NCBI RefSeq assembly: GCF_029395475.1
Contig: NZ_CP113917.1
Coordinates: 1,116,001-1,180,000, forward strand
Direction of reading: 5' to 3'
Source: Bifidobacterium sp. ESL0775
Lineage (GTDB): Bacteria; Actinomycetota; Actinomycetes; Actinomycetales; Bifidobacteriaceae
DNA length: 64,000 nt
Below are positions 1 through 64,000 of this stretch, one piece after another. A program made the position numbers and the translations under genes. The notes under the pieces were generated by a model. It saw only the letters and a list, made by a program, of their open reading frames with translations. It was not told the DNA's origin and did not search any database. Within the stretch, counting starts at the first letter, position 1, and each line of letters opens with the position of its first letter.

Positions 1-12
1 GGATGACGAATT

Positions 13-175
13 GACACGGGGGCTGTCTGCCTGCGCAAGCTGGCAGATGGCTGAGATGAGGATTTCCTCGACCGAATGAACGTGAGTCCGGACAATGCCG
101 GCGCACGGACGTCTCTCTTTTCCCGTGCCTTATATGCGCGCCGATAGGCGGTGCGCACAGTGGAAAGGCACAAAT
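13..175 (+). promoter_or_regulatory. TPP (thiamine pyrophosphate) riboswitch with SD-sequestering hairpin
   Basis: The aptamer spans about 13-112. It has the conserved thi-box segments: a GGGGGCTG start (18-25), GGCTGAGATGAGG (49-61), and a TGAAC stretch followed by AATGCCGGCGCACGG near the 3' end. Downstream, GTGCCTT (125-131) is the exact complement of AAGGCAC (165-171), which holds the ribosome-binding site of the next gene; TGCGC (135-139) and GCGCA (153-157) extend the same hairpin. This fits translational shut-off when TPP is bound. The 5' side of helix P1 was not resolved. Confidence 0.88.
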
Positions 176-176
176 C

Positions 177-806
177 ATGTCATCATCGAATCAAACGACC
201 GTCATCTCGAAACCGAACCTCAAATGGCGCGTGGTCGATATCGCCGTCGCCTCGGTCATCGGCGTCGCCAGCGCGTTGATCTATTGGGCCGCGGCGTTGC
301 TCTATGGCCCGGTCGCCTCGCCTCTTGACGCACTCGTTCCCGGGCTCGGAGGCCTGATGAACGGCTTCTGGCTCTTCGCCGGCCCCCTCGCCGCGGTCAT
401 CGTGCGCAAGCCGGGAGCCGCAATATACGCCGAAGTCGTCGCGGGAGTGCTCGAAGCGCTCTGGGGCAACACCTGGGGCGGCATGCAGACGTTTCTCATC
501 GCGTTGGTGCAGGGGATCTTCGCTGAGATCGTCTTCCTTGTGGTGATGTACAAGGTCTGGAACCTCGTCACGGTCACGCTTTCCGGGACGATTTCCGCCA
601 TCAGCTGCTGGGCCTACACCTTCTTCACAAATCTGCAGGGATTCAAGATCACCGGCGTCTACGGCATCTGGAACCTCGTCGCCACGGTGATTTCCGGGGC
701 GTTGGTGGCAGGCGTGCTGATGTGGTACCTCTACATCGCCATCGCCAAGACCGGCGCGATCGACAAGTTCGCCTCGGGCCGTCAGGTCCGTGCCTCATCC
801 AAGTGA
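177..806 (+). CDS. ykoE: ECF transporter S component, YkoE family (thiamine precursor uptake)
   Basis: Membrane substrate-binding (S) subunit of an energy-coupling factor importer. The 209-residue protein has about five to six hydrophobic segments with short loops, as usual for S components. It carries an aromatic-rich stretch around LEALWGNTWGG (about residues 90-100) typical of YkoE-like proteins. The TPP riboswitch directly upstream and the fused ATPase/T protein directly downstream make hydroxymethylpyrimidine or thiamine the likely substrate. The start is ATG 177, preceded by the AAAGG that the riboswitch can hide. Family and substrate class are well supported; the exact ligand is inferred from the riboswitch. 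Confidence 0.85.
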   Translation: MSSSNQTTVISKPNLKWRVVDIAVASVIGVASALIYWAAALLYGPVASPLDALVPGLGGLMNGFWLFAGPLAAVIVRKPGAAIYAEVVAGVLEALWGNTWGGMQTFLIALVQGIFAEIVFLVVMYKVWNLVTVTLSGTISAISCWAYTFFTNLQGFKITGVYGIWNLVATVISGALVAGVLMWYLYIAIAKTGAIDKFASGRQVRASSK

Positions 807-845
807 GCGTATTCATTAGGATTTTAGGTATCGATGGGAGAACGT

Positions 846-3626
846 ATGCAAGGCGAGCAATCGAAGACATCCGATAGCCGAGAAGATGGCATGACGGTAC
901 AGTCCGTTTCGCATGCCAACGCGGCTATTGCCTCGACGGTTCCGCAGGATGGGGAACCTGCTGCCAGTACGGCTTCTCCCAAGGTGCCGCCCGCTTCGAT
1001 CCGTTTCGAGAACTGGGGCTATCGTCACGCCTCACGCCGGCATTTCGCCGTGCGCGGCCTCAATCTTGACATCAAGCCAGGCGAGCGTGTGCTTTTGCTT
1101 GGGGCCTCAGGCATCGGCAAGTCGACGATACTGGAAGGCGCTTCCGGCCTGCTTGGCGGGGATGTGGTGGAAGCCACGAACGAAGGCGGACAAGGCGAAA
1201 CCGGCCAGGTCGTCGCCGTCGAGGATTCGGAAGGCGGGGTGACCGAAGGCGGTGTCTTCATCGATGGCGACGTTCCGGCCGCCTGCGCCCATGGCCGGGT
1301 CGGACTCGTTTTGCAGGACCCCGACGCGCAGGCGATTTTCGAGCGTCTTGGTGACAATGTCGCCTTTGGCCCGGAGAACATGGGCGTGCCACGTTCCGAG
1401 ATTTGGCAGCGGGTCAGGCAAAGCCTTGCCGCTGTAGGGCTTGAAGGCTTGCAGTTGCACCGTTCCACCATGCACTTGAGTGGCGGGCAGATGCAACGGC
1501 TCGCGTTGGCCGGGGCGTTGGCCATGCAGCCGGGGGCGTTGCTTCTGGACGAGCCGACGGCGAACCTCGATCCGGAAGGCGTCGAACAAGTCATTGGTGC
1601 GGTTGCTGATGTATTACATAATACCGAAGCGACCATGTTGTTGGTCGAGCATCGCGCTGGCCCGTGGATTGACCTTATCGATAGGGTCATCGTCCTTGGT
1701 CTCGAATCCGACGACCAGGTCAAGGCCCGCGTCACGCAGGTCGGTGACGATGCCGAGATCGACCACAGTGGGTTCCGCCGGACCATCGTGGTGGCGGATG
1801 GCACGCCTGACGAGGTGTTCGAGAACCGTGACCTTGATTTCGCCGCGCTCGGCATCTGGATGCCAGACAAATACCGCCGTCCAGAAGACGAGATCCACCG
1901 CATCCATACCGATGACGAGCCGGCCAGCGATCCTGCGCTTGGCGACGGCAAGGCGCTGCTTTCCACCAAAGGACTGTCCATCGGCCGCAACGGCAAAGCC
2001 ATAGCCGAACATATCAACGTCTCCTTCGCCGCCGAGCAGATCACCGCGTTGGTGGGCCGCAACGGTGTCGGCAAATCCACGCTGTCATTGACGTTGGCTG
2101 GACTATTGGAGCCTGTGGCTGGTAGCGTTGAAGCCTCACCGGAACTGGCGAAAGGGGCAACCGGCAATGCGCCGATGGAGTGGAAATCGACGGAACTGGC
2201 GGCGCGCATCTCCTACGTCTTCCAGAACCCCGAGCACCAGTTCGCGCGAGGAAGCGTGGTCGAAGAGGTCATGCTTGGGCTTTTGCGCACTGGAACGCTG
2301 GAGGATGAGGCCAAGGAGAAGGCCATGGCGTTGTTGCGCCGATTCAGGCTTTCGCAATATGCCTCGGTCAACCCGTATACGCTTTCCGGCGGCGAGAAGC
2401 GGCGCTTGACCGTTGCGGCCTCGCTGGCTGCCGCGCCACGCGTCATCATCCTCGACGAGCCCACCTTCGGGCAGGACCGACGCACATGGATGCAGATCGT
2501 CTCGCTGATCCATTCCCTGCGCGGTGATGGTGTCAGCGTCATTGTGGTGACCCATGACCGCGATCTGGTCACGGCTCTTGGCGCCCGCGTCATCGAACTG
2601 CAGGCGCAAGGCGATGACGAAGGCGTCCGTTCGATGCATGTGTCGGAAACCGCTCCACTTACCGATGGCAATGGTGATGATTCTCGGCATCACGATGATG
2701 ATTTGCCTGAGAATGATACGGGAATGGCAGATACCGAGGCGAGTTCTTACGGCGAGCATATTGATGACAAAACCATTACGACTCCTTCAAAAGACGGCGA
2801 AAAACTGGATGCCACCATCACCGTCAGTCCGGTCAACGAGCGCGACGAACAGGAACGACAGTCCAGCCGCTCGCCGTTCCTCGCCTCGCTCAATCCGTCA
2901 TTTCGCTTGCTGGGCGGCTTCATCGCCGCGTTGCCACTGATCCTGAGCCTCGACTGGGTCTCGGCAAGTGTCGCATTGCTGATCGAATTCATCCTGCTGG
3001 CCTGTATCCGTCTCTCGCCGTGGCGCGTGGTCAAATCGACCTGGCCGGTCTTCATCGGCGCTCCTGGCTCGGCGCTCGCCGTCCTGCTCTATGGCAAGGA
3101 AGGCGGCCGCGTCTGGTGGCATTGGGCGATGATCACCGTCACCGACCGCTCGGCCGTGTTGGCGCTAGCGACCGGCATCCGCATCCTGGCCATCGGCATA
3201 CCGGCCATTATCGCTGTGCTGGGCGTGGAAACCACGGATTTGGCCGATTCCTTCAGCCAGATCCTCCACCTGCCCGACCGTTTCGTCTACGGCGGCCTCG
3301 CCGGCATGCGCCTTTTCTCGGTCTTGCGCGACGACTGGGCCGCGCTCACCGCCTCCCGCCGTTCCCGCGGCCTAGGCGATGAGAATAAGGTCAAGGCCTT
3401 CTTCCCGCAGACTTTCGCGCTGTTGGTGCTTTCCATCCGCCGTTCCACCACGTTGGCCACCGCCATGGAAGCCCGGGGCTTCGGCGGCGACATCCCGCGC
3501 ACCCACGCCCGCGTAAGCCATGTAAACACCCGCGATTGGGCCTTCGTCATCGTCTGCGCGCTCGTCCCCACTGTCTCCCTGATAGCCGCCGCCATCGCCG
3601 GCACCTTCACCTTCTTCGGTGGGTGA
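846..3626 (+). CDS. ECF transporter fused ATPase-ATPase-T component (YkoD/YkoC-like)
   Basis: One polypeptide of 926 residues holds both ATPases and the coupling subunit of the ECF importer. ATPase 1: Walker A GASGIGKST near residue 87, signature LSGGQMQRLALAGAL, Walker B LLLDEPTANLD. ATPase 2: GRNGVGKST near residue 405, LSGGEKRRL, IILDEPTFGQD. A hydrophilic Asp/Glu/His-rich linker follows (about residues 600-680), then a membrane domain ending with two T-component coupling motifs, SRRSRGLG and AMEARGFGG. An insert of about 30 acidic/glycine residues lies just after the first Walker A. ATG 846 is chosen over ATG 834 because GGGAGAA (836-842) sits just before it. It is probably co-transcribed with the S component and so under the TPP riboswitch. 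Confidence 0.88.
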   Translation: MQGEQSKTSDSREDGMTVQSVSHANAAIASTVPQDGEPAASTASPKVPPASIRFENWGYRHASRRHFAVRGLNLDIKPGERVLLLGASGIGKSTILEGASGLLGGDVVEATNEGGQGETGQVVAVEDSEGGVTEGGVFIDGDVPAACAHGRVGLVLQDPDAQAIFERLGDNVAFGPENMGVPRSEIWQRVRQSLAAVGLEGLQLHRSTMHLSGGQMQRLALAGALAMQPGALLLDEPTANLDPEGVEQVIGAVADVLHNTEATMLLVEHRAGPWIDLIDRVIVLGLESDDQVKARVTQVGDDAEIDHSGFRRTIVVADGTPDEVFENRDLDFAALGIWMPDKYRRPEDEIHRIHTDDEPASDPALGDGKALLSTKGLSIGRNGKAIAEHINVSFAAEQITALVGRNGVGKSTLSLTLAGLLEPVAGSVEASPELAKGATGNAPMEWKSTELAARISYVFQNPEHQFARGSVVEEVMLGLLRTGTLEDEAKEKAMALLRRFRLSQYASVNPYTLSGGEKRRLTVAASLAAAPRVIILDEPTFGQDRRTWMQIVSLIHSLRGDGVSVIVVTHDRDLVTALGARVIELQAQGDDEGVRSMHVSETAPLTDGNGDDSRHHDDDLPENDTGMADTEASSYGEHIDDKTITTPSKDGEKLDATITVSPVNERDEQERQSSRSPFLASLNPSFRLLGGFIAALPLILSLDWVSASVALLIEFILLACIRLSPWRVVKSTWPVFIGAPGSALAVLLYGKEGGRVWWHWAMITVTDRSAVLALATGIRILAIGIPAIIAVLGVETTDLADSFSQILHLPDRFVYGGLAGMRLFSVLRDDWAALTASRRSRGLGDENKVKAFFPQTFALLVLSIRRSTTLATAMEARGFGGDIPRTHARVSHVNTRDWAFVIVCALVPTVSLIAAAIAGTFTFFGG

Positions 3627-3771
3627 GAACAGCGCTGGTTTGACTGAGACGATCTCAGACGGTCGTGGATTAGCGGCGGCTTGTTTTGCGCGATCTCATG
3701 TTGTCTTGCAGATCAGGCATGGATAAACATGCTCTGTGAATCATGGTAATGACTTCGCGTAAAGTGTAATT

Positions 3772-4785
3772 ATGCCTTTTAATCAGCACATCATTGACAA
3801 TCCCAAGTCCGAGCGCGTGCGGCGCGTGGCGGAGCTGGAGAAGAGCAAAGGCCGCAAGAAAGCCGGGAAGTTCCTTATTGAGGGGCCGCAATCCGTGCGT
3901 GAGGCCGTGCGGTGGATGCCCGATGTGGTCGAGGACTGCTATGTGCAGATGGATGAGCGGCGGGACGGATTGCTTTCCCCGGTGGTCGAGGACATCGCGC
4001 GAGAGGCCGACGGACAGGGACTTTATATTCATCAGGTGACCGGTGATGTAATGCATCGTATGAGCACTGATTCGCAGGGCATCGTCGCCGTCGGTGATCT
4101 GGAAGCCATGAAACAGCGGATGTCGGATGAATTTGAAACGCCTCAAAACCGCGAAGTTTCCAAAAATCAAGCGGATAAAACTTTGGCCGCGTTCTGGCAG
4201 ATACGCGATCCGGGCAACGCGGGGACGGTGATTCGCTCGGCTGATGCCGCTGGGTGCCGTGCGGTTATTTTCGTCGACGATTGCGTCGACCGGTTCAACC
4301 CCAAGGTCATCCGTTCCACGGCGGGCTCGCTGTTCCATCTGCCGGTGGTCACCATGGGCACCGATGAGCTCTTCACGTGGGCGCAGGCCCAGGAGCTCGA
4401 AGTGATGGCGGCCGATGTATACGGAACAGAAAAAGTGAAACCGGAATCGTTGATTGACGTGGTGACTGAATCCGGCCATTCTTCAACGGGTAACGGCGGA
4501 AATCGGAGCGGCAGGGGGAATGATGCCTTGCGGCATGATGGGAATGACAATATTGCCCGAAGCAAGCCCGATGACGAAAATGCAGCCAACCAAAGCAAGC
4601 GAACTTCTCGTGTGATTTTGTTCGGCAACGAGGCCCGTGGCTTGCCTCATGATGTATTGGAGCGCGTGCAGCGCATCGTGTCCATCCCGCTGTATGGCAA
4701 GGCCGAATCGCTGAATCTCGCCACCAGCACCTCGGTGATGCTCTTTACGCTGGCGATGGCCCGTGACGCAGCAAAACGTCAATAA
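3772..4785 (+). CDS. TrmH/SpoU family RNA 2'-O-methyltransferase
   Basis: Predicted SAM-dependent methyltransferase acting on rRNA or tRNA ribose. The three SpoU motifs are visible: IRDPGNAGTVIRSADAAGC (motif 1, about residue 144), LFGNEARGLP (motif 2, about 283) and IPLYGKAESLNLATSTSVML (motif 3, about 303). An N-terminal substrate-binding domain precedes them. A low-complexity insert rich in Ser, Gly, Asn and Asp (about residues 230-275) separates motifs 1 and 2 and makes the 337-residue protein longer than the usual 250-290. A tsnR-like gene upstream of pheST is also the order in mycobacteria. The RNA target cannot be assigned. Confidence 0.85.
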   Translation: MPFNQHIIDNPKSERVRRVAELEKSKGRKKAGKFLIEGPQSVREAVRWMPDVVEDCYVQMDERRDGLLSPVVEDIAREADGQGLYIHQVTGDVMHRMSTDSQGIVAVGDLEAMKQRMSDEFETPQNREVSKNQADKTLAAFWQIRDPGNAGTVIRSADAAGCRAVIFVDDCVDRFNPKVIRSTAGSLFHLPVVTMGTDELFTWAQAQELEVMAADVYGTEKVKPESLIDVVTESGHSSTGNGGNRSGRGNDALRHDGNDNIARSKPDDENAANQSKRTSRVILFGNEARGLPHDVLERVQRIVSIPLYGKAESLNLATSTSVMLFTLAMARDAAKRQ

Positions 4786-4946
4786 AACGGTTTCATCATG
4801 ATGTGATAATCGGCACAAACGCGCATGGCGCTATGTCGAGTCATATTGAAACAATGAAAAGGCTGTAAATGCTTGGGATTCATGACTTTTGCGCGTGTAA
4901 TCGCAAACGTTTCAAGGTTTGAAAAAACTTAAAGGAAAGGGTACTC

Positions 4947-6014
4947 GTGGCACAGAGTGCGTCATTCGATGCAGGAGCGGTGACCGATGCGGTCGCCGAG
5001 GGCATCTCGAAAATCAAAAGTGCCTCCACCATGGAGGAGCTCAAAGCCATCAAGGCGGAATACGCCGGCGCCGAGTCAGCGATGACCCAGGCCAGCCGCG
5101 CCATCGGAGGGCTTCCCGCAGACGAGAAGAAAGGCGCCGGCCAGCTCATGGGCAAGTTGCGCGCCGATTTCGGACGCGCCTACGGGCTCAAAGAGACGCA
5201 GGTCAAGGCCGAAGAGGAGACCCGTCAACTCGCCTCCGAGACAGTTGACATGACCCTTCCGGTCAACCGCAAGCCGCTGGGTGCCCGCCATCCGCTTCCG
5301 AAGCTGATGGAGGACGTCGAGGACCTCTTCATCTCCATGGGGTGGCAAATCTCTGCGGGTCCAGAAGTGGAAACCGAATGGTACGACTTTGACGCGCTGA
5401 ACTTCGGGCCGGACCATCCTGCCCGCCAGATGCAGGACACCTTCTATGTCAAGGGCAACCAGGCCAAGGACGCCGCAGGATTTGTGGGCTCCAATATGGT
5501 CCTGCGCACGCAGACTTCCTCCGATCAGGTGCGTGCCTTGCTGACCCGCGGTGTGCCGCTCTACATCGCTTCCCCCGGCCGCGTGTTCCGCACCGACGAG
5601 CTCGATGCCACGCATACGCCTGTCTTCCACCAGTGCGAGGCGCTGGCTGTCGACAAGGGCCTGACCATGGGCGACCTCAAAGGTGTGCTTGATAAGCTCG
5701 CTGTTTCGATGTTCGGCCCAGAGGCCAAGAGCCGCCTGCGCCCAAGCTACTTCCCGTTCACCGAACCCAGCGCCGAGCTCGATCTGTGGTTCCCCGACAA
5801 GAAGGGCGGCCCCGGCTGGATCGAATGGGGCGGCTGCGGCATGGTCAACCCGAATGTATTACGTTCGGCCGGCCTTGACCCGGACGTCTACACCGGCTTC
5901 GCGTTCGGCGTGGGCATGGAGCGCACGTTGCTGCTGCGCCATGATATCAACGATATGCACGACCTCGTCGAAGGCGACGTGCGTTTCAGCAAACAGTTTG
6001 TGATGGGGGAGTGA
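4947..6014 (+). CDS. pheS: phenylalanine-tRNA ligase alpha subunit
   Basis: Catalytic subunit of the cytoplasmic (alpha-beta)2 enzyme that charges tRNA-Phe. The 355-residue protein has the N-terminal helical tRNA-binding coiled coil (about 1-90) and then the class II core. The core includes the motif 2 region FRTDELDATHTPVFHQCEAL and the motif 3 region EWGGCGMVNPNVL ... GFAFGVGMERTLLLRH. Translation starts at GTG 4947, eight bases after AAAGGAAAGG. pheT follows seven bases downstream. No T-box is visible upstream. Confidence 0.97.
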   Translation: MAQSASFDAGAVTDAVAEGISKIKSASTMEELKAIKAEYAGAESAMTQASRAIGGLPADEKKGAGQLMGKLRADFGRAYGLKETQVKAEEETRQLASETVDMTLPVNRKPLGARHPLPKLMEDVEDLFISMGWQISAGPEVETEWYDFDALNFGPDHPARQMQDTFYVKGNQAKDAAGFVGSNMVLRTQTSSDQVRALLTRGVPLYIASPGRVFRTDELDATHTPVFHQCEALAVDKGLTMGDLKGVLDKLAVSMFGPEAKSRLRPSYFPFTEPSAELDLWFPDKKGGPGWIEWGGCGMVNPNVLRSAGLDPDVYTGFAFGVGMERTLLLRHDINDMHDLVEGDVRFSKQFVMGE

Positions 6015-6021
6015 ACCAACA

Positions 6022-8625
6022 ATGCCAATGGTAGATATTGACTGGCTCAAGGAGCACGTCGAGGTTCCGGCTGGTCTTACATACGAACAGCTTGCCAAGG
6101 ATCTGGTTCACGTCGGCCTTGAGGAAGAGGAGATTCACGCCTCGCAGGTCACCGGCCCGATCGTGGTCGGCTATGTGGTGGACTGCACGCCCGAGCCGCA
6201 GAAGAACGGCAAGACCATCAACTGGTGCCACGTCGATGTCGGCGAGAAATACAACGACACTGACGAAAATGGCAACAAGGTGCCGCGCGGCATCGTCTGC
6301 GGCGCGCCGAACATGGCGGCCGGCGAGAAGGTCGTCGTCACCCTGCCGGGAGCGGTATTGCCCGGCGATTTCAAGATCGAACCGCGCAAGACCTACGGCC
6401 ACATCTCCAACGGCATGTGTGCCTCGGAGCGTGAGCTGGGGCTGGGCAGCGACCACAGCGGCATCATCCTCCTGAACCACTACGGTTTCAGCAAGGAAGA
6501 GACCGACGCGCTGAAGCCCGGCGACGACGCGATGCACCTGCTGCATCTCGATCAACCGGTGCTCGAGATCAACATCACCCCGGATCGCGGCTATACGATG
6601 TCCTACCGTGGCGTGGCGCGCGAATACCACCATTCCACCGGTGCGGCCTACACTGATCCGGTCGTCGCGCTCAACGCCGAGACCCCGAAGGTCGCCGAGA
6701 ATGGCAAGGGCGACATCGAAGTCGAGATCGAGGACAACAACCCGATCCACGGTGTGCCCGGATGCGACCGCTATTATGCGCGTATCGTGCGTAACTTCGA
6801 CCCGTCGGCCGAGACGCCGAGCTGGATGCGGCGTCGCCTGATCCGCGCCGGCATGCGTTCGATCTCGCTGGCTGTGGACGTCACCAACTATGTGATGATG
6901 GACTTGGGTCAGCCGATGCACGCCTACGACCTCGACAAGATTTGCGGGCCGATCGTCGTCCGCCGCGCGAATCAGGGCGAGACCCTGACGACACTCGACG
7001 GCAAGAAGCATGACCTGAGCGTCGAGGATCTGCTCATCACCGATTCGCCCGATGGCAAGCGCGGCTCCCGTATCCTTGGCCTCGCCGGCGTTATGGGCGG
7101 CCTTTACGGCGAAGTCACCGCCGACACCAAGAACATTCTTCTGGAGTCTGCCCACTTCGATCAGGTGACCATCGCCCGTTCCGCTCGTCGTCACAAGACC
7201 CCGTCCGAGGCGTCCAAGCGCTACGAGCGCGGTGTGGATTATGCGTTGCAGCCTGCAGCTGCTCAGATGGCCGCCGACCTGATGGCCAAGTACGGCCACG
7301 GCGAACCATCCGATACGCCTATCGACGTCAACAACACCCAGCCGCGTGAGGCCATCGATTTCAAGTTCACCGAGACCAAGCGTCTCACCGGACTCGACAC
7401 CTCCGACCAGCGTATCCGCGAGATTCTCGAGGACATCGGCTGCAAGGTCAGCGACGGCAAGGAAGAAGGCCACATTTCCGTGGTGCCTCCGACCTGGCGT
7501 CCGGATCTCACGATGCCCTGCGACCTGGTTGAGGAAATCGCGCGTCTCGTCGGTTATGACGAGATTCCGATCACCATGCCTCCGGCGCCTGTCGAAGGCG
7601 AAGTCGGGCTGACCCCTGACCAGCAGCGCCAGCGCGACGTGGCCAATGAGCTTGCCGAATATGGTCTCGTGGAGACGTTGAGCTATCCGTTCGTCGGCGA
7701 TGCCGACTTCAAGGCATTCGGCTACGACGCCGACGAAATCAAGCCGGTGAGCGTCGAAGTCGCCAACCCGTTGGCCGGCGACCGTCCGTACCTGCGTCGT
7801 GAAGTCCTGCCGACACTGGCCCAGACCGTGCAACGCAATCTGCGTCGCGGCCTCGAGAACATCTCGCTCTACGAGATTGGTCACGTCTATCTCTGGGATC
7901 CGAACGCCCCGGCCATTCCGGCTCTGCCCGGTGGCCAGCGCCCGAGCGAAGAGGAGCTCAAGGCGCTCGATGCCGGTCTGCCCGAACAGCCGTTGCACGT
8001 CGCCGCGATTCTGACCGGCAAGGCCATCGAAACTGGTTGGCTCGGCGAAAGCCGCGACGTCGACTATAGCGATGCCGTTGAAGCGATGAACCGCGTTGCC
8101 GACCGTCTCGGCGCCAAGGTCCAGATCGTGCAGCCCGAACCGCAGGACGTGCCGATGCAATGGCATCCGGGTCGCGCCGCCAAGGTCATGGCCGGCGACA
8201 CGTTCGTCGGCATGGTTGGCGAGCTGCATCCGCACGTCAATGCCGCGCTCGGCTTCCCTGAGCATTCCGCTGCGTTCGAACTGAACCTGACCGCCCTCTT
8301 CGCCACGCTGAGTGGCAAGCCGGTGCAGGCCAAGCCGATTTCGACCTTCCCGCCGGTCAAACAGGATCTTGCGTTCACGGTTTCCGATACGGTCACCGCC
8401 GCGCAATTGCAGCAGGTCATCGAAGAGGCCGCAGGTGACAATCTCGAGTCCATCGAGCTCTTCGACGTGTTCTCCGGCGACCAGCTGGGCGAGCACCAGA
8501 AGTCCCTTGCTTACTCGGTCACTTTCCGCTCTCCGGATAAGACGCTCACCAGCGACGACACGGAGGCCATCCGCAAGGCTATCGTCGATAAGGCGAAAGC
8601 CATCGGCGCCGAGCTGAGGGCCTGA
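6022..8625 (+). CDS. pheT: phenylalanine-tRNA ligase beta subunit
   Basis: Partner of PheS; binds tRNA-Phe and hydrolyses mischarged Tyr-tRNA. The 867 residues cover the full set of domains: an EMAP-like RNA-binding fold near the N-terminus (about 40-150, with VGEKVVVTLPGAVLPG), B3/B4 editing domain (about 230-410), B5 domain, catalytic-like core, and a C-terminal FDX-ACB domain from about 770. Length is somewhat above the usual 800-830. It forms an operon with pheS. A 12-bp stem hairpin follows 43 bases downstream. Confidence 0.97.
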   Translation: MPMVDIDWLKEHVEVPAGLTYEQLAKDLVHVGLEEEEIHASQVTGPIVVGYVVDCTPEPQKNGKTINWCHVDVGEKYNDTDENGNKVPRGIVCGAPNMAAGEKVVVTLPGAVLPGDFKIEPRKTYGHISNGMCASERELGLGSDHSGIILLNHYGFSKEETDALKPGDDAMHLLHLDQPVLEINITPDRGYTMSYRGVAREYHHSTGAAYTDPVVALNAETPKVAENGKGDIEVEIEDNNPIHGVPGCDRYYARIVRNFDPSAETPSWMRRRLIRAGMRSISLAVDVTNYVMMDLGQPMHAYDLDKICGPIVVRRANQGETLTTLDGKKHDLSVEDLLITDSPDGKRGSRILGLAGVMGGLYGEVTADTKNILLESAHFDQVTIARSARRHKTPSEASKRYERGVDYALQPAAAQMAADLMAKYGHGEPSDTPIDVNNTQPREAIDFKFTETKRLTGLDTSDQRIREILEDIGCKVSDGKEEGHISVVPPTWRPDLTMPCDLVEEIARLVGYDEIPITMPPAPVEGEVGLTPDQQRQRDVANELAEYGLVETLSYPFVGDADFKAFGYDADEIKPVSVEVANPLAGDRPYLRREVLPTLAQTVQRNLRRGLENISLYEIGHVYLWDPNAPAIPALPGGQRPSEEELKALDAGLPEQPLHVAAILTGKAIETGWLGESRDVDYSDAVEAMNRVADRLGAKVQIVQPEPQDVPMQWHPGRAAKVMAGDTFVGMVGELHPHVNAALGFPEHSAAFELNLTALFATLSGKPVQAKPISTFPPVKQDLAFTVSDTVTAAQLQQVIEEAAGDNLESIELFDVFSGDQLGEHQKSLAYSVTFRSPDKTLTSDDTEAIRKAIVDKAKAIGAELRA

Positions 8626-8668
8626 ACGGTTTAACCACAAGATCGGTGTCTCAGGATGCCAGAAAATA

Positions 8669-8710
8669 ACGGAGTCTACGTGCAGATTGGCGTAGACTCC
8701 GTATTGATAT
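8669..8710 (+). terminator. hairpin downstream of pheT
   Basis: Perfect 12-bp inverted repeat ACGGAGTCTACG (8669-8680) and CGTAGACTCCGT (8691-8702) with a 10-nt loop, followed by a weak T-rich stretch ATTGATATTGT. Placed between pheT and the next gene, it probably ends pheST transcription; the weak T tract leaves room for attenuation instead. Confidence 0.55.
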
Positions 8711-8733
8711 TGTCCTTACATGGAAAGTGCACG

Positions 8734-9627
8734 ATGAACGAATCGCAGAACCCGTTTGACAGCTCGGAGCAGAACGGCAACGCCTCGTCGCCCAATGCCC
8801 CGCAGCAAGTCGGGCAAGATCCAAGCCAGATGCCGCGCAATGACGTAGGTACAAGCCCTTCGGGTGAAGGTAACGTCAACAGTGCCCGCCAAGACCAGCC
8901 CCAGTCGCAGACCCAACTCCAGCCTGCCATCAAGCAGCCGGAATATGGGCAGATCAAGGTTCCGGAGTATGGCGCGATGGCCAGCCAGTTCCCGGCCAAC
9001 TACAATCCGTATGTCTACGGCAAGCCGGACCAGACGCAGCAACAGAACAATAACAACGGCAACCAACCACGCCACGCCCGCAACGGCCAAGACAACCAGT
9101 TCGTCGGCAACGGCAACGGGATGGGCCAGTACCAGGGCAACCAGAACGGCCAGAACAACATGCCCAACGGCGGATTCGGCCAGATGCCCGGCAACGGCTA
9201 CGGCAACAACCAGAACTATCCATACGGCCAGCCCTACAACAACGGGCAGGGCATGGCGCCCGACGGCCCTGGTACACCCGGCTACCAGCCCGATTACCAC
9301 AACGGCATCGACATGAACGACCCGGCCCAGAACCCGCTCAAGGGCCACTGGGACCCGATGGCCATCGTCTCGATCATCCTCCTGTTCTTCCCCATGACGT
9401 TCCTGCCCATCATCACCGGCGCGATCTCGATGTGGCGCACGAAGAAGTACCACATGAAGGGCTTCTGGACGGCCACCGTGTGCATGGTCCTTGGCGTCAT
9501 CGCCACCCTCTTCGAGCTGTGGCTGATCTCCAAGGGCGTCAACCTGAACGACTGGATGCAGCAGATGCTGAACCAATACACGTCCGGCGGCTCCACCGGC
9601 GGCGGCGATGGCCCCGTCAGTACCTGA
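8734..9627 (+). CDS. Gln/Asn-rich protein with C-terminal two-helix membrane domain (DUF4190-like)
   Basis: Function unknown. The first ~205 residues are low complexity, rich in Gln, Asn, Gly and Pro (for example QQNNNNGNQP). The last ~90 hold two hydrophobic helices (AIVSIILLFFPMTFLPIITG and GFWTATVCMVLGVIATLFEL) with a short charged loop, as in DUF4190 proteins of Actinobacteria. A short Ser/Gly tail ends the protein. ATG 8734 is chosen because GGAAAG precedes it; an upstream in-frame ATG at 8656 would start before the pheT hairpin and translate through it. The long disordered part is probably cytoplasmic. Confidence 0.75.
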   Translation: MNESQNPFDSSEQNGNASSPNAPQQVGQDPSQMPRNDVGTSPSGEGNVNSARQDQPQSQTQLQPAIKQPEYGQIKVPEYGAMASQFPANYNPYVYGKPDQTQQQNNNNGNQPRHARNGQDNQFVGNGNGMGQYQGNQNGQNNMPNGGFGQMPGNGYGNNQNYPYGQPYNNGQGMAPDGPGTPGYQPDYHNGIDMNDPAQNPLKGHWDPMAIVSIILLFFPMTFLPIITGAISMWRTKKYHMKGFWTATVCMVLGVIATLFELWLISKGVNLNDWMQQMLNQYTSGGSTGGGDGPVST

Positions 9628-9732
9628 GCGGCAACTCCGCTAGATCGGTTCGGCAGTTTGTCTGTCCTCTTTTCCAGTAACATTGTTTATGTAGCAGATG
9701 GTGTCTTAATCTCGTAGGGTGGTGATGGAGCA

Positions 9733-10251
9733 GTGAACAAACGGTCTGATAAAGATTCAATGTGCTTTACCCCATCTGATCGGCCGAGAGTGTTTCATAA
9801 GTGCACCCACGCCAACGGCTGCTTCCTTGATGAGGAAGCAAGTGCGTTGATGATTCCCATGCCGATGGCTGTGCAGAATCGCTTCAAAGGAGAGTTGCGG
9901 ATTCTGATGAGTAAGGCTTGCATGGGAAAATTAGATTATTCCGAAAACGCCCGAGGCAAAAGTCCTGTGTCTCCTTGTAGAAGTCAGCCGGATATCTGGG
10001 AGTTGAGGCTGAACATACGCGATCAAAAATATCGTATTTACTATTCCGAACAAGACGGCGCTCCCGATTTTGTCGCCTTGCGTATCCATTCCAAGAAGAT
10101 AGCCCGAACGGACGCGGAGACCAACCGTTTGCAAGACAATGAAATGCGGCTGGCGCAAGAGCGTTATACTGAATACAAGCCCCAACGTTGGGGGCATGAA
10201 GACAGGCATTGCCGGTATTGCATCACGCCTGTTTCGGAGGAACGAAAATGA
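9733..10251 (+). CDS. higB: HigB/RelE-like toxin (phage Gp49-like fold) of a TAC operon
   Basis: Predicted mRNA-cleaving toxin. Residues ~35-150 match the Gp49/HigB pattern: a start resembling MAVQNRFKGEL, then DIWELRL, KYRIYYSEQ, FVALRIHSKKIARTD and a final helix ending LAQERYTEY. An unusual ~30-residue Cys-containing N-terminal extension and a Cys/His-rich tail (HEDRHCRYC) flank the domain. The start is GTG 9733. It overlaps the antitoxin gene by four bases (ATGA). Toxin-first order is typical of higBA. GC content is clearly below that of its neighbours, which suggests transfer. Family call is by pattern, not by search. Confidence 0.75.
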   Translation: MNKRSDKDSMCFTPSDRPRVFHKCTHANGCFLDEEASALMIPMPMAVQNRFKGELRILMSKACMGKLDYSENARGKSPVSPCRSQPDIWELRLNIRDQKYRIYYSEQDGAPDFVALRIHSKKIARTDAETNRLQDNEMRLAQERYTEYKPQRWGHEDRHCRYCITPVSEERK

Positions 10252-10619
10252 CCGTATACGACCAGCACAGTGGCGGCGAATTCGATGAGATCGCCGCTTT
10301 GAACTATGGTGATTACCTTGATTTGAAACACGAGCTCGTGTCCCGTAGAAGAAAATTCTGCAATCTCAAGGAGATGTCTGAATTCCTTGGACGGAGTGAA
10401 GAGGACATATCAGAGTTTGAGAAATATGATTATGATCCGAGGGCTTCGGAGATTCGTGAATATGCCTTGGCCATTATGACTGTGATTCATTCGGAAGCGA
10501 CTGATTCGCAAGCACCCACGATGAAGGCTTTGCCGTATTCCTGGGAAGGGACGTCCAAAATGCCCAGCATGGATAGTTCGGTGTCCTCTCAGGATTTCCT
10601 TCCCCTAACGAGAATATGA
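10248..10619 (+). CDS. higA: HigA-like XRE antitoxin with probable chaperone-addiction tail
   Basis: 123-residue partner of the upstream toxin. A helix-turn-helix of XRE type is seen at about residues 18-75 (LKEMSEFLGRSEEDISEFEK). About 40 C-terminal residues follow the HTH and contain an aromatic patch ALPYSWEGTS. In SecB-dependent TA systems the antitoxin carries such an extra C-terminal segment (ChAD), which makes it unstable unless bound by the chaperone. ATG 10248 has a strong GGAGG eight bases upstream. The next gene begins one base after the stop. It probably represses its own operon, as HigA proteins do. Confidence 0.72.
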   Translation: MTVYDQHSGGEFDEIAALNYGDYLDLKHELVSRRRKFCNLKEMSEFLGRSEEDISEFEKYDYDPRASEIREYALAIMTVIHSEATDSQAPTMKALPYSWEGTSKMPSMDSSVSSQDFLPLTRI

Positions 10620-10620
10620 G

Positions 10621-11043
10621 ATGCCGATGGAAGATGCCGAAATCAAGACCATATCGCTTATAGAGTCGAGCGGAGTAATACGCAAACAGACGGCGGATGA
10701 CGACAGCAGGCTAGCTTCAAGTGTCAAACTATCGTACGACCCTCAGGGCAATACTGATAAGAAACATATAGAACGATTCGCGTTAAGGGTGGATGTGGAC
10801 ATAAAATCGGTTGCTGACGAGAAAAAGCAAACGACTTTAGGCCAGTTCTTTGATGCCACAGTAACGGTCGTTTATGCGGTCGTTTTCAATGCTGAGACTT
10901 CACTTGAAGAGGCCGTGAGGCAGATGTGGCCTTACATGAGGACTTCCGCGCTTACCCAGCTTCGTTTGATGGGGCTTGGAACGATAGAGGGAAGCCTGCC
11001 AGTAACTTTGAAGAAGATCAAGGGAAAGGACACTGGTGAGTAG
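10621..11043 (+). CDS. SecB-like chaperone of a toxin-antitoxin-chaperone system
   Basis: 140 residues with the SecB fold pattern: an N-terminal half with beta strands (FALRVDVDIKS, then FFDATVTVVYAVVFNAET), and a conserved end in which a helix VRQMWPYMRTSALTQLRLMG leads to a strand GSLPVTL. This resembles the end of SecB, where FPYARE..S.L...GG precedes the PLLL/P strand. Bifidobacteria, like other Gram-positives, do not use a canonical SecB, so a stand-alone SecB next to a higBA pair points to a TAC chaperone. It lies one base after the antitoxin stop. A terminator hairpin follows at 11114. Confidence 0.72.
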   Translation: MPMEDAEIKTISLIESSGVIRKQTADDDSRLASSVKLSYDPQGNTDKKHIERFALRVDVDIKSVADEKKQTTLGQFFDATVTVVYAVVFNAETSLEEAVRQMWPYMRTSALTQLRLMGLGTIEGSLPVTLKKIKGKDTGE

Positions 11044-11113
11044 CCTGTCTTTTTCAGTGCGTTTTCAGTGCCGCCGCTAGCGTTCTAGTCCATCAGGCTG
11101 CAGCATAAACAAA

Positions 11114-11147
11114 GATGCCAACCTTGTTCGGGTTGGCATCTTGATTG
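11114..11147 (+). terminator. terminator of the TAC operon
   Basis: Perfect 10-bp stem GATGCCAACC (11114-11123) / GGTTGGCATC (11131-11140) with a 7-nt loop, followed by TTGATT. It lies 70 bases past the SecB-like gene. The flanking A-rich and T-rich bases suggest it could work in both directions. Confidence 0.7.
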
Positions 11148-11307
11148 CGATTGTGGGACTCTCCCCACTCGCTGGTATCAATGCTAGCGGAATATCCTGC
11201 ATGTTTCAAATCATGGATGATGTGGATCACAGACAGTTTTTTTCTTGAGTTTGATGTTATTGGCAGTGATTTGGTTGGTGCGTAGCTGATTCGTATATGA
11301 TTCATGA

Positions 11308-11346
11308 CACTGGGTCCCATTCCTTTGGTTGGAATGGGACCCAGTG
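11308..11346 (-). terminator. strong hairpin ending the surface-protein transcript
   Basis: Perfect 16-bp stem, arms 11308-11323 and 11331-11346, with a 7-nt loop. It is the first strong hairpin downstream of the minus-strand surface-protein gene, about 330 bases past its stop. It also faces the end of the TAC operon. Confidence 0.65.
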
Positions 11347-11675
11347 CGTTGAGAGTGGGTGTCGGCGCGGTGGTTGGTTTGGGTTTGGTTGCCGTGCCGG
11401 CACCCGGTTGGGTTCCCGCCGGGCCGGGGTGTTGGTTGGCTTGGCGGGAAGTCTTTGATTATTCAGGCCACGGGACGTCGGGTTGTGGTTTTGTGGTCCT
11501 CGAGCGTTCCGTACCGTGGGAACAACCGGTGTTGTGGCCGTGGGTCTGGTCTGCTTCTGGTTGTTGTTTGGGACGTCTGGCCGGCTGGTGTCATCGGCTT
11601 TGGTCTGGCTTGGTTTTGTAACATGTCTCCGCTTGGTTGTGTGTTGTGGTCTTGGGATCGGGCCATACGGGGTGC
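11347..11675 (-). other. long C/A-rich 3' untranslated stretch after the surface-protein gene
   Basis: About 330 bases between the stop of the surface-protein gene and the 16-bp hairpin. The minus strand is strongly C/A-rich and the plus strand G/T-rich. No open frame here has a ribosome-binding site or recognisable product. I see no gene in it. Confidence 0.5.
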
Positions 11676-14600
11676 TCACCTGCTGTGGCGGGCTTTGGCC
11701 TGGCGTTGGTGGCGCAGCCGGTTGGCGGCGGCGAGCAGGAGGAGGGCCAGGGCGAGCCCGGTAGCGAGGAGCGTGGCGAGGCGTTGGGGTCGTCCGCCGG
11801 TCATCGGCAGGCTGCTCTGGTAGGCGTTGCTGATGCGCACCGTCGTTTCGGCTGATTTGGTGAGGGTGCCGGTTTGGGTGGTGCCGTCGCCGCGCCAGGT
11901 GTCGGTGGTGCCGGGTGTGGTCAGGGTGGTCTTGATGTCGTATTGTCCGCCTTGGGGCAGTTGTGTGCTGGTGTAGTCCTTGTTGATGGTGTAGTCGCCG
12001 TTGGTCCACCCGCTGGTGGTGGTTGGCGTGGTGCAGTCGGTGTAGGCGGGTTGGGTGTGTGGTTTGACGCATAGGGTGATGGTGTCGGTGTTGGTCCATG
12101 GCTGGCCGGTGGCGGTGAACCTGACGCCGTTGTCGGCCGGGGAGCGCCGGCCGGCGCCGGTGGGGGCGTTGAGGATGTTCCATACGGGGTGGAGGGTGAC
12201 ACTGGTGTGCCCGTTGCTGTCGGTGGTGCCGTCCGTGGTGGGGATGGCGGTCGCTCCGGGTGTGGTGTATTCAGCTGTGGACTGTCCTGTCTGGTGGTTC
12301 CAGCCGGTGAGGTAGCCGCCGGCCACGCTGATGCCGCCCGTCGCGGCGAGCCTGGGCAGGCTGGGGTAGGCCTTGTTGTCGCCGGTGTCGGTGAGCGCGT
12401 TGGGCACGGTGGGGACGCTGCCGGTGGCGCCGTCCTTGCTCAGGGTGGTGGTGGTCCATGGGAGGGTGCCGGTGAGGGTGGTGTCGGGTCCGGTGACGGT
12501 GGTGTTGGTGGTGGGGTCGTGGGCCTGCGCGTTCACCGTCACCGTGTAAACAGTGCCGATCGGGTACAGGCCGGTGAATGTGCCCGTGGGGAAGCCGATT
12601 GTCCACGCGCCGCCGGCGGTGGTGGTTGTGGTCTGGCAGGTGGTGGGGTTGAGGCAGGCGGTGGCCGACCCGTCGCCCGCGGCCGTCCCGGTGACCTGGA
12701 TGGTGTCGCCCGTGTGGTGGTAGGTGATGGCGGGGTTGGTGGTGGAGGCTTGGACGGTGCCCCATTGGGCGTAGAGGGTGATGACGCCGTGGGGGAAGTA
12801 CTCGCCGATGCCGATCTGGTCGATGGCCTGTCCGGGCTGGTAGGGGGTGCCGGTGCCGTCGCGTTTCGTGTTCCATCCGGTGAAGACGCTGTGGGGCTTG
12901 TGGCCGGTGAGCACGCCGGCCTCCGGTGCGGACAGGGTGGCGGGGCTGCTGGTGGTGTCGTAGTCCTGGATGCTCCAGCCGGCGCCCCCGTTGGCGTCGG
13001 CCACCACGGTGGCGCCCTTGTAGTCGCGGTCGGTGTAATAGCCCGCCGGGTTCGCGCTGGCGGCGCGCGCGGCCATGTCGGGTGTGGTGCCGATGTGCTC
13101 CTGGAACGCGGCGTGCGGCTGGAAACCAGCCATCCTATCCCACTGGATACTCTGGTCCACGGCGGCGAAGGAGTTGGGGTAGGTTCCTCCGCTGTTGACA
13201 ATGGTCTGGTTCTGGAGTTTGGTGTTGGGTCCGAGGGCGAGCATGCGCAGGCCGGATGGCAGCAGGTTGCTGGTGCCGAAGTTGAGGAGTTGGCTGGTGT
13301 CCCAGCCGCTCAGGTCCAGGATCCTGAGGTTGGTGTCGCCGTCGAACATCCAGGACAGGAAATTGGTGTGGGTGATGTCGAAGCCGGACGGGTTCAAAAC
13401 GGTGAGGTTGGGGCAGTCGGCGAACATCCAGCCGAAGAAGGTGACCTGTCGGGTGTCGAATCCGGTGACGTCGATGTCCACGAGGCTGTGGCAGCCCTGA
13501 AACATGTATCCCGTGTTGGTGACGTGGCTGGTGTCGAAATGGGATGCGTCCACGCTGGCGAGGCTGTGGCAATCCTGGAACATGCTCCTCATGGTGGTGA
13601 CGTGGCTGGTGTCGAAATGGGATACGTCCACGCTCGTCAGGCTCGTGTCCTGGCTGAACATGCTGTTCATGCTGGTGACGCCGGTTGTGTCCCAGTCCTT
13701 CAACCCGATGATGCTGGTGAGGTTTGGGTCGCTGGTGAACATGCCGTTCATGCTGGTGAGGTGGCTGGTGTCCCAGCCCGACACATCAATGCTCTTCAGA
13801 GTGGTCCACTGCGCTAGAAGGCTGGCATAATGGATGGAGGATGACACGCCTGTTACGACGGTGCCTGACAGGTCGTTGGGGACATAGGCGAGTCCGGCGA
13901 GATTAAGGAAGGCGATATTGGGCGCCTCCCGGAAAGCCTCAAGCCAGTTGTTGGCGAAGGCGAACCTCATGCCGTGTGCGTCGACGGTGGCCAGCGCGGT
14001 GCAGTCATGAAGAAGACCTGACACATACACACCCGTAAATCCAAAATACTCTATATGGGCGTTGAGTCCTGTCACGCTACCTTGGGCCTGCCAGCCATGC
14101 ATGTCAAGGGTGGCCAAGCTGGTGCAGCTCTTGAACATCTCGGACAGGTAGGCGCCGGAAGCGAGATGAAGGTTGGGCAGGATGACCGTGGTGAGGGCGG
14201 TGTCGCCCTTGAACATGCTGCTGGCGTTGCTGATCTTGTTGTCGCCGGTGGCCAAACCGGTCATGTCGACCTTGGTGAGGCTGGTGCAGTTGTAGAACAT
14301 GCCGGAGAAGTCGCCGGTGGCAGTCGCGTTGAGGTTCTTCATGCTGATGCTGGTGAGGCTGGTGCAGCTGGTGAACATGCCGCTCAACTGATTGGATTGG
14401 CTGACGTCCCATCCTTGGGTGTCGACGGAGGTGAGCTGGGTATCGGAGTAGAACATGGCGTTGCCGCCGTCGCCGGTGGGCGCGAACCGGGCGCCAGGGG
14501 CCATGCGGAAACGGGTGAGGGACGGCCACATCCAGAACGCGGCGTTGGCGCGCATGGTCAGGTCGCCCTTGATGAGGATGTCGACTGTGTCATGGGCCAC

Positions 14601-14753
14601 CGTGCCGGTTGTGCCGTAGCTGCCGAAGACGGTGGCGCTGGACAGGCTTCCCGTGTCGCCGCCGTTGATGGTCAGCGTGCAATCGGCATCCAGCGTCCAT
14701 GAGGCCGTTCCCCACGAGCCGGTTCTGGACGTGCACGATGCCTGCGGTCCCAC
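11676..14753 (-). CDS. LPxTG surface protein with BspA-type leucine-rich repeats, separated from its signal peptide
   Basis: Predicted cell-wall-anchored adhesin. About residues 20-560 are tandem DUF285/BspA repeats of ~23 residues of the form SxFDTSxVTxMxxMFxxCxSL (for example HFDTSHVTTMRSMFQDCHSL). A Flg_new/Listeria-Bacteroides-type repeat follows (VFTGWNTKRDGTGTPYQPG, then ITLYAQWG), then Thr-rich Ig-like modules. The C-terminus has a sortase signal: LPMTGG, a hydrophobic helix and a basic tail (HQRQAKARHSR). The first start codon in this frame is GTG 14753, giving 1025 residues without a signal peptide, but the frame stays open to 15056 with a ~100-residue Ser/Pro/Thr-rich segment. The missing signal peptide is in another frame just upstream, across a seven-base G run. 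Confidence 0.85.
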   Translation of the reverse strand: MGPQASCTSRTGSWGTASWTLDADCTLTINGGDTGSLSSATVFGSYGTTGTVAHDTVDILIKGDLTMRANAAFWMWPSLTRFRMAPGARFAPTGDGGNAMFYSDTQLTSVDTQGWDVSQSNQLSGMFTSCTSLTSISMKNLNATATGDFSGMFYNCTSLTKVDMTGLATGDNKISNASSMFKGDTALTTVILPNLHLASGAYLSEMFKSCTSLATLDMHGWQAQGSVTGLNAHIEYFGFTGVYVSGLLHDCTALATVDAHGMRFAFANNWLEAFREAPNIAFLNLAGLAYVPNDLSGTVVTGVSSSIHYASLLAQWTTLKSIDVSGWDTSHLTSMNGMFTSDPNLTSIIGLKDWDTTGVTSMNSMFSQDTSLTSVDVSHFDTSHVTTMRSMFQDCHSLASVDASHFDTSHVTNTGYMFQGCHSLVDIDVTGFDTRQVTFFGWMFADCPNLTVLNPSGFDITHTNFLSWMFDGDTNLRILDLSGWDTSQLLNFGTSNLLPSGLRMLALGPNTKLQNQTIVNSGGTYPNSFAAVDQSIQWDRMAGFQPHAAFQEHIGTTPDMAARAASANPAGYYTDRDYKGATVVADANGGAGWSIQDYDTTSSPATLSAPEAGVLTGHKPHSVFTGWNTKRDGTGTPYQPGQAIDQIGIGEYFPHGVITLYAQWGTVQASTTNPAITYHHTGDTIQVTGTAAGDGSATACLNPTTCQTTTTTAGGAWTIGFPTGTFTGLYPIGTVYTVTVNAQAHDPTTNTTVTGPDTTLTGTLPWTTTTLSKDGATGSVPTVPNALTDTGDNKAYPSLPRLAATGGISVAGGYLTGWNHQTGQSTAEYTTPGATAIPTTDGTTDSNGHTSVTLHPVWNILNAPTGAGRRSPADNGVRFTATGQPWTNTDTITLCVKPHTQPAYTDCTTPTTTSGWTNGDYTINKDYTSTQLPQGGQYDIKTTLTTPGTTDTWRGDGTTQTGTLTKSAETTVRISNAYQSSLPMTGGRPQRLATLLATGLALALLLLAAANRLRHQRQAKARHSR

Positions 14754-15039
14754 GGACGGCTCGTCACGCGTCGACAGAGACGGTTCCTCTGAAGGGGTTT
14801 GGTTCTGGCCTTCGACGGTGTGCGAGACGGAATGGGTGGGGGAAGAAGCGGAAGTGCCGCTGAAAGGCGTTGCTTGAGAGAATCCGGAAGATTTGGGAGA
14901 GGATGTGGGCCGAGATGGGTTGGAAAGACGTGCGGAACCGGAAGGCTTAGAAGGAAAAGAAAACCGGGAAGTTCTACGGGATGAAGATGGGGATTGGGAT
15001 TGGGTGGTGTCGGGAAGTGATGGGAAAGCTTCGTTTAGA

Positions 15040-15117
15040 CTAGAATTGCGGGGGGGTTAGTGTTGACATCGTTGCAATACAAACCAGCACCGAGACCAAC
15101 GCGCGGATGACACCCAT
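15040..15117 (-). pseudogene. out-of-frame signal-peptide start of the surface protein
   Basis: On the minus strand ATG 15117 opens a 25-residue frame with a basic residue and a hydrophobic core (MGVIRALVSVLVCIATMS, then TLTPP). It ends at TAG (15042-15040), right after the homopolymer run. GAAAAAGG lies 12 bases before the ATG. If one base of the run were lost, or two gained, this frame would continue without interruption into the Ser/Pro/Thr-rich segment and the surface protein, giving about 1146 residues. Confidence 0.7.
15050..15056. repeat. homopolymer run of seven G (C on the coding strand), candidate phase-variation tract
   Basis: Seven consecutive G at 15050-15056, exactly where the signal-peptide frame and the surface-protein frame would join. 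With seven bases the gene is out of frame. Six or nine would put it in frame. Confidence 0.75.
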
Positions 15118-15525
15118 ATTGAACACCGACCTTTTTCAAATTAAATCGAACGCCGGCGATGTAATACATTGTCGTATGGCTCCGCCGTTCCGATGAATCC
15201 ACACCTTAACGGCTTTCCGGTACAAAAACAACCGTCCGCAAGCGCGTGGAAACCGCGTCACGTGATGGTTTTGTGAACACGCTTAAAAGGTTTGCAACCC
15301 GACAATGCCAAGTATTTTGATATGGTACGTAGAAGTTTTGATGTCGCAAGAGATGGCCATATGAAATGCGTCCCACAAACTGGTGCTACGGCGTGTCGCA
15401 TTTTCTGATGATTGTCTACAAATCTGAACGAAATCAGTCTGAAAACAGGAAGAAGACAAAAGCAATCATTGTGGATTCTTAGTCTCTGATAAAAAGTCTC
15501 TACTTAAAAACTGTCCACTATGTGG
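15118..15525. other. intergenic region between surface-protein gene and argC
   Basis: About 400 AT-richer bases between divergent genes. It should hold the promoter of the surface-protein gene, but no convincing -35/-10 pair was found on the minus strand. A 60-codon minus frame at 15283-15465 has no ribosome-binding site. Nothing else was recognised. Confidence 0.4.
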
Positions 15526-15559
15526 ATGCATAAGTATGCAGAGTTGTGAATATATGTAA
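15526..15559 (+). promoter_or_regulatory. ARG-box-like operators upstream of argC
   Basis: Two adjacent candidates for ArgR binding: the palindrome ATGCATAAGTATGCA (15526-15540) and TTGTGAATATATGTAA (15544-15559). The second fits the TGAAT-A/T-rich pattern of ARG boxes. They lie 32-65 bases before the argC start, where a repressor would cover the promoter. Confidence 0.5.
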
Positions 15560-15590
15560 TGTAGGCATCAACTTTTAGGAAGGGGATGCC

Positions 15591-16844
15591 ATGGAGAAGT
15601 TGACGGTGGCGGTGGCTGGAGCCAGCGGGTACGCCGGGGGCGAGATGCTGCGGATATTGGCGGCGCATCCGGCGTTCGAGGTCACCACGGTGACCGGGGA
15701 TTCCTCGGCGGGGGACAAGCTCGGCAAGCACATGCCGCATATTCCGGCGCTCAAGGACATGGTCATCGAGCCGACCACGCCAGAGGCGCTTAACGGGCAC
15801 GACGTCATCGTGCTGGCGTTGCCGCATGGCGTGTCTGGAGCGCTGGCCGAGAAGTCGCATGCGAATCGTGCGATCGTCGATCTGGGCGCTGATCACCGTT
15901 TGGAATCCAGCGACGCGTGGGCGCAATACTATGGCGGCGAGTTCCATCAGCCTTGGGTTTACGGCATGCCCGAGCTCATTATCGGCAAAAACGCTGAAGG
16001 CGATTATGTACGCCAACGCGGAAAGCTTATTGGCGATGATCAAAGTGCCGTTGATGGTGGCGGCAATGACGACACGGCAGATCCGCTTTTGACGGGAATG
16101 GATGCGAGCAATTCGAACGCCAAGTTCATCGCGGGTCCTGGTTGCAACGTGACGGCGGTGACGTTGGCTTTCCAGCCAGCGTTGGCAGAAGGGCTGGTGG
16201 AGACCGACGACATCGTGGCCGATCTGGCGGTTGGATATTCCGGGGCGGGCAAGAACCTCAAACGGACCAACCTGCTGGCGGCTGAGGCGATGGGGTCGGC
16301 GACGCCGTATTCCGTGGGCGGAGTGCATCGGCATATCCCCGAAATCGTGCAGAATCTCGCGCATGCGGCCTGTGCCGGGGCTGACGGCCATGTTCCTCGA
16401 TTCGACGCCAAGGCTGGTGATGAAAATGACCAGTCGCAAGGGTCAGGCGAGCCAAGCGAATTGGCGAAGGGCATCAAGGTCGGTTTCACGCCGGTGTTGG
16501 TGCCCATGGCCCGTGGCATCCTCGCCGTGGTCTCGGCCAAATTAAGCGACAAAGGCGCGGCGTTGAACGACGCGGATATCCGCGCGGCGTGGAGCAAGGC
16601 CTATCAGGGCCAGCGGTTCATCCAATTGCTGGATGAGGGCGAGATGCCCGCGACGGCCAACGTGCTGGGTTCCAACGCGGCCGAGGTGCAGGTGGCGGTC
16701 GACCGACATTCCGGGCGTCTGTATGGCTTCGCGGCCATCGACAATCTGAACCGTGGAACGGCCGGGCAGGCGGTGCAATCGCTGAACATCGCGCTCGGGC
16801 TTCCTGAGGACCAAGGACTGACAACGATAGGGGTGGCGCCATGA
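15591..16844 (+). CDS. argC: N-acetyl-gamma-glutamyl-phosphate reductase
   Basis: Third step of arginine synthesis: NADPH-dependent reduction of N-acetylglutamyl phosphate to the semialdehyde. Nucleotide-binding start VAVAGASGYAGGEMLRIL, and the active-site cysteine in AGPGCNVTAVTLAFQPA (about residue 185). At 417 residues it is longer than the usual ~345 because of two hydrophilic inserts: one of ~40 residues just before the catalytic cysteine, and one of ~20 (AKAGDENDQSQGSGEP). GGAAGGGG precedes ATG 15591. It overlaps argJ by four bases. Confidence 0.95.
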   Translation: MEKLTVAVAGASGYAGGEMLRILAAHPAFEVTTVTGDSSAGDKLGKHMPHIPALKDMVIEPTTPEALNGHDVIVLALPHGVSGALAEKSHANRAIVDLGADHRLESSDAWAQYYGGEFHQPWVYGMPELIIGKNAEGDYVRQRGKLIGDDQSAVDGGGNDDTADPLLTGMDASNSNAKFIAGPGCNVTAVTLAFQPALAEGLVETDDIVADLAVGYSGAGKNLKRTNLLAAEAMGSATPYSVGGVHRHIPEIVQNLAHAACAGADGHVPRFDAKAGDENDQSQGSGEPSELAKGIKVGFTPVLVPMARGILAVVSAKLSDKGAALNDADIRAAWSKAYQGQRFIQLLDEGEMPATANVLGSNAAEVQVAVDRHSGRLYGFAAIDNLNRGTAGQAVQSLNIALGLPEDQGLTTIGVAP

Positions 16845-18022
16845 GCGTGACATTTGCACAAGGTTTCTCGGCCGCCGGCGTCAACGCCGGAATCTCGGCC
16901 AACAAGGCGAAAAGCGACCTGGCACTGGTGGTTAACAACGGGCCGCTTGACGCCGCGGCCGGGGTGTTCACCTCCAACCGTTTCTGCGCGGCGCCTGTGC
17001 AGTGGTCGCGCAAGGCCGTGGCCGACGGGCACATCAAGGCGGTCGTGCTCAACTCCGGCGGGGCCAACGCCTGCACCGGCGAGGAGGGGCTTGCGCAGAG
17101 CAAGGCAAGCGCGGCCAAGGTCGCCGAGGTACTTGGAGAGGGACATGCGATCGCCGTGGACGACATCGCGGTTTGCTCGACGGGCCTGATCGGGGAGTTA
17201 TTACCTTTGGATAACGTGCTGGACGGCATCGGCAAGGCGGCTTCGGCCTTGAGCGACGATGCCGAGGCCGGAGTCGATGCGGCGACGGCCATCATGACCA
17301 CGGACACCAAGCCGAAAACCGTGAAACTGCAGGGCTCCGGCTATCGCGTGGGCGGCATGGTCAAAGGCTCGGGGATGATCGCCCCGCAGCTGGCCACGAT
17401 GCTTTGCGTCATCACCACCGACGCTGTGGTGGATTCCTCGCAGCTGCAGGAGGTGTTGGCGTCCGCCACCGACAAGTCGTTCAACCGCATCGACGTGGAC
17501 GGCTGCATGTCCACCAACGACACGGTGCTGCTGCTCGCTTCCGGCGCTTCCGGTGTCACTCCCGATTCGCAAGAATTCGCTGATTTGGTTCATCAGGCGT
17601 GCTCCAGTCTGGCCCGACAGATCGTCGGCGACGGCGAGGGCTCCAGCCATGACATCAAGGTGACGGTGAACGGGGCGGAAAGCGAGGACGCGGCGCTGGC
17701 CTGCGCCCGAGCGGTGGCCGGATCGAATCTTCTCAAATGCGCGATTTACGGCAACGACCCCAACTGGGGGCGCATCGTCAGTTCCCTGGGTACGGTTCCG
17801 GTGGACGTTGCCGCCTACGATTCGCAGGACGTCACTGTTGACATCAATGGCGTACGCGTCTGTGAGCACGGCGGCGCGGGCGTCGACCGCTCCGAGGTCA
17901 AGATGGACGAACGCGAGGTCGACATCGACATCGACCTCAACTACGGCGCGGAAAGCGCCACGGTATGGACGGACGACCTCACCCACGAGTACGTGCACAT
18001 CAACGCCGACTACGAATCCTGA
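16841..18022 (+). CDS. argJ: bifunctional glutamate N-acetyltransferase / ornithine acetyltransferase
   Basis: Moves the acetyl group from N-acetylornithine back to glutamate, so the pathway runs as a cycle. The self-cleavage and nucleophile site is seen in KGSGMIAPQLATMLCVITTD (Thr of ATML, about residue 184). The 393 residues match the family. ATGA overlap with argC indicates translational coupling. No argA is nearby. Whether it also uses acetyl-CoA cannot be read from the sequence. Confidence 0.95.
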   Translation: MSVTFAQGFSAAGVNAGISANKAKSDLALVVNNGPLDAAAGVFTSNRFCAAPVQWSRKAVADGHIKAVVLNSGGANACTGEEGLAQSKASAAKVAEVLGEGHAIAVDDIAVCSTGLIGELLPLDNVLDGIGKAASALSDDAEAGVDAATAIMTTDTKPKTVKLQGSGYRVGGMVKGSGMIAPQLATMLCVITTDAVVDSSQLQEVLASATDKSFNRIDVDGCMSTNDTVLLLASGASGVTPDSQEFADLVHQACSSLARQIVGDGEGSSHDIKVTVNGAESEDAALACARAVAGSNLLKCAIYGNDPNWGRIVSSLGTVPVDVAAYDSQDVTVDINGVRVCEHGGAGVDRSEVKMDEREVDIDIDLNYGAESATVWTDDLTHEYVHINADYES

Positions 18023-18039
18023 CAGATGTAAAAGATTTT

Positions 18040-18071
18040 CCCAGGTGAATGCATATAATCATCCACCTGGG
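18040..18071 (+). promoter_or_regulatory. ARG-box-like operator inside an inverted repeat upstream of argB
   Basis: Arms CCCAGGTG (18040-18047) and CACCTGGG (18064-18071) enclose TGAATGCATATAATCA (18046-18061). That segment resembles an ARG box and includes a TATAAT-like -10. The arrangement suggests an internal, ArgR-controlled promoter for argB and the genes after it; a terminator-like hairpin is the other reading. Confidence 0.45.
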
Positions 18072-18118
18072 TTATCCGATTATGATAATGCGACTGAAAC
18101 AGGCAATGAAGGACACCA

Positions 18119-19090
18119 ATGACAAGTAACGAGAAGCCGACCTCTCAAACCGTGACGGATGCGGACGACACCTTCGACGTGCATAACGACTTGAAGGACG
18201 AGCAGAAGGCCGAGGTGCTTATCGAGGCGCTGCCGTGGCTCGAGGAATTCGCCGGGCAACGCATCGTCATCAAATACGGTGGCAACGCGATGGTCGACGA
18301 GCATCTCAAACGCTGCTTCGCCCAGGACATGGTTTTCCTGCGGCAGGTCGGCATGCACCCCATCGTCGTGCATGGCGGTGGGCCGCAGATTTCCAGCATG
18401 CTCAAAGACCTGGGCATTCATTCCGAGTTCAAGGCTGGCTTGCGCGTCACCACGCCCGAGATCATGAAAGTCGTTCGCATGATTCTCACCGGTTCCGTCT
18501 CGCGTGAGCTCATTGGTCTCATCAACGCCCATGGCCCGCACGCGGTCGGGCTTTCCGGCGAGGACGGTTCACTGTTCGGAGCCAAGCGTTATCGTCCGGT
18601 CATCGACGGGGTGGAAACCGACATCGGGTTGGTGGGCGAAGTCACCGAAGTCAACCCTTCGGCGGTGGAAAACCTCATCGCACAGGACCGGATCCCCGTG
18701 GTCTCCTCGATTGCGCCCAATGCCGACGACCCGACCCAAGTGTTCAACGTCAATGCTGATTCCGCCGCTGCCGCACTTGCGGTCGCGCTGCATGCCCGCA
18801 AGCTGGTCATTCTGACCGACGTGGACGGCCTTTATGCCGATTGGCCTGACAAGAACTCGCTCATCAGCTCCATCGGTGTCGACCGCTTGCGTGAAGTGCT
18901 GCCGAAGCTGCAAAGCGGCATGGTGCCGAAGATGCGCGCCTGCGTGCGGGCGCTTGACGGCGGGGTGGCCCAGGCCCATATCATCGACGGACGCCAGCCA
19001 CATTCGCTCTTGAACGAGGTGTTCACCAGCGCCGGCATCGGCACCATGGTCGTGCCGGGCGACGGGATGAAACTGCGACGAAACCGGTAG
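18119..19090 (+). CDS. argB: acetylglutamate kinase
   Basis: ATP-dependent phosphorylation of N-acetylglutamate, usually the feedback-controlled step. Amino-acid kinase motifs: [13 protein letters not shown] (about residue 50), [13 protein letters not shown] (about 85), and a C-terminal [13 protein letters not shown] followed by [12 protein letters not shown]. The 323 residues include a ~35-residue N-terminal extension. Start ATG 18119 has GAAGGA upstream. Confidence 0.96.
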
Positions 19091-19148
19091 ACGCGCAGGC
19101 GTGAAGGCTCACTGGACGAACGAACATAAACGTAGAAAGCACAGAAAA

Positions 19149-20486
19149 ATGAAGAACGACAATCAACAGAAAACGGCGTCAGACGGCTTGGACGAGGGAA
19201 CTAACCTTGTCTCGACCCCGATTGGCCCCGAAAGCGATAAGTGGATCGCACAATACGAGCAGGTGCACACCCACGCCTTCGGCACTCCGCTGCGCGTGAT
19301 GGACCACGGCCAGGGCACGCGCATCTGGGACGTGGACGGCAATGAATACCTGGATTTCCTCGCGGGCATCGCCGTCAATTCGCTGGGCTACGCGCACCCC
19401 AAATGGGTTCGTGCCGTAAGTGAGCAGGCGCAGAAAGTCGCGCATATCAGCAACTACTTCGCCTCCGTGCCGCAAATCAAACTGGCGGAGAAACTGCTCG
19501 AGATCGCGGGAGCGCCCGAGGGGTCGCGCGTCTATTTCGGCAATTCGGGGGCCGAAGCCAACGAGGCGGCCATGAAGATGGCGAAACTTTACGGCAAGAC
19601 GTTGCCCGGCGGCGACCCGGAGCAAGGCGGGGCACCGGCGCGGATCATCGCACTGACCAAAGGCTTCCACGGGCGCACCATGGGAGCGCTGAGCGCCACT
19701 TGGAAACTCTCGATTCGCGAGCCGTACAATCCGTTGTTGCCAGCCGTCGAGTTCGTCGAGGCCGGGGACCTGCAGGCGATGCGCGCCGCGTTCGATAGGA
19801 CGGGACACGGCGGCGCCGGCCCGGTGGCCGCGGTGATGATGGAACTCATCCAGGGCGAGGCCGGCGTGCGGCCGCTCGACCCGGCGTACGTCAAGGGCGT
19901 GCGCGAGCTGTGCGATGAGCATCACGCATTGATGATCCTCGACGAGGTGCAGACCGGCATCGGACGCACCGGCAAGTGGTTCGCCTTCCAGCGCGAGGAC
20001 CTTTCCGGCGGCATCACCCCCGACATCATCACTTTCGCCAAAGGCGTGGCCGGCGGGTTCCCGATGGGCGGCATGATCGCGTTCGGCAAGCCCTTGGCCT
20101 CGCTGTTTTCGCCGGGACTGCACGGCTCGACCTTCGCCGGTGGCCCGCTCGCTACTTCGGCCGGGTTGGCGACGCTGCAGACCATCGAAGAGGACGGGCT
20201 GTTGGCCAACGCCGAGGAACGTGGAAAGCAGCTGCGCGACGGCATCACGGCCTGCGGCAACCCGCTGTTCGTCTCCGTGCGCGGGCGCGGCCTGCTCAAC
20301 GCTATACAACTCGCGCACCCGTGCTCCCATGCCGCGATGAACTGGGCGCTCGACCACGGACTCATCGTCAACGCCGTCGCGCCAGATGCCCTGCGTCTCG
20401 CCCCGCCGTTGATCGTCAGCGAGGCCGACGTTGATGAAGCTATATCGATTTTGGCTCGAATCCCCGCGGATTTGCCGGACGACTGA
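19149..20486 (+). CDS. argD: acetylornithine aminotransferase
   Basis: PLP-dependent class III aminotransferase forming N-acetylornithine from the semialdehyde. PLP-site features: NSGAEANEAAMKMAKLY, LILDEVQTGIGRTGKWFAF, and the Schiff-base lysine in TFAKGVAGGFPMGG. ATG 19149 is preferred; an in-frame GTG at 19101 would add 16 mostly basic residues, and neither has a strong ribosome-binding site. Length is 445 residues from the chosen start. Confidence 0.94.
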   Translation: MKNDNQQKTASDGLDEGTNLVSTPIGPESDKWIAQYEQVHTHAFGTPLRVMDHGQGTRIWDVDGNEYLDFLAGIAVNSLGYAHPKWVRAVSEQAQKVAHISNYFASVPQIKLAEKLLEIAGAPEGSRVYFGNSGAEANEAAMKMAKLYGKTLPGGDPEQGGAPARIIALTKGFHGRTMGALSATWKLSIREPYNPLLPAVEFVEAGDLQAMRAAFDRTGHGGAGPVAAVMMELIQGEAGVRPLDPAYVKGVRELCDEHHALMILDEVQTGIGRTGKWFAFQREDLSGGITPDIITFAKGVAGGFPMGGMIAFGKPLASLFSPGLHGSTFAGGPLATSAGLATLQTIEEDGLLANAEERGKQLRDGITACGNPLFVSVRGRGLLNAIQLAHPCSHAAMNWALDHGLIVNAVAPDALRLAPPLIVSEADVDEAISILARIPADLPDD

Positions 20487-20499
20487 AAGTATATATACC

Positions 20500-20577
20500 A
20501 ATATGCGGATAGAACGCGAATATTTGGTGATTATGCGGTATATTTTGGATAGTTGATGCGTTTGGATAGCCAAACGC
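20500..20577 (+). promoter_or_regulatory. argF upstream region with ARG-box-like AT-rich sites and a hairpin
   Basis: AT-rich segment containing GCGAATATTTGGTGATTATG (about 20517-20536), a possible degenerate ARG box. It is followed by a perfect 8-bp hairpin GCGTTTGG (20558-20565) / CCAAACGC (20570-20577), which ends three bases before the AAAAGGAG ribosome-binding site of argF. The hairpin may affect translation or mRNA stability. Confidence 0.4.
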
Positions 20578-20593
20578 GGTAAAAGGAGACGCT

Positions 20594-21559
20594 ATGGCAG
20601 GTCAATTGCGGCACATGTTGCGCGATGATGACGTCACCCACGACGAGCAAAAGGAAATACTCGAACTGGGCATGAAATTCTGGAAAGATCGTTACTACCA
20701 CCGTCCCTTCGAAGGGCCGCAGGGCGTCGCGGTGATCTTTGACAAGCCCAGCACCCGCACGCGCTCCAGCTTCTCCGTGGGCGTCGCGGAACTCGGCGGG
20801 TACCCGCTGGTCATCGACAAATCCGGTTCCCAGCTTGGCCGCGGCGAGCCGGTGGCCGACACAGCCCGCGTGCTCACTCGCATGACCAGCGCCATCGTCT
20901 GGCGCACCTTCGGCCAGGAACGTGTGGAGACGATGGCGAAATACGCCACCGTGCCCGTTGTCAACGCCTTGACCGACCAGTTCCACCCCTGCCAGATCCT
21001 CGCCGATTTCCTCACCATCGCGCAGCATCGCGGGGGAGTCGACGCCCTCAAAGGCATGACCATCGCCTATCTCGGCGACGCGGCCAACAACATGGCCAAC
21101 TCCTACCTGCTCGGCGGCGCGACAGCCGGCATGAACGTGCGTGTCTCCGGACCGGAAGGCTTCCTTCCAGACCCGACGATCGTCGCGGACGCAGAACGTA
21201 TAGCGGCCGAGAACGGCGGCTCGATTCTGATCACCACCGACCCGCGCGAGGCCGTCGCCGACGCCGATTGCATCTTCACCGACACGTGGGTGTCGATGGG
21301 CGAGGAAAGCGAATACGCGGTGCGTTCCAAGCCGTTCTGGGACTACCAAGTCAACGACGAGCTCATGGGCCTTGCCAAGCCAGACGCGATGTTCCAGCAC
21401 TGCCTTCCCGCCTACCGCGGCAAGGAAGTCACGGCCAGCGTCATCGATGGGCCGCAATCGGTGGTCTGGGACGAGGCCGAGAACCGCCTGCACGCCCAGA
21501 AGGCGCTGCTGACCTGGCTGATCGGCCAACAACGAGACGACAAGGACCTGCTCAAATGA
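20594..21559 (+). CDS. argF: ornithine carbamoyltransferase
   Basis: Forms citrulline from ornithine and carbamoyl phosphate. Carbamoyl-phosphate binding motif [12 protein letters not shown] (about residue 51), [10 protein letters not shown] with HPCQ (about 132), and the ornithine-site motif [11 protein letters not shown] (about 268). The 321 residues match the family. AAAAGGAG precedes ATG 20594. It overlaps argR by four bases. Confidence 0.97.
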
Positions 21560-22167
21560 CAGATACGGACGATTCCGGCATTATTGGCGGCATTGGCACG
21601 CAAGACGATGGTTCTGATGCTTCGCAGATGAACGATTCGCAAAGCGAGTCGAAGCTGCGCCATCCGATGAACAGGACGGCGCGCCTGAGCGTCATCCAGG
21701 ACATCCTGACGAATTCCGTGGTCTCCTCGCAGGCCCAGCTTTCGCAGATTCTGGCAGATCGTGGCATCGAGGTCACGCAGGCGACGCTGAGCCGCGACCT
21801 CGACGAGATGAAGGCCGTCAAGACCAGGCTCAAAAGCGGCGAGATGGCCTATACGCTGGGCGTCGAGCCCGAACATGACGACGTGACCGCCGAGAAAATC
21901 GACCAGCAGCTTTCGCGCGGGCTTTCGGGGCTGATCACCTCGGCCGCGGCGGCGCGCAACCTGGTCATCGTGCACACGCCATCCGGCGCGGCGCAATACA
22001 TGGCCAGCGTCATCGACAAGCAGCCGATCGAGGACATCCTCGGCACGGTCGCCGGCGACGACACAGTGCTGCTGGTATGCAGCGACGATGACGCCGCGAT
22101 TGGGCGGGTGAAATGGTTGCTCGACATCGTCTCGCGCGGGCAGAACGCAAAGGCGAACAAAAGGTAA
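21556..22167 (+). CDS. argR: arginine repressor
   Basis: Hexameric DNA-binding regulator of arginine genes. The winged HTH lies at about residues 42-95 ([20 protein letters not shown], then [13 protein letters not shown]). The arginine-binding oligomerisation domain is C-terminal ([20 protein letters not shown], then [12 protein letters not shown]). About 40 hydrophilic residues precede the HTH. ATG 21556 overlaps the argF stop (ATGA); ATG 21628 is a possible shorter start. Lying inside the operon, it probably regulates its own expression. Confidence 0.96.
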
Positions 22168-22264
22168 GTAGAGCGTGATTTTGGCTTAATTGGTCGGTTT
22201 GAACGGTTTCTGGGTAATTTCATGTGCTGAATAATCTCAAAATCCGGACAAAACACAAATCGAA

Positions 22265-22301
22265 TTGAATATTTATACGAAGTGACGTATATTAAACGTA
22301 T
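22265..22301 (+). promoter_or_regulatory. ARG-box-like pair upstream of argG
   Basis: TTGAATATTTATACGA (22265-22280) and GACGTATATTAAACGTAT (22284-22301) lie 23-59 bases before the argG start. Both fit the TGAAT/AT-rich character of ARG boxes, and the pair spacing suits ArgR hexamer binding. Confidence 0.5.
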
Positions 22302-22323
22302 AAAACGTTGAAGAAAGGCTATC

Positions 22324-23562
22324 ATGAGCGATAAGAACCGCATCGTACTCGCGTATTCCGGAGGTCTTGACACCTCCGTGGCCATCCCGTATCTGAAGGA
22401 GCGCACCGGCAAGGACGTCGTCGCCGTCTCCCTCGACGTCGGCCAAGGCGGCGAAAGCCTCGAGACCATCCGCCAGCGCGCGTTGGCTTGCGGTGCCGTC
22501 GAAGCCTACGTCGTCGACGCCCGCGAGGAATTCGCCAAGGAATACTGCATGCTGGCGCTCAAGGCTAACGCCAAGTACGAAGGCGTCTATCCTCTGGTTT
22601 CCGCCATTTCCCGTCCGCTGATTTCGAAGCATCTCGTGCGTGCCGCCCACCAGTTCGGCGCCGACACCATTTCGCACGGCTGCACCGGCAAAGGCAACGA
22701 CCAGGTGCGTTTCGAGGTCTCCATCGCCTCGATCGATCCGAACTTGAAAGCCATCAGCCCGATTCGCGACCTCTCGCTGACTCGTGACGTCGAGATCCAG
22801 TTCGCCAAGGACCACAAGCTTCCCATCACGCAGACCGAGAAGAGCCCGTATTCCATCGACCAGAACGTCTGGGGACGCGCCATCGAGACCGGTTTCCTCG
22901 AGGATCCGTGGAACGGCCCGACCAAGGACTGCTATACCTACACCGACGATCCCGCGTTCCCGCCCGTTGAGGATGAGGTCGTCATCGAATTCAAGCAGGG
23001 CGTGCCCGTGAAGATCGACGGCAAGGACGTCACCCCGCTGCAAGCCATCGAAGAAATGAACCGCCGCGCCGGAGCCCAGGGCATTGGCCGCATCGATCTC
23101 ATCGAAGACCGCCTGGTCGGCATCAAGTCCCGCGAGCTCTACGAAGCGCCAGGCGCCATGGCGCTCATCACCGCACATGAAGAGCTCGAGAACTGCTGCC
23201 TCGAACGCGAGCAGCACCGCATCAAGCGCGACATCGACAAGCGTTGGGCCGAACTGGTCTACGACGCCCAATGGTTCTCGCCCGCGGTCCGTTCGCTCAA
23301 CGCCTTCATCGAAGACACGCAACGCTACGTTTCCGGCGAGATCCGCATGGTCATGCACGGAGGCCGCGCCGTGGTCACTGGCCGTCGCAGCGATTCCTCG
23401 CTCTACGACTACAAGCTCGCCACCTACGATTCCGGCGATACATACGACCAGAACGCCTCCAACGGATTCATTTCGATTTACGGCCTGCCCGACAAGGTCG
23501 CCGCCGCCCGTGATGTGAAATTCGGCAACGGCATCGAAGTCCCGGACAACTCCGTCGAGTGA
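22324..23562 (+). CDS. argG: argininosuccinate synthase
   Basis: ATP-dependent ligation of citrulline and aspartate. The N-terminal pyrophosphatase P-loop is in [18 protein letters not shown]. Other conserved segments are [15 protein letters not shown] and [15 protein letters not shown]. The 412 residues match the family. The start is ATG 22324 after GAAAGG. It has its own operator-containing leader and is followed by a hairpin and two large repeat elements before argH. Confidence 0.97.
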
Positions 23563-23592
23563 TTGTTTATTCATTATTAAAAACATTGTTTA

Positions 23593-23616
23593 AGAATCCT
23601 TATCTTTAAGGATTCT
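23593..23616 (+). terminator. small hairpin after argG
   Basis: Nine-bp stem AGAATCCTT (23593-23601) / AAGGATTCT (23608-23616) with a 6-nt loop, 30 bases past argG. No T run follows, so termination is uncertain. Confidence 0.4.
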
Positions 23617-23625
23617 GACTATGGG

Positions 23626-23708
23626 GAGACTCGGAGATATACAATGTTCGGGACACTCAAGGCCGTTCGGCCAAGCCTACGCCCGAACATCGCATATCTC
23701 CGAGTCTC
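23626..23708. repeat. long hairpin element 1 (type A core, plus orientation)
   Basis: Outer arms 23626-23652 and 23682-23708 (27 nt each) pair except at two positions, where the plus strand has A opposite C and the minus strand has G opposite T (wobble in RNA). Inside is the 35-nt type A core at 23650-23684, starting GGGACACTC, with a nested GGCC-GTTC-GGCC hairpin and ending TACGCCC. The identical core recurs at 35938-35972 inside different arms. TTTT follows the 3' arm. Confidence 0.85.
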
Positions 23709-23751
23709 TTTTGACTTATGTCTTGTAATAGATAATGCTCATTAGCCCATT

Positions 23752-23836
23752 GAGGTCTGGGGATATGCGTTGTTACGGCGTAAGACACGGCCGAGCGGCC
23801 AAGGAGCGTCCGGAACAACGCATATCCCCAGACCTC
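23752..23836. repeat. long hairpin element 2 (type B core, reverse orientation)
   Basis: Outer arms 23752-23774 and 23814-23836 form a perfect 23-bp stem. Inside is the 35-nt type B core at 23777-23811, starting GGCGTAAGACACGG, with a nested GGCC-GAGC-GGCC hairpin and ending AGCGTCC. The identical core recurs at 36117-36151. Read as its reverse complement the core clearly resembles type A, so elements 1 and 2 face each other across 43 bases. Confidence 0.85.
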
Positions 23837-23892
23837 CGCACAGTCAGTTATGTTTAAAGCGTTGTTGGTTAAGCAATGAAGGGACTTGAAGG

Positions 23893-25380
23893 ATGACGGA
23901 GCAGGAAAAGAACGGGAATGAGCACTTGGCGCTGTGGGGCGGACGGTTTAAGTCTGGGCCGTCTCCGGAGCTGGCGCGACTCTCCAAATCGACGCAGTTT
24001 GATTGGCGGCTCGCCGATGACGATATCGCGGGATCGCGGGCGCATGCTCGGGCGCTCGGCAAGGCCGGGCTGCTGAGTGACGATGAGTTGAAACGCATGG
24101 AAGAGGCGCTCAACAAGTTGCAGAAGCTTGTGGATTCAGGGGAGTTTGCTCCTGTCGAAGACGACGAGGACGAGGCCACGGCGCTGGAACGTGGGCTGCT
24201 CGAGATCGCGGGGGACGAACTCGGCGGCAAGCTGCGCGCCGGGCGTTCGCGCAACGACCAGATCGCCTGCCTCATCCGCATGTGGCTGCGTCGTCATGCG
24301 CGCACAGTCGCCGGTCTGGTGCTCGGTGTGGTCGATGCGCTGATTGGTCAGGCCGAGAAGGCCGGGGAAGCCGTGATGCCAGGGCGCACGCACATGCAGC
24401 ATGCCCAGCCCGTGCTGCTCGCGCATCAGCTGATGGCCCATGTCTGGCCGCTCTTGCGCGATGTCGACAGGCTCGCCGATTGGGACAAGCGCATGGATGA
24501 AAGCCCGTACGGTTCCGGCGCGTTGGCTGGTAATACACTTGGGCTTGACCCGGAAGCCGTGGCTCACGAGCTCGGATTCTCGCGCGTCACCGCCAATTCG
24601 ATTGACGGCACCGCAAGCCGTGATTTGGTGGCCGAGTTCTCGTTCATCGCCGCCATGATCGGTGTTGACCTGAGCCGCCTATCCGAAGAAATCATCATCT
24701 GGAACACGCAGGAATTCGCCTTCGTGCGTCTCGACGACGCCTATTCCACCGGTTCCTCGATCATGCCGCAGAAGAAGAACCCGGACATCGCGGAACTCAC
24801 TCGCGGCAAGTCCGGCAGGCTTATCGGCGATCTGACCGGCCTTATGGCCACGCTCAAGGGCCTGCCGACGGCCTATGCTCGCGATTTGCAGGAAGACAAG
24901 GAAGCGGTGTTCGATCAGGTCGACACGCTTGAGACCTTGCTGCCTGCCTTCGCCGGCATGGTGCGCACGATGGTCTTTGACCTCGACCGTCTCAAGGCGC
25001 AGGCGCCTACCGGTTTCGCCCTGGCCACCGACATCGCCGAATGGCTGGTCAAACAGGGTGTCCCGTTCAGGCACGCCCACGAGCTTTCCGGCGCATGCGT
25101 CCAAATGGCGGAAAGCCGCGGCGTGGAGCTTTGGGATCTGAACGATGACGATTTCGTCACCGTATTCAAGGATTTCCTACCCGCCGATGTCGCACCGCAA
25201 GTCCGCAAGGTCCTTTCGGTGGAAGGTTCCGTCGACCAGCGTAATGGCAAGGGCGGCACCGCGCCCGTCCGCGTGCGTGAGCAGATCGCCGAGGCCAAGC
25301 AAGTCGCGGTCAAGGCGCAAATGTTTGCCGATTCCGTTAGCGATGGCCCGGCATACGTAAAACCAGACGCAGTGCGCTGA
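23893..25380 (+). CDS. argH: argininosuccinate lyase
   Basis: Last step of arginine synthesis, releasing fumarate. Fumarase/aspartase-superfamily signature [12 protein letters not shown] (about residue 290), plus [14 protein letters not shown] at the N-terminus and [17 protein letters not shown]. The 495 residues are slightly longer than usual. GAAGGGA lies upstream of ATG 23893. The gene is cut off from argG by 330 bases holding hairpin elements 1 and 2 and no visible ARG box. Confidence 0.96.
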
Positions 25381-25454
25381 TTTGCCGTTTTTTACCTCGC
25401 CTTGAGTACGATGGCATGCTGAAAGCCGGGTACTGCAGAAAGGCGTGAGACCGT

Positions 25455-26204
25455 ATGACATTGGGTATCGGAACTCCGATAGCGACCATTCAGGCATTGT
25501 GGGCGAAGCACACGATTCATCTGGCGGACCCGCCGGAAGGTGAGCCGTTCGGGGTCCGAAAATTCGACCAGTCAATGTCCAACGATGTCAAACCGCTGAC
25601 CATCTGCGCCATCGGCGATTCCATGGTTGCCGCCTGCGGTACGCAGAACCAGCAGGAAGGGTTGATTCCCGACATCGCAGAAGGTTTTGCGCATAAGTTC
25701 CGTCGCGATGTCAGCTGGGAAGCGCACGGAAAACTGGGTGCCACGATGCGTCGTGTACGCTATCGTCTGCTTCCTGAAGTCCTCAAATCCGGCAAGACGT
25801 TCGACATCCTCCTGCTGTGCGCCGGTTCCAACGACATCATGGCCAACCGCACGCTTGACGAATGGCGTGCCGATCTTTCCGTCGTGCTCGACGAAGCCAA
25901 GCCGCTTAGCGACCATATCGTCGTCTTGAGCCCCGGCCAGATGCAGCATGAGCCTTCGCTGGGCAAGGCTTTGCGTCGTGCACTTGAGCGCGAGATGGAC
26001 GAGCAGGCTGCCGTAAGCAAGGAAGTCTGCGCCGAACATGGTGCCACCTATGTCGATATGATCCACGAGAACGTGCATGCCGACGCGCCGGATTTCTTCT
26101 CGCCGGACCATTTCCATCCCAGCGCGCAGGGCTACCAATACATGGTCGACGGCGTGATCGCCAAGCTCGGACCCGCATTTGTGCAACAGTTCGTCGTCCA
26201 GTGA
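25455..26204 (+). CDS. SGNH/GDSL family hydrolase
   Basis: Probable esterase or acetylhydrolase of unknown substrate. The four SGNH blocks can be seen: ICAIGDSMVAACG (nucleophile Ser, about residue 57), a Gly in KLGATMRRVRYRL, LLCAGSNDIMANRT (Asn, about 122), and FFSPDHFHPSAQGY with the Asp/His pair (about 218). The 249-residue protein has no signal peptide. It stands alone between argH and tyrS. Confidence 0.85.
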   Translation: MTLGIGTPIATIQALWAKHTIHLADPPEGEPFGVRKFDQSMSNDVKPLTICAIGDSMVAACGTQNQQEGLIPDIAEGFAHKFRRDVSWEAHGKLGATMRRVRYRLLPEVLKSGKTFDILLLCAGSNDIMANRTLDEWRADLSVVLDEAKPLSDHIVVLSPGQMQHEPSLGKALRRALEREMDEQAAVSKEVCAEHGATYVDMIHENVHADAPDFFSPDHFHPSAQGYQYMVDGVIAKLGPAFVQQFVVQ

Positions 26205-26424
26205 TTGTCCGGTTTTCCTGAAGTTTCTGTCACTTTAGGATTTTGATTCCGTTTGGTGACTCCGCTTTTGCAAAAGTTAACGGATTGAATGATTCGGTTG
26301 GGTGGAATCTAGAAAATCCCACAATCGAAGTGACGTTGTTGTGTCGCTATCATCTGTGAAAATGGATTGGTTATGGAGCCATCGGCTCTGGTTGTTTTGA
26401 TACAAAAGAATAGGGGAATAGGTT

Positions 26425-27747
26425 ATGGCTCACGTCACCAACTTCAAGGAAGCGGGATTCGACTCCCTCTTCGATGAATTGAACTGGCGCGGGTTGATTT
26501 CCCAGTCCACGGACCGGGATCAGCTCGCTAAAGCGCTCAACGGCGGGCCGATCACCTATTATTGCGGTTTCGACCCCACTGCGGCCTCCCTGCACATCGG
26601 CAATCTCGTGCAGTTGATCAACATGCGCCACCTGCAGGAGGCTGGCCACCATCCCATCGCGTTGGTCGGCGGTGCCACCGGGCTTATCGGCGATCCCCGC
26701 CAAAGCGGCGAACGTACGTTAAACCCCAAGGATGTCGTGGAAGGCTGGGCGCGGCGCCTCAAGAAGCAGATCGGCACGATTCTGGTGACCGATGGCGATA
26801 ATCCCGTGCGTTTTGTCTCCAACTACGACTGGACCGCGCAGATGTCGGTCATCGACTTCCTGCGCGACGTCGGCAAGAACTTCCGCATGGGCACCATGCT
26901 CGCCAAGGACACCGTGGCGCGCCGGCTCAAGAGCGACGAGGGCATCTCCTTCACTGAGTTCAGCTATCAGGTCCTGCAGGGCAACGATTTCCTCCATCTT
27001 TTCGATGAATACGATTGCACGTTGGAACTAGGTGGCTCCGACCAGTGGGGCAACCTCACCAGCGGCCTCGACCTGATTCGCAAGGTGCGCGGCGAGAACG
27101 TCAACGTTTTCACCAGCCCGATCATCACCGACAGCCAAGGCAAGAAATTCGGCAAGTCCGAAGGCAACGCCGTCTGGCTTGACCCGACGATGCTGAGCCC
27201 CTACAAGTTCTACCAGTTCTGGTACAACCAGCCCGATGGCGAGATGCTGAAGCTTCTGAAGGCCTTCACCTTCCTGCCCAAGGCCGAGATCGAGCGGCTC
27301 GCCCACGAGGCCGAGGTCAACCCCGGTGCACGCGAGGCGCAGAAGGCGCTGGCTTGGGAGGTCACCAGCTTCGTGCACGGCGAGAAGGTCACGCAGGAGG
27401 CGCTTGATGCGGCTTCGGCGCTGTTCGGACGCGGCGGGGACTTGAAATCCATCAGCTCCGACATGCTGCGTTCCTCCATCGACGGCCTCAAGATCGAGAA
27501 CGAGGAAGGCGAGAAGGTCTTCGCCAAGGCGGTCATCGGCGAGCGCATCGCCCAGGCGGCGGTTTCCGCGGGTCTGTTCAAGTCGATCTCCGAGGCGCGC
27601 AAGACCATCAAGTCCGGCGGCGTCTACGTCAACAACGCGCGCGTCGAGGACCAGGACCAGGAGCTGAAAGGCGACGATTTCCTCGCCGACCACTACGCGC
27701 TGATCCGCAGGGGCAAGAAGGCTGTAGGGGTCGTCGAGCTTGGCTGA
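26425..27747 (+). CDS. tyrS: tyrosine-tRNA ligase
   Basis: Class I synthetase charging tRNA-Tyr. HIGH-type motif in [17 protein letters not shown] (about residue 48), KMSKS-type loop [14 protein letters not shown] (about 240), and a C-terminal S4 RNA-binding domain ([19 protein letters not shown]). The 440 residues match the family. The 220 bases upstream contain no T-box core. It heads a conserved actinobacterial block ending in recN. Confidence 0.97.
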
Positions 27748-27850
27748 CAGCAAGCTTTCATTGAAATGATTAGAATTTATTAGAAAATAACAATATTTGG
27801 ATGTCACGCTGGTAGCGCGAAACGGCAAAAGAAAAGCAAAGGTAAAGCAT

Positions 27851-30058
27851 ATGGCAGAAGAACAGCGCGGCAACCGCGACGGCAATTCATACGGTCACGG
27901 TTCGTCCCGTCCCAGTGGCGGCTACAGGGGTCACGGCGGGTATCGCGGCAACAATCGCGGCGGAGGTTTCCACAAGGGTGGCCACGGCGGATACCGTGGA
28001 CATGACGACGATAGGCGCGGCGGCTACCGCGGCAACGGCGGGCACCGCGACTTCCATCGTGACGGCGAACGTAGCGGCGGTTACCGCGGACACGGTGACG
28101 GGGATCGTCGTGATTTCCATCGTGATGGCGAACGTGGCGGCTATCGCGGCGATGGCGACCGTAGGGACTTCCATCGCAACGATGACCATCGCGGAGGCTA
28201 CCGTTCCGGTGGCTATCGTGGGCGTGACGACGACAGGCGCGGGGGTTACCGCGGCAATGGTGGTCACCGTGACTTCCATCGTGACGGTGAGCGTGGCGGA
28301 TACCGTGGTGACGGCGACCGCAGGAACTTCCGTCGCGATGACGACAGGCGCGATTTCCACAAAGACGGCGACCGCAGGGACTTCCACAAAGGCGGTTACC
28401 GCGGACACGACGATGACAGGCGCGGGGGTTACCGCGGCGGGGATGACCGTAGGGACTTCCATCGCAATGATGACCGTCGTGGCGGCTACCGTTCCGGCGG
28501 CTATCGCGGGCATGACGACGATCGTCGTGGCGGCTACCGCGGCAACGACCGTCGTGATGGCGATCGCCGTGACTTCCATCGCAACGACGACCGCAGGGGC
28601 GGCTACAACTCCCGCGGCAACGACCGTCGTGACTTCCACCGTGATGATCGGCGAGACGGCGATCGTGGCGGCTACAAGGGCTACAACGACCGTCGCGATG
28701 ATCGACGTGACGACCGCCGTGGCGGCTTCCACAATGACGGCCGTGAGGAATACATGCACAACGGCCCGCGCCGCAATTCAGATGGCACGGTCTCGTTCCC
28801 CTCGCAGAACCCGTATACCGACCGCCGTCCTGGCGAGCCGCGCATGCCCAAGGGCATGGAATGGTCGATGCTTTCCAAGGACGAGAAGGAACGTCTGAGG
28901 GGGCTTTCCAAGGAGCACGCCGAGAACATTGGACTGCACATCCTCGCCGCCTATGCGCTTGAGGAAAGCGACCCGAAGGCCGCGCGTGACCACGCCGAAT
29001 GGGTGGCACATCAGGCCTCACGCATCGATTTCTCGCGCGAGACGCTGGCGTTCATAGCTTACCGTCAGGGTGACTACAAGACCGCGCTGAAGGAGTTCCG
29101 TACCGCGCACCGCATGAATGGCTACAACGATTACCTGCCGTTCATCGCCGATTGCGAACGCGGCCTCGGCAACCCGAAGCGCGCCATCGAGATGGCGATG
29201 TCCGACGACGCCAAGGCGCTCACCGGCGAATCCAAGGCCGAGATGTTCCTGGTCTATGCCGGCGCACTCGGCGACTTGGGGCTTTGGGACAAGGCCGTCG
29301 ATGTGGTCAGCAAGCTGGCGGACACCAAGGGCCTTCCCGGTGCCTACCGCATGCGTGCGCTGCAGGCCGAGCAGTACTTCCTTGAGGAATCCGGCCATGG
29401 AGACGAGGCCGCCGACCTCGACACCACCATCGAGGCGCTTGAGAACAAGTACGCCGATGAGGATGAGGACGACGAGGACGCTGACGAGGTGGTCATCGAT
29501 TACGATCTCGAACGCCTGCCCGACGACATGATGGAAGAGCTCGGCATCACCGAAGACGACGCCCAGTATGCGCCCGATCCCTATGAGGATGACGACGATT
29601 ACGACCGTGATTCCGATTCCGAAAACTCCGATGGCGACGACGAAGATTCAGATGAGTCTGATGAGGATCATTCCGATGACGACGGTACCGATTCGGACGA
29701 GGCGTTAGGTGAGGAACTGGATACGGACGCCAATCTTGATGACCAGTCCCAGTCCGCGCTCGACCCGCAGACCCTGGAAGCCCAGGAAAGCGCCGAAGCC
29801 ACCGCCAAGGAAAATGCAGACAGCATGGAAGTCGTCGATGAGTCCGGTGAATCCGATGAGTCCGAGGATTCCGAGGCTGACCAAGAGGCGCAAGGCGAAG
29901 TCGGCGAGGACGACGAGGCCGAGACCGAAGGCGACGCAGATGACGACGAGAACGAGTTGTCCGCGGAGGAAACCACCGAGGGCGCCGAGGATTCGGACGA
30001 CCCCGCGGTGAAGCAGGAAGTCGCGGACGAAAAAGACGAGTCCGGCGAAGAGGAGTAA
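27851..30058 (+). CDS. RGG-repeat / TPR-like / acidic-tail protein
   Basis: 735 residues in three parts. Residues ~15-290 are a degenerate tandem array of Arg/Gly/Asp/Tyr units such as DDRRGGYRGNGGHRDFHRDG, an RGG/RGY-type RNA-binding style. Residues ~315-530 are helical and TPR-like (DYKTALKEFRTAHRMNGYND, then LGNPKRAIEMAM). The last ~190 are almost all Asp, Glu and Ser. The Arg-rich array and acidic tail have opposite charge. It sits where mycobacteria have the TPR gene Rv1691, between tyrS and a HAD phosphatase. ATG 27851 has AAAGG upstream; a TTG at 27797 is less likely. Role unknown; RNA binding is inferred. Confidence 0.8.
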   Translation: MAEEQRGNRDGNSYGHGSSRPSGGYRGHGGYRGNNRGGGFHKGGHGGYRGHDDDRRGGYRGNGGHRDFHRDGERSGGYRGHGDGDRRDFHRDGERGGYRGDGDRRDFHRNDDHRGGYRSGGYRGRDDDRRGGYRGNGGHRDFHRDGERGGYRGDGDRRNFRRDDDRRDFHKDGDRRDFHKGGYRGHDDDRRGGYRGGDDRRDFHRNDDRRGGYRSGGYRGHDDDRRGGYRGNDRRDGDRRDFHRNDDRRGGYNSRGNDRRDFHRDDRRDGDRGGYKGYNDRRDDRRDDRRGGFHNDGREEYMHNGPRRNSDGTVSFPSQNPYTDRRPGEPRMPKGMEWSMLSKDEKERLRGLSKEHAENIGLHILAAYALEESDPKAARDHAEWVAHQASRIDFSRETLAFIAYRQGDYKTALKEFRTAHRMNGYNDYLPFIADCERGLGNPKRAIEMAMSDDAKALTGESKAEMFLVYAGALGDLGLWDKAVDVVSKLADTKGLPGAYRMRALQAEQYFLEESGHGDEAADLDTTIEALENKYADEDEDDEDADEVVIDYDLERLPDDMMEELGITEDDAQYAPDPYEDDDDYDRDSDSENSDGDDEDSDESDEDHSDDDGTDSDEALGEELDTDANLDDQSQSALDPQTLEAQESAEATAKENADSMEVVDESGESDESEDSEADQEAQGEVGEDDEAETEGDADDDENELSAEETTEGAEDSDDPAVKQEVADEKDESGEEE

Positions 30059-30066
30059 TACAAACA

Positions 30067-31104
30067 GTGCTCAAGGCAACCGAACAACCAATCGAGCAGG
30101 CCTACGGGCTCGCATTGCTGGATCTCGACGGCGTGGTCTACCGGGGCAAGAACCCGGTGGATTACGCCAGCGAGGCCATCACCAAGGCCCAGCAGGCCGG
30201 GATGACGGTGGAATACACCACCAACAATTCCTCGCGCTACCAGCAGACCGTGGCCGACCAGCTTCAGGGCTTCGGCCTTGAGGTCGAGCCATGGCAGATC
30301 ATCACCTCATCGGTTGTGGCCGCCCGCATGGTGGCACGTGCCGTGCCGAAAGGCGCGAAAGTGCTCATCGTCGGCGCCGGACATCTGCGTGAGGAACTGG
30401 AAAAGCAGGGGCTTGTCGTCGTTGATCGTGTTGAGGACAATCCGGCCGCAGTAGTGCAGGGCTGGTATCCCGAGGTCGGCTGGAACGAGCTCGCGAACGC
30501 CTCGTACGCCGTGGAGCGCGGCGCGCAATACTTCGTGACGAACCGGGATCTGACGATTCCGCGGGAACTGGGCATCGCTCCCGGTAGCGGCTCGCTGATC
30601 CAGGCCGTCATCACGGCCACCGGCGTCGAACCGGTCGCCTCCGCCGGAAAACCGGAAGCCGCCATGTATGACGAGGCGCGTCTTCTGGCCTCGCACGACG
30701 GTGCCACGTTGGTCCCCAAGGACCGTTGCCTGGCCATCGGCGACAGGCTTGACACGGACATCGAGGCGGGCAACCGCGGTGGCTACGATTCGCTGGTCGT
30801 TCTCACTGGCGTGGCCGACCCCGAGCAGCTGATGCTGGCCCCGGCCCATCTGCGCCCGACCTACATCTCACGTGATCTGCGTGACCTGCATGTGGCGATG
30901 CCACAGTTGGTCCGGGTTTCCGATACCGAATGGCGATGCGAGAACGCCACCGCCGAGCTTGCAGGTGACGAGGTCCGTGTCAGCGACGTCCATGACATCA
31001 ACGCGTTGCGGGCCGCGTGCAATCTGCTTTGGAGCCTTGCCGATGGCGGCAAGGTGGATACGGCCTCGCTAAGGCTTCCAGAATTCCAACTGCAGGAGTC
31101 CTGA
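30067..31104 (+). CDS. HAD-IIA family phosphatase (NagD-like)
   Basis: Predicted sugar- or nucleotide-phosphate phosphatase. Catalytic motif I is LALLDLDGVVYRG (about residue 17), with TNNSSRYQ as motif II, a C2-type cap in the middle, K of AGKPEAAM and motif IV AIGDRLDTDIEAG (about 226). The 345 residues match the family. Start GTG 30067 lies eight bases after the previous stop, so it is co-transcribed. The equivalent mycobacterial position holds Rv1692. Confidence 0.88.
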   Translation: MLKATEQPIEQAYGLALLDLDGVVYRGKNPVDYASEAITKAQQAGMTVEYTTNNSSRYQQTVADQLQGFGLEVEPWQIITSSVVAARMVARAVPKGAKVLIVGAGHLREELEKQGLVVVDRVEDNPAAVVQGWYPEVGWNELANASYAVERGAQYFVTNRDLTIPRELGIAPGSGSLIQAVITATGVEPVASAGKPEAAMYDEARLLASHDGATLVPKDRCLAIGDRLDTDIEAGNRGGYDSLVVLTGVADPEQLMLAPAHLRPTYISRDLRDLHVAMPQLVRVSDTEWRCENATAELAGDEVRVSDVHDINALRAACNLLWSLADGGKVDTASLRLPEFQLQES

Positions 31105-31105
31105 A

Positions 31106-31312
31106 ATGGCTTCCGACTATGAAAACGACCGTCAAGCGGATATGGACGATTCGGCGGTTGCAGCAGGACACGACGCCACTTCCGCTGAGGACTTGCGTGA
31201 GCGTTATCCCCAGCTCCGTGGTTTCGCGGATATGGACGACGGACAGAAAATCGAGGCGTTCAGGAATGTGCTGGGCAGCCTTCATGATGAGCTGAACCAG
31301 CAGCAGATTTAA
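31106..31312 (+). CDS. small conserved protein in the tlyA block
   Basis: 68 residues, acidic, no membrane segment; the second half LRERYPQLRGFADMDDGQKIEAFRNVLGSL could not be matched to a known domain. It begins one base after the HAD stop and lies 36 bases before tlyA. Mycobacteria have a small protein (Rv1693) at the same place, which supports it as real. Confidence 0.7.
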   Translation: MASDYENDRQADMDDSAVAAGHDATSAEDLRERYPQLRGFADMDDGQKIEAFRNVLGSLHDELNQQQI

Positions 31313-31348
31313 CAAGCTGGTTTTCAAGTTCCCAAAAAGGTGGCTGAA

Positions 31349-32083
31349 ATGCGTCTGGACGCTTACATGGCTTCTACGGGTCTGGCGCGCAGCCGTACCC
31401 AGGCGCAGCGGCTTATCCGCTCCGGCAAGGTGAGTGTCGATGGCCGGCTTGCCTCCAAATCGTCCTTCAACGTCGAATCCGGCGCTGATGTCTCTGTTGA
31501 TAAAGGCGACGATTACGTCTCCCGTGGCGCCTACAAGCTGCTTGGTGCTTTCGGACGGTTCGCGGATGTTGGTCTGCCGACGCCGAAGGGCTTGCGATGC
31601 CTGGACATCGGCGCGTCCACCGGCGGCTTCTGCGACGTGTTGCTCCGGCATGGCGCGGCCAAGGTCATCGCCCTCGACGTGGGGCATGGCCAGCTTGATC
31701 CGCGCATCGTCGCCGACCCACGCATCATCGAGATGAGTGGCGTCAACATCCGCGATGTCGCGGCCGAGGATCTGCCATACCGTCCTTCCCTCATCGTCTC
31801 CGATGTGTCGTTCATCTCACTGACCTACGTGATTCCGGTCATCGCCAAGATCGCGGCGACACCCGCCGACATCGTGTTGCTGGTCAAACCGCAATTCGAA
31901 GTAGGCAAAGGACATCTCGGTAAGAACGGTGTGGTCGAGGACCTCGCGTTACGCGAGTCCGCCCTGAAAACCGTATGCGACTGCGCGCAGGCCAATGGCC
32001 TCAAGGTGGTGTCCACCTGTCCATCGCCGATACAGGGCACCCACGGCAACGCGGAATACCTGCTCTATGCGACCTTGCGCTGA
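31349..32083 (+). CDS. tlyA: TlyA-type 16S/23S rRNA 2'-O-methyltransferase
   Basis: Predicted ribose methyltransferase of both rRNAs, linked in mycobacteria to capreomycin sensitivity. An N-terminal S4 domain (MRLDAYMASTGLARSRTQAQ, then IRSGKVSVDG) precedes an FtsJ-like Rossmann domain with the SAM motif CLDIGASTGGFCDVLL (about residue 84) and VSDVSFISL. ATG 31349 lies eight bases after AAAAGG; an in-frame GTG at 31340 overlaps that site. 244 residues. The 3' end overlaps the convergent next gene by 19 bases. Confidence 0.93.
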   Translation: MRLDAYMASTGLARSRTQAQRLIRSGKVSVDGRLASKSSFNVESGADVSVDKGDDYVSRGAYKLLGAFGRFADVGLPTPKGLRCLDIGASTGGFCDVLLRHGAAKVIALDVGHGQLDPRIVADPRIIEMSGVNIRDVAAEDLPYRPSLIVSDVSFISLTYVIPVIAKIAATPADIVLLVKPQFEVGKGHLGKNGVVEDLALRESALKTVCDCAQANGLKVVSTCPSPIQGTHGNAEYLLYATLR

Positions 32084-32754
32084 GGCTCATCATCCTCGTC
32101 CTCCTTCCAACGGTGCTCGATGACGGTCACGCTGGAAGTCCTGTCAAGTCTCAAATCGTTGTCATACTTGACTTTTTGTGCGTGGCTGTTGCCGGCCAGG
32201 CGCACGGTGTCGGCGGTGATGTCGCCGCACACGGTGTTGCGAAGCGTCACCGTTCGCGCCTCGATGCCCTGTATCTCGTTGGGTTTGAGGTACTCATCCA
32301 TGCCGAACCGTTCGAACATCGCGGTGTGCAACCGCGACACTTCGATGCGCTCGGCCTCGAGATGGTCCTGTACGCGGATATGTCCGGTGACGTTGGCATC
32401 TTGGGCGCGAAACACCTGTGCTTCGACCGAGCCTTTCACGCGGATTCGTCCGGTGGCGGACAGGAGCCGGTCGCTGGCCAGGTCGCCGGTGAAATCGATT
32501 TGGGCGGCACGCAGCGAAGTGGCGGCGTGGACGCTGCCGTGCCCGGATATAGAATCGGCGATGATGCCCGACGAAGAGCTGAGCATGCCGCCCTCGAGCA
32601 CGATTCGTCTGCCTTGGCAGGTTCCTGTCTGCAAGATTCCTTCGACCACCAAAGTGTCGAAAATAGCGCGCTCGGAGAGCACGGCGTTGCCGTGGGTGAT
32701 GATGACGTCGTAATCGCCGTCCTTGATATAGCCGCCAAAGGTGTTGAGATTCAT
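32065..32754 (-). CDS. bactofilin-like polymer-forming (beta-helix) protein
   Basis: 229 residues dominated by short beta-strand turns with alternating Val/Ile and Gly, for example DVIITHGNAVLSERAIFDTL, then VEGILQTGTCQGRRIVLEGG. This is what a right-handed beta-helix of the bactofilin/YhbE-F type looks like. No signal peptide or membrane helix; a charged tail (EDEDDEPQRKVA). A strong AAGGAGG precedes the start on the minus strand. It interrupts the conserved tlyA-nadK-recN order in the opposite direction and overlaps tlyA tail to tail. Family call is by pattern only; a cytoskeletal role is inferred. Confidence 0.6.
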   Translation of the reverse strand: MNLNTFGGYIKDGDYDVIITHGNAVLSERAIFDTLVVEGILQTGTCQGRRIVLEGGMLSSSSGIIADSISGHGSVHAATSLRAAQIDFTGDLASDRLLSATGRIRVKGSVEAQVFRAQDANVTGHIRVQDHLEAERIEVSRLHTAMFERFGMDEYLKPNEIQGIEARTVTLRNTVCGDITADTVRLAGNSHAQKVKYDNDLRLDRTSSVTVIEHRWKEDEDDEPQRKVA

Positions 32755-32880
32755 GCCGCCTCCTTGCGCGCGTCCTCATCCTCTTTGTTGTCTCCGGCGA
32801 TGCCCTGCCGCATCGTCTTGTTTTCTTTCTATCGGATTTTGTGGCCAAATGGGAAATCAGCTGATGAAAACAATGAATAA

Positions 32881-32923
32881 ATCAAGATTTCTTGATATTT
32901 CTCAAGATTTGTGGTCAAGATTT
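32881..32923. promoter_or_regulatory. palindrome plus direct repeats upstream of nadK
   Basis: ATCAAG-ATTT-CTTGAT (32881-32896) is a 6-bp inverted repeat, and TCAAGATTT occurs three times (32882, 32902, 32915). This small cluster could be an operator. The rest of the 32755-33108 gap shows no gene; a 96-codon plus frame there lacks a ribosome-binding site. Confidence 0.35.
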
Positions 32924-33108
32924 CCGGATTTTCTCGGAATGCTCGACATTGATGTCCACGTGGTTGTCCGCCAGTTCCAACGGAAAACCGAAACGTCATG
33001 GATTCACTGTTCCGTGTGGTTTTCGGAGTAAGCTCGTTGTTGTAGGCACTATCCGGTTAGGATATGGGTAAAGCGTCGATATATATCATCGAGACGAAAG
33101 AGGCAGGC

Positions 33109-34062
33109 ATGAGCGGGAATCGACACGCGGTCGTGGTCACCCACGCCCGGCTGCGCGAAACCAGTCTTCTGGTGCGCGAGGCGGTTGAGCAGCTGCAACA
33201 TGCCGGTTTCACCGTCCGTGTCGTAGATAGCCTTCAGCCTCCGAAATTCGGAGAGCCTTCGCCCGTCGTCACCGCTGACACCGAGATCGTGGTGGTGCTG
33301 GGAGGAGACGGCACGATCCTCGGTGCCGCCGAATTGGTGCATGACACCGGAATCCCCATTCTCGGCGTCAATCTGGGCCATGTCGGCTTCCTTGCCGAAT
33401 TCGAGAGCTTCCAATTGAGCGAAGCCATTGCGCGGGTGGCCGACCGCGACTATTCCATTGACGAGCGCCGGCTGGCGAGCGTTTGCGTGACCTCGCCGGA
33501 TGGAAAGAGAACGCTCAACGATTGGGCGTTGAACGACATCACCGTCCAACAGGAGGAACGTGACCACATGATCGAGTTGTCCGTGGGGGTCGACGGGGTG
33601 GAGGCCAGCTCGTTCAGTTGCGATGGCGTCATCGTTTCGACGCCCACAGGGTCGACGGCATACGCTTTCTCGGCTGGCGGGCCGATCATCTGGCCGGACG
33701 TCCAAGCGCTGCAACTGATACCGCTTGCCGCGCATGCCCTGTTCACGCGCCCTATGGTCATCGGCGAACATTCCAGCTTCTCCGTCGATGTGCTTCCCGA
33801 TTCGTTGACGGCCGGATGGATCTGCTGCGACGGCAGGAGGAAGATGAAGTTGGAATATGGCTCCCGCACCACCGTCCGCCTTTCCTCGCATTCGTTGCGG
33901 TTGGCCAGTCTCTCAGGTGTGCCGTTCACCAACCGTCTGGTCACGAAATTCAACCTGCCGAGCGTGAGTCTGCGCCAGCGCTCGCTGCTCGAGGAACGCA
34001 AACGGGAGCACATGATCGCCAATGAGGACAAGGAACGTTCTCAAGGCGCGTCTGAAAGGTGA
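33109..34062 (+). CDS. nadK: NAD kinase
   Basis: Makes NADP from NAD with ATP or polyphosphate. Key motifs: VVVLGGDGTILGAAE (GGDGT, about residue 70), LGVNLGHVGFLAE, and the Gly-rich STPTGSTAYAFSAGGPII (about 180). ATG 33109 follows AAAGAGG at good spacing; an upstream in-frame ATG (33064) would add 15 residues without support. 317 residues with a charged C-terminal tail. recN follows almost at once. Confidence 0.95.
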   Translation: MSGNRHAVVVTHARLRETSLLVREAVEQLQHAGFTVRVVDSLQPPKFGEPSPVVTADTEIVVVLGGDGTILGAAELVHDTGIPILGVNLGHVGFLAEFESFQLSEAIARVADRDYSIDERRLASVCVTSPDGKRTLNDWALNDITVQQEERDHMIELSVGVDGVEASSFSCDGVIVSTPTGSTAYAFSAGGPIIWPDVQALQLIPLAAHALFTRPMVIGEHSSFSVDVLPDSLTAGWICCDGRRKMKLEYGSRTTVRLSSHSLRLASLSGVPFTNRLVTKFNLPSVSLRQRSLLEERKREHMIANEDKERSQGASER

Positions 34063-34067
34063 GATCC

Positions 34068-35879
34068 ATGCTTGAGGAACTGGAAGTTCGTAACTTGGGG
34101 CCGATTCGCTCTGCGGTGCTGGCTCCAGGCAAAGGTATGACGGCGATTACAGGCGAGACGGGAGCCGGTAAATCCATGCTCTTAAGCGCGATACGGCTCA
34201 TTTCCGGCGCGACTGCAGGCGTGGGCCGTGTCGCGTCAGGCGCGGACGCCGCTTGGGCCCAAGGCATTTTCGATGTGGATGCTTCCGGCAAGGCAGCCGG
34301 GTTGGCCCGTGACGCCGGTGTGTTGGACGAAGACGGAGACGCGGCTGGCACGGATTCGGACGAAAGCGGCAGACAGGAGCTTTTTCTTTCGCGTACCGTT
34401 CCCGCATCCGGGCGTTCGCGGGCCGTGCTGTGCGGTCACAGCGTGCCCCGGAACGTGCTGGGCAATGTCGCCGGCGAATTGGTGACGATCCACGGCCAGG
34501 CAGACCAGTTGCGCCTCGCCTCGCCGGCACGGCAGCGTGAGTTCCTCGATATGGCGGCTGATGACCAAGCCGAAAGGGAAGCTTATCGTGCGGCTTGGGA
34601 GAAGTTGCAGGCGATGGACGAGCGGTTGCACAACCTCACCAACCAGGAGGCTTCGGCCCGGCAGCGCGCCGATTATCTGCGCGAGTCCATCGAGCAGATC
34701 AACAAGGTCGATCCCAAACCCGGCGAGGATGACGAGCTCAAGGAGAAACGCTCCCGTGTTGAGAATGCCGCGGAGATCGCGCAGGGTGTGGGTTCTGCGC
34801 TTTCCGCTCTGGATACCGCGCAGGTTGATGCCGACAGCGATGGGTTGGGTGCCTCGGAGGCGATCAACCACGCCATCGCGGCGTTGCGCGCCATCCATGT
34901 CGGCGGATCGTTCGAGCAGGCCGCGGACCGTTTGGAATCGCTGAACGCCGACCTTTCCGACATCATCTTCACGCTTTCCAACGAGGTGGACACCGACGAG
35001 GACGCCGAAGGACTGGATGCCATCAACTCGCGCATCCATGAGCTTGACGAGCTCACCCGCCGCTGGGGGCCGACGCTTGAGGACGTCATCGCGTGGCGTG
35101 ACAAGGCGGCGTTTGAGGTCGAGGACCTGGACGCCTCGCCGGAAAAGGTGGAGGAGCTCAAGGCGCAACGTCAACAGGCTTTTGACGATGCCATGAAAGC
35201 AGCCGATGCGTTAAGTAAGAAACGCAAACTTGCGGCGAAGGCGTTGGCGGGCACGGTCACCAAGGAGCTTTCGGCTTTGGCCATGGCCGGGGCCGGCTTG
35301 GAGATTCGCGTGGTTCGGCGCGATGCCTCATCCACGAACCAACAGAACACCGTCCACGACGATGAGTCTGGCAGCTCTGCCTCGACCTGGCCGTTGGATG
35401 TCAACGGCATTGATGACATCGAATTCCTGTTCACGCCATTCCCGGGCTCGCCGCAACTGCCAATGGGCAAAAGCGCATCCGGCGGTGAACTGAGTCGGCT
35501 CATGCTGGCGCTGGAGTTGGCTGTGGCCGAAAAGCGGACTTCCGGGTCAAGCGACATGACGTTCATCTTCGATGAGGTCGACGCCGGAGTAGGTGGCAAA
35601 GCCGCCGTCGAGCTGGGCAAGCGCATCGCCAGGCTCTCCCGAACCTCGCAGGTCATCGTGGTCACCCACCTGGCCCAGGTCGCCTCCTGGGCCGATACCC
35701 AGTTCGTGGTCAGCAAAGGCAGTACCCAAGGCTCTGGCTCAAAGGCGCCAATCGAGACCACAGTCAATGAGGTCACCGGCGATGCCCGAGTCCATGAGAT
35801 TGCCAGAATGCTCTCCGGCAGCGAATCCGCCACGTCCCTAAGTCATGCTCAAGAGCTTCTGGCCTCCAGTAAGCTATAG
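34068..35879 (+). CDS. recN: DNA repair protein RecN
   Basis: SMC-like ATPase acting in double-strand-break repair. Walker A ITGETGAGKSMLLSAI (about residue 30), coiled-coil arms in the middle, signature SGGELSRLMLALELA (about 468) and Walker B FIFDEVDAGVGG. ATG 34068 is chosen because AAAGG lies nine bases before; an in-frame GTG at 34059 overlaps the nadK stop. 603 residues, with two small polar inserts (around residues 90 and 420) not usual for the family. No LexA-type box was noticed upstream. Confidence 0.95.
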   Translation: MLEELEVRNLGPIRSAVLAPGKGMTAITGETGAGKSMLLSAIRLISGATAGVGRVASGADAAWAQGIFDVDASGKAAGLARDAGVLDEDGDAAGTDSDESGRQELFLSRTVPASGRSRAVLCGHSVPRNVLGNVAGELVTIHGQADQLRLASPARQREFLDMAADDQAEREAYRAAWEKLQAMDERLHNLTNQEASARQRADYLRESIEQINKVDPKPGEDDELKEKRSRVENAAEIAQGVGSALSALDTAQVDADSDGLGASEAINHAIAALRAIHVGGSFEQAADRLESLNADLSDIIFTLSNEVDTDEDAEGLDAINSRIHELDELTRRWGPTLEDVIAWRDKAAFEVEDLDASPEKVEELKAQRQQAFDDAMKAADALSKKRKLAAKALAGTVTKELSALAMAGAGLEIRVVRRDASSTNQQNTVHDDESGSSASTWPLDVNGIDDIEFLFTPFPGSPQLPMGKSASGGELSRLMLALELAVAEKRTSGSSDMTFIFDEVDAGVGGKAAVELGKRIARLSRTSQVIVVTHLAQVASWADTQFVVSKGSTQGSGSKAPIETTVNEVTGDARVHEIARMLSGSESATSLSHAQELLASSKL

Positions 35880-35912
35880 TTTGGTTTGTCAACTTGCGAT
35901 ATTGCGTTGGCC

Positions 35913-35997
35913 GTTGGGGGTTCCGATAAACTTTCACGGGACACTCAAGGCCGTTCGGCCAAGCCTACGCCCGAGAAAGTTTATCGGAGCCCCCAAC
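35913..35997. repeat. long hairpin element 3 (type A core, plus orientation)
   Basis: Outer arms 35913-35935 and 35975-35997 pair over 23 positions with a single G-T wobble. The 35-nt type A core at 35938-35972 is identical to that of element 1, while the arms are unrelated in sequence. It begins 33 bases past the recN stop. Confidence 0.85.
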
Positions 35998-36089
35998 TCC
36001 TAAGTTTGATGGTTGCGTTTCGAATATAAATTATTCGCTTCAGGCTGTATCTTTGCGCAAGTGAGTTAAGTCGGTTTCTTTTAGCATTA

Positions 36090-36178
36090 GCTGGTGGTCG
36101 GGGCATGCGATGTTCGGGCGTAAGACACGGCCGAGCGGCCAAGGAGCGTCCCGAACATTGTATGCCCCGACCACCAGC
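36090..36178. repeat. long hairpin element 4 (type B core, reverse orientation)
   Basis: Outer arms 36090-36118 and 36150-36178 (29 nt) pair fully if two G-T wobbles are allowed on the plus strand. The 35-nt type B core at 36117-36151 is identical to that of element 2. It ends 19 bases before the start of the HAD gene, and 92 bases separate it from element 3. Confidence 0.85.
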
Positions 36179-36197
36179 GACTAACGTCAGGAGGAGT

Positions 36198-36857
36198 ATG
36201 AAGACGAACGAAGGCAAAGCAGCCATCTTTGATTTGGATGGGACGTTGCTTGATTCGATGGACGTATGGCATCAGGTCGACGTCGACTTCTTCCGTAGCC
36301 GCAATATCCCTTTGACGGACGATTATATGGGCATCGTCAACGCGATGCGTCCCGACGAAGTGGCCCGCTACACCATCGAGCGGTATGGTCTGCGTGACAC
36401 TCCCGCCGAGCTGGCCAAGCTGTGGGATTCGATGGTGCTTGAGGCGTATGGCACCACCGTCGAGGCCAAACCGCATGCGGTGGAATATCTCGATTATCTC
36501 AAGTCGAGTGGCGCACGTCTGGCAGTGGCGACTTCGCTTTCGCCGCAGGTACGTGAGGTTGGCATGGAACATGTGGGCATTCGGAAGTTCTTCGATGTGG
36601 TGGTCAGTGTGGAGGATACCGACGCAAGAAGCAAGCACAGCTCGGAGGTATATCTCGTTGCAGCGTCACGGCTGGGAGTGGCGGCTAAGAATTGCACCGT
36701 GTTCGAGGATCTGCTGGTGGCGGTGAAAGCTGCGAAAACCGCTGGCATGCACGTATGGGCGATGGAAGACAACTATTCATTGGAGGATAGGCCGACTATC
36801 ACAGAGATTGCGGATGGAGTCATTGATGACTTTGCCAATGCGCCGAAGGTTCTTTGA
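36198..36857 (+). CDS. HAD superfamily hydrolase (beta-phosphoglucomutase/phosphatase-like)
   Basis: 219 residues. Motif I FDLDGTLLDSMDVWH (about residue 10), helical cap domain, motif II in LAVATSLSP, Lys in DARSKHSSEVYL, motif IV VFEDLLVAVKAAKTAGM. Substrate unknown. ATG 36198 follows AGGAGG. Hairpin element 4 ends just upstream and would lie in its 5' leader if transcription starts before it. Confidence 0.85.
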   Translation: MKTNEGKAAIFDLDGTLLDSMDVWHQVDVDFFRSRNIPLTDDYMGIVNAMRPDEVARYTIERYGLRDTPAELAKLWDSMVLEAYGTTVEAKPHAVEYLDYLKSSGARLAVATSLSPQVREVGMEHVGIRKFFDVVVSVEDTDARSKHSSEVYLVAASRLGVAAKNCTVFEDLLVAVKAAKTAGMHVWAMEDNYSLEDRPTITEIADGVIDDFANAPKVL

Positions 36858-36945
36858 AATGGCATCGGATTATCGGATTGGTGAATCCAATATCGGCGAT
36901 ATCGGAGTAAACGCTTATATGCAAGTATTTCCAAAAGAAAACATA

Positions 36946-37009
36946 CTGTTATATAACAGACTTGCACAGTGAATGAAACTGTTATATAGTTCTACTTAAC
37001 AGTAGAACT
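36946..37009 (+). promoter_or_regulatory. promoter and nested operators of the GntR/ABC operon
   Basis: TTGCAC (36962-36967), 17 bases, TATAGT (36985-36990) form a good sigma-70-type promoter. Palindrome CTGTTATATAACAG (36946-36959) lies just upstream of the -35. AGTTCTAC (36988-36995) / GTAGAACT (37002-37009) is an 8-bp inverted repeat over the start point. CTGTTATATA recurs at the -10. This suits autorepression by the GntR protein encoded next. Confidence 0.65.
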
Positions 37010-37064
37010 GTTGAGGAAACTCAGGAATTCTGCTGGACACTGATCAGCAAAGAAAGGGGCATAG

Positions 37065-37442
37065 ATGAAACTGATCATCTCATCCGTGTCCGGAGAACCG
37101 ATTTACGAGCAAATCAAACGCCAGATTCGCGAGGCCGTGTTGAACGGCGAGCTCAAGAGCGGGGAAGCGCTGCCGAGCCTGCGCAAGCTGGCACGCGAGC
37201 TGCGCATCTCCGTGCTCACCGTCACTCGTGCCTATAACGAACTGGCTGATGAGGGCATCATCGTCAATGTGCAGGGCAAAGGTTCGTTCGTCGCGGAAAA
37301 GGGCGATGAGCGGATGAAGAAGGAGCTCACCGGCCAGGTACGCAACGCTTTGCGGCAGGTGGGAGTGGCTGCGAAAGCGGCCGACATCCCGCTCATTGAC
37401 CTGATGGATATGCTCGAGACTGAGTACAAGAAAGCCAAGTGA
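37065..37442 (+). CDS. GntR family regulator, YtrA type
   Basis: 125-residue transcription factor with the N-terminal winged HTH (PIYEQIKRQIREAVLNGELK, then LPSLRKLARELRISVLTVTR) and only a short helical dimerisation tail, which marks the YtrA subfamily. Such regulators typically repress an ABC exporter operon, here the two genes directly downstream. AAAGGGG precedes ATG 37065. The effector is unknown; in relatives these operons respond to cell-envelope-active compounds. Confidence 0.9.
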   Translation: MKLIISSVSGEPIYEQIKRQIREAVLNGELKSGEALPSLRKLARELRISVLTVTRAYNELADEGIIVNVQGKGSFVAEKGDERMKKELTGQVRNALRQVGVAAKAADIPLIDLMDMLETEYKKAK

Positions 37443-37571
37443 GATTCGCTGGCAGGAATGAAATGTGTGGACGCACTGATACTGCAGGACGTTTGCCAAT
37501 CATCTCTCATTCAATTGCCAATGAAGGTTTCTGAAACTGTATCGGTTCATCGGTGAACAGGAAAGGAAACG

Positions 37572-38540
37572 ATGATGGCACAGTCATCACCTACAACAAT
37601 CAGACGGGGCGACGAGAACGTCAGTGTCGGCGGTGACACCCAGCCCATGGCGTTGAGCGTCACTGACGTGGCGAAACGCTACGGTTCCGGTTTCGGCTTG
37701 GGTCCAGTGACGTTTGACCTGCCGATGGGCTACATCATGGGTCTCATCGGACCCAACGGCGCCGGCAAATCGACGCTCATCAAGCTCATCCTCAATATGA
37801 TCCACTGCGATGACGGTTCGATCAGCGTGCTCGGCGTCGACAACATTACCGACGAGGTAAAGGTCAAGGAACAGCTCGGAGTTGTGTTCGATTCCAGCTA
37901 CTTTTCGACGTACTGGACGGTCAAAATGGCCGAGGAATCCATGGCCGCGGCGTATCCGACATGGAATCACGCGTTGTTCGCGGACTATCTCGAGCAGTTC
38001 GGCATCGATACGAAAAAGAAGGTCAAGGATCTTTCCCATGGCATGCAGATGAAGCTCATGCTCGCTGCGGCCCTGAGCCATGACGCCAAATTGCTGATTT
38101 TGGACGAGCCGACCAGCGGTCTCGATGTATTGGCGCGCGATGACCTGATGGACATCCTGCAACGCTACATTGAGGACGGGCAGCACAGCGTGCTGTTCAG
38201 CACGCATATCACCAGTGATCTCGAGCATGCCGCCGACCTGATCACCTATATCACGCAGGGCAAGCTGTATTTCACCGGTTCCAAAGACGAGTTCGACGAC
38301 GCCTTCAGGCTGGTCAAGGGAGGTCCGGACGAGCTTGATGCTGTCAGCTCCGTAGCCGTGGGCGTCCGCAGCTATCTCACAGGTTTCGACGCTTTGGTGC
38401 ATGCGGAGCAAATCGCGGGTCTGGTGCAAGCCAATCCCGGTCTGCATGTCGAGCCGGTAAGCATCGATGACATCATCCGATTGACCAACGGCCGTGCCGC
38501 TGGTCCTCGGCGTCGCGGAGAAGGGAGCAGCGCGCGATGA
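37572..38540 (+). CDS. ABC transporter ATP-binding protein
   Basis: 322-residue ATPase: Walker A GLIGPNGAGKSTLIKLIL (about residue 62), a signature changed to LSHGMQMKLMLAAAL (LSHGM instead of LSGGQ), Walker B LLILDEPTSGLDVLAR, and switch His in FSTHITSD. A C-terminal extension of ~80 residues is typical of exporter ATPases of the Ytr/Bcr group. Start ATG 37572 (or 37575) after AAAGGAAA. It overlaps the membrane subunit by four bases. Confidence 0.9.
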   Translation: MMAQSSPTTIRRGDENVSVGGDTQPMALSVTDVAKRYGSGFGLGPVTFDLPMGYIMGLIGPNGAGKSTLIKLILNMIHCDDGSISVLGVDNITDEVKVKEQLGVVFDSSYFSTYWTVKMAEESMAAAYPTWNHALFADYLEQFGIDTKKKVKDLSHGMQMKLMLAAALSHDAKLLILDEPTSGLDVLARDDLMDILQRYIEDGQHSVLFSTHITSDLEHAADLITYITQGKLYFTGSKDEFDDAFRLVKGGPDELDAVSSVAVGVRSYLTGFDALVHAEQIAGLVQANPGLHVEPVSIDDIIRLTNGRAAGPRRRGEGSSAR

Positions 38541-39247
38541 AGAGCATGGATACCAAACAAATCAAACGATCGATGCGTCTCGATTACCTGCGCCTGGCGG
38601 CTTCCGGAGAAGGGTCGGTATGGATTCTGGCACTGGTTCCGTTGGCGTTTACTCTTATCGGTTTCATTGTCGATGATGAAGCCATAACCTTTGGAGCGGC
38701 TGGAGCAGTGACTGCTATTTGCGCCTTGTACGCCGCTTTCTCCTCCATGATGGTGTTCAGCAATGAGGAGACAACGGGCAATACCAGCATGAATGGCATT
38801 GTGCCCGTATCAAGGCTCAATCAGGTTTTTGCACGGTTTGCCCTGAGCTTTGTGGCTGATGCCATCACTGCCATTGAGGGCGTGCTCTGCCTGCTCATCT
38901 TGTTCCATCATGATGAGCCTTCTGTGTCGTTGTTCGCTGGATTGGGATTGGGCGTGTTCGGCGTTGCTCTATTCCTTGGCAGTGTGGTGATTCCGATTTT
39001 CTACAAGTTTGCGGTCACCAAGGCCATGGGCTGGAGTTTTGCGATACTGGGCTTGCTGTTCTTCGCGGTATTCCTCATTGGGAAAATCATGTCGGATGAC
39101 ATGCGCACTCGCATGCTGAAATGGATGATGACGGCGAAACTTGGTATTGTGCCCTGGGCCGCGATTATCGCCATTCTGGTCGCCATCGTGGTCTGCGTCT
39201 GCTCGTTCCTGCTTTCCGTTCGTGTCTACGAGCATAAGGAATTGTAA
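38537..39247 (+). CDS. ABC-2 type membrane subunit
   Basis: 236 residues with about six hydrophobic segments (for example SVWILALVPLAFTLIGFIV and AAIIAILVAIVVCVCSFLLS). A short cytoplasmic start precedes the first. The segment FSNEETTGNTSMNGIVPVSR is like YtrC/D-type ABC-2 permeases. It is coupled to the ATPase by ATGA overlap and forms with it a GntR-controlled exporter. GC content is below average. Substrate unknown. Confidence 0.82.
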   Translation: MKSMDTKQIKRSMRLDYLRLAASGEGSVWILALVPLAFTLIGFIVDDEAITFGAAGAVTAICALYAAFSSMMVFSNEETTGNTSMNGIVPVSRLNQVFARFALSFVADAITAIEGVLCLLILFHHDEPSVSLFAGLGLGVFGVALFLGSVVIPIFYKFAVTKAMGWSFAILGLLFFAVFLIGKIMSDDMRTRMLKWMMTAKLGIVPWAAIIAILVAIVVCVCSFLLSVRVYEHKEL

Positions 39248-39263
39248 ATCGTCGAACACCGAA

Positions 39264-39312
39264 GAAGGGGCTTACGATGACCGGATAAGTCATCTGCAAG
39301 CCCCTTCTCATT
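39264..39312. terminator. bidirectional terminator between ABC operon and thrC
   Basis: Ten-bp stem GAAGGGGCTT (39264-39273) / AAGCCCCTTC (39298-39307), followed by TCATTTC; the centre holds further complementarity (GATGAC/GTCATC). It lies between convergent genes and can serve both. Confidence 0.75.
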
Positions 39313-39326
39313 TCAATCCCAAAACC

Positions 39327-40817
39327 TCAGAGTTGTTGTGATGCGTTCCTGGCATAGCCGGGCATCTCGTCGATGGAGATGACATCGGTGAAACGTTCGG
39401 CGGCGTGCTCCAAGCCACGCAGGTTCTTGGGAGCAGTGGTGCCGGTGGCTTCAGAGAGCCGGTCCATGCAATCGAAGTCGGTGCCGGTGGTGTCGAGGCC
39501 AAGCGCCTTGCCGACCACGCGTGGGAACTTGTAGGGGCTGGCGGTGCTTAGCAGCACTCGGGGCGTCACGGTTTCGCGAGGCATCTGCGCCAGCGCATGG
39601 TAGCCGCAAGCGGTGTGCGGGTCGATGACGTAGTGGTTGGCGTTCCAGCAATCGGTGATGGCCTGGCTGACTTGGTCCTCATCAGCCCAGCCGCAGGAGA
39701 AGAGTCCGCGGATCCGTTTCAGAAGAGCTTCGGGAATTGTAAACGAGCCCTTGTCCTGCAAATCGTCCATCAGACCGCGAATAAGCTTGGTATCGCCGTC
39801 AGACATGTAATACAACATGCGTTCGAGATTCGAGGAAACGAGGATGTCCATGGACGGTGAGGTGGTCTCGTAGAAGGGGCGCTCGCGGTTGTAGGTGCCG
39901 GTGGTCAGGAAGTCGAAGAGCACGTTGTTGCGGTCGCTGGCCACGGTGAGCCCGCCGACCGGCAGCCCGAGCTTCTTGGCGTAGTAGCCGGCGAGGATGT
40001 CGCCGAAATTGCCGGTGGGAACGATGAACCCGACCTCGTCGCCGATCTTGATGACACCGCGTTCGACCAATTGCGTGTAAGCCGAGAAGTAATAGACGAC
40101 CTGCGGCACGAGCCGTCCGACGTTGATGGAATTGGCGGAGGAGAGTGAGACGCTGTTGCCGGCTTCAAGTTTCGTGGCCAGATCCTTGTCGCCGAAGATG
40201 CGTTTGACGGCGGTTTGCGCGTCGTCGAAATTGCCCTTGACCGCGCAGACATTGACGTTCGAGCCGGTCTGGGTGGTCATCTGCAGGCGCTGGATCTCAC
40301 TGACCTTGCCTTCGGGGTAGAATACGGTGATGCCGGTTCCGGGGGTGTCGGCGAACCCCGCGAGCGCCGCTTTGCCAGTGTCGCCGGAAGTGGCGGTGAG
40401 CACCATCACCTTTTCATTCGTTGAGGATTCGGCAGAGCTAGTACGTGCCATGAATTGCGGGAGGATCTGCAACGCCACGTCCTTGAAGGCGCTGGTCGGG
40501 CCGTTGAAGAGCTCGAGGATGTAATCGTCGCCCAACGGTTTCAGTGGGGTGATGGCGCTGTCGAGCCACTGGGAGCCATAAGCGGCGCTTACGCATTCGT
40601 CAAGTTCGGAAGCCGAAAAGTCTGGCAGCAGAGCGCCCAAGACCGTGCGTGCCATATCCTGATAGGATTTGCCGACCAAAGTGGCGACATCGACCTTTTG
40701 TTTGCCGAGGTCGTCGGTGACGAACAGCCCGCCATCGTCGGCAAGCCCCTGGCGGATGGCCTGACGGCTGGTCAATTGTTCGGAGGTGCCTCTGGTGCTG
40801 TGGAAAGTGGTATTCAT
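39327..40817 (-). CDS. thrC: threonine synthase
   Basis: PLP enzyme turning O-phosphohomoserine into threonine. The PLP lysine lies in FNGPTSAFKDVALQIL (about residue 112); TATSGDTGKAALAGF forms the phosphate-binding loop; VPTGNFGDILAGYYAKKLGL follows. The start at 40817 (MNTTFHSTRG) is preferred because CGAGG lies nine bases upstream; a start at 40838 would add seven residues. 496 residues. Single-gene unit diverging from proA. Confidence 0.95.
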   Translation of the reverse strand: MNTTFHSTRGTSEQLTSRQAIRQGLADDGGLFVTDDLGKQKVDVATLVGKSYQDMARTVLGALLPDFSASELDECVSAAYGSQWLDSAITPLKPLGDDYILELFNGPTSAFKDVALQILPQFMARTSSAESSTNEKVMVLTATSGDTGKAALAGFADTPGTGITVFYPEGKVSEIQRLQMTTQTGSNVNVCAVKGNFDDAQTAVKRIFGDKDLATKLEAGNSVSLSSANSINVGRLVPQVVYYFSAYTQLVERGVIKIGDEVGFIVPTGNFGDILAGYYAKKLGLPVGGLTVASDRNNVLFDFLTTGTYNRERPFYETTSPSMDILVSSNLERMLYYMSDGDTKLIRGLMDDLQDKGSFTIPEALLKRIRGLFSCGWADEDQVSQAITDCWNANHYVIDPHTACGYHALAQMPRETVTPRVLLSTASPYKFPRVVGKALGLDTTGTDFDCMDRLSEATGTTAPKNLRGLEHAAERFTDVISIDEMPGYARNASQQL

Positions 40818-41033
40818 CACAAATGCCTCGTTTGTCATGGCAGGTTACATAATTTCGCTGATACACCAGTCTAACGGAACGCAAGGCCCAACGCCGACGG
40901 TGTCCAAATCAATCAGATCGGATCCGTTTTGGACGAGGCAAGGCTTACAATCGTTGGCAACAGAACGGTGATTTCCGCTTGATAATCTCGGAAATATACC
41001 GGTTTTAAAAAAGATTTGAATGTAGGAGCACCC

Positions 41034-42350
41034 ATGATCGCAAGCAACAGCCAGGATTCACCGGTTCTCGATCCCGATGTGTTCCGTCAGGTCTGCGCCA
41101 TGGGTGATGCCGCGGCCAAGGCGCAAGGAGTGCTGGCGCTCGCCAACACCGAGCAGAAGAACACGTTGCTTGATGCCATCGCGGACGAGCTTGAATCAGG
41201 CGCTGCCGCCATCGCTGATGCCAACAGGCCTGACATGGATGCCGCCAGGCAGGCCGGTATGAGTGCCGGAAAGCTTGACCGTCTGCTTTTCGACGAGGCA
41301 CGGGTAAGGGCCGCTGCAGACGGAGTCCGCCATGTCGCCACGCTTCCCGATCCGGTCGGTGAGATCGTGCGTGGCTCGACATTGCCGAATGGCTTGAGGC
41401 TCAACGAAGTACGTGTGCCGATCGGCGTGTTTGGCATGATCTATGAGGCCCGTCCCAATGTCACGGTAGATGTCGCCTCGCTGTGTCTCAAATCAGGCAA
41501 TGCCGTCCTGTTGCGTGGTGGCCACGAGGCGCAGCATACCAACGAAGCGACGCTCGCCATCATCCAGAAAACGTTGCAGGAACAAGGTTTTGACGCCGCG
41601 TTGGTCGCTTCCGTCGACAGGTTCAGTCGTATGGGTGCCACGGCGATGATGGAGGCGCGAAGCCATATCGACGTGCTGGTGCCGCGTGGGGGAGCAGGAC
41701 TCATCCAGGCCGTCGTGCGCAACTCCAAGGTGCCGGTCATCGAGACAGGTGCGGGCAACGTCCATATCTACGTCGACAGGGCGGCGGATTTCGCCAAGGC
41801 CATCCCGGTCATCCTGAACGCCAAAACGCAGCGGGTCGGGGTGTGCAACGCGGCGGAAAAGCTCATCGTCCACCGCGATGTGGCCAAGGACTTCCTGCCG
41901 CTTGCCGCCCGTGCGCTCGCGGAAGCCGGAGTGGAGCTCCATGCCGACGACGAGGCATACGGGATCATCGACCAAAGCGGTATTGAAAACCTCAATCTAG
42001 TGCACGCCACACGCGAGGATTGGGACACGGAATACCTTGCACTGAAAATGGGTGTCAAGGTCGTGAGCTCTTTGGACAAGGCGATCGAGCATATCAACGC
42101 CCATTCCACCGGACACACCGAATGCATCATCTCCGAGGACTACACCGCCATCGAACGCTTCACCAAACGTATCGATTCGGCGGTGGTCATGGCCAACGCC
42201 TCCTCAAGGTTCACGGATGGCGGTATGTTCGGATTTGGAGCTGAATTGGGCATCTCGACGCAGAAACTGCATGCCCGCGGACCGATGGGGCTCACGGAGA
42301 TGACCACGACCAAATGGATTGGCTATGGCACCGGCCAGGTGCGGGCTTGA
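41034..42350 (+). CDS. proA: glutamate-5-semialdehyde dehydrogenase (gamma-glutamyl phosphate reductase)
   Basis: Second step of proline synthesis. NADPH-binding and aldehyde-dehydrogenase features: [32 protein letters not shown], and the catalytic cysteine in [15 protein letters not shown] (about residue 283). ATG 41034 follows TAGGAG; a TTG at 41016 is unlikely. 438 residues. proB is not in the window. Two genes of the same operon follow closely. Confidence 0.96.
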
Positions 42351-42368
42351 CACGAGCGGAGGCATGAT

Positions 42369-43145
42369 ATGAACGACGCTGAACACAACGAGAGCGGCAC
42401 CGCCGGCGGAGACGGCGAGAACAAAGGGCTGGAAGGCGGCATCTCAGCCAACCAGAATCCTCAAAACCATTCCATGAGCGTCATGACGGACGGCCAGAAG
42501 CCGCAAAATGACGGGGAAAACCAACAAGCCGAGGAACAGGTCGGCGTCAAGGCCGACTACAAGCTGGCCGAAGACCGTGGCATCGATGTGAACAACCCCC
42601 GCATCGGCCTCAAGATCGCCTCCGAGCGCCTCGCCATCGTCCGTTACGTCTTCCTGGTGCAGGTCGAGGACGGCATCGCCACCGCGGACCAGCGCGCCTC
42701 CCTCGAGTACGCGGACGCTGCGCTGATCGGTTGGCCTGAAATGGATGCAGACGACGTGGTCGACCTCGATGAGGACGGCAAGCAGACCGTGGCCGAGCGT
42801 CTCGCCGCGATGGAGCGCTACATCGCCGAGTTCAGCAGGCGGGAGGCGCAGGGCGATGTCGACGCGATGAACGATCTGCTCGTGCGCGCCACCGAGTGCG
42901 TCGCCTCGGTACGCAGGCTCTACCAGCCCGATTTCCCGATTCCCACATTCGCCGAGATCCGCCGCGTCGTGCAGGACGAATACGACGAGGACATGGGCAA
43001 GATCGATCCGGGCGAGCACGCCACCGTCGAGGCCATCGAGGAGCAGACCGAGCAAGCCGACGAGAAGCGTGAAGAGGCCGAGGCGGAAACGTCCCAGGAT
43101 GGCGACAAAGCCAAGGCCAAGGGCAAAGGCGATGGCAAGGCATGA
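42369..43145 (+). CDS. conserved hypothetical protein between proA and nadD
   Basis: 258 residues, soluble, very acidic. A helical middle part (about 75-215, with [20 protein letters not shown] and [20 protein letters not shown]) is flanked by low-complexity ends: Asn/Gln/Gly-rich at the start, Glu/Lys/Ala-rich at the end. No catalytic motif was recognised. It starts 18 bases after proA and overlaps nadD by four bases, so it is translated with nadD. Confidence 0.7.
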
Positions 43146-43951
43146 GTGACGGTTCTGTTCCCGTTTCCGTCGACGCGGCCGCGGGCGAAAAGATTCCGCC
43201 GACACGGCTGGGCAATGTCGTCAAAAGTCCATCATTGGACACCGCCAACGATCAGTCGCAGCCCCCGGAACAGACCCGCAAGATGTCCGGGCTGTCCTCC
43301 GTGCCTGACCCGAATTCCATAGAGGCTCCCGGTTCGCAACCAATCCACAAGCGCCTTCAAGGCGCGCGTCGCCGCATCGGCATCATGGGCGGCACCTTCG
43401 ACCCCGTGCACAACGGCCATTTGGTTGCCGCCAGCGAAGTCGCCTGGGTCTACAACCTCGACGAGGTGATCTTCGTGCCGACGGGCCGTCCGGCCTTCAA
43501 GCTAGGCAAGCACGTCACTAACGCCGAGGACCGCTACCTGATGACCGTCATCGCCACGGCCTCGAATCCCAGATTCACCGTCTCACGCGTCGATATCGAC
43601 CGGCCAGGCGTCACCTACACGATCGACACGTTGCGTGACATCCACGCGCTGAACCCCGACGCCGAGCTTTTCTTCATCACCGGCGCCGACGCCGTGGCCG
43701 AGATTCTCAAATGGAAAGAGGCGCGGAGCATGTTCGACCTCGCGCACTTCGTCGCCGTCACCCGGCCCGGCTACCAAAGCCCCGAGCACATGCGCACGCA
43801 AATCGAAGTCGACACCTTGGAAATCCCCGCGTTGGCCATCTCCTCAACCGACGTCCGCCACCGCGTCTCGTTGGGCGAACCGGTCTGGTACCTCGTTCCC
43901 GACGGCGTGGTGCAATACATTGCCAAGCACGGGCTATATACCCAGCCCTGA
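43142..43951 (+). CDS. nadD: nicotinate-nucleotide adenylyltransferase
   Basis: Makes deamido-NAD from nicotinate mononucleotide and ATP. Nucleotidyltransferase signature [18 protein letters not shown] (about residue 81), [14 protein letters not shown], and the C-terminal [20 protein letters not shown]. The 269 residues include a ~75-residue polar N-terminal extension not usual for the family; internal ATGs could serve as later starts, but the ATGA overlap supports 43142. Confidence 0.94.
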
Positions 43952-44020
43952 TTTTTGTTCCGTCATGTTATTCTTGGTATCAGTGATGAATCTCACCGAT
44001 AAACCAATGGAGGTAAGACA

Positions 44021-44269
44021 ATGAAAAAGACGCGGCTCCGTATCGTTCAGGTATGCCTGTCGGTGATTATTCTTTTGCAGGCAGCATTGGTAACTAACGG
44101 GCAATGGTTGCTGAGCTACGGATATGTAGGCTCGGTGTTTATGGCGCTGAATATAACCTGTGCCTTTGTCGTGCTTCATGAGTTCTGGTCGGTTTTCAAG
44201 CATTCGGAGACCTCTGGCGATCGGGACGAATCCGATGTGAACGAACCGAGTGTGTCCCCGTCGCGTTGA
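44021..44269 (+). CDS. small two-helix membrane protein
   Basis: 82 residues: Lys/Arg start, two hydrophobic helices (IVQVCLSVIILLQAALVT and GYVGSVFMALNITCAFVVLH) and a charged Ser/Asp/Glu tail. GGAGG precedes ATG 44021 at good spacing, which supports it as a gene. GC content is lower than its neighbours. Function unknown. Confidence 0.65.
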   Translation: MKKTRLRIVQVCLSVIILLQAALVTNGQWLLSYGYVGSVFMALNITCAFVVLHEFWSVFKHSETSGDRDESDVNEPSVSPSR

Positions 44270-44315
44270 GAAGCTAGTATGGCTGTGGTTCATACAGACG
44301 ATAACGTTTGGAGAT

Positions 44316-45338
44316 ATGGTGAGCGCAATCCTAGAAGGAAAGCCCAGTAAGAATCTCATACTCGTCACCGGCAGGGCCCATCCCCAGCTGGCGGCGGACG
44401 TCGCCAACCAGCTTGGCATCGACATCCTCAAAACCACGGCATACGATTTCGCGAATGGCGAGATGTATGTGCGCTACACCGAATCGGTGCGTGGCGCGGA
44501 CGTCTTTGTATTGCAAAGCCATGCCGGTGACGTCAACAAGGCCATCATGGAACAGCTCATCATGATTGACGCGTTGAAGCGCGCCTCGGCCCGTTCCATC
44601 ACCGCCGTCTGCCCGCTTCTGGGCTATTCCCGCCAGGACAAGAAGCATCTCGGCCGCGAGCCCATTTCCTGCCGTCTCGTCTTTGATCTGCTGCGCACCG
44701 CAGGTGCCGACCGCGTGATGAGCGTGGATTTGCATGCCGCGCAGTCGCAGGGCTTCTTCGACGGACCGGTCGATCACCTGATCGCCATGCCGGTGCTGGT
44801 CGACTATATCCGCGACCGTTTCGAGGGCAATCTCGACAATGTCGCCGTGGTCTCCCCGGACGCCGGCCGTATCCGTGTGGCCGAACAATGGGCGCAGCGC
44901 CTGGGCGGAGGCCCGCTCGCCTTCGTCCACAAGACCCGCGACATCAACCGCCCGAACCATGCCACCTCCAACCGCGTGGTCGGCGACGTGGTCGGCAAGG
45001 ATTGTGTCCTGGTCGACGACTTGATTGATACCGGCGGCACCATCGTCGGCGCCTGCGAAGTGCTGAAACAGGCCGGCGCCAAGTCCGTTACCGTCGTTGC
45101 CACGCACGGCGTGCTTTCCGATCCCGCCGTCGAGCGCCTCAAGAACAGCGGCGCCCGCGAGGTCGTGTTGACCGACACCGTGCCGATCGACGAATCCAAG
45201 CGTTGGGACGGGCTCACCGTCCTTTCCATCGCGCCGCTCTTGGCCAGCGCCATCAAGGCCGTCTTCGAGGATGGCTCGGTCGCCAAGCTCTTCGACACCT
45301 ATCCAGAACATCACGGGCAGGGCTTCCTCTTCGCCTGA
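44316..45338 (+). CDS. prs: ribose-phosphate pyrophosphokinase
   Basis: Makes PRPP, the precursor of nucleotides, His, Trp and NAD. Catalytic flexible loop YSRQDKKHLGREPISCRLVF, VDLHAAQSQGFFD, and the PRPP-binding loop VLVDDLIDTGGTIVGA (about residue 228). ATG 44316 lies four bases after GGAG; GTG 44319 is an alternative. 340 residues. It sits near nadD, whose pathway also uses PRPP. Confidence 0.96.
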   Translation: MVSAILEGKPSKNLILVTGRAHPQLAADVANQLGIDILKTTAYDFANGEMYVRYTESVRGADVFVLQSHAGDVNKAIMEQLIMIDALKRASARSITAVCPLLGYSRQDKKHLGREPISCRLVFDLLRTAGADRVMSVDLHAAQSQGFFDGPVDHLIAMPVLVDYIRDRFEGNLDNVAVVSPDAGRIRVAEQWAQRLGGGPLAFVHKTRDINRPNHATSNRVVGDVVGKDCVLVDDLIDTGGTIVGACEVLKQAGAKSVTVVATHGVLSDPAVERLKNSGAREVVLTDTVPIDESKRWDGLTVLSIAPLLASAIKAVFEDGSVAKLFDTYPEHHGQGFLFA

Positions 45339-45471
45339 TTCGATGTGAAAGGCCGGTGTCAAGTCGGCTGGCCACGTGGTCGTCACAGCCTGATGATTGC
45401 GTTCATGCGTGTCGGGTTGTCAGCGGTGGCCAGCATAATAGAAAATCGGTTCGGTCTTTGGATCGTCCCAT

Positions 45472-45542
45472 TCCTCCATGGTGTAAAGGCAGCACACGGG
45501 TCTTTGGAACCCTTAGTCTTGGTTCGAATCCAGGTGGAGGAA
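45472..45542 (+). tRNA. tRNA-Gln (anticodon TTG)
   Basis: Acceptor stem TCCTCCA (45472-45478) / TGGAGGA (45535-45541), discriminator A. Anticodon loop CTTTGGA (45502-45508) with TTG. T arm CTTGG-TTCGAAT-CCAGG. The anticodon stem has one terminal C/T mismatch. CCA is not encoded. glmU follows 97 bases downstream. Confidence 0.9.
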
Positions 45543-45638
45543 CTTCATTCAAGTCGGCTGACCATTCGGAGTTTCGGATGCCAGCCGATTTGCGTATTCG
45601 CAGTGCGTTTCGCCTTGAAGCGCGGAATTGGAGTAGAT

Positions 45639-47021
45639 ATGGCATTGAGTGCGGCAATCATACTGGCGGCCGGCGAGGGGACGCGCATGCGTTCATCCAA
45701 GCCGAAAGTGCTTCACGAGCTCGCGGGTAAGACCTTCCTTGAACGCGTGATGAGTTCCGTTTCCGCGCTTGACCCAGACACTTTGGCTGTGGTCGTGCAC
45801 TATCAGGCCGAACGCGTGGCCAAGGCCGCGCAAAGCTACAACGACAAGGTCGAGATCGTCGAACAGGACGATATCCCCGGCACGGGACGCGCGGTCCAGT
45901 GCGCGATGCAGCAACTCGACGGGGACGGCAGCCTCACCGGTCCCGTCCTCATCGCCGCCAGCGACATGCCATTGCTTGACACCGCCACGCTCGACGCCTT
46001 GATCGATTTCCATAAGCAGAGCGGCAACGACGCCACCGTGCTCACCGCCAACCTCGATGACGCCACCGGCTATGGCCGCATCATCCGCGACAGCGACGGT
46101 AGCGTGCTGCGCATCGTCGAGCAGAAGGACGCCAACAGCAGCGAGCTGGCGGTCCATGAGATCAACACCTCCGTCTACGTCTTCGACGCGGCCGTGCTCG
46201 CGCGGGCCGTGCAGGGACTCGATTCGCAGAACGCGCAAGGCGAGTTCTACCTGACCGACGCTCTTGAAAGCGCTCGGAAGACGGGCAAGGTCGGCGCTTT
46301 CGCCGCGCCTGACGCCCTGAGTGTCGAAGGCGTCAACGACCGCGTGCAGCTGGCCAACCTTTCCCGCAAGCACAACCTGCGCATCTGTGAGCGTTGGATG
46401 CGTGCGGGCGTAACGATCCTCGACCCCGAGACCACTTGGATCGAGGACGACGTCGAGCTGGCGCAGGATGTCACCGTGCTGCCGGGCTCCTTTCTTCAGG
46501 GGCACAGCACCGTCGCCGAAAACGCCGTCATCGGACCTTACACCACGTTGATTGATGCTCATATCGAGGCTGGAGCCACAGTTGAGCGCAGCCGTGTGCA
46601 GGAATCGCATATCGGGCCTGATGCCAACATCGGGCCTTGGACCTATCTGCGTCCGGGCAACGTGCTGGAGGAAGGCACGAAGGCCGGCGCGTTCGTCGAG
46701 ATGAAGAAGGCGCACATCGGCGCTGGCACCAAGGTGCCGCACCTGAGCTATATGGGCGACGCCGAGCTGGGGGAGCACACCAACATCGGTGGCGGCACCA
46801 TTTCCGCCAATTACGACGGCGTGCACAAAAACCGCACGCACATCGGCTCCAACGTCCACGTAGGCGCGGGCAATCTTTTCGTCGCGCCCGTCGAGGTCGG
46901 CGACAACGTCACCACCGGGGCAGGTTCCGTCATCCGCCACGCGGTGCCGGACGATTCGATGATCTATTCTGAGAACACACAACACGTGGTAGAGGGCTGG
47001 AAGCCTGAATGGGAGCGTTAA
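45639..47021 (+). CDS. glmU: bifunctional UDP-N-acetylglucosamine pyrophosphorylase / glucosamine-1-phosphate acetyltransferase
   Basis: Makes UDP-GlcNAc for peptidoglycan. The N-terminal uridylyltransferase has the start AIILAAGEGTRMRSSKPKVL, with QDDIPGTGRAVQCAMQ. The C-terminal left-handed beta-helix of hexapeptide repeats (from about 255) carries the acetyltransferase site (GGGTISANYDGVHKNRTHIG). ATG 45639 follows GGAG; the frame is open through the tRNA upstream but that is not coding. 460 residues. Confidence 0.96.
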   Translation: MALSAAIILAAGEGTRMRSSKPKVLHELAGKTFLERVMSSVSALDPDTLAVVVHYQAERVAKAAQSYNDKVEIVEQDDIPGTGRAVQCAMQQLDGDGSLTGPVLIAASDMPLLDTATLDALIDFHKQSGNDATVLTANLDDATGYGRIIRDSDGSVLRIVEQKDANSSELAVHEINTSVYVFDAAVLARAVQGLDSQNAQGEFYLTDALESARKTGKVGAFAAPDALSVEGVNDRVQLANLSRKHNLRICERWMRAGVTILDPETTWIEDDVELAQDVTVLPGSFLQGHSTVAENAVIGPYTTLIDAHIEAGATVERSRVQESHIGPDANIGPWTYLRPGNVLEEGTKAGAFVEMKKAHIGAGTKVPHLSYMGDAELGEHTNIGGGTISANYDGVHKNRTHIGSNVHVGAGNLFVAPVEVGDNVTTGAGSVIRHAVPDDSMIYSENTQHVVEGWKPEWER

Positions 47022-47024
47022 TAT

Positions 47025-47441
47025 ATGGCAGCATTGCAATCTACGATTGAGGCCCTGCGTCTGGCGGCGGTCGCGGCCGACCGGGTGAAGGCCACCGATA
47101 TCGTCGCCTTCGACGTCACGGGGCCCATCGCCATCACCGACGCCATGCTCATCGCCACCGCCTCAAGCGAGCGGCAGGTCCTGGCCGTGGCCGAGGAGGT
47201 CGAAAAGGAGCTCTACACCAAGGGCGACAAGCTCGAGCCGCGCAGCCGTGAGGGCCTCGACGAGGCCCGCTGGGTGCTGCTCGACTACGGTGATTTCGTC
47301 ATCCACATCATGCACGAGGAAGAACGCAGCTATTACGACCTCGAGCGCCTCTGGCAGGATTGCCCCGCCATCGACCTTGAGCTGCCGGATGCGCCCGCAG
47401 GCCTCTCCTCCGATACGGCTGCGGCTCAAACGCAAGACTGA
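47025..47441 (+). CDS. rsfS: ribosome silencing factor RsfS
   Basis: Binds uL14 on the large subunit and blocks subunit joining when nutrients are short. The 138 residues contain the family core: ATDIVAFDVTGPIAITDAML and a C-terminal DYGDFVIHIMHEEERSYYDL followed by ERLWQD. Starts three bases after glmU, so it is coupled to it. Confidence 0.94.
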   Translation: MAALQSTIEALRLAAVAADRVKATDIVAFDVTGPIAITDAMLIATASSERQVLAVAEEVEKELYTKGDKLEPRSREGLDEARWVLLDYGDFVIHIMHEEERSYYDLERLWQDCPAIDLELPDAPAGLSSDTAAAQTQD

Positions 47442-47446
47442 CCGCT

Positions 47447-47488
47447 TCACCTGTGGTTTTCAACACCGACCACATCACCTGTGGTTTT
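47447..47488 (+). repeat. 14-bp direct repeat before the phosphatase gene
   Basis: TCACCTGTGGTTTT occurs at 47447-47460 and again at 47475-47488, 28 bases apart. The second copy directly precedes the AGGAG ribosome-binding site. It may be a small duplication or a protein-binding site. Confidence 0.5.
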
Positions 47489-47500
47489 TAGGAGATAGTG

Positions 47501-48226
47501 ATGGATTTCAGCACGTTATTCGATCCCAATGTCCATGTCCGTTCGCTGACGTTGGTGCGCCATGGACGCACCGCCTACAACGCCGCCGGCCGTGTCCAGG
47601 GCACCATCGACATCCCGCTTGACGCGGTCGGCAACTGGCAGGTCCATCAGACCGGGCGCGCCTTGAAAGAGCTTTATGTCGATGGCGAACACGACAAACA
47701 GCGCAAGCGCCTGATCGTGGCCTCGGACCTTGGCCGCGCCATGGCCACCGCCCATGCCTTCGCCGACCTCATCGGCGAGGAGGTCCATCCCGACGAACGT
47801 GTCCGCGAGCGCCATTACGGCGACTGGGAAGGCGAGGCGACACACGACATCATGAAGAAGTATCCCGAGGATTTCATCTCCTGGGTTCATGGCGAGGGCG
47901 GCGAGCTCAACCACCATGTCGAACCCGACAAGCATGTCGGCCAGCGTGCCACACAAGCCATCGCCGAATGGGCCGCAAAAGCCACGCAGGACACCGATCT
48001 TTACGTATTCTCCCACGGCGCATGCATCGCCGACACCGTTCGCACGCTGCTCAACGCCGATAACGACGCCGACGCGAACAGCGCGGTCTTCTCGATGCGA
48101 AACGCGCACTGGGCCAGGCTCATCCCCATCGCCGTCCCCGGCAAGCCGTTGCGTTGGGCGCTTTCGGATTACAACCATGGGCCGGCCCTCGCCGATACCC
48201 CGGAATGGGAGAACCCGAAGCTCTAA
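47501..48226 (+). CDS. histidine phosphatase family protein (phosphoglycerate-mutase-like), paralog 1
   Basis: 241 residues. Catalytic motif LTLVRHGRTAYNAAGRVQG (His about residue 21), RERHYGDWEGEA with the acid Glu, and second His in YVFSHGACIADTV. Length and motifs fit a cofactor-independent-of-metal phosphatase rather than glycolytic mutase. ATG 47501 follows AGGAG. It closely resembles the gene at 56231 in its first 60 residues. Confidence 0.88.
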   Translation: MDFSTLFDPNVHVRSLTLVRHGRTAYNAAGRVQGTIDIPLDAVGNWQVHQTGRALKELYVDGEHDKQRKRLIVASDLGRAMATAHAFADLIGEEVHPDERVRERHYGDWEGEATHDIMKKYPEDFISWVHGEGGELNHHVEPDKHVGQRATQAIAEWAAKATQDTDLYVFSHGACIADTVRTLLNADNDADANSAVFSMRNAHWARLIPIAVPGKPLRWALSDYNHGPALADTPEWENPKL

Positions 48227-48242
48227 GGCCGCGAATTCAGCG

Positions 48243-48267
48243 GCTTGTCGCCCTTCTTCTGACAAGC
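48243..48267 (+). terminator. hairpin after histidine phosphatase 1
   Basis: Seven-bp stem GCTTGTC (48243-48249) / GACAAGC (48261-48267), extended by flanking G/C. It lies 17 bases past the stop. No T run, so termination is only possible. Confidence 0.4.
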
Positions 48268-48431
48268 GCGGAACACAACGCCAGTCATATCCTTTAAGGA
48301 TGTTTAGTCTTGCATAATGATTTATAGGCTAAAATAATAATTATATGACGGCGCACTGTCGTCGTATTCCGGTCATGAATCGAACAGATGGTTGATGACG
48401 GCCGGCAACTGACGAATTAAAGGGGAATACC

Positions 48432-48692
48432 ATGGGACTTTTCGATGACGCCAAGAGCGCAGCCGAAAAAGCGGGGAAGAAGATCGGTGACGTCGCTCAG
48501 GACGCCAAGAACAAGGCGACCGATGTGGTCGACGACACCATGAAGAAGGCCGACGACGCCAAGGACAAGCTGGGCGACAAGGTCGACGAGGCCAAGGCGA
48601 AGGGCAATGCCAACGCGGCTCAGGCCAGGGAACAGGCCACCGAGGTGAAGAACAACATCAAGGAGCACGTCCGCGCCAAGGACGAGGACTGA
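48432..48692 (+). CDS. CsbD-like / YtxH-like small stress protein
   Basis: 86 residues, Lys/Asp/Ala-rich and without Cys, Trp or Pro. An 11-residue-type amphipathic pattern (AKSAAEKAGKKIGDVAQDAK, then KNKATDVVDDTMKKADDAKD) recalls CsbD and LEA-like proteins, which are induced by general stress. A strong AAAGGGG precedes ATG 48432. Single-gene unit. A stress role is inferred from family resemblance only. Confidence 0.75.
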   Translation: MGLFDDAKSAAEKAGKKIGDVAQDAKNKATDVVDDTMKKADDAKDKLGDKVDEAKAKGNANAAQAREQATEVKNNIKEHVRAKDED

Positions 48693-49001
48693 TCGTTGAG
48701 CTTTGGCTCTATGCGAAACGTCTGGGCGTGTAGCGCCGGATGATTCCATGTGGACCGTCGATTTGCGTTGAGCATTTCGGCGGTCCATGCGTTTGGGCTT
48801 TTCCTCGATCCTCATTGTATCCAGAGGTGAAACGAGGTTCACGGACGAAGGTGGATGGTGGGCATCGAAAAACCGTCCCTTATGTCGTCGGGAATGTCTT
48901 TGAACATGCTCTGATAGGACGGCAAAACCGCATAACGCGTGGCTGGTAGGCTTGGATGGGGCACCGGACATGGTGTTAGAGGACACGAACTTGGAGGGGA
49001 T
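48693..49001 (+). other. intergenic region with one hairpin
   Basis: 309 bases. A hairpin TGGACCG (48751-48757) / CGGTCCA (48781-48787) followed by GGGCTTTTCC may end the CsbD-like transcript. Frames here have no ribosome-binding site. The start of the next gene is preceded by GGAGGGG. Nothing else was recognised. Confidence 0.35.
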
Positions 49002-50294
49002 ATGAACTCGATGGCTCAACGGATCTGGTGGCAGGTCTATCCCTTGGGCTTCTGCGGGGCATCGGTGCGCCCGCAATCCGATGGCGAGCGCCGCATGGTC
49101 CCGCGGCTCGACAGGCTCGTCAATTGGCTTGACTACATGAAGGGGATGGGCTGCGACGGCCTGCTGCTCGCCCCCATTTTCGATTCCGACACGCACGGAT
49201 ACGACACCATCGATTTCTACCATATCGACCCGAGGCTCGGCGATGACGCCGCCTTCGACCGCCTGGTGTCGGCCTGCCACGAACGCGGCATCGCCGTCAT
49301 GCTCGACGGGGTCTTCAACCATGTCGGCCGCGATTTCCCGGAGTTCCAGCGCGAGTTGGGGCGCGCCCAGGGCCAGTTGCGCGATGGCGAAACCATCAGC
49401 CACAGTGATGAGGACATGTTCAGCTTTTCCGAGGCCGGGGACGGCACGCTCGATTACAAGAAATTCGAGGGCCATGCCATCCTCCCGGCGTTCAATCACG
49501 AATCGCCGCGTGTTGCCAATCTGGTGGTCGATGTGATGGTCCATTGGATGCAGCGCGGCGTCGACGCCTGGCGGCTTGACGCGGCCACCACCGTTCCGGC
49601 TGGATTCTGGGCGAAAGTGTTGCCGTGCGTCCGCGCCCAGGTGCCAGGCGCCTGGTTCATGGGCGAGGCCATCCAGGGTGATTATCCGCAGATTGTCAAG
49701 GACTCCACCATGGACACCGTCACCCAGTACGAGCTGTGGAAGGCGATCTGGAGCAGCCTCAAGGACGGCAATTTCTACGAGCTGGATTGGTGTCTGAAGC
49801 GGCACGACGGCTTCCTTGAAACCTTCGTCCCGCAGACGTTCATCGGCAACCACGACGTCACACGCGTCGCCAGCACGATCGACGGGGGAAAGCTCGCCTT
49901 GGCCGCGACGATCCTCTTCACCGTGGGCGGCACGCCTTCGGTCTATTACGGCGATGAACGGGCCCAAAAGGGAATCAAAACCGAAGGCGTCGGCGGCGAT
50001 GACGCCATCCGCCCCGAATATCCCGAGACTCCGGCCGGGCTTTCGCCAAGAGGGGAATGGATGTACCGACTCACCGGCGAGCTCACAGCGATCCGCAGGG
50101 CGCGCCCTTGGCTCACCGATGCCACCACGGCCCCCACGCTGCTCGACAACCGCCATTACGCCTACGATGTCAGCGCCCGTGACGGCGGCGCGAAACTGCA
50201 TGTGGATTTGAATCTTGACGAGACCCCCCATGCGGACATCTTCGATGGGGCTGGCGGCGAGCTTCTGTTGCATGTGGAGCACGGCGCCGCGTAG
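49002..50294 (+). CDS. GH13 family alpha-glucan/oligosaccharide-active enzyme
   Basis: Cytoplasmic alpha-amylase-superfamily protein of 430 residues. The four GH13 regions are present: DGVFNHVGRDF (I), DAWRLDAAT (II, nucleophile Asp), GEAIQGDY (III, acid Glu) and FIGNHDVTRVAS (IV, Asp). Shorter than most bifidobacterial GH13 enzymes, with only a short C-terminal beta domain. No signal peptide. ATG 49002 follows GGAGGGG. The substrate cannot be told. Confidence 0.9.
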   Translation: MNSMAQRIWWQVYPLGFCGASVRPQSDGERRMVPRLDRLVNWLDYMKGMGCDGLLLAPIFDSDTHGYDTIDFYHIDPRLGDDAAFDRLVSACHERGIAVMLDGVFNHVGRDFPEFQRELGRAQGQLRDGETISHSDEDMFSFSEAGDGTLDYKKFEGHAILPAFNHESPRVANLVVDVMVHWMQRGVDAWRLDAATTVPAGFWAKVLPCVRAQVPGAWFMGEAIQGDYPQIVKDSTMDTVTQYELWKAIWSSLKDGNFYELDWCLKRHDGFLETFVPQTFIGNHDVTRVASTIDGGKLALAATILFTVGGTPSVYYGDERAQKGIKTEGVGGDDAIRPEYPETPAGLSPRGEWMYRLTGELTAIRRARPWLTDATTAPTLLDNRHYAYDVSARDGGAKLHVDLNLDETPHADIFDGAGGELLLHVEHGAA

Positions 50295-50442
50295 CAGGGT
50301 CGCGTGATGCGGCCTGATGAGATGGCGATGGCGCGGAGTCATCCATCTCAAGTCTTATTGTAATACGATTCCGGATTCGTCCGGATTGAATGGCCTCGAA
50401 CGTTCCGGAACCCGTCGTTTGAAATGCGATATGGATGGGGCC

Positions 50443-51135
50443 TTAAAACAGGCTTGCGGGTTTCTCCTTGTTCAGAGGTTCGATGATATGCGGGCCGTCA
50501 CCGGATAAGGGTGCCACCTCGTGGAATTCGAGGCGCTGCGCCAGTTTATTGGCGGATTGGTGGACCGCGTCAAGGATGGAGACGCCGTCCTGGTGCGGGT
50601 CGAGCCAGCGGTCGCGCAGGTTGGCTGAGATCAGCAACGGCATGCGCTTGTGTATCTTCTCCGTTCCGCCGGTGGCCGCGCAGGTCATGATCGCCGCGGT
50701 CAGCTTCCACGGCGAGGACGGTGTCTGCCGCCACCAGGAATACAGGCCGGCCATCGCGAGGACGTGGTCGTCGGGCGCATGGAAATAGAACGGACGGCGT
50801 TGGTGCGGCTCGAAATAACCCGAAGCGGGAATGATGGCGCGCATGTGGTCCAGCGAATCGCAATACGCCGGACGCCATTTCGCCGATTCGATGCGGGAGT
50901 TGTAGGTCGGGTAATCCAGGTTGTCGGTGGCGCTCACGCGGGGGATAAGCGACCAACTCGCCCCCCGCAGGTGCCTGGTGCCGTCCCGGCCTTGGGCGAT
51001 CAGGCCGATGTTCTGTTTGGGCTTGACCAGAAAGGTCCGGCTGGGAAGCGTGTCATTCGATATTTGGTCGTCGCCGACGCCAAAATCCTGGCCGATCGCG
51101 TCCCAATCAAGGTCGAGCGAGAATTTGCTGCACAT
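50443..51135 (-). CDS. SRAP domain (HMCES/YedK-like) abasic-site protein
   Basis: Proteins of this family form a covalent bond with abasic sites in single-stranded DNA through Cys2. From the start at 51135 the protein begins MCSKF, so Cys2 is present (the usual form is MCGRF). Also seen: YNSRIESAKW (NARxE-type motif), IIPASGYFEPH with the conserved Glu, and RMPLLIS. A longer frame from 51213 would bury the Cys, so it is rejected. 230 residues. Confidence 0.88.
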   Translation of the reverse strand: MCSKFSLDLDWDAIGQDFGVGDDQISNDTLPSRTFLVKPKQNIGLIAQGRDGTRHLRGASWSLIPRVSATDNLDYPTYNSRIESAKWRPAYCDSLDHMRAIIPASGYFEPHQRRPFYFHAPDDHVLAMAGLYSWWRQTPSSPWKLTAAIMTCAATGGTEKIHKRMPLLISANLRDRWLDPHQDGVSILDAVHQSANKLAQRLEFHEVAPLSGDGPHIIEPLNKEKPASLF

Positions 51136-51275
51136 CCTAAGGTTCCCCCATGCACACCCTTTGCGCGATATTGGCTTGCAGATGCCAACCAGGGAAACCC
51201 AGCTACAGTTCAACTACCGCAATTGTGTCAAACCAAACACTTTTATATAATTATTTATACACCATGGTGTCTAAC

Positions 51276-51310
51276 AAATTGAGGGCCCCATGATCTGGGG
51301 CCCTCAATTT
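51276..51310. terminator. strong symmetric terminator
   Basis: Perfect 14-bp stem, arms AAATTGAGGGCCCC (51276-51289) and GGGGCCCTCAATTT (51297-51310). It lies downstream of the minus-strand PNPOx-like gene. Confidence 0.8.
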
Positions 51311-51356
51311 CTAATCCATTTCCTTTAAGGAAATATGCTTATTACCGCCTGTGCGC

Positions 51357-51761
51357 TCAGTCCTTGCTGATGGTGGTGCCGGCCTTGGGGCCAGCGGAGA
51401 GATCCTGGATTTCGGTGATCTCGAGCACCGGGATGGTGGCGGGCTTCTTCGTGCCGTTCTTCTCGGCGACCTTGACCTGCTCGTCGTAGATGGCGTCGTC
51501 GGAGTGCAGGGTCACGTTGCCGCGGAAACGGTAGCCCTTCTTCTGCTCGAGGTTGGCGAAGCAGATCACCAGCGGGCTGCCGTCCTCGAGGTTCTTATAG
51601 TGCTGGCCGGCGGTGCGCTCGTGATAGGCGAGGTGGTTGTCGTCGAGCACGAACATCGACATCTTCGGGCCGAGGCCGAGTTGACCTTCCTTGCTGACGG
51701 TGGCGATCCAGGCGAGGTTGTTGTTGATGAATTCCTTCATTTCCGGGGTAAGAGTAGCCAT
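51357..51761 (-). CDS. pyridoxamine 5'-phosphate oxidase family protein
   Basis: 134 residues with the split-barrel flavin-binding pattern: FINNNLAWIATVSKEGQLGL at the start, MSMFVLDDNHLAYHERTAGQ, and a C-terminal barrel strand VLEITEIQDL. True PNP-oxidase residues are not evident, so it is more likely a general FMN- or F420-type reductase-like protein. Start 51761 is preceded by GAAAGGA on the minus strand; a longer frame (51803) lacks support. Confidence 0.82.
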   Translation of the reverse strand: MATLTPEMKEFINNNLAWIATVSKEGQLGLGPKMSMFVLDDNHLAYHERTAGQHYKNLEDGSPLVICFANLEQKKGYRFRGNVTLHSDDAIYDEQVKVAEKNGTKKPATIPVLEITEIQDLSAGPKAGTTISKD

Positions 51762-52193
51762 GATGCTGTCCTTTCGTTCGAACTGCTTTCCATACGCCTC
51801 CATCTTACGTCGTTACGGCCGTGTTCGCCGGGAAAAACGTGTGACGTTAGTCACCGCGCAAAAGGGAATAAATGGGAAAGGTGATTTGGCGCCGATGGTT
51901 TTCTATAGCTCTTGGTTGATCATTGCGGCAATGGTCGAATCAGCGGATGCGGTTTCCATGATTGCGAATCTCCCATGTTGTGACCAATGCGTGAAATGTT
52001 GCTCGACACCGGGAATATGGCCAGGTTTTAGGCGTGTCTCCATCATCCAATGGCCTAATTTAGATATCAGTGCATGCGTGTGATGGCCAGCGATGGCTGT
52101 TGGACACGGTGCGAGGCAAGGCGGCGTATCGGGTATGTGAGATGCCGCACAAGAGAGACACTGGCCGTCAAAAGCCGCAAGGAGAAGGCCCAC
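51762..52193. other. intergenic region between PNPOx-like gene and EamA transporter, with a CRP/FNR-type site
   Basis: 430 bases between divergent genes. TGTGA-N6-TCACC at 51840-51855 (with the perfect inner repeat GTGAC-GTTA-GTCAC) resembles CRP/GlxR binding sites and lies ~80 bases before the PNPOx-like start. Frames on both strands here lack ribosome-binding sites and recognisable products. Confidence 0.4.
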
Positions 52194-53255
52194 ATGCCTG
52201 TTGGAAGTGACACGAAGACGTCAGAGACGTTTGGCAAAAACTCCGCCGCTTCCGCCGCCGATGGAGGCGTTTTCCCGGACACCACCCGTCGCGCTGGCTT
52301 CCAAGGCCTGCGCAGCCGCCTTTCCCGTAATTTCCCGCCGAATCTGGCCCGGCTCCTGCTCTTGGGTTGCGCCGCGCTCTGGGGCGGCAGCTACCTGGTC
52401 TCCAAGATCGCCATGACGGCCATCCCGCCGCAATGGATGATGGGCATGCGCACCGGCGGCGCGTGCGTGGTGATGCTGATCCTGTTCCACAGAAGCATCA
52501 TCCCGGCGCTCAACAAGTCGATGCTCCTGCCGGCGCTCATCGTCGGAGCCACCTACTGGGGCACGATGGCGTTGCAGACCAAGGGCCTGCTGACCATCGA
52601 CCCGGGCCGCAGCGCCTTCCTCACCGCCGTCTATTGCGTCCTGACGCCGTTCACCTCGTGGTTCGTCAGCAAGAACCGGCCGCACAACATCAACATCATC
52701 GCCGGAGTGATCTGCCTGGTCGGCGTGGGCTTCGTAGCGTTGAAACCAGGCGGCCTGTCGCTTTCGCTCTCGTTCGGTGACATCCTCACCATCGCCTGCG
52801 CGGTCGTCTTCTCCTTCAACCTCACCTATCTCGGTGTCTATTCCAAGAAATACAACGCCATCGCCGTCACCTTCATGCAATTCGCCGTGGCCTCCGTCCT
52901 CTTCTTCATCGGCGCGCTCCTGACCGAGCCGGTGCCGAACGCCGCGTGGCTGCAGCCGAAGATCATCGTCAGCTTCCTCTATCTCTTCCTCGGCGCCACC
53001 ACGCTGGCCCAGCTCATGCAGAACATCGGCCTGGCGCACGTCTCCGCCGCGTCGGCCTCCGTGGTGATGTGCACGGAAAGCCTGTTCTCGGAGTTCTTCT
53101 CCATCATTTTCTGGGGCACGAAGCTGCGGTTCACCACCCTGGTCGGCTTCGCGCTTATCTTCCTCGCCGTGCTGATGTCCATCCTGCACCGTTCCGTGAT
53201 CGTCAATCTCTTCCGTCGCGTGGAGGATTGGATACACGACCATCGCAAGCATTGA
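52194..53255 (+). CDS. EamA/DMT superfamily transporter
   Basis: 353 residues. After ~50 polar N-terminal residues there are about ten hydrophobic helices in two EamA repeats (LLLLGCAALWGGSYLVSKIA begins the first; LTIACAVVFSFNLTYLGVYS begins the second). Likely exporter of amino acids or other metabolites; substrate unknown. ATG 52194 follows AAGGAGAAGG. Single-gene unit. Confidence 0.88.
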   Translation: MPVGSDTKTSETFGKNSAASAADGGVFPDTTRRAGFQGLRSRLSRNFPPNLARLLLLGCAALWGGSYLVSKIAMTAIPPQWMMGMRTGGACVVMLILFHRSIIPALNKSMLLPALIVGATYWGTMALQTKGLLTIDPGRSAFLTAVYCVLTPFTSWFVSKNRPHNINIIAGVICLVGVGFVALKPGGLSLSLSFGDILTIACAVVFSFNLTYLGVYSKKYNAIAVTFMQFAVASVLFFIGALLTEPVPNAAWLQPKIIVSFLYLFLGATTLAQLMQNIGLAHVSAASASVVMCTESLFSEFFSIIFWGTKLRFTTLVGFALIFLAVLMSILHRSVIVNLFRRVEDWIHDHRKH

Positions 53256-53410
53256 AGTGGGATTATCGGTCCTGCTTTTTATTGTCGAATCGGAAATATC
53301 AAGAATGTAATGCAAGTTCAGTAGGCTCTGAGCCGAAATCTGTAAGCGTTCGGCAAGGTTTCGTCTACTTCTCAGCATTCTTCAACCAGCGTCCGTTACT
53401 CTTAGGTACC

Positions 53411-54649
53411 ATGAAGAATTTTTTCAAGGGGATTTCGGTCTCGCAGATCATAGCCGGTGCGCTAGCTGCGGTCACTTCGTTCCTGTTGTCGGCGAAAATC
53501 GGCATCGCAGGCTCGGTCATCGGCGTGGCGGTCGGCTCCATCGTCTCCGCGGTGGCCTCGCAGATCTATCAGAACGTGCTCAAGGAATCAGGCAAGAAGC
53601 TGCAGGAAGGCACGCCCAACGGCGAACCGGAAGACGAGATCGCCGCTGGAGCCGGTCCGGACGACAGGACGCGGGTCATCGGCTCAGACGTTGGGCACCA
53701 CGGCCGGTTGAACAACGCCCCCGCGGTCTCATCGCTCGTCCACGGCACCTCCACGCTGCGTTTGGACGGTACCTCCACGAGTCTTGCCGCATTGGCCAAG
53801 AATGGTGGAAACAAGCCTGGGAATGATAAGCCCGACGCGACCAAAGCCATGCCGGCCGTCGCCGGCGAGGGCAAGAACGACAAGGACAGCGCGAACCGCA
53901 AGGACGGCAAGGGCGCGTACCAAGGCGCCACGCAGGTCATGAGCCCGGCCGCTTCGGGCAAGACCGCGGTGATGCCTCCAGTGGGCGGCAAGCCGCGTGC
54001 CACCGCGGTCGTCGGGTCCAACAAACTCAAAGGAGGACCCGGGCAGGACGACGGGCATATCCACACCTTCGATTCCTCGCGCCAGAAGCGCTACAAGCGC
54101 ATCGCCATCGTCGTGGCCGTGGTCAGCGCCTTGGTGGCCGTCGGCATCACTGCGGGCATCATCTCGCTGGTCACCAAGGGCCAGGGCACCGATGACGTGG
54201 TGCGCAACATCGTCACCAATTCGAGCACCAAAAACCCGAAGCGCCGTAGCGACGATTCCGGCGACACCTCGGACAAGGACAAGCAGGGCACCAACGGCAC
54301 CAACCAGCAGAATGGCTCCACGACCCAGAACAACTCCGGCACCACCGGCGATTCGGGGACGTCGAACGGAACGGGCTCCACGTCGGGCGGCACGGGTTCC
54401 AGCTCAGGTACGTCGGGCAATGGCGGCTCGGGCACGACCAGTGGCGGCACCAGCGGCGATTCGAACGGTTCGGGAAGCGGCTCCACCGACACGTCCCACA
54501 ACGGCACTGGCGGCACGGAATCCGGTTCCGGCGGCGATTCGAGCGGGACGGGAACAGGCGCAGGCGCCGGCGAAAGCGGCTCGACCTCGGGCGGCCAGAC
54601 CGGCGGCTCATCGACCGGCACCAATTCCAGCGGCTCCACGGGGAACTGA
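53411..54649 (+). CDS. membrane protein with long Ser/Gly/Thr-rich stalk
   Basis: 412 residues, function unknown. The start has an amphipathic/hydrophobic segment (SQIIAGALAAVTSFLLSAKI, then GSVIGVAVGSIVSAVAS), followed by a polar linker with small Ala/Pro/Lys repeats (about 60-215). A second helix IAIVVAVVSALVAVGITAGI is at about 235-260. The last ~140 residues are almost only Ser, Gly, Thr and Asn, probably an extracellular, glycosylatable stalk. There is no LPxTG. ATG 53411 is chosen because the frame upstream is a shadow of the transporter gene. Confidence 0.65.
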   Translation: MKNFFKGISVSQIIAGALAAVTSFLLSAKIGIAGSVIGVAVGSIVSAVASQIYQNVLKESGKKLQEGTPNGEPEDEIAAGAGPDDRTRVIGSDVGHHGRLNNAPAVSSLVHGTSTLRLDGTSTSLAALAKNGGNKPGNDKPDATKAMPAVAGEGKNDKDSANRKDGKGAYQGATQVMSPAASGKTAVMPPVGGKPRATAVVGSNKLKGGPGQDDGHIHTFDSSRQKRYKRIAIVVAVVSALVAVGITAGIISLVTKGQGTDDVVRNIVTNSSTKNPKRRSDDSGDTSDKDKQGTNGTNQQNGSTTQNNSGTTGDSGTSNGTGSTSGGTGSSSGTSGNGGSGTTSGGTSGDSNGSGSGSTDTSHNGTGGTESGSGGDSSGTGTGAGAGESGSTSGGQTGGSSTGTNSSGSTGN

Positions 54650-54738
54650 CGGCCAGCGACACGCCGGTTTGGCCATCGGCCCGGTTTGTTGTAAAGTATC
54701 TAAGGCTTCGTTAAGGAGCCGATAACTGAAACAAGACC

Positions 54739-54811
54739 GGGGCTATGGCGCAGCTGGTAGCGCATCTCCATGGCATGGAGGGGGTCGGGAGTTCGAATCT
54801 CCCTAGCTCCA
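54739..54811 (+). tRNA. tRNA-Ala (anticodon GGC)
   Basis: Acceptor GGGGCTA (54739-54745) / TAGCTCC (54804-54810), discriminator A. Anticodon stem-loop TCTCC-ATGGCAT-GGAGG with GGC. T arm GGGAG-TTCGAAT-CTCCC. CCA is not encoded. Confidence 0.95.
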
Positions 54812-54819
54812 CAGATGTG

Positions 54820-54855
54820 GCCGAAAACCTTCAAGCAAGGTTTTCGGCCTTTTTC
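54820..54855 (+). terminator. terminator after tRNA-Ala
   Basis: Perfect 12-bp stem GCCGAAAACCTT (54820-54831) / AAGGTTTTCGGC (54837-54848), 5-nt loop, then CTTTTTC. Classic intrinsic terminator nine bases past the tRNA. Confidence 0.9.
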
Positions 54856-54938
54856 ATACTCAATTTTCATGTAAATGCCATCCACGAGATATCGCTCGAC
54901 CAGAGTTGCGTCGCAGCTTCCACGAACAAAGGAACCGT

Positions 54939-56117
54939 ATGACCGACTGGTGGCAGATCGCGCTGCTCTATGGGCCGAGCGTGCTGTTCGGCCCGCTTTT
55001 GGTCGTTTCGGTGGTCCAGGAGCCTCGGCGTTTCCGCAACGCGATATGGCTCGCCTTGTTCGTGTTGAGCCTCTCCAGCGGGCTGTTGCTTGATTTCTGG
55101 CGGGATTGGGCGTTCATCCCCATCGTGCTGGTGGCGCTGTTCGCGCCGATCGCCGTCGTGGTTTTCCTGCTGGTCAACACCGTCATCGTCGTGCGCCACG
55201 AGGGCTTCTCGCTTTCCACCATCCTGCCGGCGCTGTTCGCGCTCCTGGTGATGTTCTGCGTGGCCGTCTACCCGCTGACATTCTATTTCGACGCGCCGCG
55301 ATGGGGCAAAGGCGTCGGACTCCTGATCGCGCTGGAAGGCCTCTGGTTCTTCTTCACCTTCGCCGCGCTGCTGCTTTATTCTACCATCTACCGCATTCTC
55401 CCGCGGCGCAGGAGATACGATTACATCGTCGTTCTCGGAGCCGGTTTGCAAGGCACCAAGCCCACCCCGCTGCTGCGCGGAAGACTCGACAAGGCGGTCG
55501 ACCTGTGGCGCCGGCAGGACGGCAAAGGCGTGTTCATCGTCTCCGGTGGCCAAGGCGCCGACGAGGAAATCAGCGAAGCTGAGGCCATGAAACGTTACCT
55601 GGTCGAGGAACGGGGAGTGCCTGCCAGGTGCATCATCGAGGAAGGCCGATCCACGACCACCTTCGAGAACCTCCGCAATTGCAAGGTGATCATGGACGGG
55701 CGCAGTGGCGTGGCGGAATCGTTCGAGTCTCAGGCGACGTCTTTGGGCTTCAAGCAGGCCGTAACCTCCGGTTCCAGTGATGGTGGTTTGACAATCGGCG
55801 ATACTGTGGAGCCATCTTCTTCGTCTTCCGCAACCGAGACCCGCAGACCTGGACGTGTCAGACGGATGAGGAACCGCATGTCGTGCCCTTATCGGGTCGC
55901 CGTGGTCACCAGCGACTACCACGTCTTCCGCGCCAGCGAATACGCGCGTGACCTGGGCCTTAAGTCCGACGGCGTCGGCAGCCATACCAAAGGCTATTAC
56001 TGGCCGGCCGCCTTCATCCGCGAGTTCATCGCCATCAGCAAGGCGCATTTCTGGCCGTACGTGGTCATCCTTGCACTGTGGGCCATCGGCATGCTGATCA
56101 TGGTTGTCGGCAAATAA
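54939..56117 (+). CDS. YdcF/SanA/ElyC family (DUF218) membrane protein
   Basis: 392 residues. Five hydrophobic helices occupy about 1-160; the DUF218 domain follows with YIVVLGAGLQGTKPTPLLRG (about 170), FIVSGGQGADEEISEAEAMK, EGRSTTTFENL and VVTSDYHVFRASEYARDLGL. A ~60-residue Ser-rich insert interrupts the domain before the last motif. A final helix closes the protein. Relatives act in envelope biogenesis; the precise role is unknown. ATG 54939 follows AAAGGAA. Confidence 0.88.
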   Translation: MTDWWQIALLYGPSVLFGPLLVVSVVQEPRRFRNAIWLALFVLSLSSGLLLDFWRDWAFIPIVLVALFAPIAVVVFLLVNTVIVVRHEGFSLSTILPALFALLVMFCVAVYPLTFYFDAPRWGKGVGLLIALEGLWFFFTFAALLLYSTIYRILPRRRRYDYIVVLGAGLQGTKPTPLLRGRLDKAVDLWRRQDGKGVFIVSGGQGADEEISEAEAMKRYLVEERGVPARCIIEEGRSTTTFENLRNCKVIMDGRSGVAESFESQATSLGFKQAVTSGSSDGGLTIGDTVEPSSSSSATETRRPGRVRRMRNRMSCPYRVAVVTSDYHVFRASEYARDLGLKSDGVGSHTKGYYWPAAFIREFIAISKAHFWPYVVILALWAIGMLIMVVGK

Positions 56118-56230
56118 GCGTGTTTCCTGTACGGCGTTCCTTTCATCGGTGGGGTGCGGCACAATGAAAGCGGTGTGGCTCGCACATCGTGCGCGTCGGG
56201 TTAGGAAAACCGAGCTGGAATGGAGTGGAA

Positions 56231-57070
56231 ATGATCGACGAAGTCATCTTGGTACGGCATGGACGCACGGCCTTCAATGTCGTCCATCGTCTGCAGGGGC
56301 AGATCGACGTCCCGCTGGACATCATCGGCCAATGGCAGGTCGACGAGACTGGCCTGGAGCTGGCGAAGCGCTATTACTGGGCCAAGGTGGGCAATATCGC
56401 GCGCCACCCCGATCTGCTCGCGCAGCCCGGTCCTGAAGCCGTCAGGCGGAGCGATATCAAGGAATACCAAAGCGTGCCGTCGGGCAAGCGCAAGATGGAG
56501 GTGGTCTCCAGCGACCTCTTCCGGGCCGTGCAGACCGCACACGCCTTCGCGGACCTCCTCGGACTGACGGTGACGCTGGACAAGCGCCTGCGCGAGCGCA
56601 GCTTCGGGCAATGGGAGGGCATGACCCGCCCGGAGATCAAGGAGCTTGACGCCGAGGCCTTCCGCTCTTGGCGCGCGCATGAGGGCGGCGAGAGCAAGTA
56701 TGGGGTCGAGACCCGCACCGAGGTCGGCAGGCGTGGCGCCAAAGCCGTCGTCGAGTTGCTTGATGAGCACGCCGATGACGAGATTCCGACCACGCTGATG
56801 CTGGTCAGCCACGGCTCTTATATCGCCGCGACCGTCGAGACGCTGCTGAACATGGATCCCGAGGTCGACGAGCTTGGCAACATCCCCAACGCGTTCTGGT
56901 CCACGTTGAAGCCGCAGCATAAGGCCGATGGCGGCTATGCCTGGACGCTGGCGGAGTTCAATTGCGGGCCGGCCATCGCCTACGAGCAGGATTGGTCGAA
57001 CGGCCCCCAGGAGTTGCGCTATCCCGGAATGGAATTGATGAAGCCGTTCCCCGTCACCGAAACAGTGTGA
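56231..57070 (+). CDS. histidine phosphatase family protein, paralog 2
   Basis: 279 residues: DEVILVRHGRTAFNVVHRLQ (His about residue 10), a ~40-residue insert after the first helix, RERSFGQWEGMTRPEIKELD, and MLVSHGSYIAATVETLL. The start and the segment QIDVPLDIIGQWQVDETG closely parallel the gene at 47501, so both come from one duplication. ATG 56231 follows GGAGTGGA. Substrate unknown. Confidence 0.88.
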   Translation: MIDEVILVRHGRTAFNVVHRLQGQIDVPLDIIGQWQVDETGLELAKRYYWAKVGNIARHPDLLAQPGPEAVRRSDIKEYQSVPSGKRKMEVVSSDLFRAVQTAHAFADLLGLTVTLDKRLRERSFGQWEGMTRPEIKELDAEAFRSWRAHEGGESKYGVETRTEVGRRGAKAVVELLDEHADDEIPTTLMLVSHGSYIAATVETLLNMDPEVDELGNIPNAFWSTLKPQHKADGGYAWTLAEFNCGPAIAYEQDWSNGPQELRYPGMELMKPFPVTETV

Positions 57071-57371
57071 GGGCGAGGGTGATATCTCGTTTCCGGCATA
57101 GGTGAAGTGGTAGGCGCGCTCCATGCCGGCGCATCCATGCGCTGGATTTTGCGTCGGCCTTGACGGTGCGTGCTACGCCCGCGGCGAGGTGTCGGCTAAA
57201 AGTTCCGGCGGGGGATTATCCTTGAAATTTGGGTTAACGGCAGGAATCCGGAAGATGTTCGTGTCTCTTTGGAATGGAGGCAGACGTTCCGGTGGCCAGG
57301 ACGAACGGCGTGTGAGCCGTCGTCTCCTGCGGGAACCGTACAGCGAATGACGCGAAAGGCGGGTGGCAGAC

Positions 57372-58340
57372 ATGTTGAGGATGTTCAATACGATCAACGG
57401 GCAGGTCGAACAGATCAACAAGCTGGAGAACGGCTCGTGGATCTGTCTGTCGAACCCCACCGACGTCGAGCTCGCCACCGTTTCCTCGCAGACCGGCGTC
57501 GATTTGGCCGATTTGCGCGCGCCTCTGGATGACGAGGAACGTTCGCGCGTCGATTCCGAAGACGATTACACCATGATCATCGTCGACATCCCCACCGTCG
57601 AGCAGCGTGATGGTCGCGACCATTACGAGACCATCCCCCTGGCCATCATCGTCGCCTCGCACGTCATCATCACCGTGTGCATGCAGGACACGCCGGTGCT
57701 CCACCCCTTCATGGAGGGCACCATCCGTGGGTTCAACACCTACATGAAAACCCGTTTTGTATTACAGATTCTTTATCGGAATGCCACGATGTACCTGCGC
57801 TACCTGCGTATCATCGACCGCAGCTCCGATAATCTCGAGCTGAAGCTCCAGCACTCGATGCAGAATCGCGAGATCCTGCAGCTGCTTGAGCTCTCGAAGA
57901 CCTTGGTCTATTTCACCACCAGCCTCAAGTCCAACGAGATCGTGATGGAGAAGCTGAGGGTTACCGAAAAGCTCAACTCGCTGACCCACATCAAGCAGTA
58001 CCCCGAGGACGAGGACCTGCTCGACGACGTCATCACCGAGAACAAGCAGGCCATCGAGATGGCGAACATCTACAGCGGCGTCCTCGCGAACATGACCGAC
58101 GCCTCCGCCTCGATCGTCTCCAACAACCTCAACAACGTGATGAGGATCTTCACCATCATCTCCATCGTGCTCTCCATCCCCACTCTGATCTTCTCCATGT
58201 ACGGCATGAACTTCCAGGACGGCATGTTCGGCATGCCGTTCACCGATTCGCGTTGGGGCTTCATCATCGTCATCGCCATCTCCATGGTCATCACCGGGAT
58301 CGTGGCCTGGTGGCTCACCCGTTCCAAGCTTTTCAAATAG
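57372..58340 (+). CDS. CorA-type magnesium/divalent cation transporter
   Basis: 322 residues. Soluble N-terminal domain, long helical stalk (about 150-260), and two C-terminal membrane helices with the pore signature SMYGMNF (GMN) between them. The end WWLTRSKLFK is basic as usual. ATG 57372 is chosen; GTG 57363 is an alternative closer to AAAGG. Ion preference (Mg, Co, Ni or Zn) cannot be told. Confidence 0.9.
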   Translation: MLRMFNTINGQVEQINKLENGSWICLSNPTDVELATVSSQTGVDLADLRAPLDDEERSRVDSEDDYTMIIVDIPTVEQRDGRDHYETIPLAIIVASHVIITVCMQDTPVLHPFMEGTIRGFNTYMKTRFVLQILYRNATMYLRYLRIIDRSSDNLELKLQHSMQNREILQLLELSKTLVYFTTSLKSNEIVMEKLRVTEKLNSLTHIKQYPEDEDLLDDVITENKQAIEMANIYSGVLANMTDASASIVSNNLNNVMRIFTIISIVLSIPTLIFSMYGMNFQDGMFGMPFTDSRWGFIIVIAISMVITGIVAWWLTRSKLFK

Positions 58341-58349
58341 GACGCTTGC

Positions 58350-59300
58350 ATGGGTTTGTCGAGATTGAAAAGTGTTGCGGTGTCGCTGTTGGCCAAAGGA
58401 AGCGTACGCAGGCGTTTCAGGGCGTTGCTCGCGTCGCTGTGCGGCGCTGGTCTGCTGTGCGTGGCTTCGGCTTGCGGCCCGACCCAGACCCCGCCTTCGG
58501 CCAATGTCCCCGAAGGGCCGACCATAGCGATCGCCGTGCCGAACGACGAACCAGGGCTCAGCCTCGACCATGAGGGCAAATACTCAGGTTTCGACGTCGA
58601 AGTGGCCCATTATGTGGCGCAGAAACTTGGCTACGCGCAAAAACAGATCGTCTTCAAGCCGGTGACCGTCTCGTCGGCGGTGGCGACGCTGGAGCAGTCC
58701 AAGGCCGATATGTTCGTCTCCGCCCTGCCCGCCGCCACCGCCTCGAGCGCCGGCCGGCAGTTCGGCACGTCGAAGCCCTATCTCACCAATCCGTTGGGAT
58801 TGATGGTACCGACACGCCTGCAACGTGAGTTCACCGATATCTCGTCATTGCAGGACCGAAGCATCTGCACGGTCAAGGGAACGGTCGATGGGAGCGAACT
58901 GACTTCCGCGGTTCCTTTCATCAAGATTCAGGAGCGTGAAACCTACCCGCAATGCCTCACCGCGCTGCTTTCCGGCGAGGCGAACGCGGTGGCGGCCGAT
59001 GTGGCGATTCTTCACGGACTTGCCTCCAGCGTCGTCGAGCGAGATGTCACCGTCCTAGGGGATGGGGATTCGGCATCGTCGGCGTCGTCCGCTTCGCTGG
59101 CCAACGCGGTCGCGCGGATCTCCCAGGTCCCTCACGCCATCATGATTCGTCCGTCGGATGGGGAACTGACCAAAAAGATCGACGCCATCCTGTCCGGCAT
59201 GGCCAAGGATGGCACATGGTGCAAGGCCGCCGATACCATGCGCAAGGACATCGGCTACAGCCCGGAGGAATCGCTTAACGCTGCGATGATGCGCCGTTGA
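58350..59300 (+). CDS. amino-acid-type ABC transporter solute-binding lipoprotein
   Basis: 316 residues. Basic start, hydrophobic segment and lipobox (LLCVASAC, Cys about residue 42), then a family 3 periplasmic-binding fold: TIAIAVPNDEPGLSLDHEGK, FDVEVAHYVAQKLGY, SVVERDVTVLGDGD. The start ATG 58350 lies nine bases after the CorA-type gene. No permease or ATPase is adjacent, so its partner must be encoded elsewhere. Ligand unknown. Confidence 0.87.
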   Translation: MGLSRLKSVAVSLLAKGSVRRRFRALLASLCGAGLLCVASACGPTQTPPSANVPEGPTIAIAVPNDEPGLSLDHEGKYSGFDVEVAHYVAQKLGYAQKQIVFKPVTVSSAVATLEQSKADMFVSALPAATASSAGRQFGTSKPYLTNPLGLMVPTRLQREFTDISSLQDRSICTVKGTVDGSELTSAVPFIKIQERETYPQCLTALLSGEANAVAADVAILHGLASSVVERDVTVLGDGDSASSASSASLANAVARISQVPHAIMIRPSDGELTKKIDAILSGMAKDGTWCKAADTMRKDIGYSPEESLNAAMMRR

Positions 59301-59547
59301 CGCGCGGTGCCGCGCTTCGGACTGTACACGCATGAAAATCGGCCGTTAAGAACCCTTATCCTGATTTTGCCGCATCTTCGTTGATGGGCAGGGAACTTGT
59401 TTTTCCTCACTTTTCCGTGATTTTGCCTGCTACTCATCAATATACAGACGAAATCATCTTTGCGTAGATTTGACTTTCACAAGCGTTCATGACCATTTTG
59501 CGGAAATGTGGCGGCCTGTGTCCAGTTGAGCCACGATAATCCTATTT

Positions 59548-62526
59548 ATGAGCGACAATGAGCAGGGCGCGGATTCGAGCGCCGATATTTCCAGTGTTCC
59601 GGCATACCGTTACAACGCCAAGATGGCGCAGGGCATCGAGGAAAAATGGCAGAAAACATGGGATGAGAAGGGCACCTTCTGGGCCGCGAACGTCAAAGGT
59701 GATCTGACAGACGGCAAAGGCAGGCACGCCGACGGACGCACGCCGTACTTCGCGATGGACATGTTCCCGTATCCTTCCGGCAAAGGCCTGCATGTAGGCC
59801 ATCCGCTTGGCTATCTGGCCACCGACGTGGTGAGCCGCTACCACCGCATGAAAGGCGAGAACGTGCTGCACGCCATGGGCTATGACGCCTTCGGCCTTCC
59901 CGCCGAGCAGTACGCCGTGCAGACGGGCCAGCACCCGCGCGTGACCACCGAGGCCAACATCGCCAACATGCGCCGCCAGCTGCACCGCATGGGCCTGAGC
60001 TTCGACAACCGCCGCACCTTCGCCACCATCGACCCCGGCTATATGCGATGGACGCAGTGGATCTTCTCGCGCATCTACGACGCTTGGTACGACCCTGATT
60101 TCGTGCGTCCCGACGGCGGCAAGGGTTCCGCCCGCCATATCGACACGTTGATCGACCAGTTCAAAAGCGGCAAGCGCGCCATCCCCGGTTTCGAGGATTC
60201 AGGCAAGAAATGGGACGAGCTCACCGAAGCCGAACAGGCCGACGTCTTGAACGATTTCCGTTTGGCCTACATCTCCAAGTCGCCGGTCAACTGGTGCCCC
60301 GGTCTCGGCACGGTGCTCGCCAACGAGGAGGTCACCGCCGAAGGCAAGTCCGAACGTGGCAATTTCCCCGTCTTTCAACGCGAGCTTCGTCAGTGGTCCA
60401 TGCGCATCACCGCCTACGGCCATCGCCTGATCGAGGACCTCGACATCATCGACTGGCCACAGAAAGTCAAGCTGATGCAGCGCAACTGGATCGGCGAGTC
60501 CCACGGCGCCTCGGTTCACTTCAAGGTAGCCACTCCCAACGGCGAACGGGACATGGAGGTCTACACGACCCGTCCCGACACGCTGTTCGGCACCACGTTC
60601 GCCGTTGTCTCGCCCGAGCATGACCTGCTTGCCGACGCTCCGGCGCAGTGGCCGGAGAACACGCCGGAAAGCTGGAAGGGTGGCTATGCCACGCCAGCCG
60701 AAGGCATCAAGGCCTATCGCATTGCGGCCGAATCCAAGACCGCGCAGGACCGCGTCGACGAGGGCGGCGAGAAAACTGGCCTCTTCACCGGCCTTTACGC
60801 CACCAACCCCATCACCGGCGATAAACTGCCGCTGTTCACCGCAGACTACGTGCTGATGGACTACGGCACCGGCGCCATTATGGCGGTGCCTGGTGGCGAC
60901 CAGCGTGATTACGACTTCGCCAAGAAGTTCGGCCTGCCGGTCATCTATACTGTGAAGCCTCTGCCCGATTCCGGTGAGGATCTGAGCGATTACGAAGGCA
61001 AGGCGCCGTTCGTCTCGCATGACGGCATTGTCATCAATTCCTCGACCGAGCACACTTCAGCCTTAGGCGATGCGCTGGATTTGAATGGCTTGCGCGTCAA
61101 CGACGTCATCGAGAAGGTCAACAAATGGCTCGAATCCGCCGGCGTCGGCGAGGGCACCGTCAGCTACCGTCTGCGTGACTGGCTCTTCTCCCGTCAGCGC
61201 TATTGGGGCGAGCCGTTCCCGATCGTCTACGGCGAGGACGGCGTGCCGCACCTGCTGCCGGACTCCATGCTGCCGATCAACCTGCCCGACGTGCCGGACT
61301 ACAGCCCCAAGACCTTCGACCCCGAGGACGCCGAAAGCAACCCCGAGGCGCCGTTGAGCCGCAATCCCGAATGGGTCAAGGTCACGCTCGACCTGGGCGA
61401 CGGGCCCAAGACCTACTACCGCGACACCAACACCATGCCCAACTGGGCCGGTTCCTGCTGGTATTACATGCGCTACCTCGACCCGAACGACACTGAGCAC
61501 ATGGTCGATCCGGACGAATACGAATACTGGATGGGCCCGAACCACAACAAGGAATCGGGCAAGACCGGTGGTGTCGATCTCTATGTCGGCGGCGTCGAGC
61601 ACGCGGTGCTGCACCTGCTTTACTCGCGTTTCTGGCACAAGATCCTCTTCGATCTGGGCTACGTCGATACGCCAGAACCGTTCTACAAGCTCTTCAACCA
61701 AGGCATGATCCAGGCCTACGCCTACACCGACGACCGCGGACAGTACGTGCCCGCCGCCGAAGTCAAGGAGGGCCCGGCCGACAAGTCCGGTGAGCCCACC
61801 TTCACATGGAACGGCCAACACGCCAACCGCGAGTTCGGCAAGATGGGCAAAAGCCTCAAGAACATCATCACCCCGGACGACATGTACGCGCGCTATGGAG
61901 CCGACACGTTCCGCCTCTACGAGATGAGCATGGGCCCGCTCGACGAGTCGCGTCCGTGGAACGACCGCAACGTCGTGGGCGGCATGCGCTTCCTGCAACG
62001 CCTCTGGCGCAACGTCGTCGACGAAAACACCGGCGAGGTCACTGTCTCCGATGATGCCCCTGATGCCAAGACGCTGAAGTTGCTCAACAACACCATCGCC
62101 GCGGTCACCGAGGAGATGGAGCACATGCGCCCCAACACCTCCATCGCCAAGCTCATCGTGCTGAACAACCACCTGACCGGCCTTAAGGCCGTGCCGCGCG
62201 CCGCCGTTGAGCCGCTGATCCTCATGCTTTCACCGATCGCCCCGCATATCTGCGAGGAGCTTTGGTCCAAGCTCGGCCACGCTGATTCCTTGGCGCATGA
62301 GCCTTGGCCGAAGGCCGACGAGCGTTACGTCGGCGAGGACACCGTCACCGCCGTGGTGCAGATCAAGGGCAAGGTCCGCGCCAAGCTCGAGGTCAGCCCC
62401 TCGATCGACCCTGAGGAGCTCAAGGACATGGCGTTGAAGGCTGTCGCCGACCGCCTGGGTGGCAAGGAGCCACGCAAGGTCATTGTCAAGGCCCCGAAGA
62501 TCGTTTCGATTGTTCCGGCGGAATAG
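59548..62526 (+). CDS. leuS: leucine-tRNA ligase
   Basis: Class I synthetase of 992 residues. HIGH-type motif FPYPSGKGLHVGHPLGYLAT (about residue 73), CP1 editing domain (about 290-500, with TTRPDTLFGTTFAVVSPEHD), KMSKS-type KMGKSLKNIITPDDM (about 767), and anticodon-binding and C-terminal domains. Start ATG 59548 has no strong ribosome-binding site in view. A terminator follows. Confidence 0.97.
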   Translation: MSDNEQGADSSADISSVPAYRYNAKMAQGIEEKWQKTWDEKGTFWAANVKGDLTDGKGRHADGRTPYFAMDMFPYPSGKGLHVGHPLGYLATDVVSRYHRMKGENVLHAMGYDAFGLPAEQYAVQTGQHPRVTTEANIANMRRQLHRMGLSFDNRRTFATIDPGYMRWTQWIFSRIYDAWYDPDFVRPDGGKGSARHIDTLIDQFKSGKRAIPGFEDSGKKWDELTEAEQADVLNDFRLAYISKSPVNWCPGLGTVLANEEVTAEGKSERGNFPVFQRELRQWSMRITAYGHRLIEDLDIIDWPQKVKLMQRNWIGESHGASVHFKVATPNGERDMEVYTTRPDTLFGTTFAVVSPEHDLLADAPAQWPENTPESWKGGYATPAEGIKAYRIAAESKTAQDRVDEGGEKTGLFTGLYATNPITGDKLPLFTADYVLMDYGTGAIMAVPGGDQRDYDFAKKFGLPVIYTVKPLPDSGEDLSDYEGKAPFVSHDGIVINSSTEHTSALGDALDLNGLRVNDVIEKVNKWLESAGVGEGTVSYRLRDWLFSRQRYWGEPFPIVYGEDGVPHLLPDSMLPINLPDVPDYSPKTFDPEDAESNPEAPLSRNPEWVKVTLDLGDGPKTYYRDTNTMPNWAGSCWYYMRYLDPNDTEHMVDPDEYEYWMGPNHNKESGKTGGVDLYVGGVEHAVLHLLYSRFWHKILFDLGYVDTPEPFYKLFNQGMIQAYAYTDDRGQYVPAAEVKEGPADKSGEPTFTWNGQHANREFGKMGKSLKNIITPDDMYARYGADTFRLYEMSMGPLDESRPWNDRNVVGGMRFLQRLWRNVVDENTGEVTVSDDAPDAKTLKLLNNTIAAVTEEMEHMRPNTSIAKLIVLNNHLTGLKAVPRAAVEPLILMLSPIAPHICEELWSKLGHADSLAHEPWPKADERYVGEDTVTAVVQIKGKVRAKLEVSPSIDPEELKDMALKAVADRLGGKEPRKVIVKAPKIVSIVPAE

Positions 62527-62581
62527 GTCTGTATAGCTGGTAGCGGTTTCGAGACTTAGATTTGAGCCGTTATCGGTAAAT

Positions 62582-62620
62582 AACAAAAAGGCATCGGGTT
62601 ACGTCCGATGCCTTTTTGTT
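62582..62620. terminator. bidirectional terminator after leuS
   Basis: Perfect 16-bp stem, arms 62582-62597 and 62605-62620, starting AACAAAAAGGCATCGG and ending in CCTTTTTGTT. It has A and T runs on both sides. The remaining bases to 62870 show no gene; plus frames lack ribosome-binding sites. Confidence 0.9.
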
Positions 62621-62870
62621 ATCTGATTTTGTGTTTTCGTAATAAATGATTACGCCATTTGAGTGTCCGATAAGGTGAACTGATGTTGTAAAACAGGAAC
62701 CTTGATATATCTTTTTGCGGTGGCTCTTAGCTCAATGGGTCAATGTTGACGAATGTGGATGATTTGGCTTGCGGGAGCACGACACGCCTCAAATGTGGAT
62801 AACCCCGAGCGTTCGACCACAGTGGCCCGTTTGGCTCGACTTTCCATGGTGGGTGGACCATGCTTGAAGT

Positions 62871-63719
62871 ATGGGCATACGGATTGATGACAGGGACAGC
62901 ACACGGCGTTTGACGGGGCTGCTGGGTGCGTCTCCGCCGACGCGCGGTCTTTCGGAGGGACTCGATGACGCTGGGACGACGCCGATGCCACCGAACGGCG
63001 GAGGTGTCGTCTTGGATGACGCCCTGCTGCGTGTCGGACTCCCGCCATTGCCGTCCATCGACCGTTGGCTTGTCGGGCCTGCCGCAGGCGATGCCACGGA
63101 TCCCAAAGAAGGCGAAGATTCGGCCACCCATGATTTCGATGATGTCGTATCGGGGTCTTTGCACATCGAACCGAAAGCCCAGCAACGGGACATTCCTCGT
63201 CTGTTCTTCCGCCCCACACAGGCGGTGGTGGTCATTCTGCTGCTCATGGTGGCGTTGTGTGCGAGCTTGACGATGCTGGTGACGCAAGCCGTCAACTACA
63301 ACCGACAACAAGCCGAAGCCTCATCATCGGTCAGTCGGAATCGCCCGGCTGCAAAAGCACAAAAAGGCTCCGGAGACGCTCAAAACGTTGAGTCGAAAAG
63401 TGGGAATGCGGCGGGGGAGGCGAATGGCGCCACTGGCACGGGCAGTGGAAACACGCAACCGGGTAGCGCCACCGGGTCAGTCCCCGCAGCCGGTCAACCG
63501 GGAACGCAACAGAGTGGTAATAGCAACCTCGTCAACCTCAACACGGCCGATAGTACGCAACTCCAGCAGATCAAAGGCGTGGGGCCGGTGATGGCCCAGA
63601 AGATCATCGACTACCGGTCTTCGATCGGGCGCTTCACCAGCGTGGACCAGCTGTTGCAGGTCTCCGGCATCGGACAGAAAACGTTGGAGAAGATGCGCGG
63701 GCAGGTGACCGTCTCATGA
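62871..63719 (+). CDS. comEA: ComEA-type DNA-binding competence protein
   Basis: 282 residues: ~115 polar cytoplasmic residues, one membrane helix (AVVVILLLMVALCASLTMLV), a Gly/Ser/Asn-rich linker, and a C-terminal helix-hairpin-helix domain (NLNTADSTQLQQIKGVGPVM, then IDQ-like YRSSIGRFTSVDQLLQVSGI). In competent bacteria ComEA binds incoming DNA at the membrane. It overlaps comEC by four bases. The start at 62871 has only a weak ribosome-binding site, so the N-terminus is uncertain. Confidence 0.88.
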   Translation: MGIRIDDRDSTRRLTGLLGASPPTRGLSEGLDDAGTTPMPPNGGGVVLDDALLRVGLPPLPSIDRWLVGPAAGDATDPKEGEDSATHDFDDVVSGSLHIEPKAQQRDIPRLFFRPTQAVVVILLLMVALCASLTMLVTQAVNYNRQQAEASSSVSRNRPAAKAQKGSGDAQNVESKSGNAAGEANGATGTGSGNTQPGSATGSVPAAGQPGTQQSGNSNLVNLNTADSTQLQQIKGVGPVMAQKIIDYRSSIGRFTSVDQLLQVSGIGQKTLEKMRGQVTVS

Positions 63720-64000
63720 GCGGGGACGATGGACAAAATCACGTGGAGCAGGGCAGCCGTGACTACAGGATGCTGCCGGTGGCGATTTGCGTCTGGGCAG
63801 CCATGCTCGCCGCACATGCGGTGTTCGCCTCACTGATCGGTCAACAGTTCGATGTCGCGTCTTCGGCAGGGAAAAGCGGAAAACCTGATAATCTCCCATC
63901 CTTGTTTTCAGGTTTCGCGTTTCATCGAGATTCGGCGGCCACCAACGTAGGTGTTGAGACGTTGTTCAGTGCGGTGGTGCTATTGGCTTTGGTGCTCGGC
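63716..64000 (+). CDS. comEC: ComEC-type DNA uptake channel, N-terminal part (runs off the window)
   Basis: 95 codons are visible, open to the window end. After a short polar start come YRMLPVAICVWAAMLAAHAV (first helix) and, after a polar loop, ETLFSAVVLLALVLG (second helix). This fits the beginning of ComEC, which forms the membrane channel for single-stranded DNA, and its place right after comEA (ATGA overlap at 63716) supports it. Confidence 0.85.
   Translation, partial: MSGDDGQNHVEQGSRDYRMLPVAICVWAAMLAAHAVFASLIGQQFDVASSAGKSGKPDNLPSLFSGFAFHRDSAATNVGVETLFSAVVLLALVLG

What the first reader, a model, noticed from the sequence alone, without database searches (positions are those of the whole stretch)
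23626..23836. Convergent pair of long hairpins with shared cores but site-specific stems (argG-argH gap)
Element 1 (23626-23708) and element 2 (23752-23836) each have a 35-nt core with a nested GGCC-N4-GGCC hairpin. The cores are enclosed by a 27-bp and a perfect 23-bp outer stem. The two cores are related to each other only when one is reverse-complemented, so the elements face one another. Both cores recur exactly at 35938-35972 and 36117-36151, but the outer stems do not, although they stay complementary. Ordinary MITEs have conserved ends and REP elements have conserved stems; here the inside is conserved and the arms drift in a covarying way. It could be a mobile or replicated element whose arms are made by template switching, a structured RNA, or a double-stranded RNase III substrate.
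Basis: partly seen in the sequence, partly recalled or inferred. Interest (0 to 1): 0.85.

Follow-up and report, generated by a model that had tools for sequence, protein, structure and literature searches.

The report
Face-to-face hairpin repeats in Bifidobacterium
Bifidobacterium genomes carry a family of long hairpins, set face to face just after genes, whose centre is a conserved and interchangeable block while the arms differ from place to place yet stay complementary, which points to hairpins at the ends of messenger RNAs that also trade their centres between sites.

Summary
Searching the two cores alone, ignoring arms, finds 17 copies in this genome; all 17 have complementary arms. A covariance model finds 29 places here and matches in 71 of 112 genomes of the genus; over the order 2 of 119 genomes match, both of this genus. 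Neighbouring copies face each other in 53 of 54 pairs; none of 199 unique places overlaps a gene called by my script, and 4 lie between divergent genes. The hairpin has three zones: a ~10-bp outer stem that mostly follows the site, a mid-stem with a family consensus, and a core in discrete types that swap between sites. Pairing is nearly perfect between convergent genes, where both strands are transcribed (2 of 391 cells not Watson-Crick, against 93 of 2584 between co-directional genes). I read it as a BIME/REP-like 3'-end hairpin acting in RNA, its core spread by short-tract exchange. It fails REP membership on length and transposase. Template switching as the maker of the arms is not supported. 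Function is inferred, not shown.

The parts
23626..23708 (+). Hairpin 1, core type A, downstream of argG, core forward (ACACTC..TACG); model match 23624-23710
23650..23684 (+). Core A (35 nt), one of 4 exact copies in the genome
23752..23836 (-). Hairpin 2, core type B, upstream of argH, facing hairpin 1; model match 23750-23838
23777..23811 (-). Core B (35 nt); its inner 30 nt occur 9 times exactly in the genome
35913..35997 (+). Hairpin 3, core type A, downstream of recN
35938..35972 (+). Core A, exact copy
36090..36178 (-). Hairpin 4, core type B, 20 nt before the HAD hydrolase gene (36198), facing hairpin 3
36117..36151 (-). Core B, exact copy

Best explanation
A Bifidobacterium family of roughly 83-94-nt intergenic hairpins that act in RNA at the 3' ends of genes, mostly in facing pairs, much as REP/BIME elements are thought to do. 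Inferred action: the transcript folds into a very stable stem that makes polymerase pause or terminate, or that blocks 3'-to-5' decay, so that neighbouring genes are set apart. Selection on the transcript keeps the outer stem paired while its sequence drifts at each site. The 35-nt core with its nearest stem bases is a separate block in discrete types, exchanged between dispersed hairpins through the shared mid-stem, so that cores stay alike over the genome while outer arms stay local. Shown: family, zones, covariation, facing pairs, position, core swapping at the same site. Inferred: action in RNA, termination or stabilisation, exchange by homologous recombination.
For: Covariation: 27 of 35 pairs change on both sides, 137 such cells against 33.8 in shuffles and at most 24 in slid structures. 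Complementary arms in 17 of 17 copies found by core alone. 0 of 199 places in called genes; 152 co-directional, 23 convergent, 4 divergent, 20 unplaced. Non-Watson-Crick cells in the outer 17 pairs: 2 of 391 between convergent genes, 93 of 2584 between co-directional genes (p 0.0003 by cells, 0.002-0.004 by arm cluster). Core type differs in 19 of 57 same-site comparisons whose outer arms agree at 8 or more of 10 positions. B. breve transcript ends are reported often at GC-rich stem-loops without poly-T (PMC5746004, passages).
Against: No transcript data. No T-run after the stems and no terminator-like site at either window locus. The core is transcribed in both orientations (35 forward, 31 reverse of 66 co-directional copies), so it is not one RNA motif. 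The lean to G.U over A.C on the transcribed strand weakened with more data: 44:19, then 47:25, p 0.06-0.10 once clusters count once. At one site the whole hairpin, arms included, differs between species inside shared flanks (tal-like site), so arms are not always local.
Confidence: 0.5

Rival explanations
1. A non-autonomous mobile element, REPIN-like: the facing pair is the mobile unit, each hairpin recognised as single-stranded DNA by an unidentified transposase; core types are transposon subfamilies.
For: Facing order in 53 of 54 pairs; discrete core types shared by many genomes; presence and absence at the recN site among six close genomes (both hairpins in 2, right only in 2, none in 2).
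Against: Y1/RAYT family PF01797 is absent here and in all but 7 of 112 genomes of the genus; no conserved ends: shared information falls to 0.66 bits or less just outside the stem and the outer stem is the least conserved part; no clean target duplication was seen; the tree does not tell gain from loss.
Confidence: 0.25
2. A DNA element: the core is a binding site for a chromosome-organising or replication protein, and the palindrome works as DNA.
For: The core is conserved whichever way it is transcribed; 67 of 80 sites in six genomes lie in the terminus half.
Against: Does not explain avoidance of divergent gaps or the effect of convergent transcription on pairing; a plain binding site needs no 27-bp arms; the six genomes share sites.
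Confidence: 0.12
3. Arms are kept complementary by template switching (quasi-palindrome correction), with no function.
For: Very few imperfect pairs at strongly varying positions (outer 17 pairs: 22 G.T and 21 A.C cells against about 1470 Watson-Crick in 89 copies).
Against: Conserved A.C pairs in the inner stem persist; imperfection depends on gene context.
Confidence: 0.07
4. Ordinary intrinsic terminators that happen to share a loop.
For: Strong stems close to gene ends.
Against: No T-run, no terminator-like site found at the two window loci; a 35-nt shared core is not needed in a terminator loop.
Confidence: 0.04

Closest known systems
REP / BIME elements (definition seen in PMC12306157 passages)
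   Same: Intergenic palindromic repeats in many copies, mostly downstream of genes, in oppositely oriented pairs, thought to act in RNA.
   Different: 83-94 nt instead of 14-40; centre conserved and outer stem variable; core exchanged between sites; no RAYT in this genome.
GTAG- and CGTC-tagged palindromic repeat super-families (PMC3733652: outline, passages, sections 6 and 14)
   Same: Facing dimers with 20-100 bp spacers, often of two different units (heterodimers); between unidirectional and convergent genes.
   Different: Those have 8-9 bp stems and 4-5 bp loops (CGTC families) and an unpaired tag; that paper lists CGTC repeats in five phyla without Actinobacteria, and the words Actinobacteria and Bifidobacterium do not occur in it.
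REPIN/RAYT systems (PMC3116915, abstract start in a listing)
   Same: Inverted pairs of hairpin repeats dispersed in a genome.
   Different: No Y1 transposase here; ends not conserved.
Correia/NEMIS repeats of Neisseria (recalled, no call)
   Same: Intergenic co-transcribed hairpin repeats, some cut by RNase III.
   Different: Those are MITEs with conserved terminal inverted repeats.
GC-rich stem-loops without poly-T at transcript ends in B. breve UCC2003 (PMC5746004, passages)
   Same: Stem-loops at transcript ends in a bifidobacterium, outside the intrinsic terminator class.
   Different: Reported there without a consensus; whether they include this family is unknown.

Membership tests
REP | extragenic | tested here: met
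   0 of 199 unique places overlap genes called by my codon-usage script
REP | palindromic stem-loop | tested here: met
REP | short, about 14-40 nt | tested here: not met
   aligned copies are 83-94 nt, long forms about 165-175
REP | highly similar copies with a common consensus | tested here: inconclusive
   core and mid-stem yes, outer stem no
REP | multiple copies per genome | tested here: met
   29 places; many REP families exceed 100 copies (PMC2817692, abstract start in a listing)
REP/BIME | neighbouring units in opposite orientation | tested here: met
   53 of 54 pairs
GTAG or CGTC super-family | unpaired GTAG or CGTC tag at one end | tested here: inconclusive
   a weak foot motif only, 0.57 bits or less upstream and 0.66 or less downstream over 170 copies; GAC/GTC occurs at the foot of many copies by eye
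REPIN/RAYT | RAYT (Y1) transposase in the genome | tested here: not met
   no PF01797 match in this genome; 7 of 112 genomes of the genus
MITE | conserved terminal inverted repeats and target duplication | tested here: not met
   the outer stem is the least conserved part; target duplication not tested separately
Intrinsic terminator | T-run right after the stem | tested here: not met
   no T-run in the pooled flanks; no terminator-like site at the two window loci
Any Rfam 15 family | match at or above gathering score | tested here: not met
   window: two tRNAs only; seven loci with short or long forms: only matches below gathering score, mostly to microRNA models
dsRNA substrate of RNase III | cleavage | not testable with these tools
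   needs RNA data

The most novel reading that the evidence does not exclude
The hairpin is a two-layer modular element: an outer stem that is a heritable, largely site-specific part kept paired by selection on the transcript, and a core cassette of about 40 nt that is exchanged between dispersed hairpins by very short-tract recombination through the shared mid-stem. The core would be the target of a dedicated bifidobacterial factor that acts on DNA in facing pairs, preferentially in the terminus half of the chromosome, and the loop would be an acceptor for larger structured modules.
Probability: 0.15. Interest if true: 0.85.

Novelty: new variant of a known kind. Interest (0 to 1): 0.62.

Why it matters
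It turns the usual picture of intergenic palindromic repeats inside out: the centre is conserved and swapped, the outer arms are local and covary. It offers an easily scored natural system for ectopic exchange of very short tracts in bacteria, a test of whether repeat hairpins are kept by selection on RNA, and a candidate answer to how bifidobacteria, where many transcript ends lie at stem-loops without poly-T (PMC5746004, passages), end or protect their messages.

Tried and rejected
Rejected: SbcCD cleavage of the hairpin tip as the trigger of core exchange; no SbcD match in this genome, over cut-off in 17 of 112 genomes, 12 of which still have hairpins against 59 of the other 95, so no negative association either. 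Rejected: integron attC, from a chance GTTRRRY-like motif in the long insert (consensus recalled); the matching partner box is missing. No match of one long-form copy in the phage or plasmid collections. No Rfam family.

The tree of 16 argH regions has 3 of 13 inner branches well supported; it groups this genome with G086 and suggests core C is older than A at the argG site, but does not settle gain or loss at the recN site. A first ortholog comparison had arms out of register and was replaced. Single-linkage clustering of arms merged 139 copies into one cluster and gave p 0.14 for the G.U lean; founder-based clusters gave 0.06-0.10; raw counts 0.013; the earlier smaller set 0.002 raw and 0.03 by cluster.

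Dropped before counts: antisense model matches at the same place, duplicate contexts, 20 copies without two placed neighbour genes (context tests), copies not mapped to the model alignment (22 of 136, 2 of 136). Copies were found by a model that rewards pairing; only one search tests complementarity without that bias.

Papers: eight searches, six of them with Bifidobacterium as a term, listed no description of this family. The library holds open-licence papers only, listings were capped, and I opened passages or sections of six papers (PMC3733652, PMC2267715, PMC8632094, PMC12306157, PMC5746004, PMC2788695), so absence from print is weakly supported.

Full report
What is there. The window carries four long hairpins in two facing pairs: 23626-23708 and 23752-23836 between argG and argH, and 35913-35997 and 36090-36178 between recN and a HAD-type hydrolase gene (argG, argH and recN pass NCBIfam cut-offs, the fourth gene passes only the general HAD-IA subfamily cut-off). 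They fold at -51.1, -60.4, -57.2 and -73.2 kcal/mol, z -7.3 to -12.2, with 0 of 200 shuffles as good each. The genome is one contig of 2,255,024 bases.

It is a family. Core A occurs 7 times with up to 3 mismatches (4 exact, 3 with two), the inner 30 nt of core B 10 times (9 exact, 1 with one); reversed control patterns gave 0 in both. These searches ignore the arms and so are a fair test of them: all 17 copies have complementary arms, on average 20.9 of 23 positions and 9.6 of the outer 10; arms taken from different copies agree at 4.9 of 10, and 19 of 272 such mixed pairings reach 8. Further core types turned up in partner hairpins. From 22 copies I built the covariance model R1. On that alignment 27 of 35 pairs show changes on both sides; 137 cells do, against 33.8 in shuffles and at most 24 when the structure is slid by 1-3 columns.

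R1 finds 29 places in this genome (53 rows, since the palindrome also matches in antisense) and matches 71 of 112 genomes of the genus at E 1e-6. Of 119 genomes drawn over the order, 2 match, this one and another of the genus; 1 of 56 genera. Two long forms not listed by R1 come on top.

Anatomy. Over 170 copies the information content is 0.16-0.84 bits at stem positions 1-10, 0.94-1.57 at positions 11-17, and outside the stem at most 0.57 upstream and 0.66 downstream, falling to 0.26 or less within a few bases. So the unit is the hairpin: a free outer stem of about 10 bp, a mid-stem near GGGATAT, an inner stem, and the core. The centre reads roughly ACxCTC-nn-GGCC-N4/5-GGCC-nn-(C/T)TTACG; 171 unique copies hold 58 distinct centre strings, the commonest 27 times in 12 genomes. 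Two inner pairs are A.C in 15 of the first 22 copies and in 30 and 26 of 89 later ones, never G.T.

Orientation and place. Pooling three model searches leaves 199 unique places of 245. None overlaps a gene called by my codon-usage script (checked by eye on the window); 152 lie between co-directional genes, 23 between convergent, 4 between divergent, 20 could not be placed. By gaps, 4 of 129 with an element are divergent against 4 of 23 gaps of 100 nt or more without one (Fisher p 0.019; the control is small). Of 54 neighbouring pairs within 700 nt, 53 face each other; the exception (L357, genome G083) belongs to a tandem group of three. In this genome all 9 pairs among the 29 places face. Among 66 co-directional copies the core lies forward in 35 and reverse in 31.

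Pairing and gene context. In the outer 17 pairs 2 of 391 cells between convergent genes are not Watson-Crick, against 93 of 2584 between co-directional genes (Fisher p 0.0003; 0.002-0.004 with one value per arm cluster). That fits a hairpin that must fold in both transcripts where both strands are read. Imperfect pairs between co-directional genes lean to G.U on the transcribed strand, 47 against 25 A.C (p 0.013); an earlier, smaller set gave 44:19, and with clusters counted once the lean is 41:25, 39:25 or 40:24, p 0.06-0.10. I treat it as a hint; deamination of the non-template strand could give the same lean.

The same site in other species. I read the argG-argH gap by eye in 13 close genomes including this one (of 30 loci fetched; R1 hit 11 of the 30, all among these 13). 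Eleven carry one or two hairpins there; in two (L213, L215) my pattern recognised no argG end beside argH. At the left position this genome has core A, two have B, six have C (one with a long insert) and two have mixed long forms. Elsewhere the arms stay while the core changes: after a gene that I read as smc, this genome and G085 share GTGGGGTCTTGGGATATACAATGTTCG but carry cores A and C. Against this, at a site after a gene that I read as transaldolase the whole hairpin, outer arms included, differs between pairs of species inside shared flanks. In numbers: of 57 same-site comparisons with at least 8 of 10 outer positions alike, 19 differ in core type. Identical cores are found in 16% of same-site and 15% of same-genome comparisons (193 and 727 comparisons) and in 53 of 233 and 134 of 943; outer arms and left flank agree at 0.53-0.64 of positions in same-site and 0.34-0.40 in same-genome comparisons. 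So the core says little about the site, the outer arm and flank say much. Identical cores go with higher identity only in the innermost ~6 pairs (0.80 and 0.60 against 0.46 and 0.48, same genome), so the exchanged block is about 40-45 nt, with the caveat that the innermost pairs partly belong to the core types. Among same-site comparisons with at least 8 of 17 pairs alike, 657 outer-stem differences are compensated, 230 have one side unpaired, 32 neither. Comparisons share copies, so these are not independent events.

At the recN site six close genomes show both hairpins in two (this one and G093), the right one only in two, none and almost no gap in two (L248, L250). The weak tree does not tell gain from loss; it does pair this genome with G086, whose argG-left core is C.

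Chromosome position. With dnaA as origin mark, 67 of 80 sites in six related genomes lie in the terminus half, 17 of 20 in this genome (positions). The genomes share sites, so the p-value printed there overstates the case.

Long form. Some copies carry an insert of about 85 nt in the loop with its own varying stems and the string GTGAGCGCGA...GAGCGCGAAGG; 15 contexts were found in the fetched loci, one of them (L240) without hairpin arms. Three examples fold into several stems.

How it most likely works. Place, facing order and pairing that follows gene context point to hairpins acting in RNA at gene ends, as proposed for REP elements (PMC3733652: outline, passages, sections 6 and 14). There is no T-run, so they are not textbook intrinsic terminators; for B. 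breve, transcript ends are reported often at GC-rich stem-loops of no clear consensus without poly-T (PMC5746004, passages). The core is not one RNA motif, since it is transcribed in both orientations; its upkeep must come from DNA: short-tract exchange between copies, a bound protein, or an unknown transposase. I favour exchange through the shared mid-stem, enzyme unknown: no SbcD match and no Y1 transposase match in this genome.

Known or new. It works like a BIME but fails REP membership on length and transposase, and no Rfam family reaches its gathering score on it. I found no description of it in eight searches of the held library. I rate it a new variant of a known kind.

Noticed in passing
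G000:C1:749929-750095 (L235:1501-1667), 2044197-2044343 (L236); partial copies at 15808-15864 (L237) and 668939-669000 (L240): A second structured module of about 85 nt sits in the loop of some hairpins and also occurs without the hairpin arms; its stems vary, its string GTGAGCGCGA..GAGCGCGAAGG is conserved.
   Followed up: partly
six genomes, including G000: Hairpin sites lie mostly in the terminus half of the chromosome: 67 of 80.
   Followed up: partly
window 36034-36066: The spacer between the recN-site hairpins has a stretch (near CGCTTCAGGCTGTATCTTTGCGCAAGTGAGT) that is recognisable by eye in L249, L251 and, less well, L252.
   Followed up: no
window 23593-23616: A separate small perfect hairpin, AGAATCCTTATC/ TTTAAGGATTCT with a 4-nt loop, lies just before hairpin 1.
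   Followed up: no
window 62580-62622 and 11308-11346: Two other perfect inverted repeats (18 and 16 bp, 7-nt loops) that look like terminators.
   Followed up: no
window 27797-30058: A 753-aa ORF with an N-terminal part rich in RGG/YRG/RDD repeats and an acidic C-terminal part.
   Followed up: no
whole genome G000 and genus: No SbcD match here, and over cut-off in only 17 of 112 genomes of the genus, which may bear on tolerance of long palindromes.
   Followed up: partly
L357 (genome G083), about 880-1220: The one exception to facing order: a tandem group of three hairpins, all in the same orientation, the third cut off in my print-out.
   Followed up: partly
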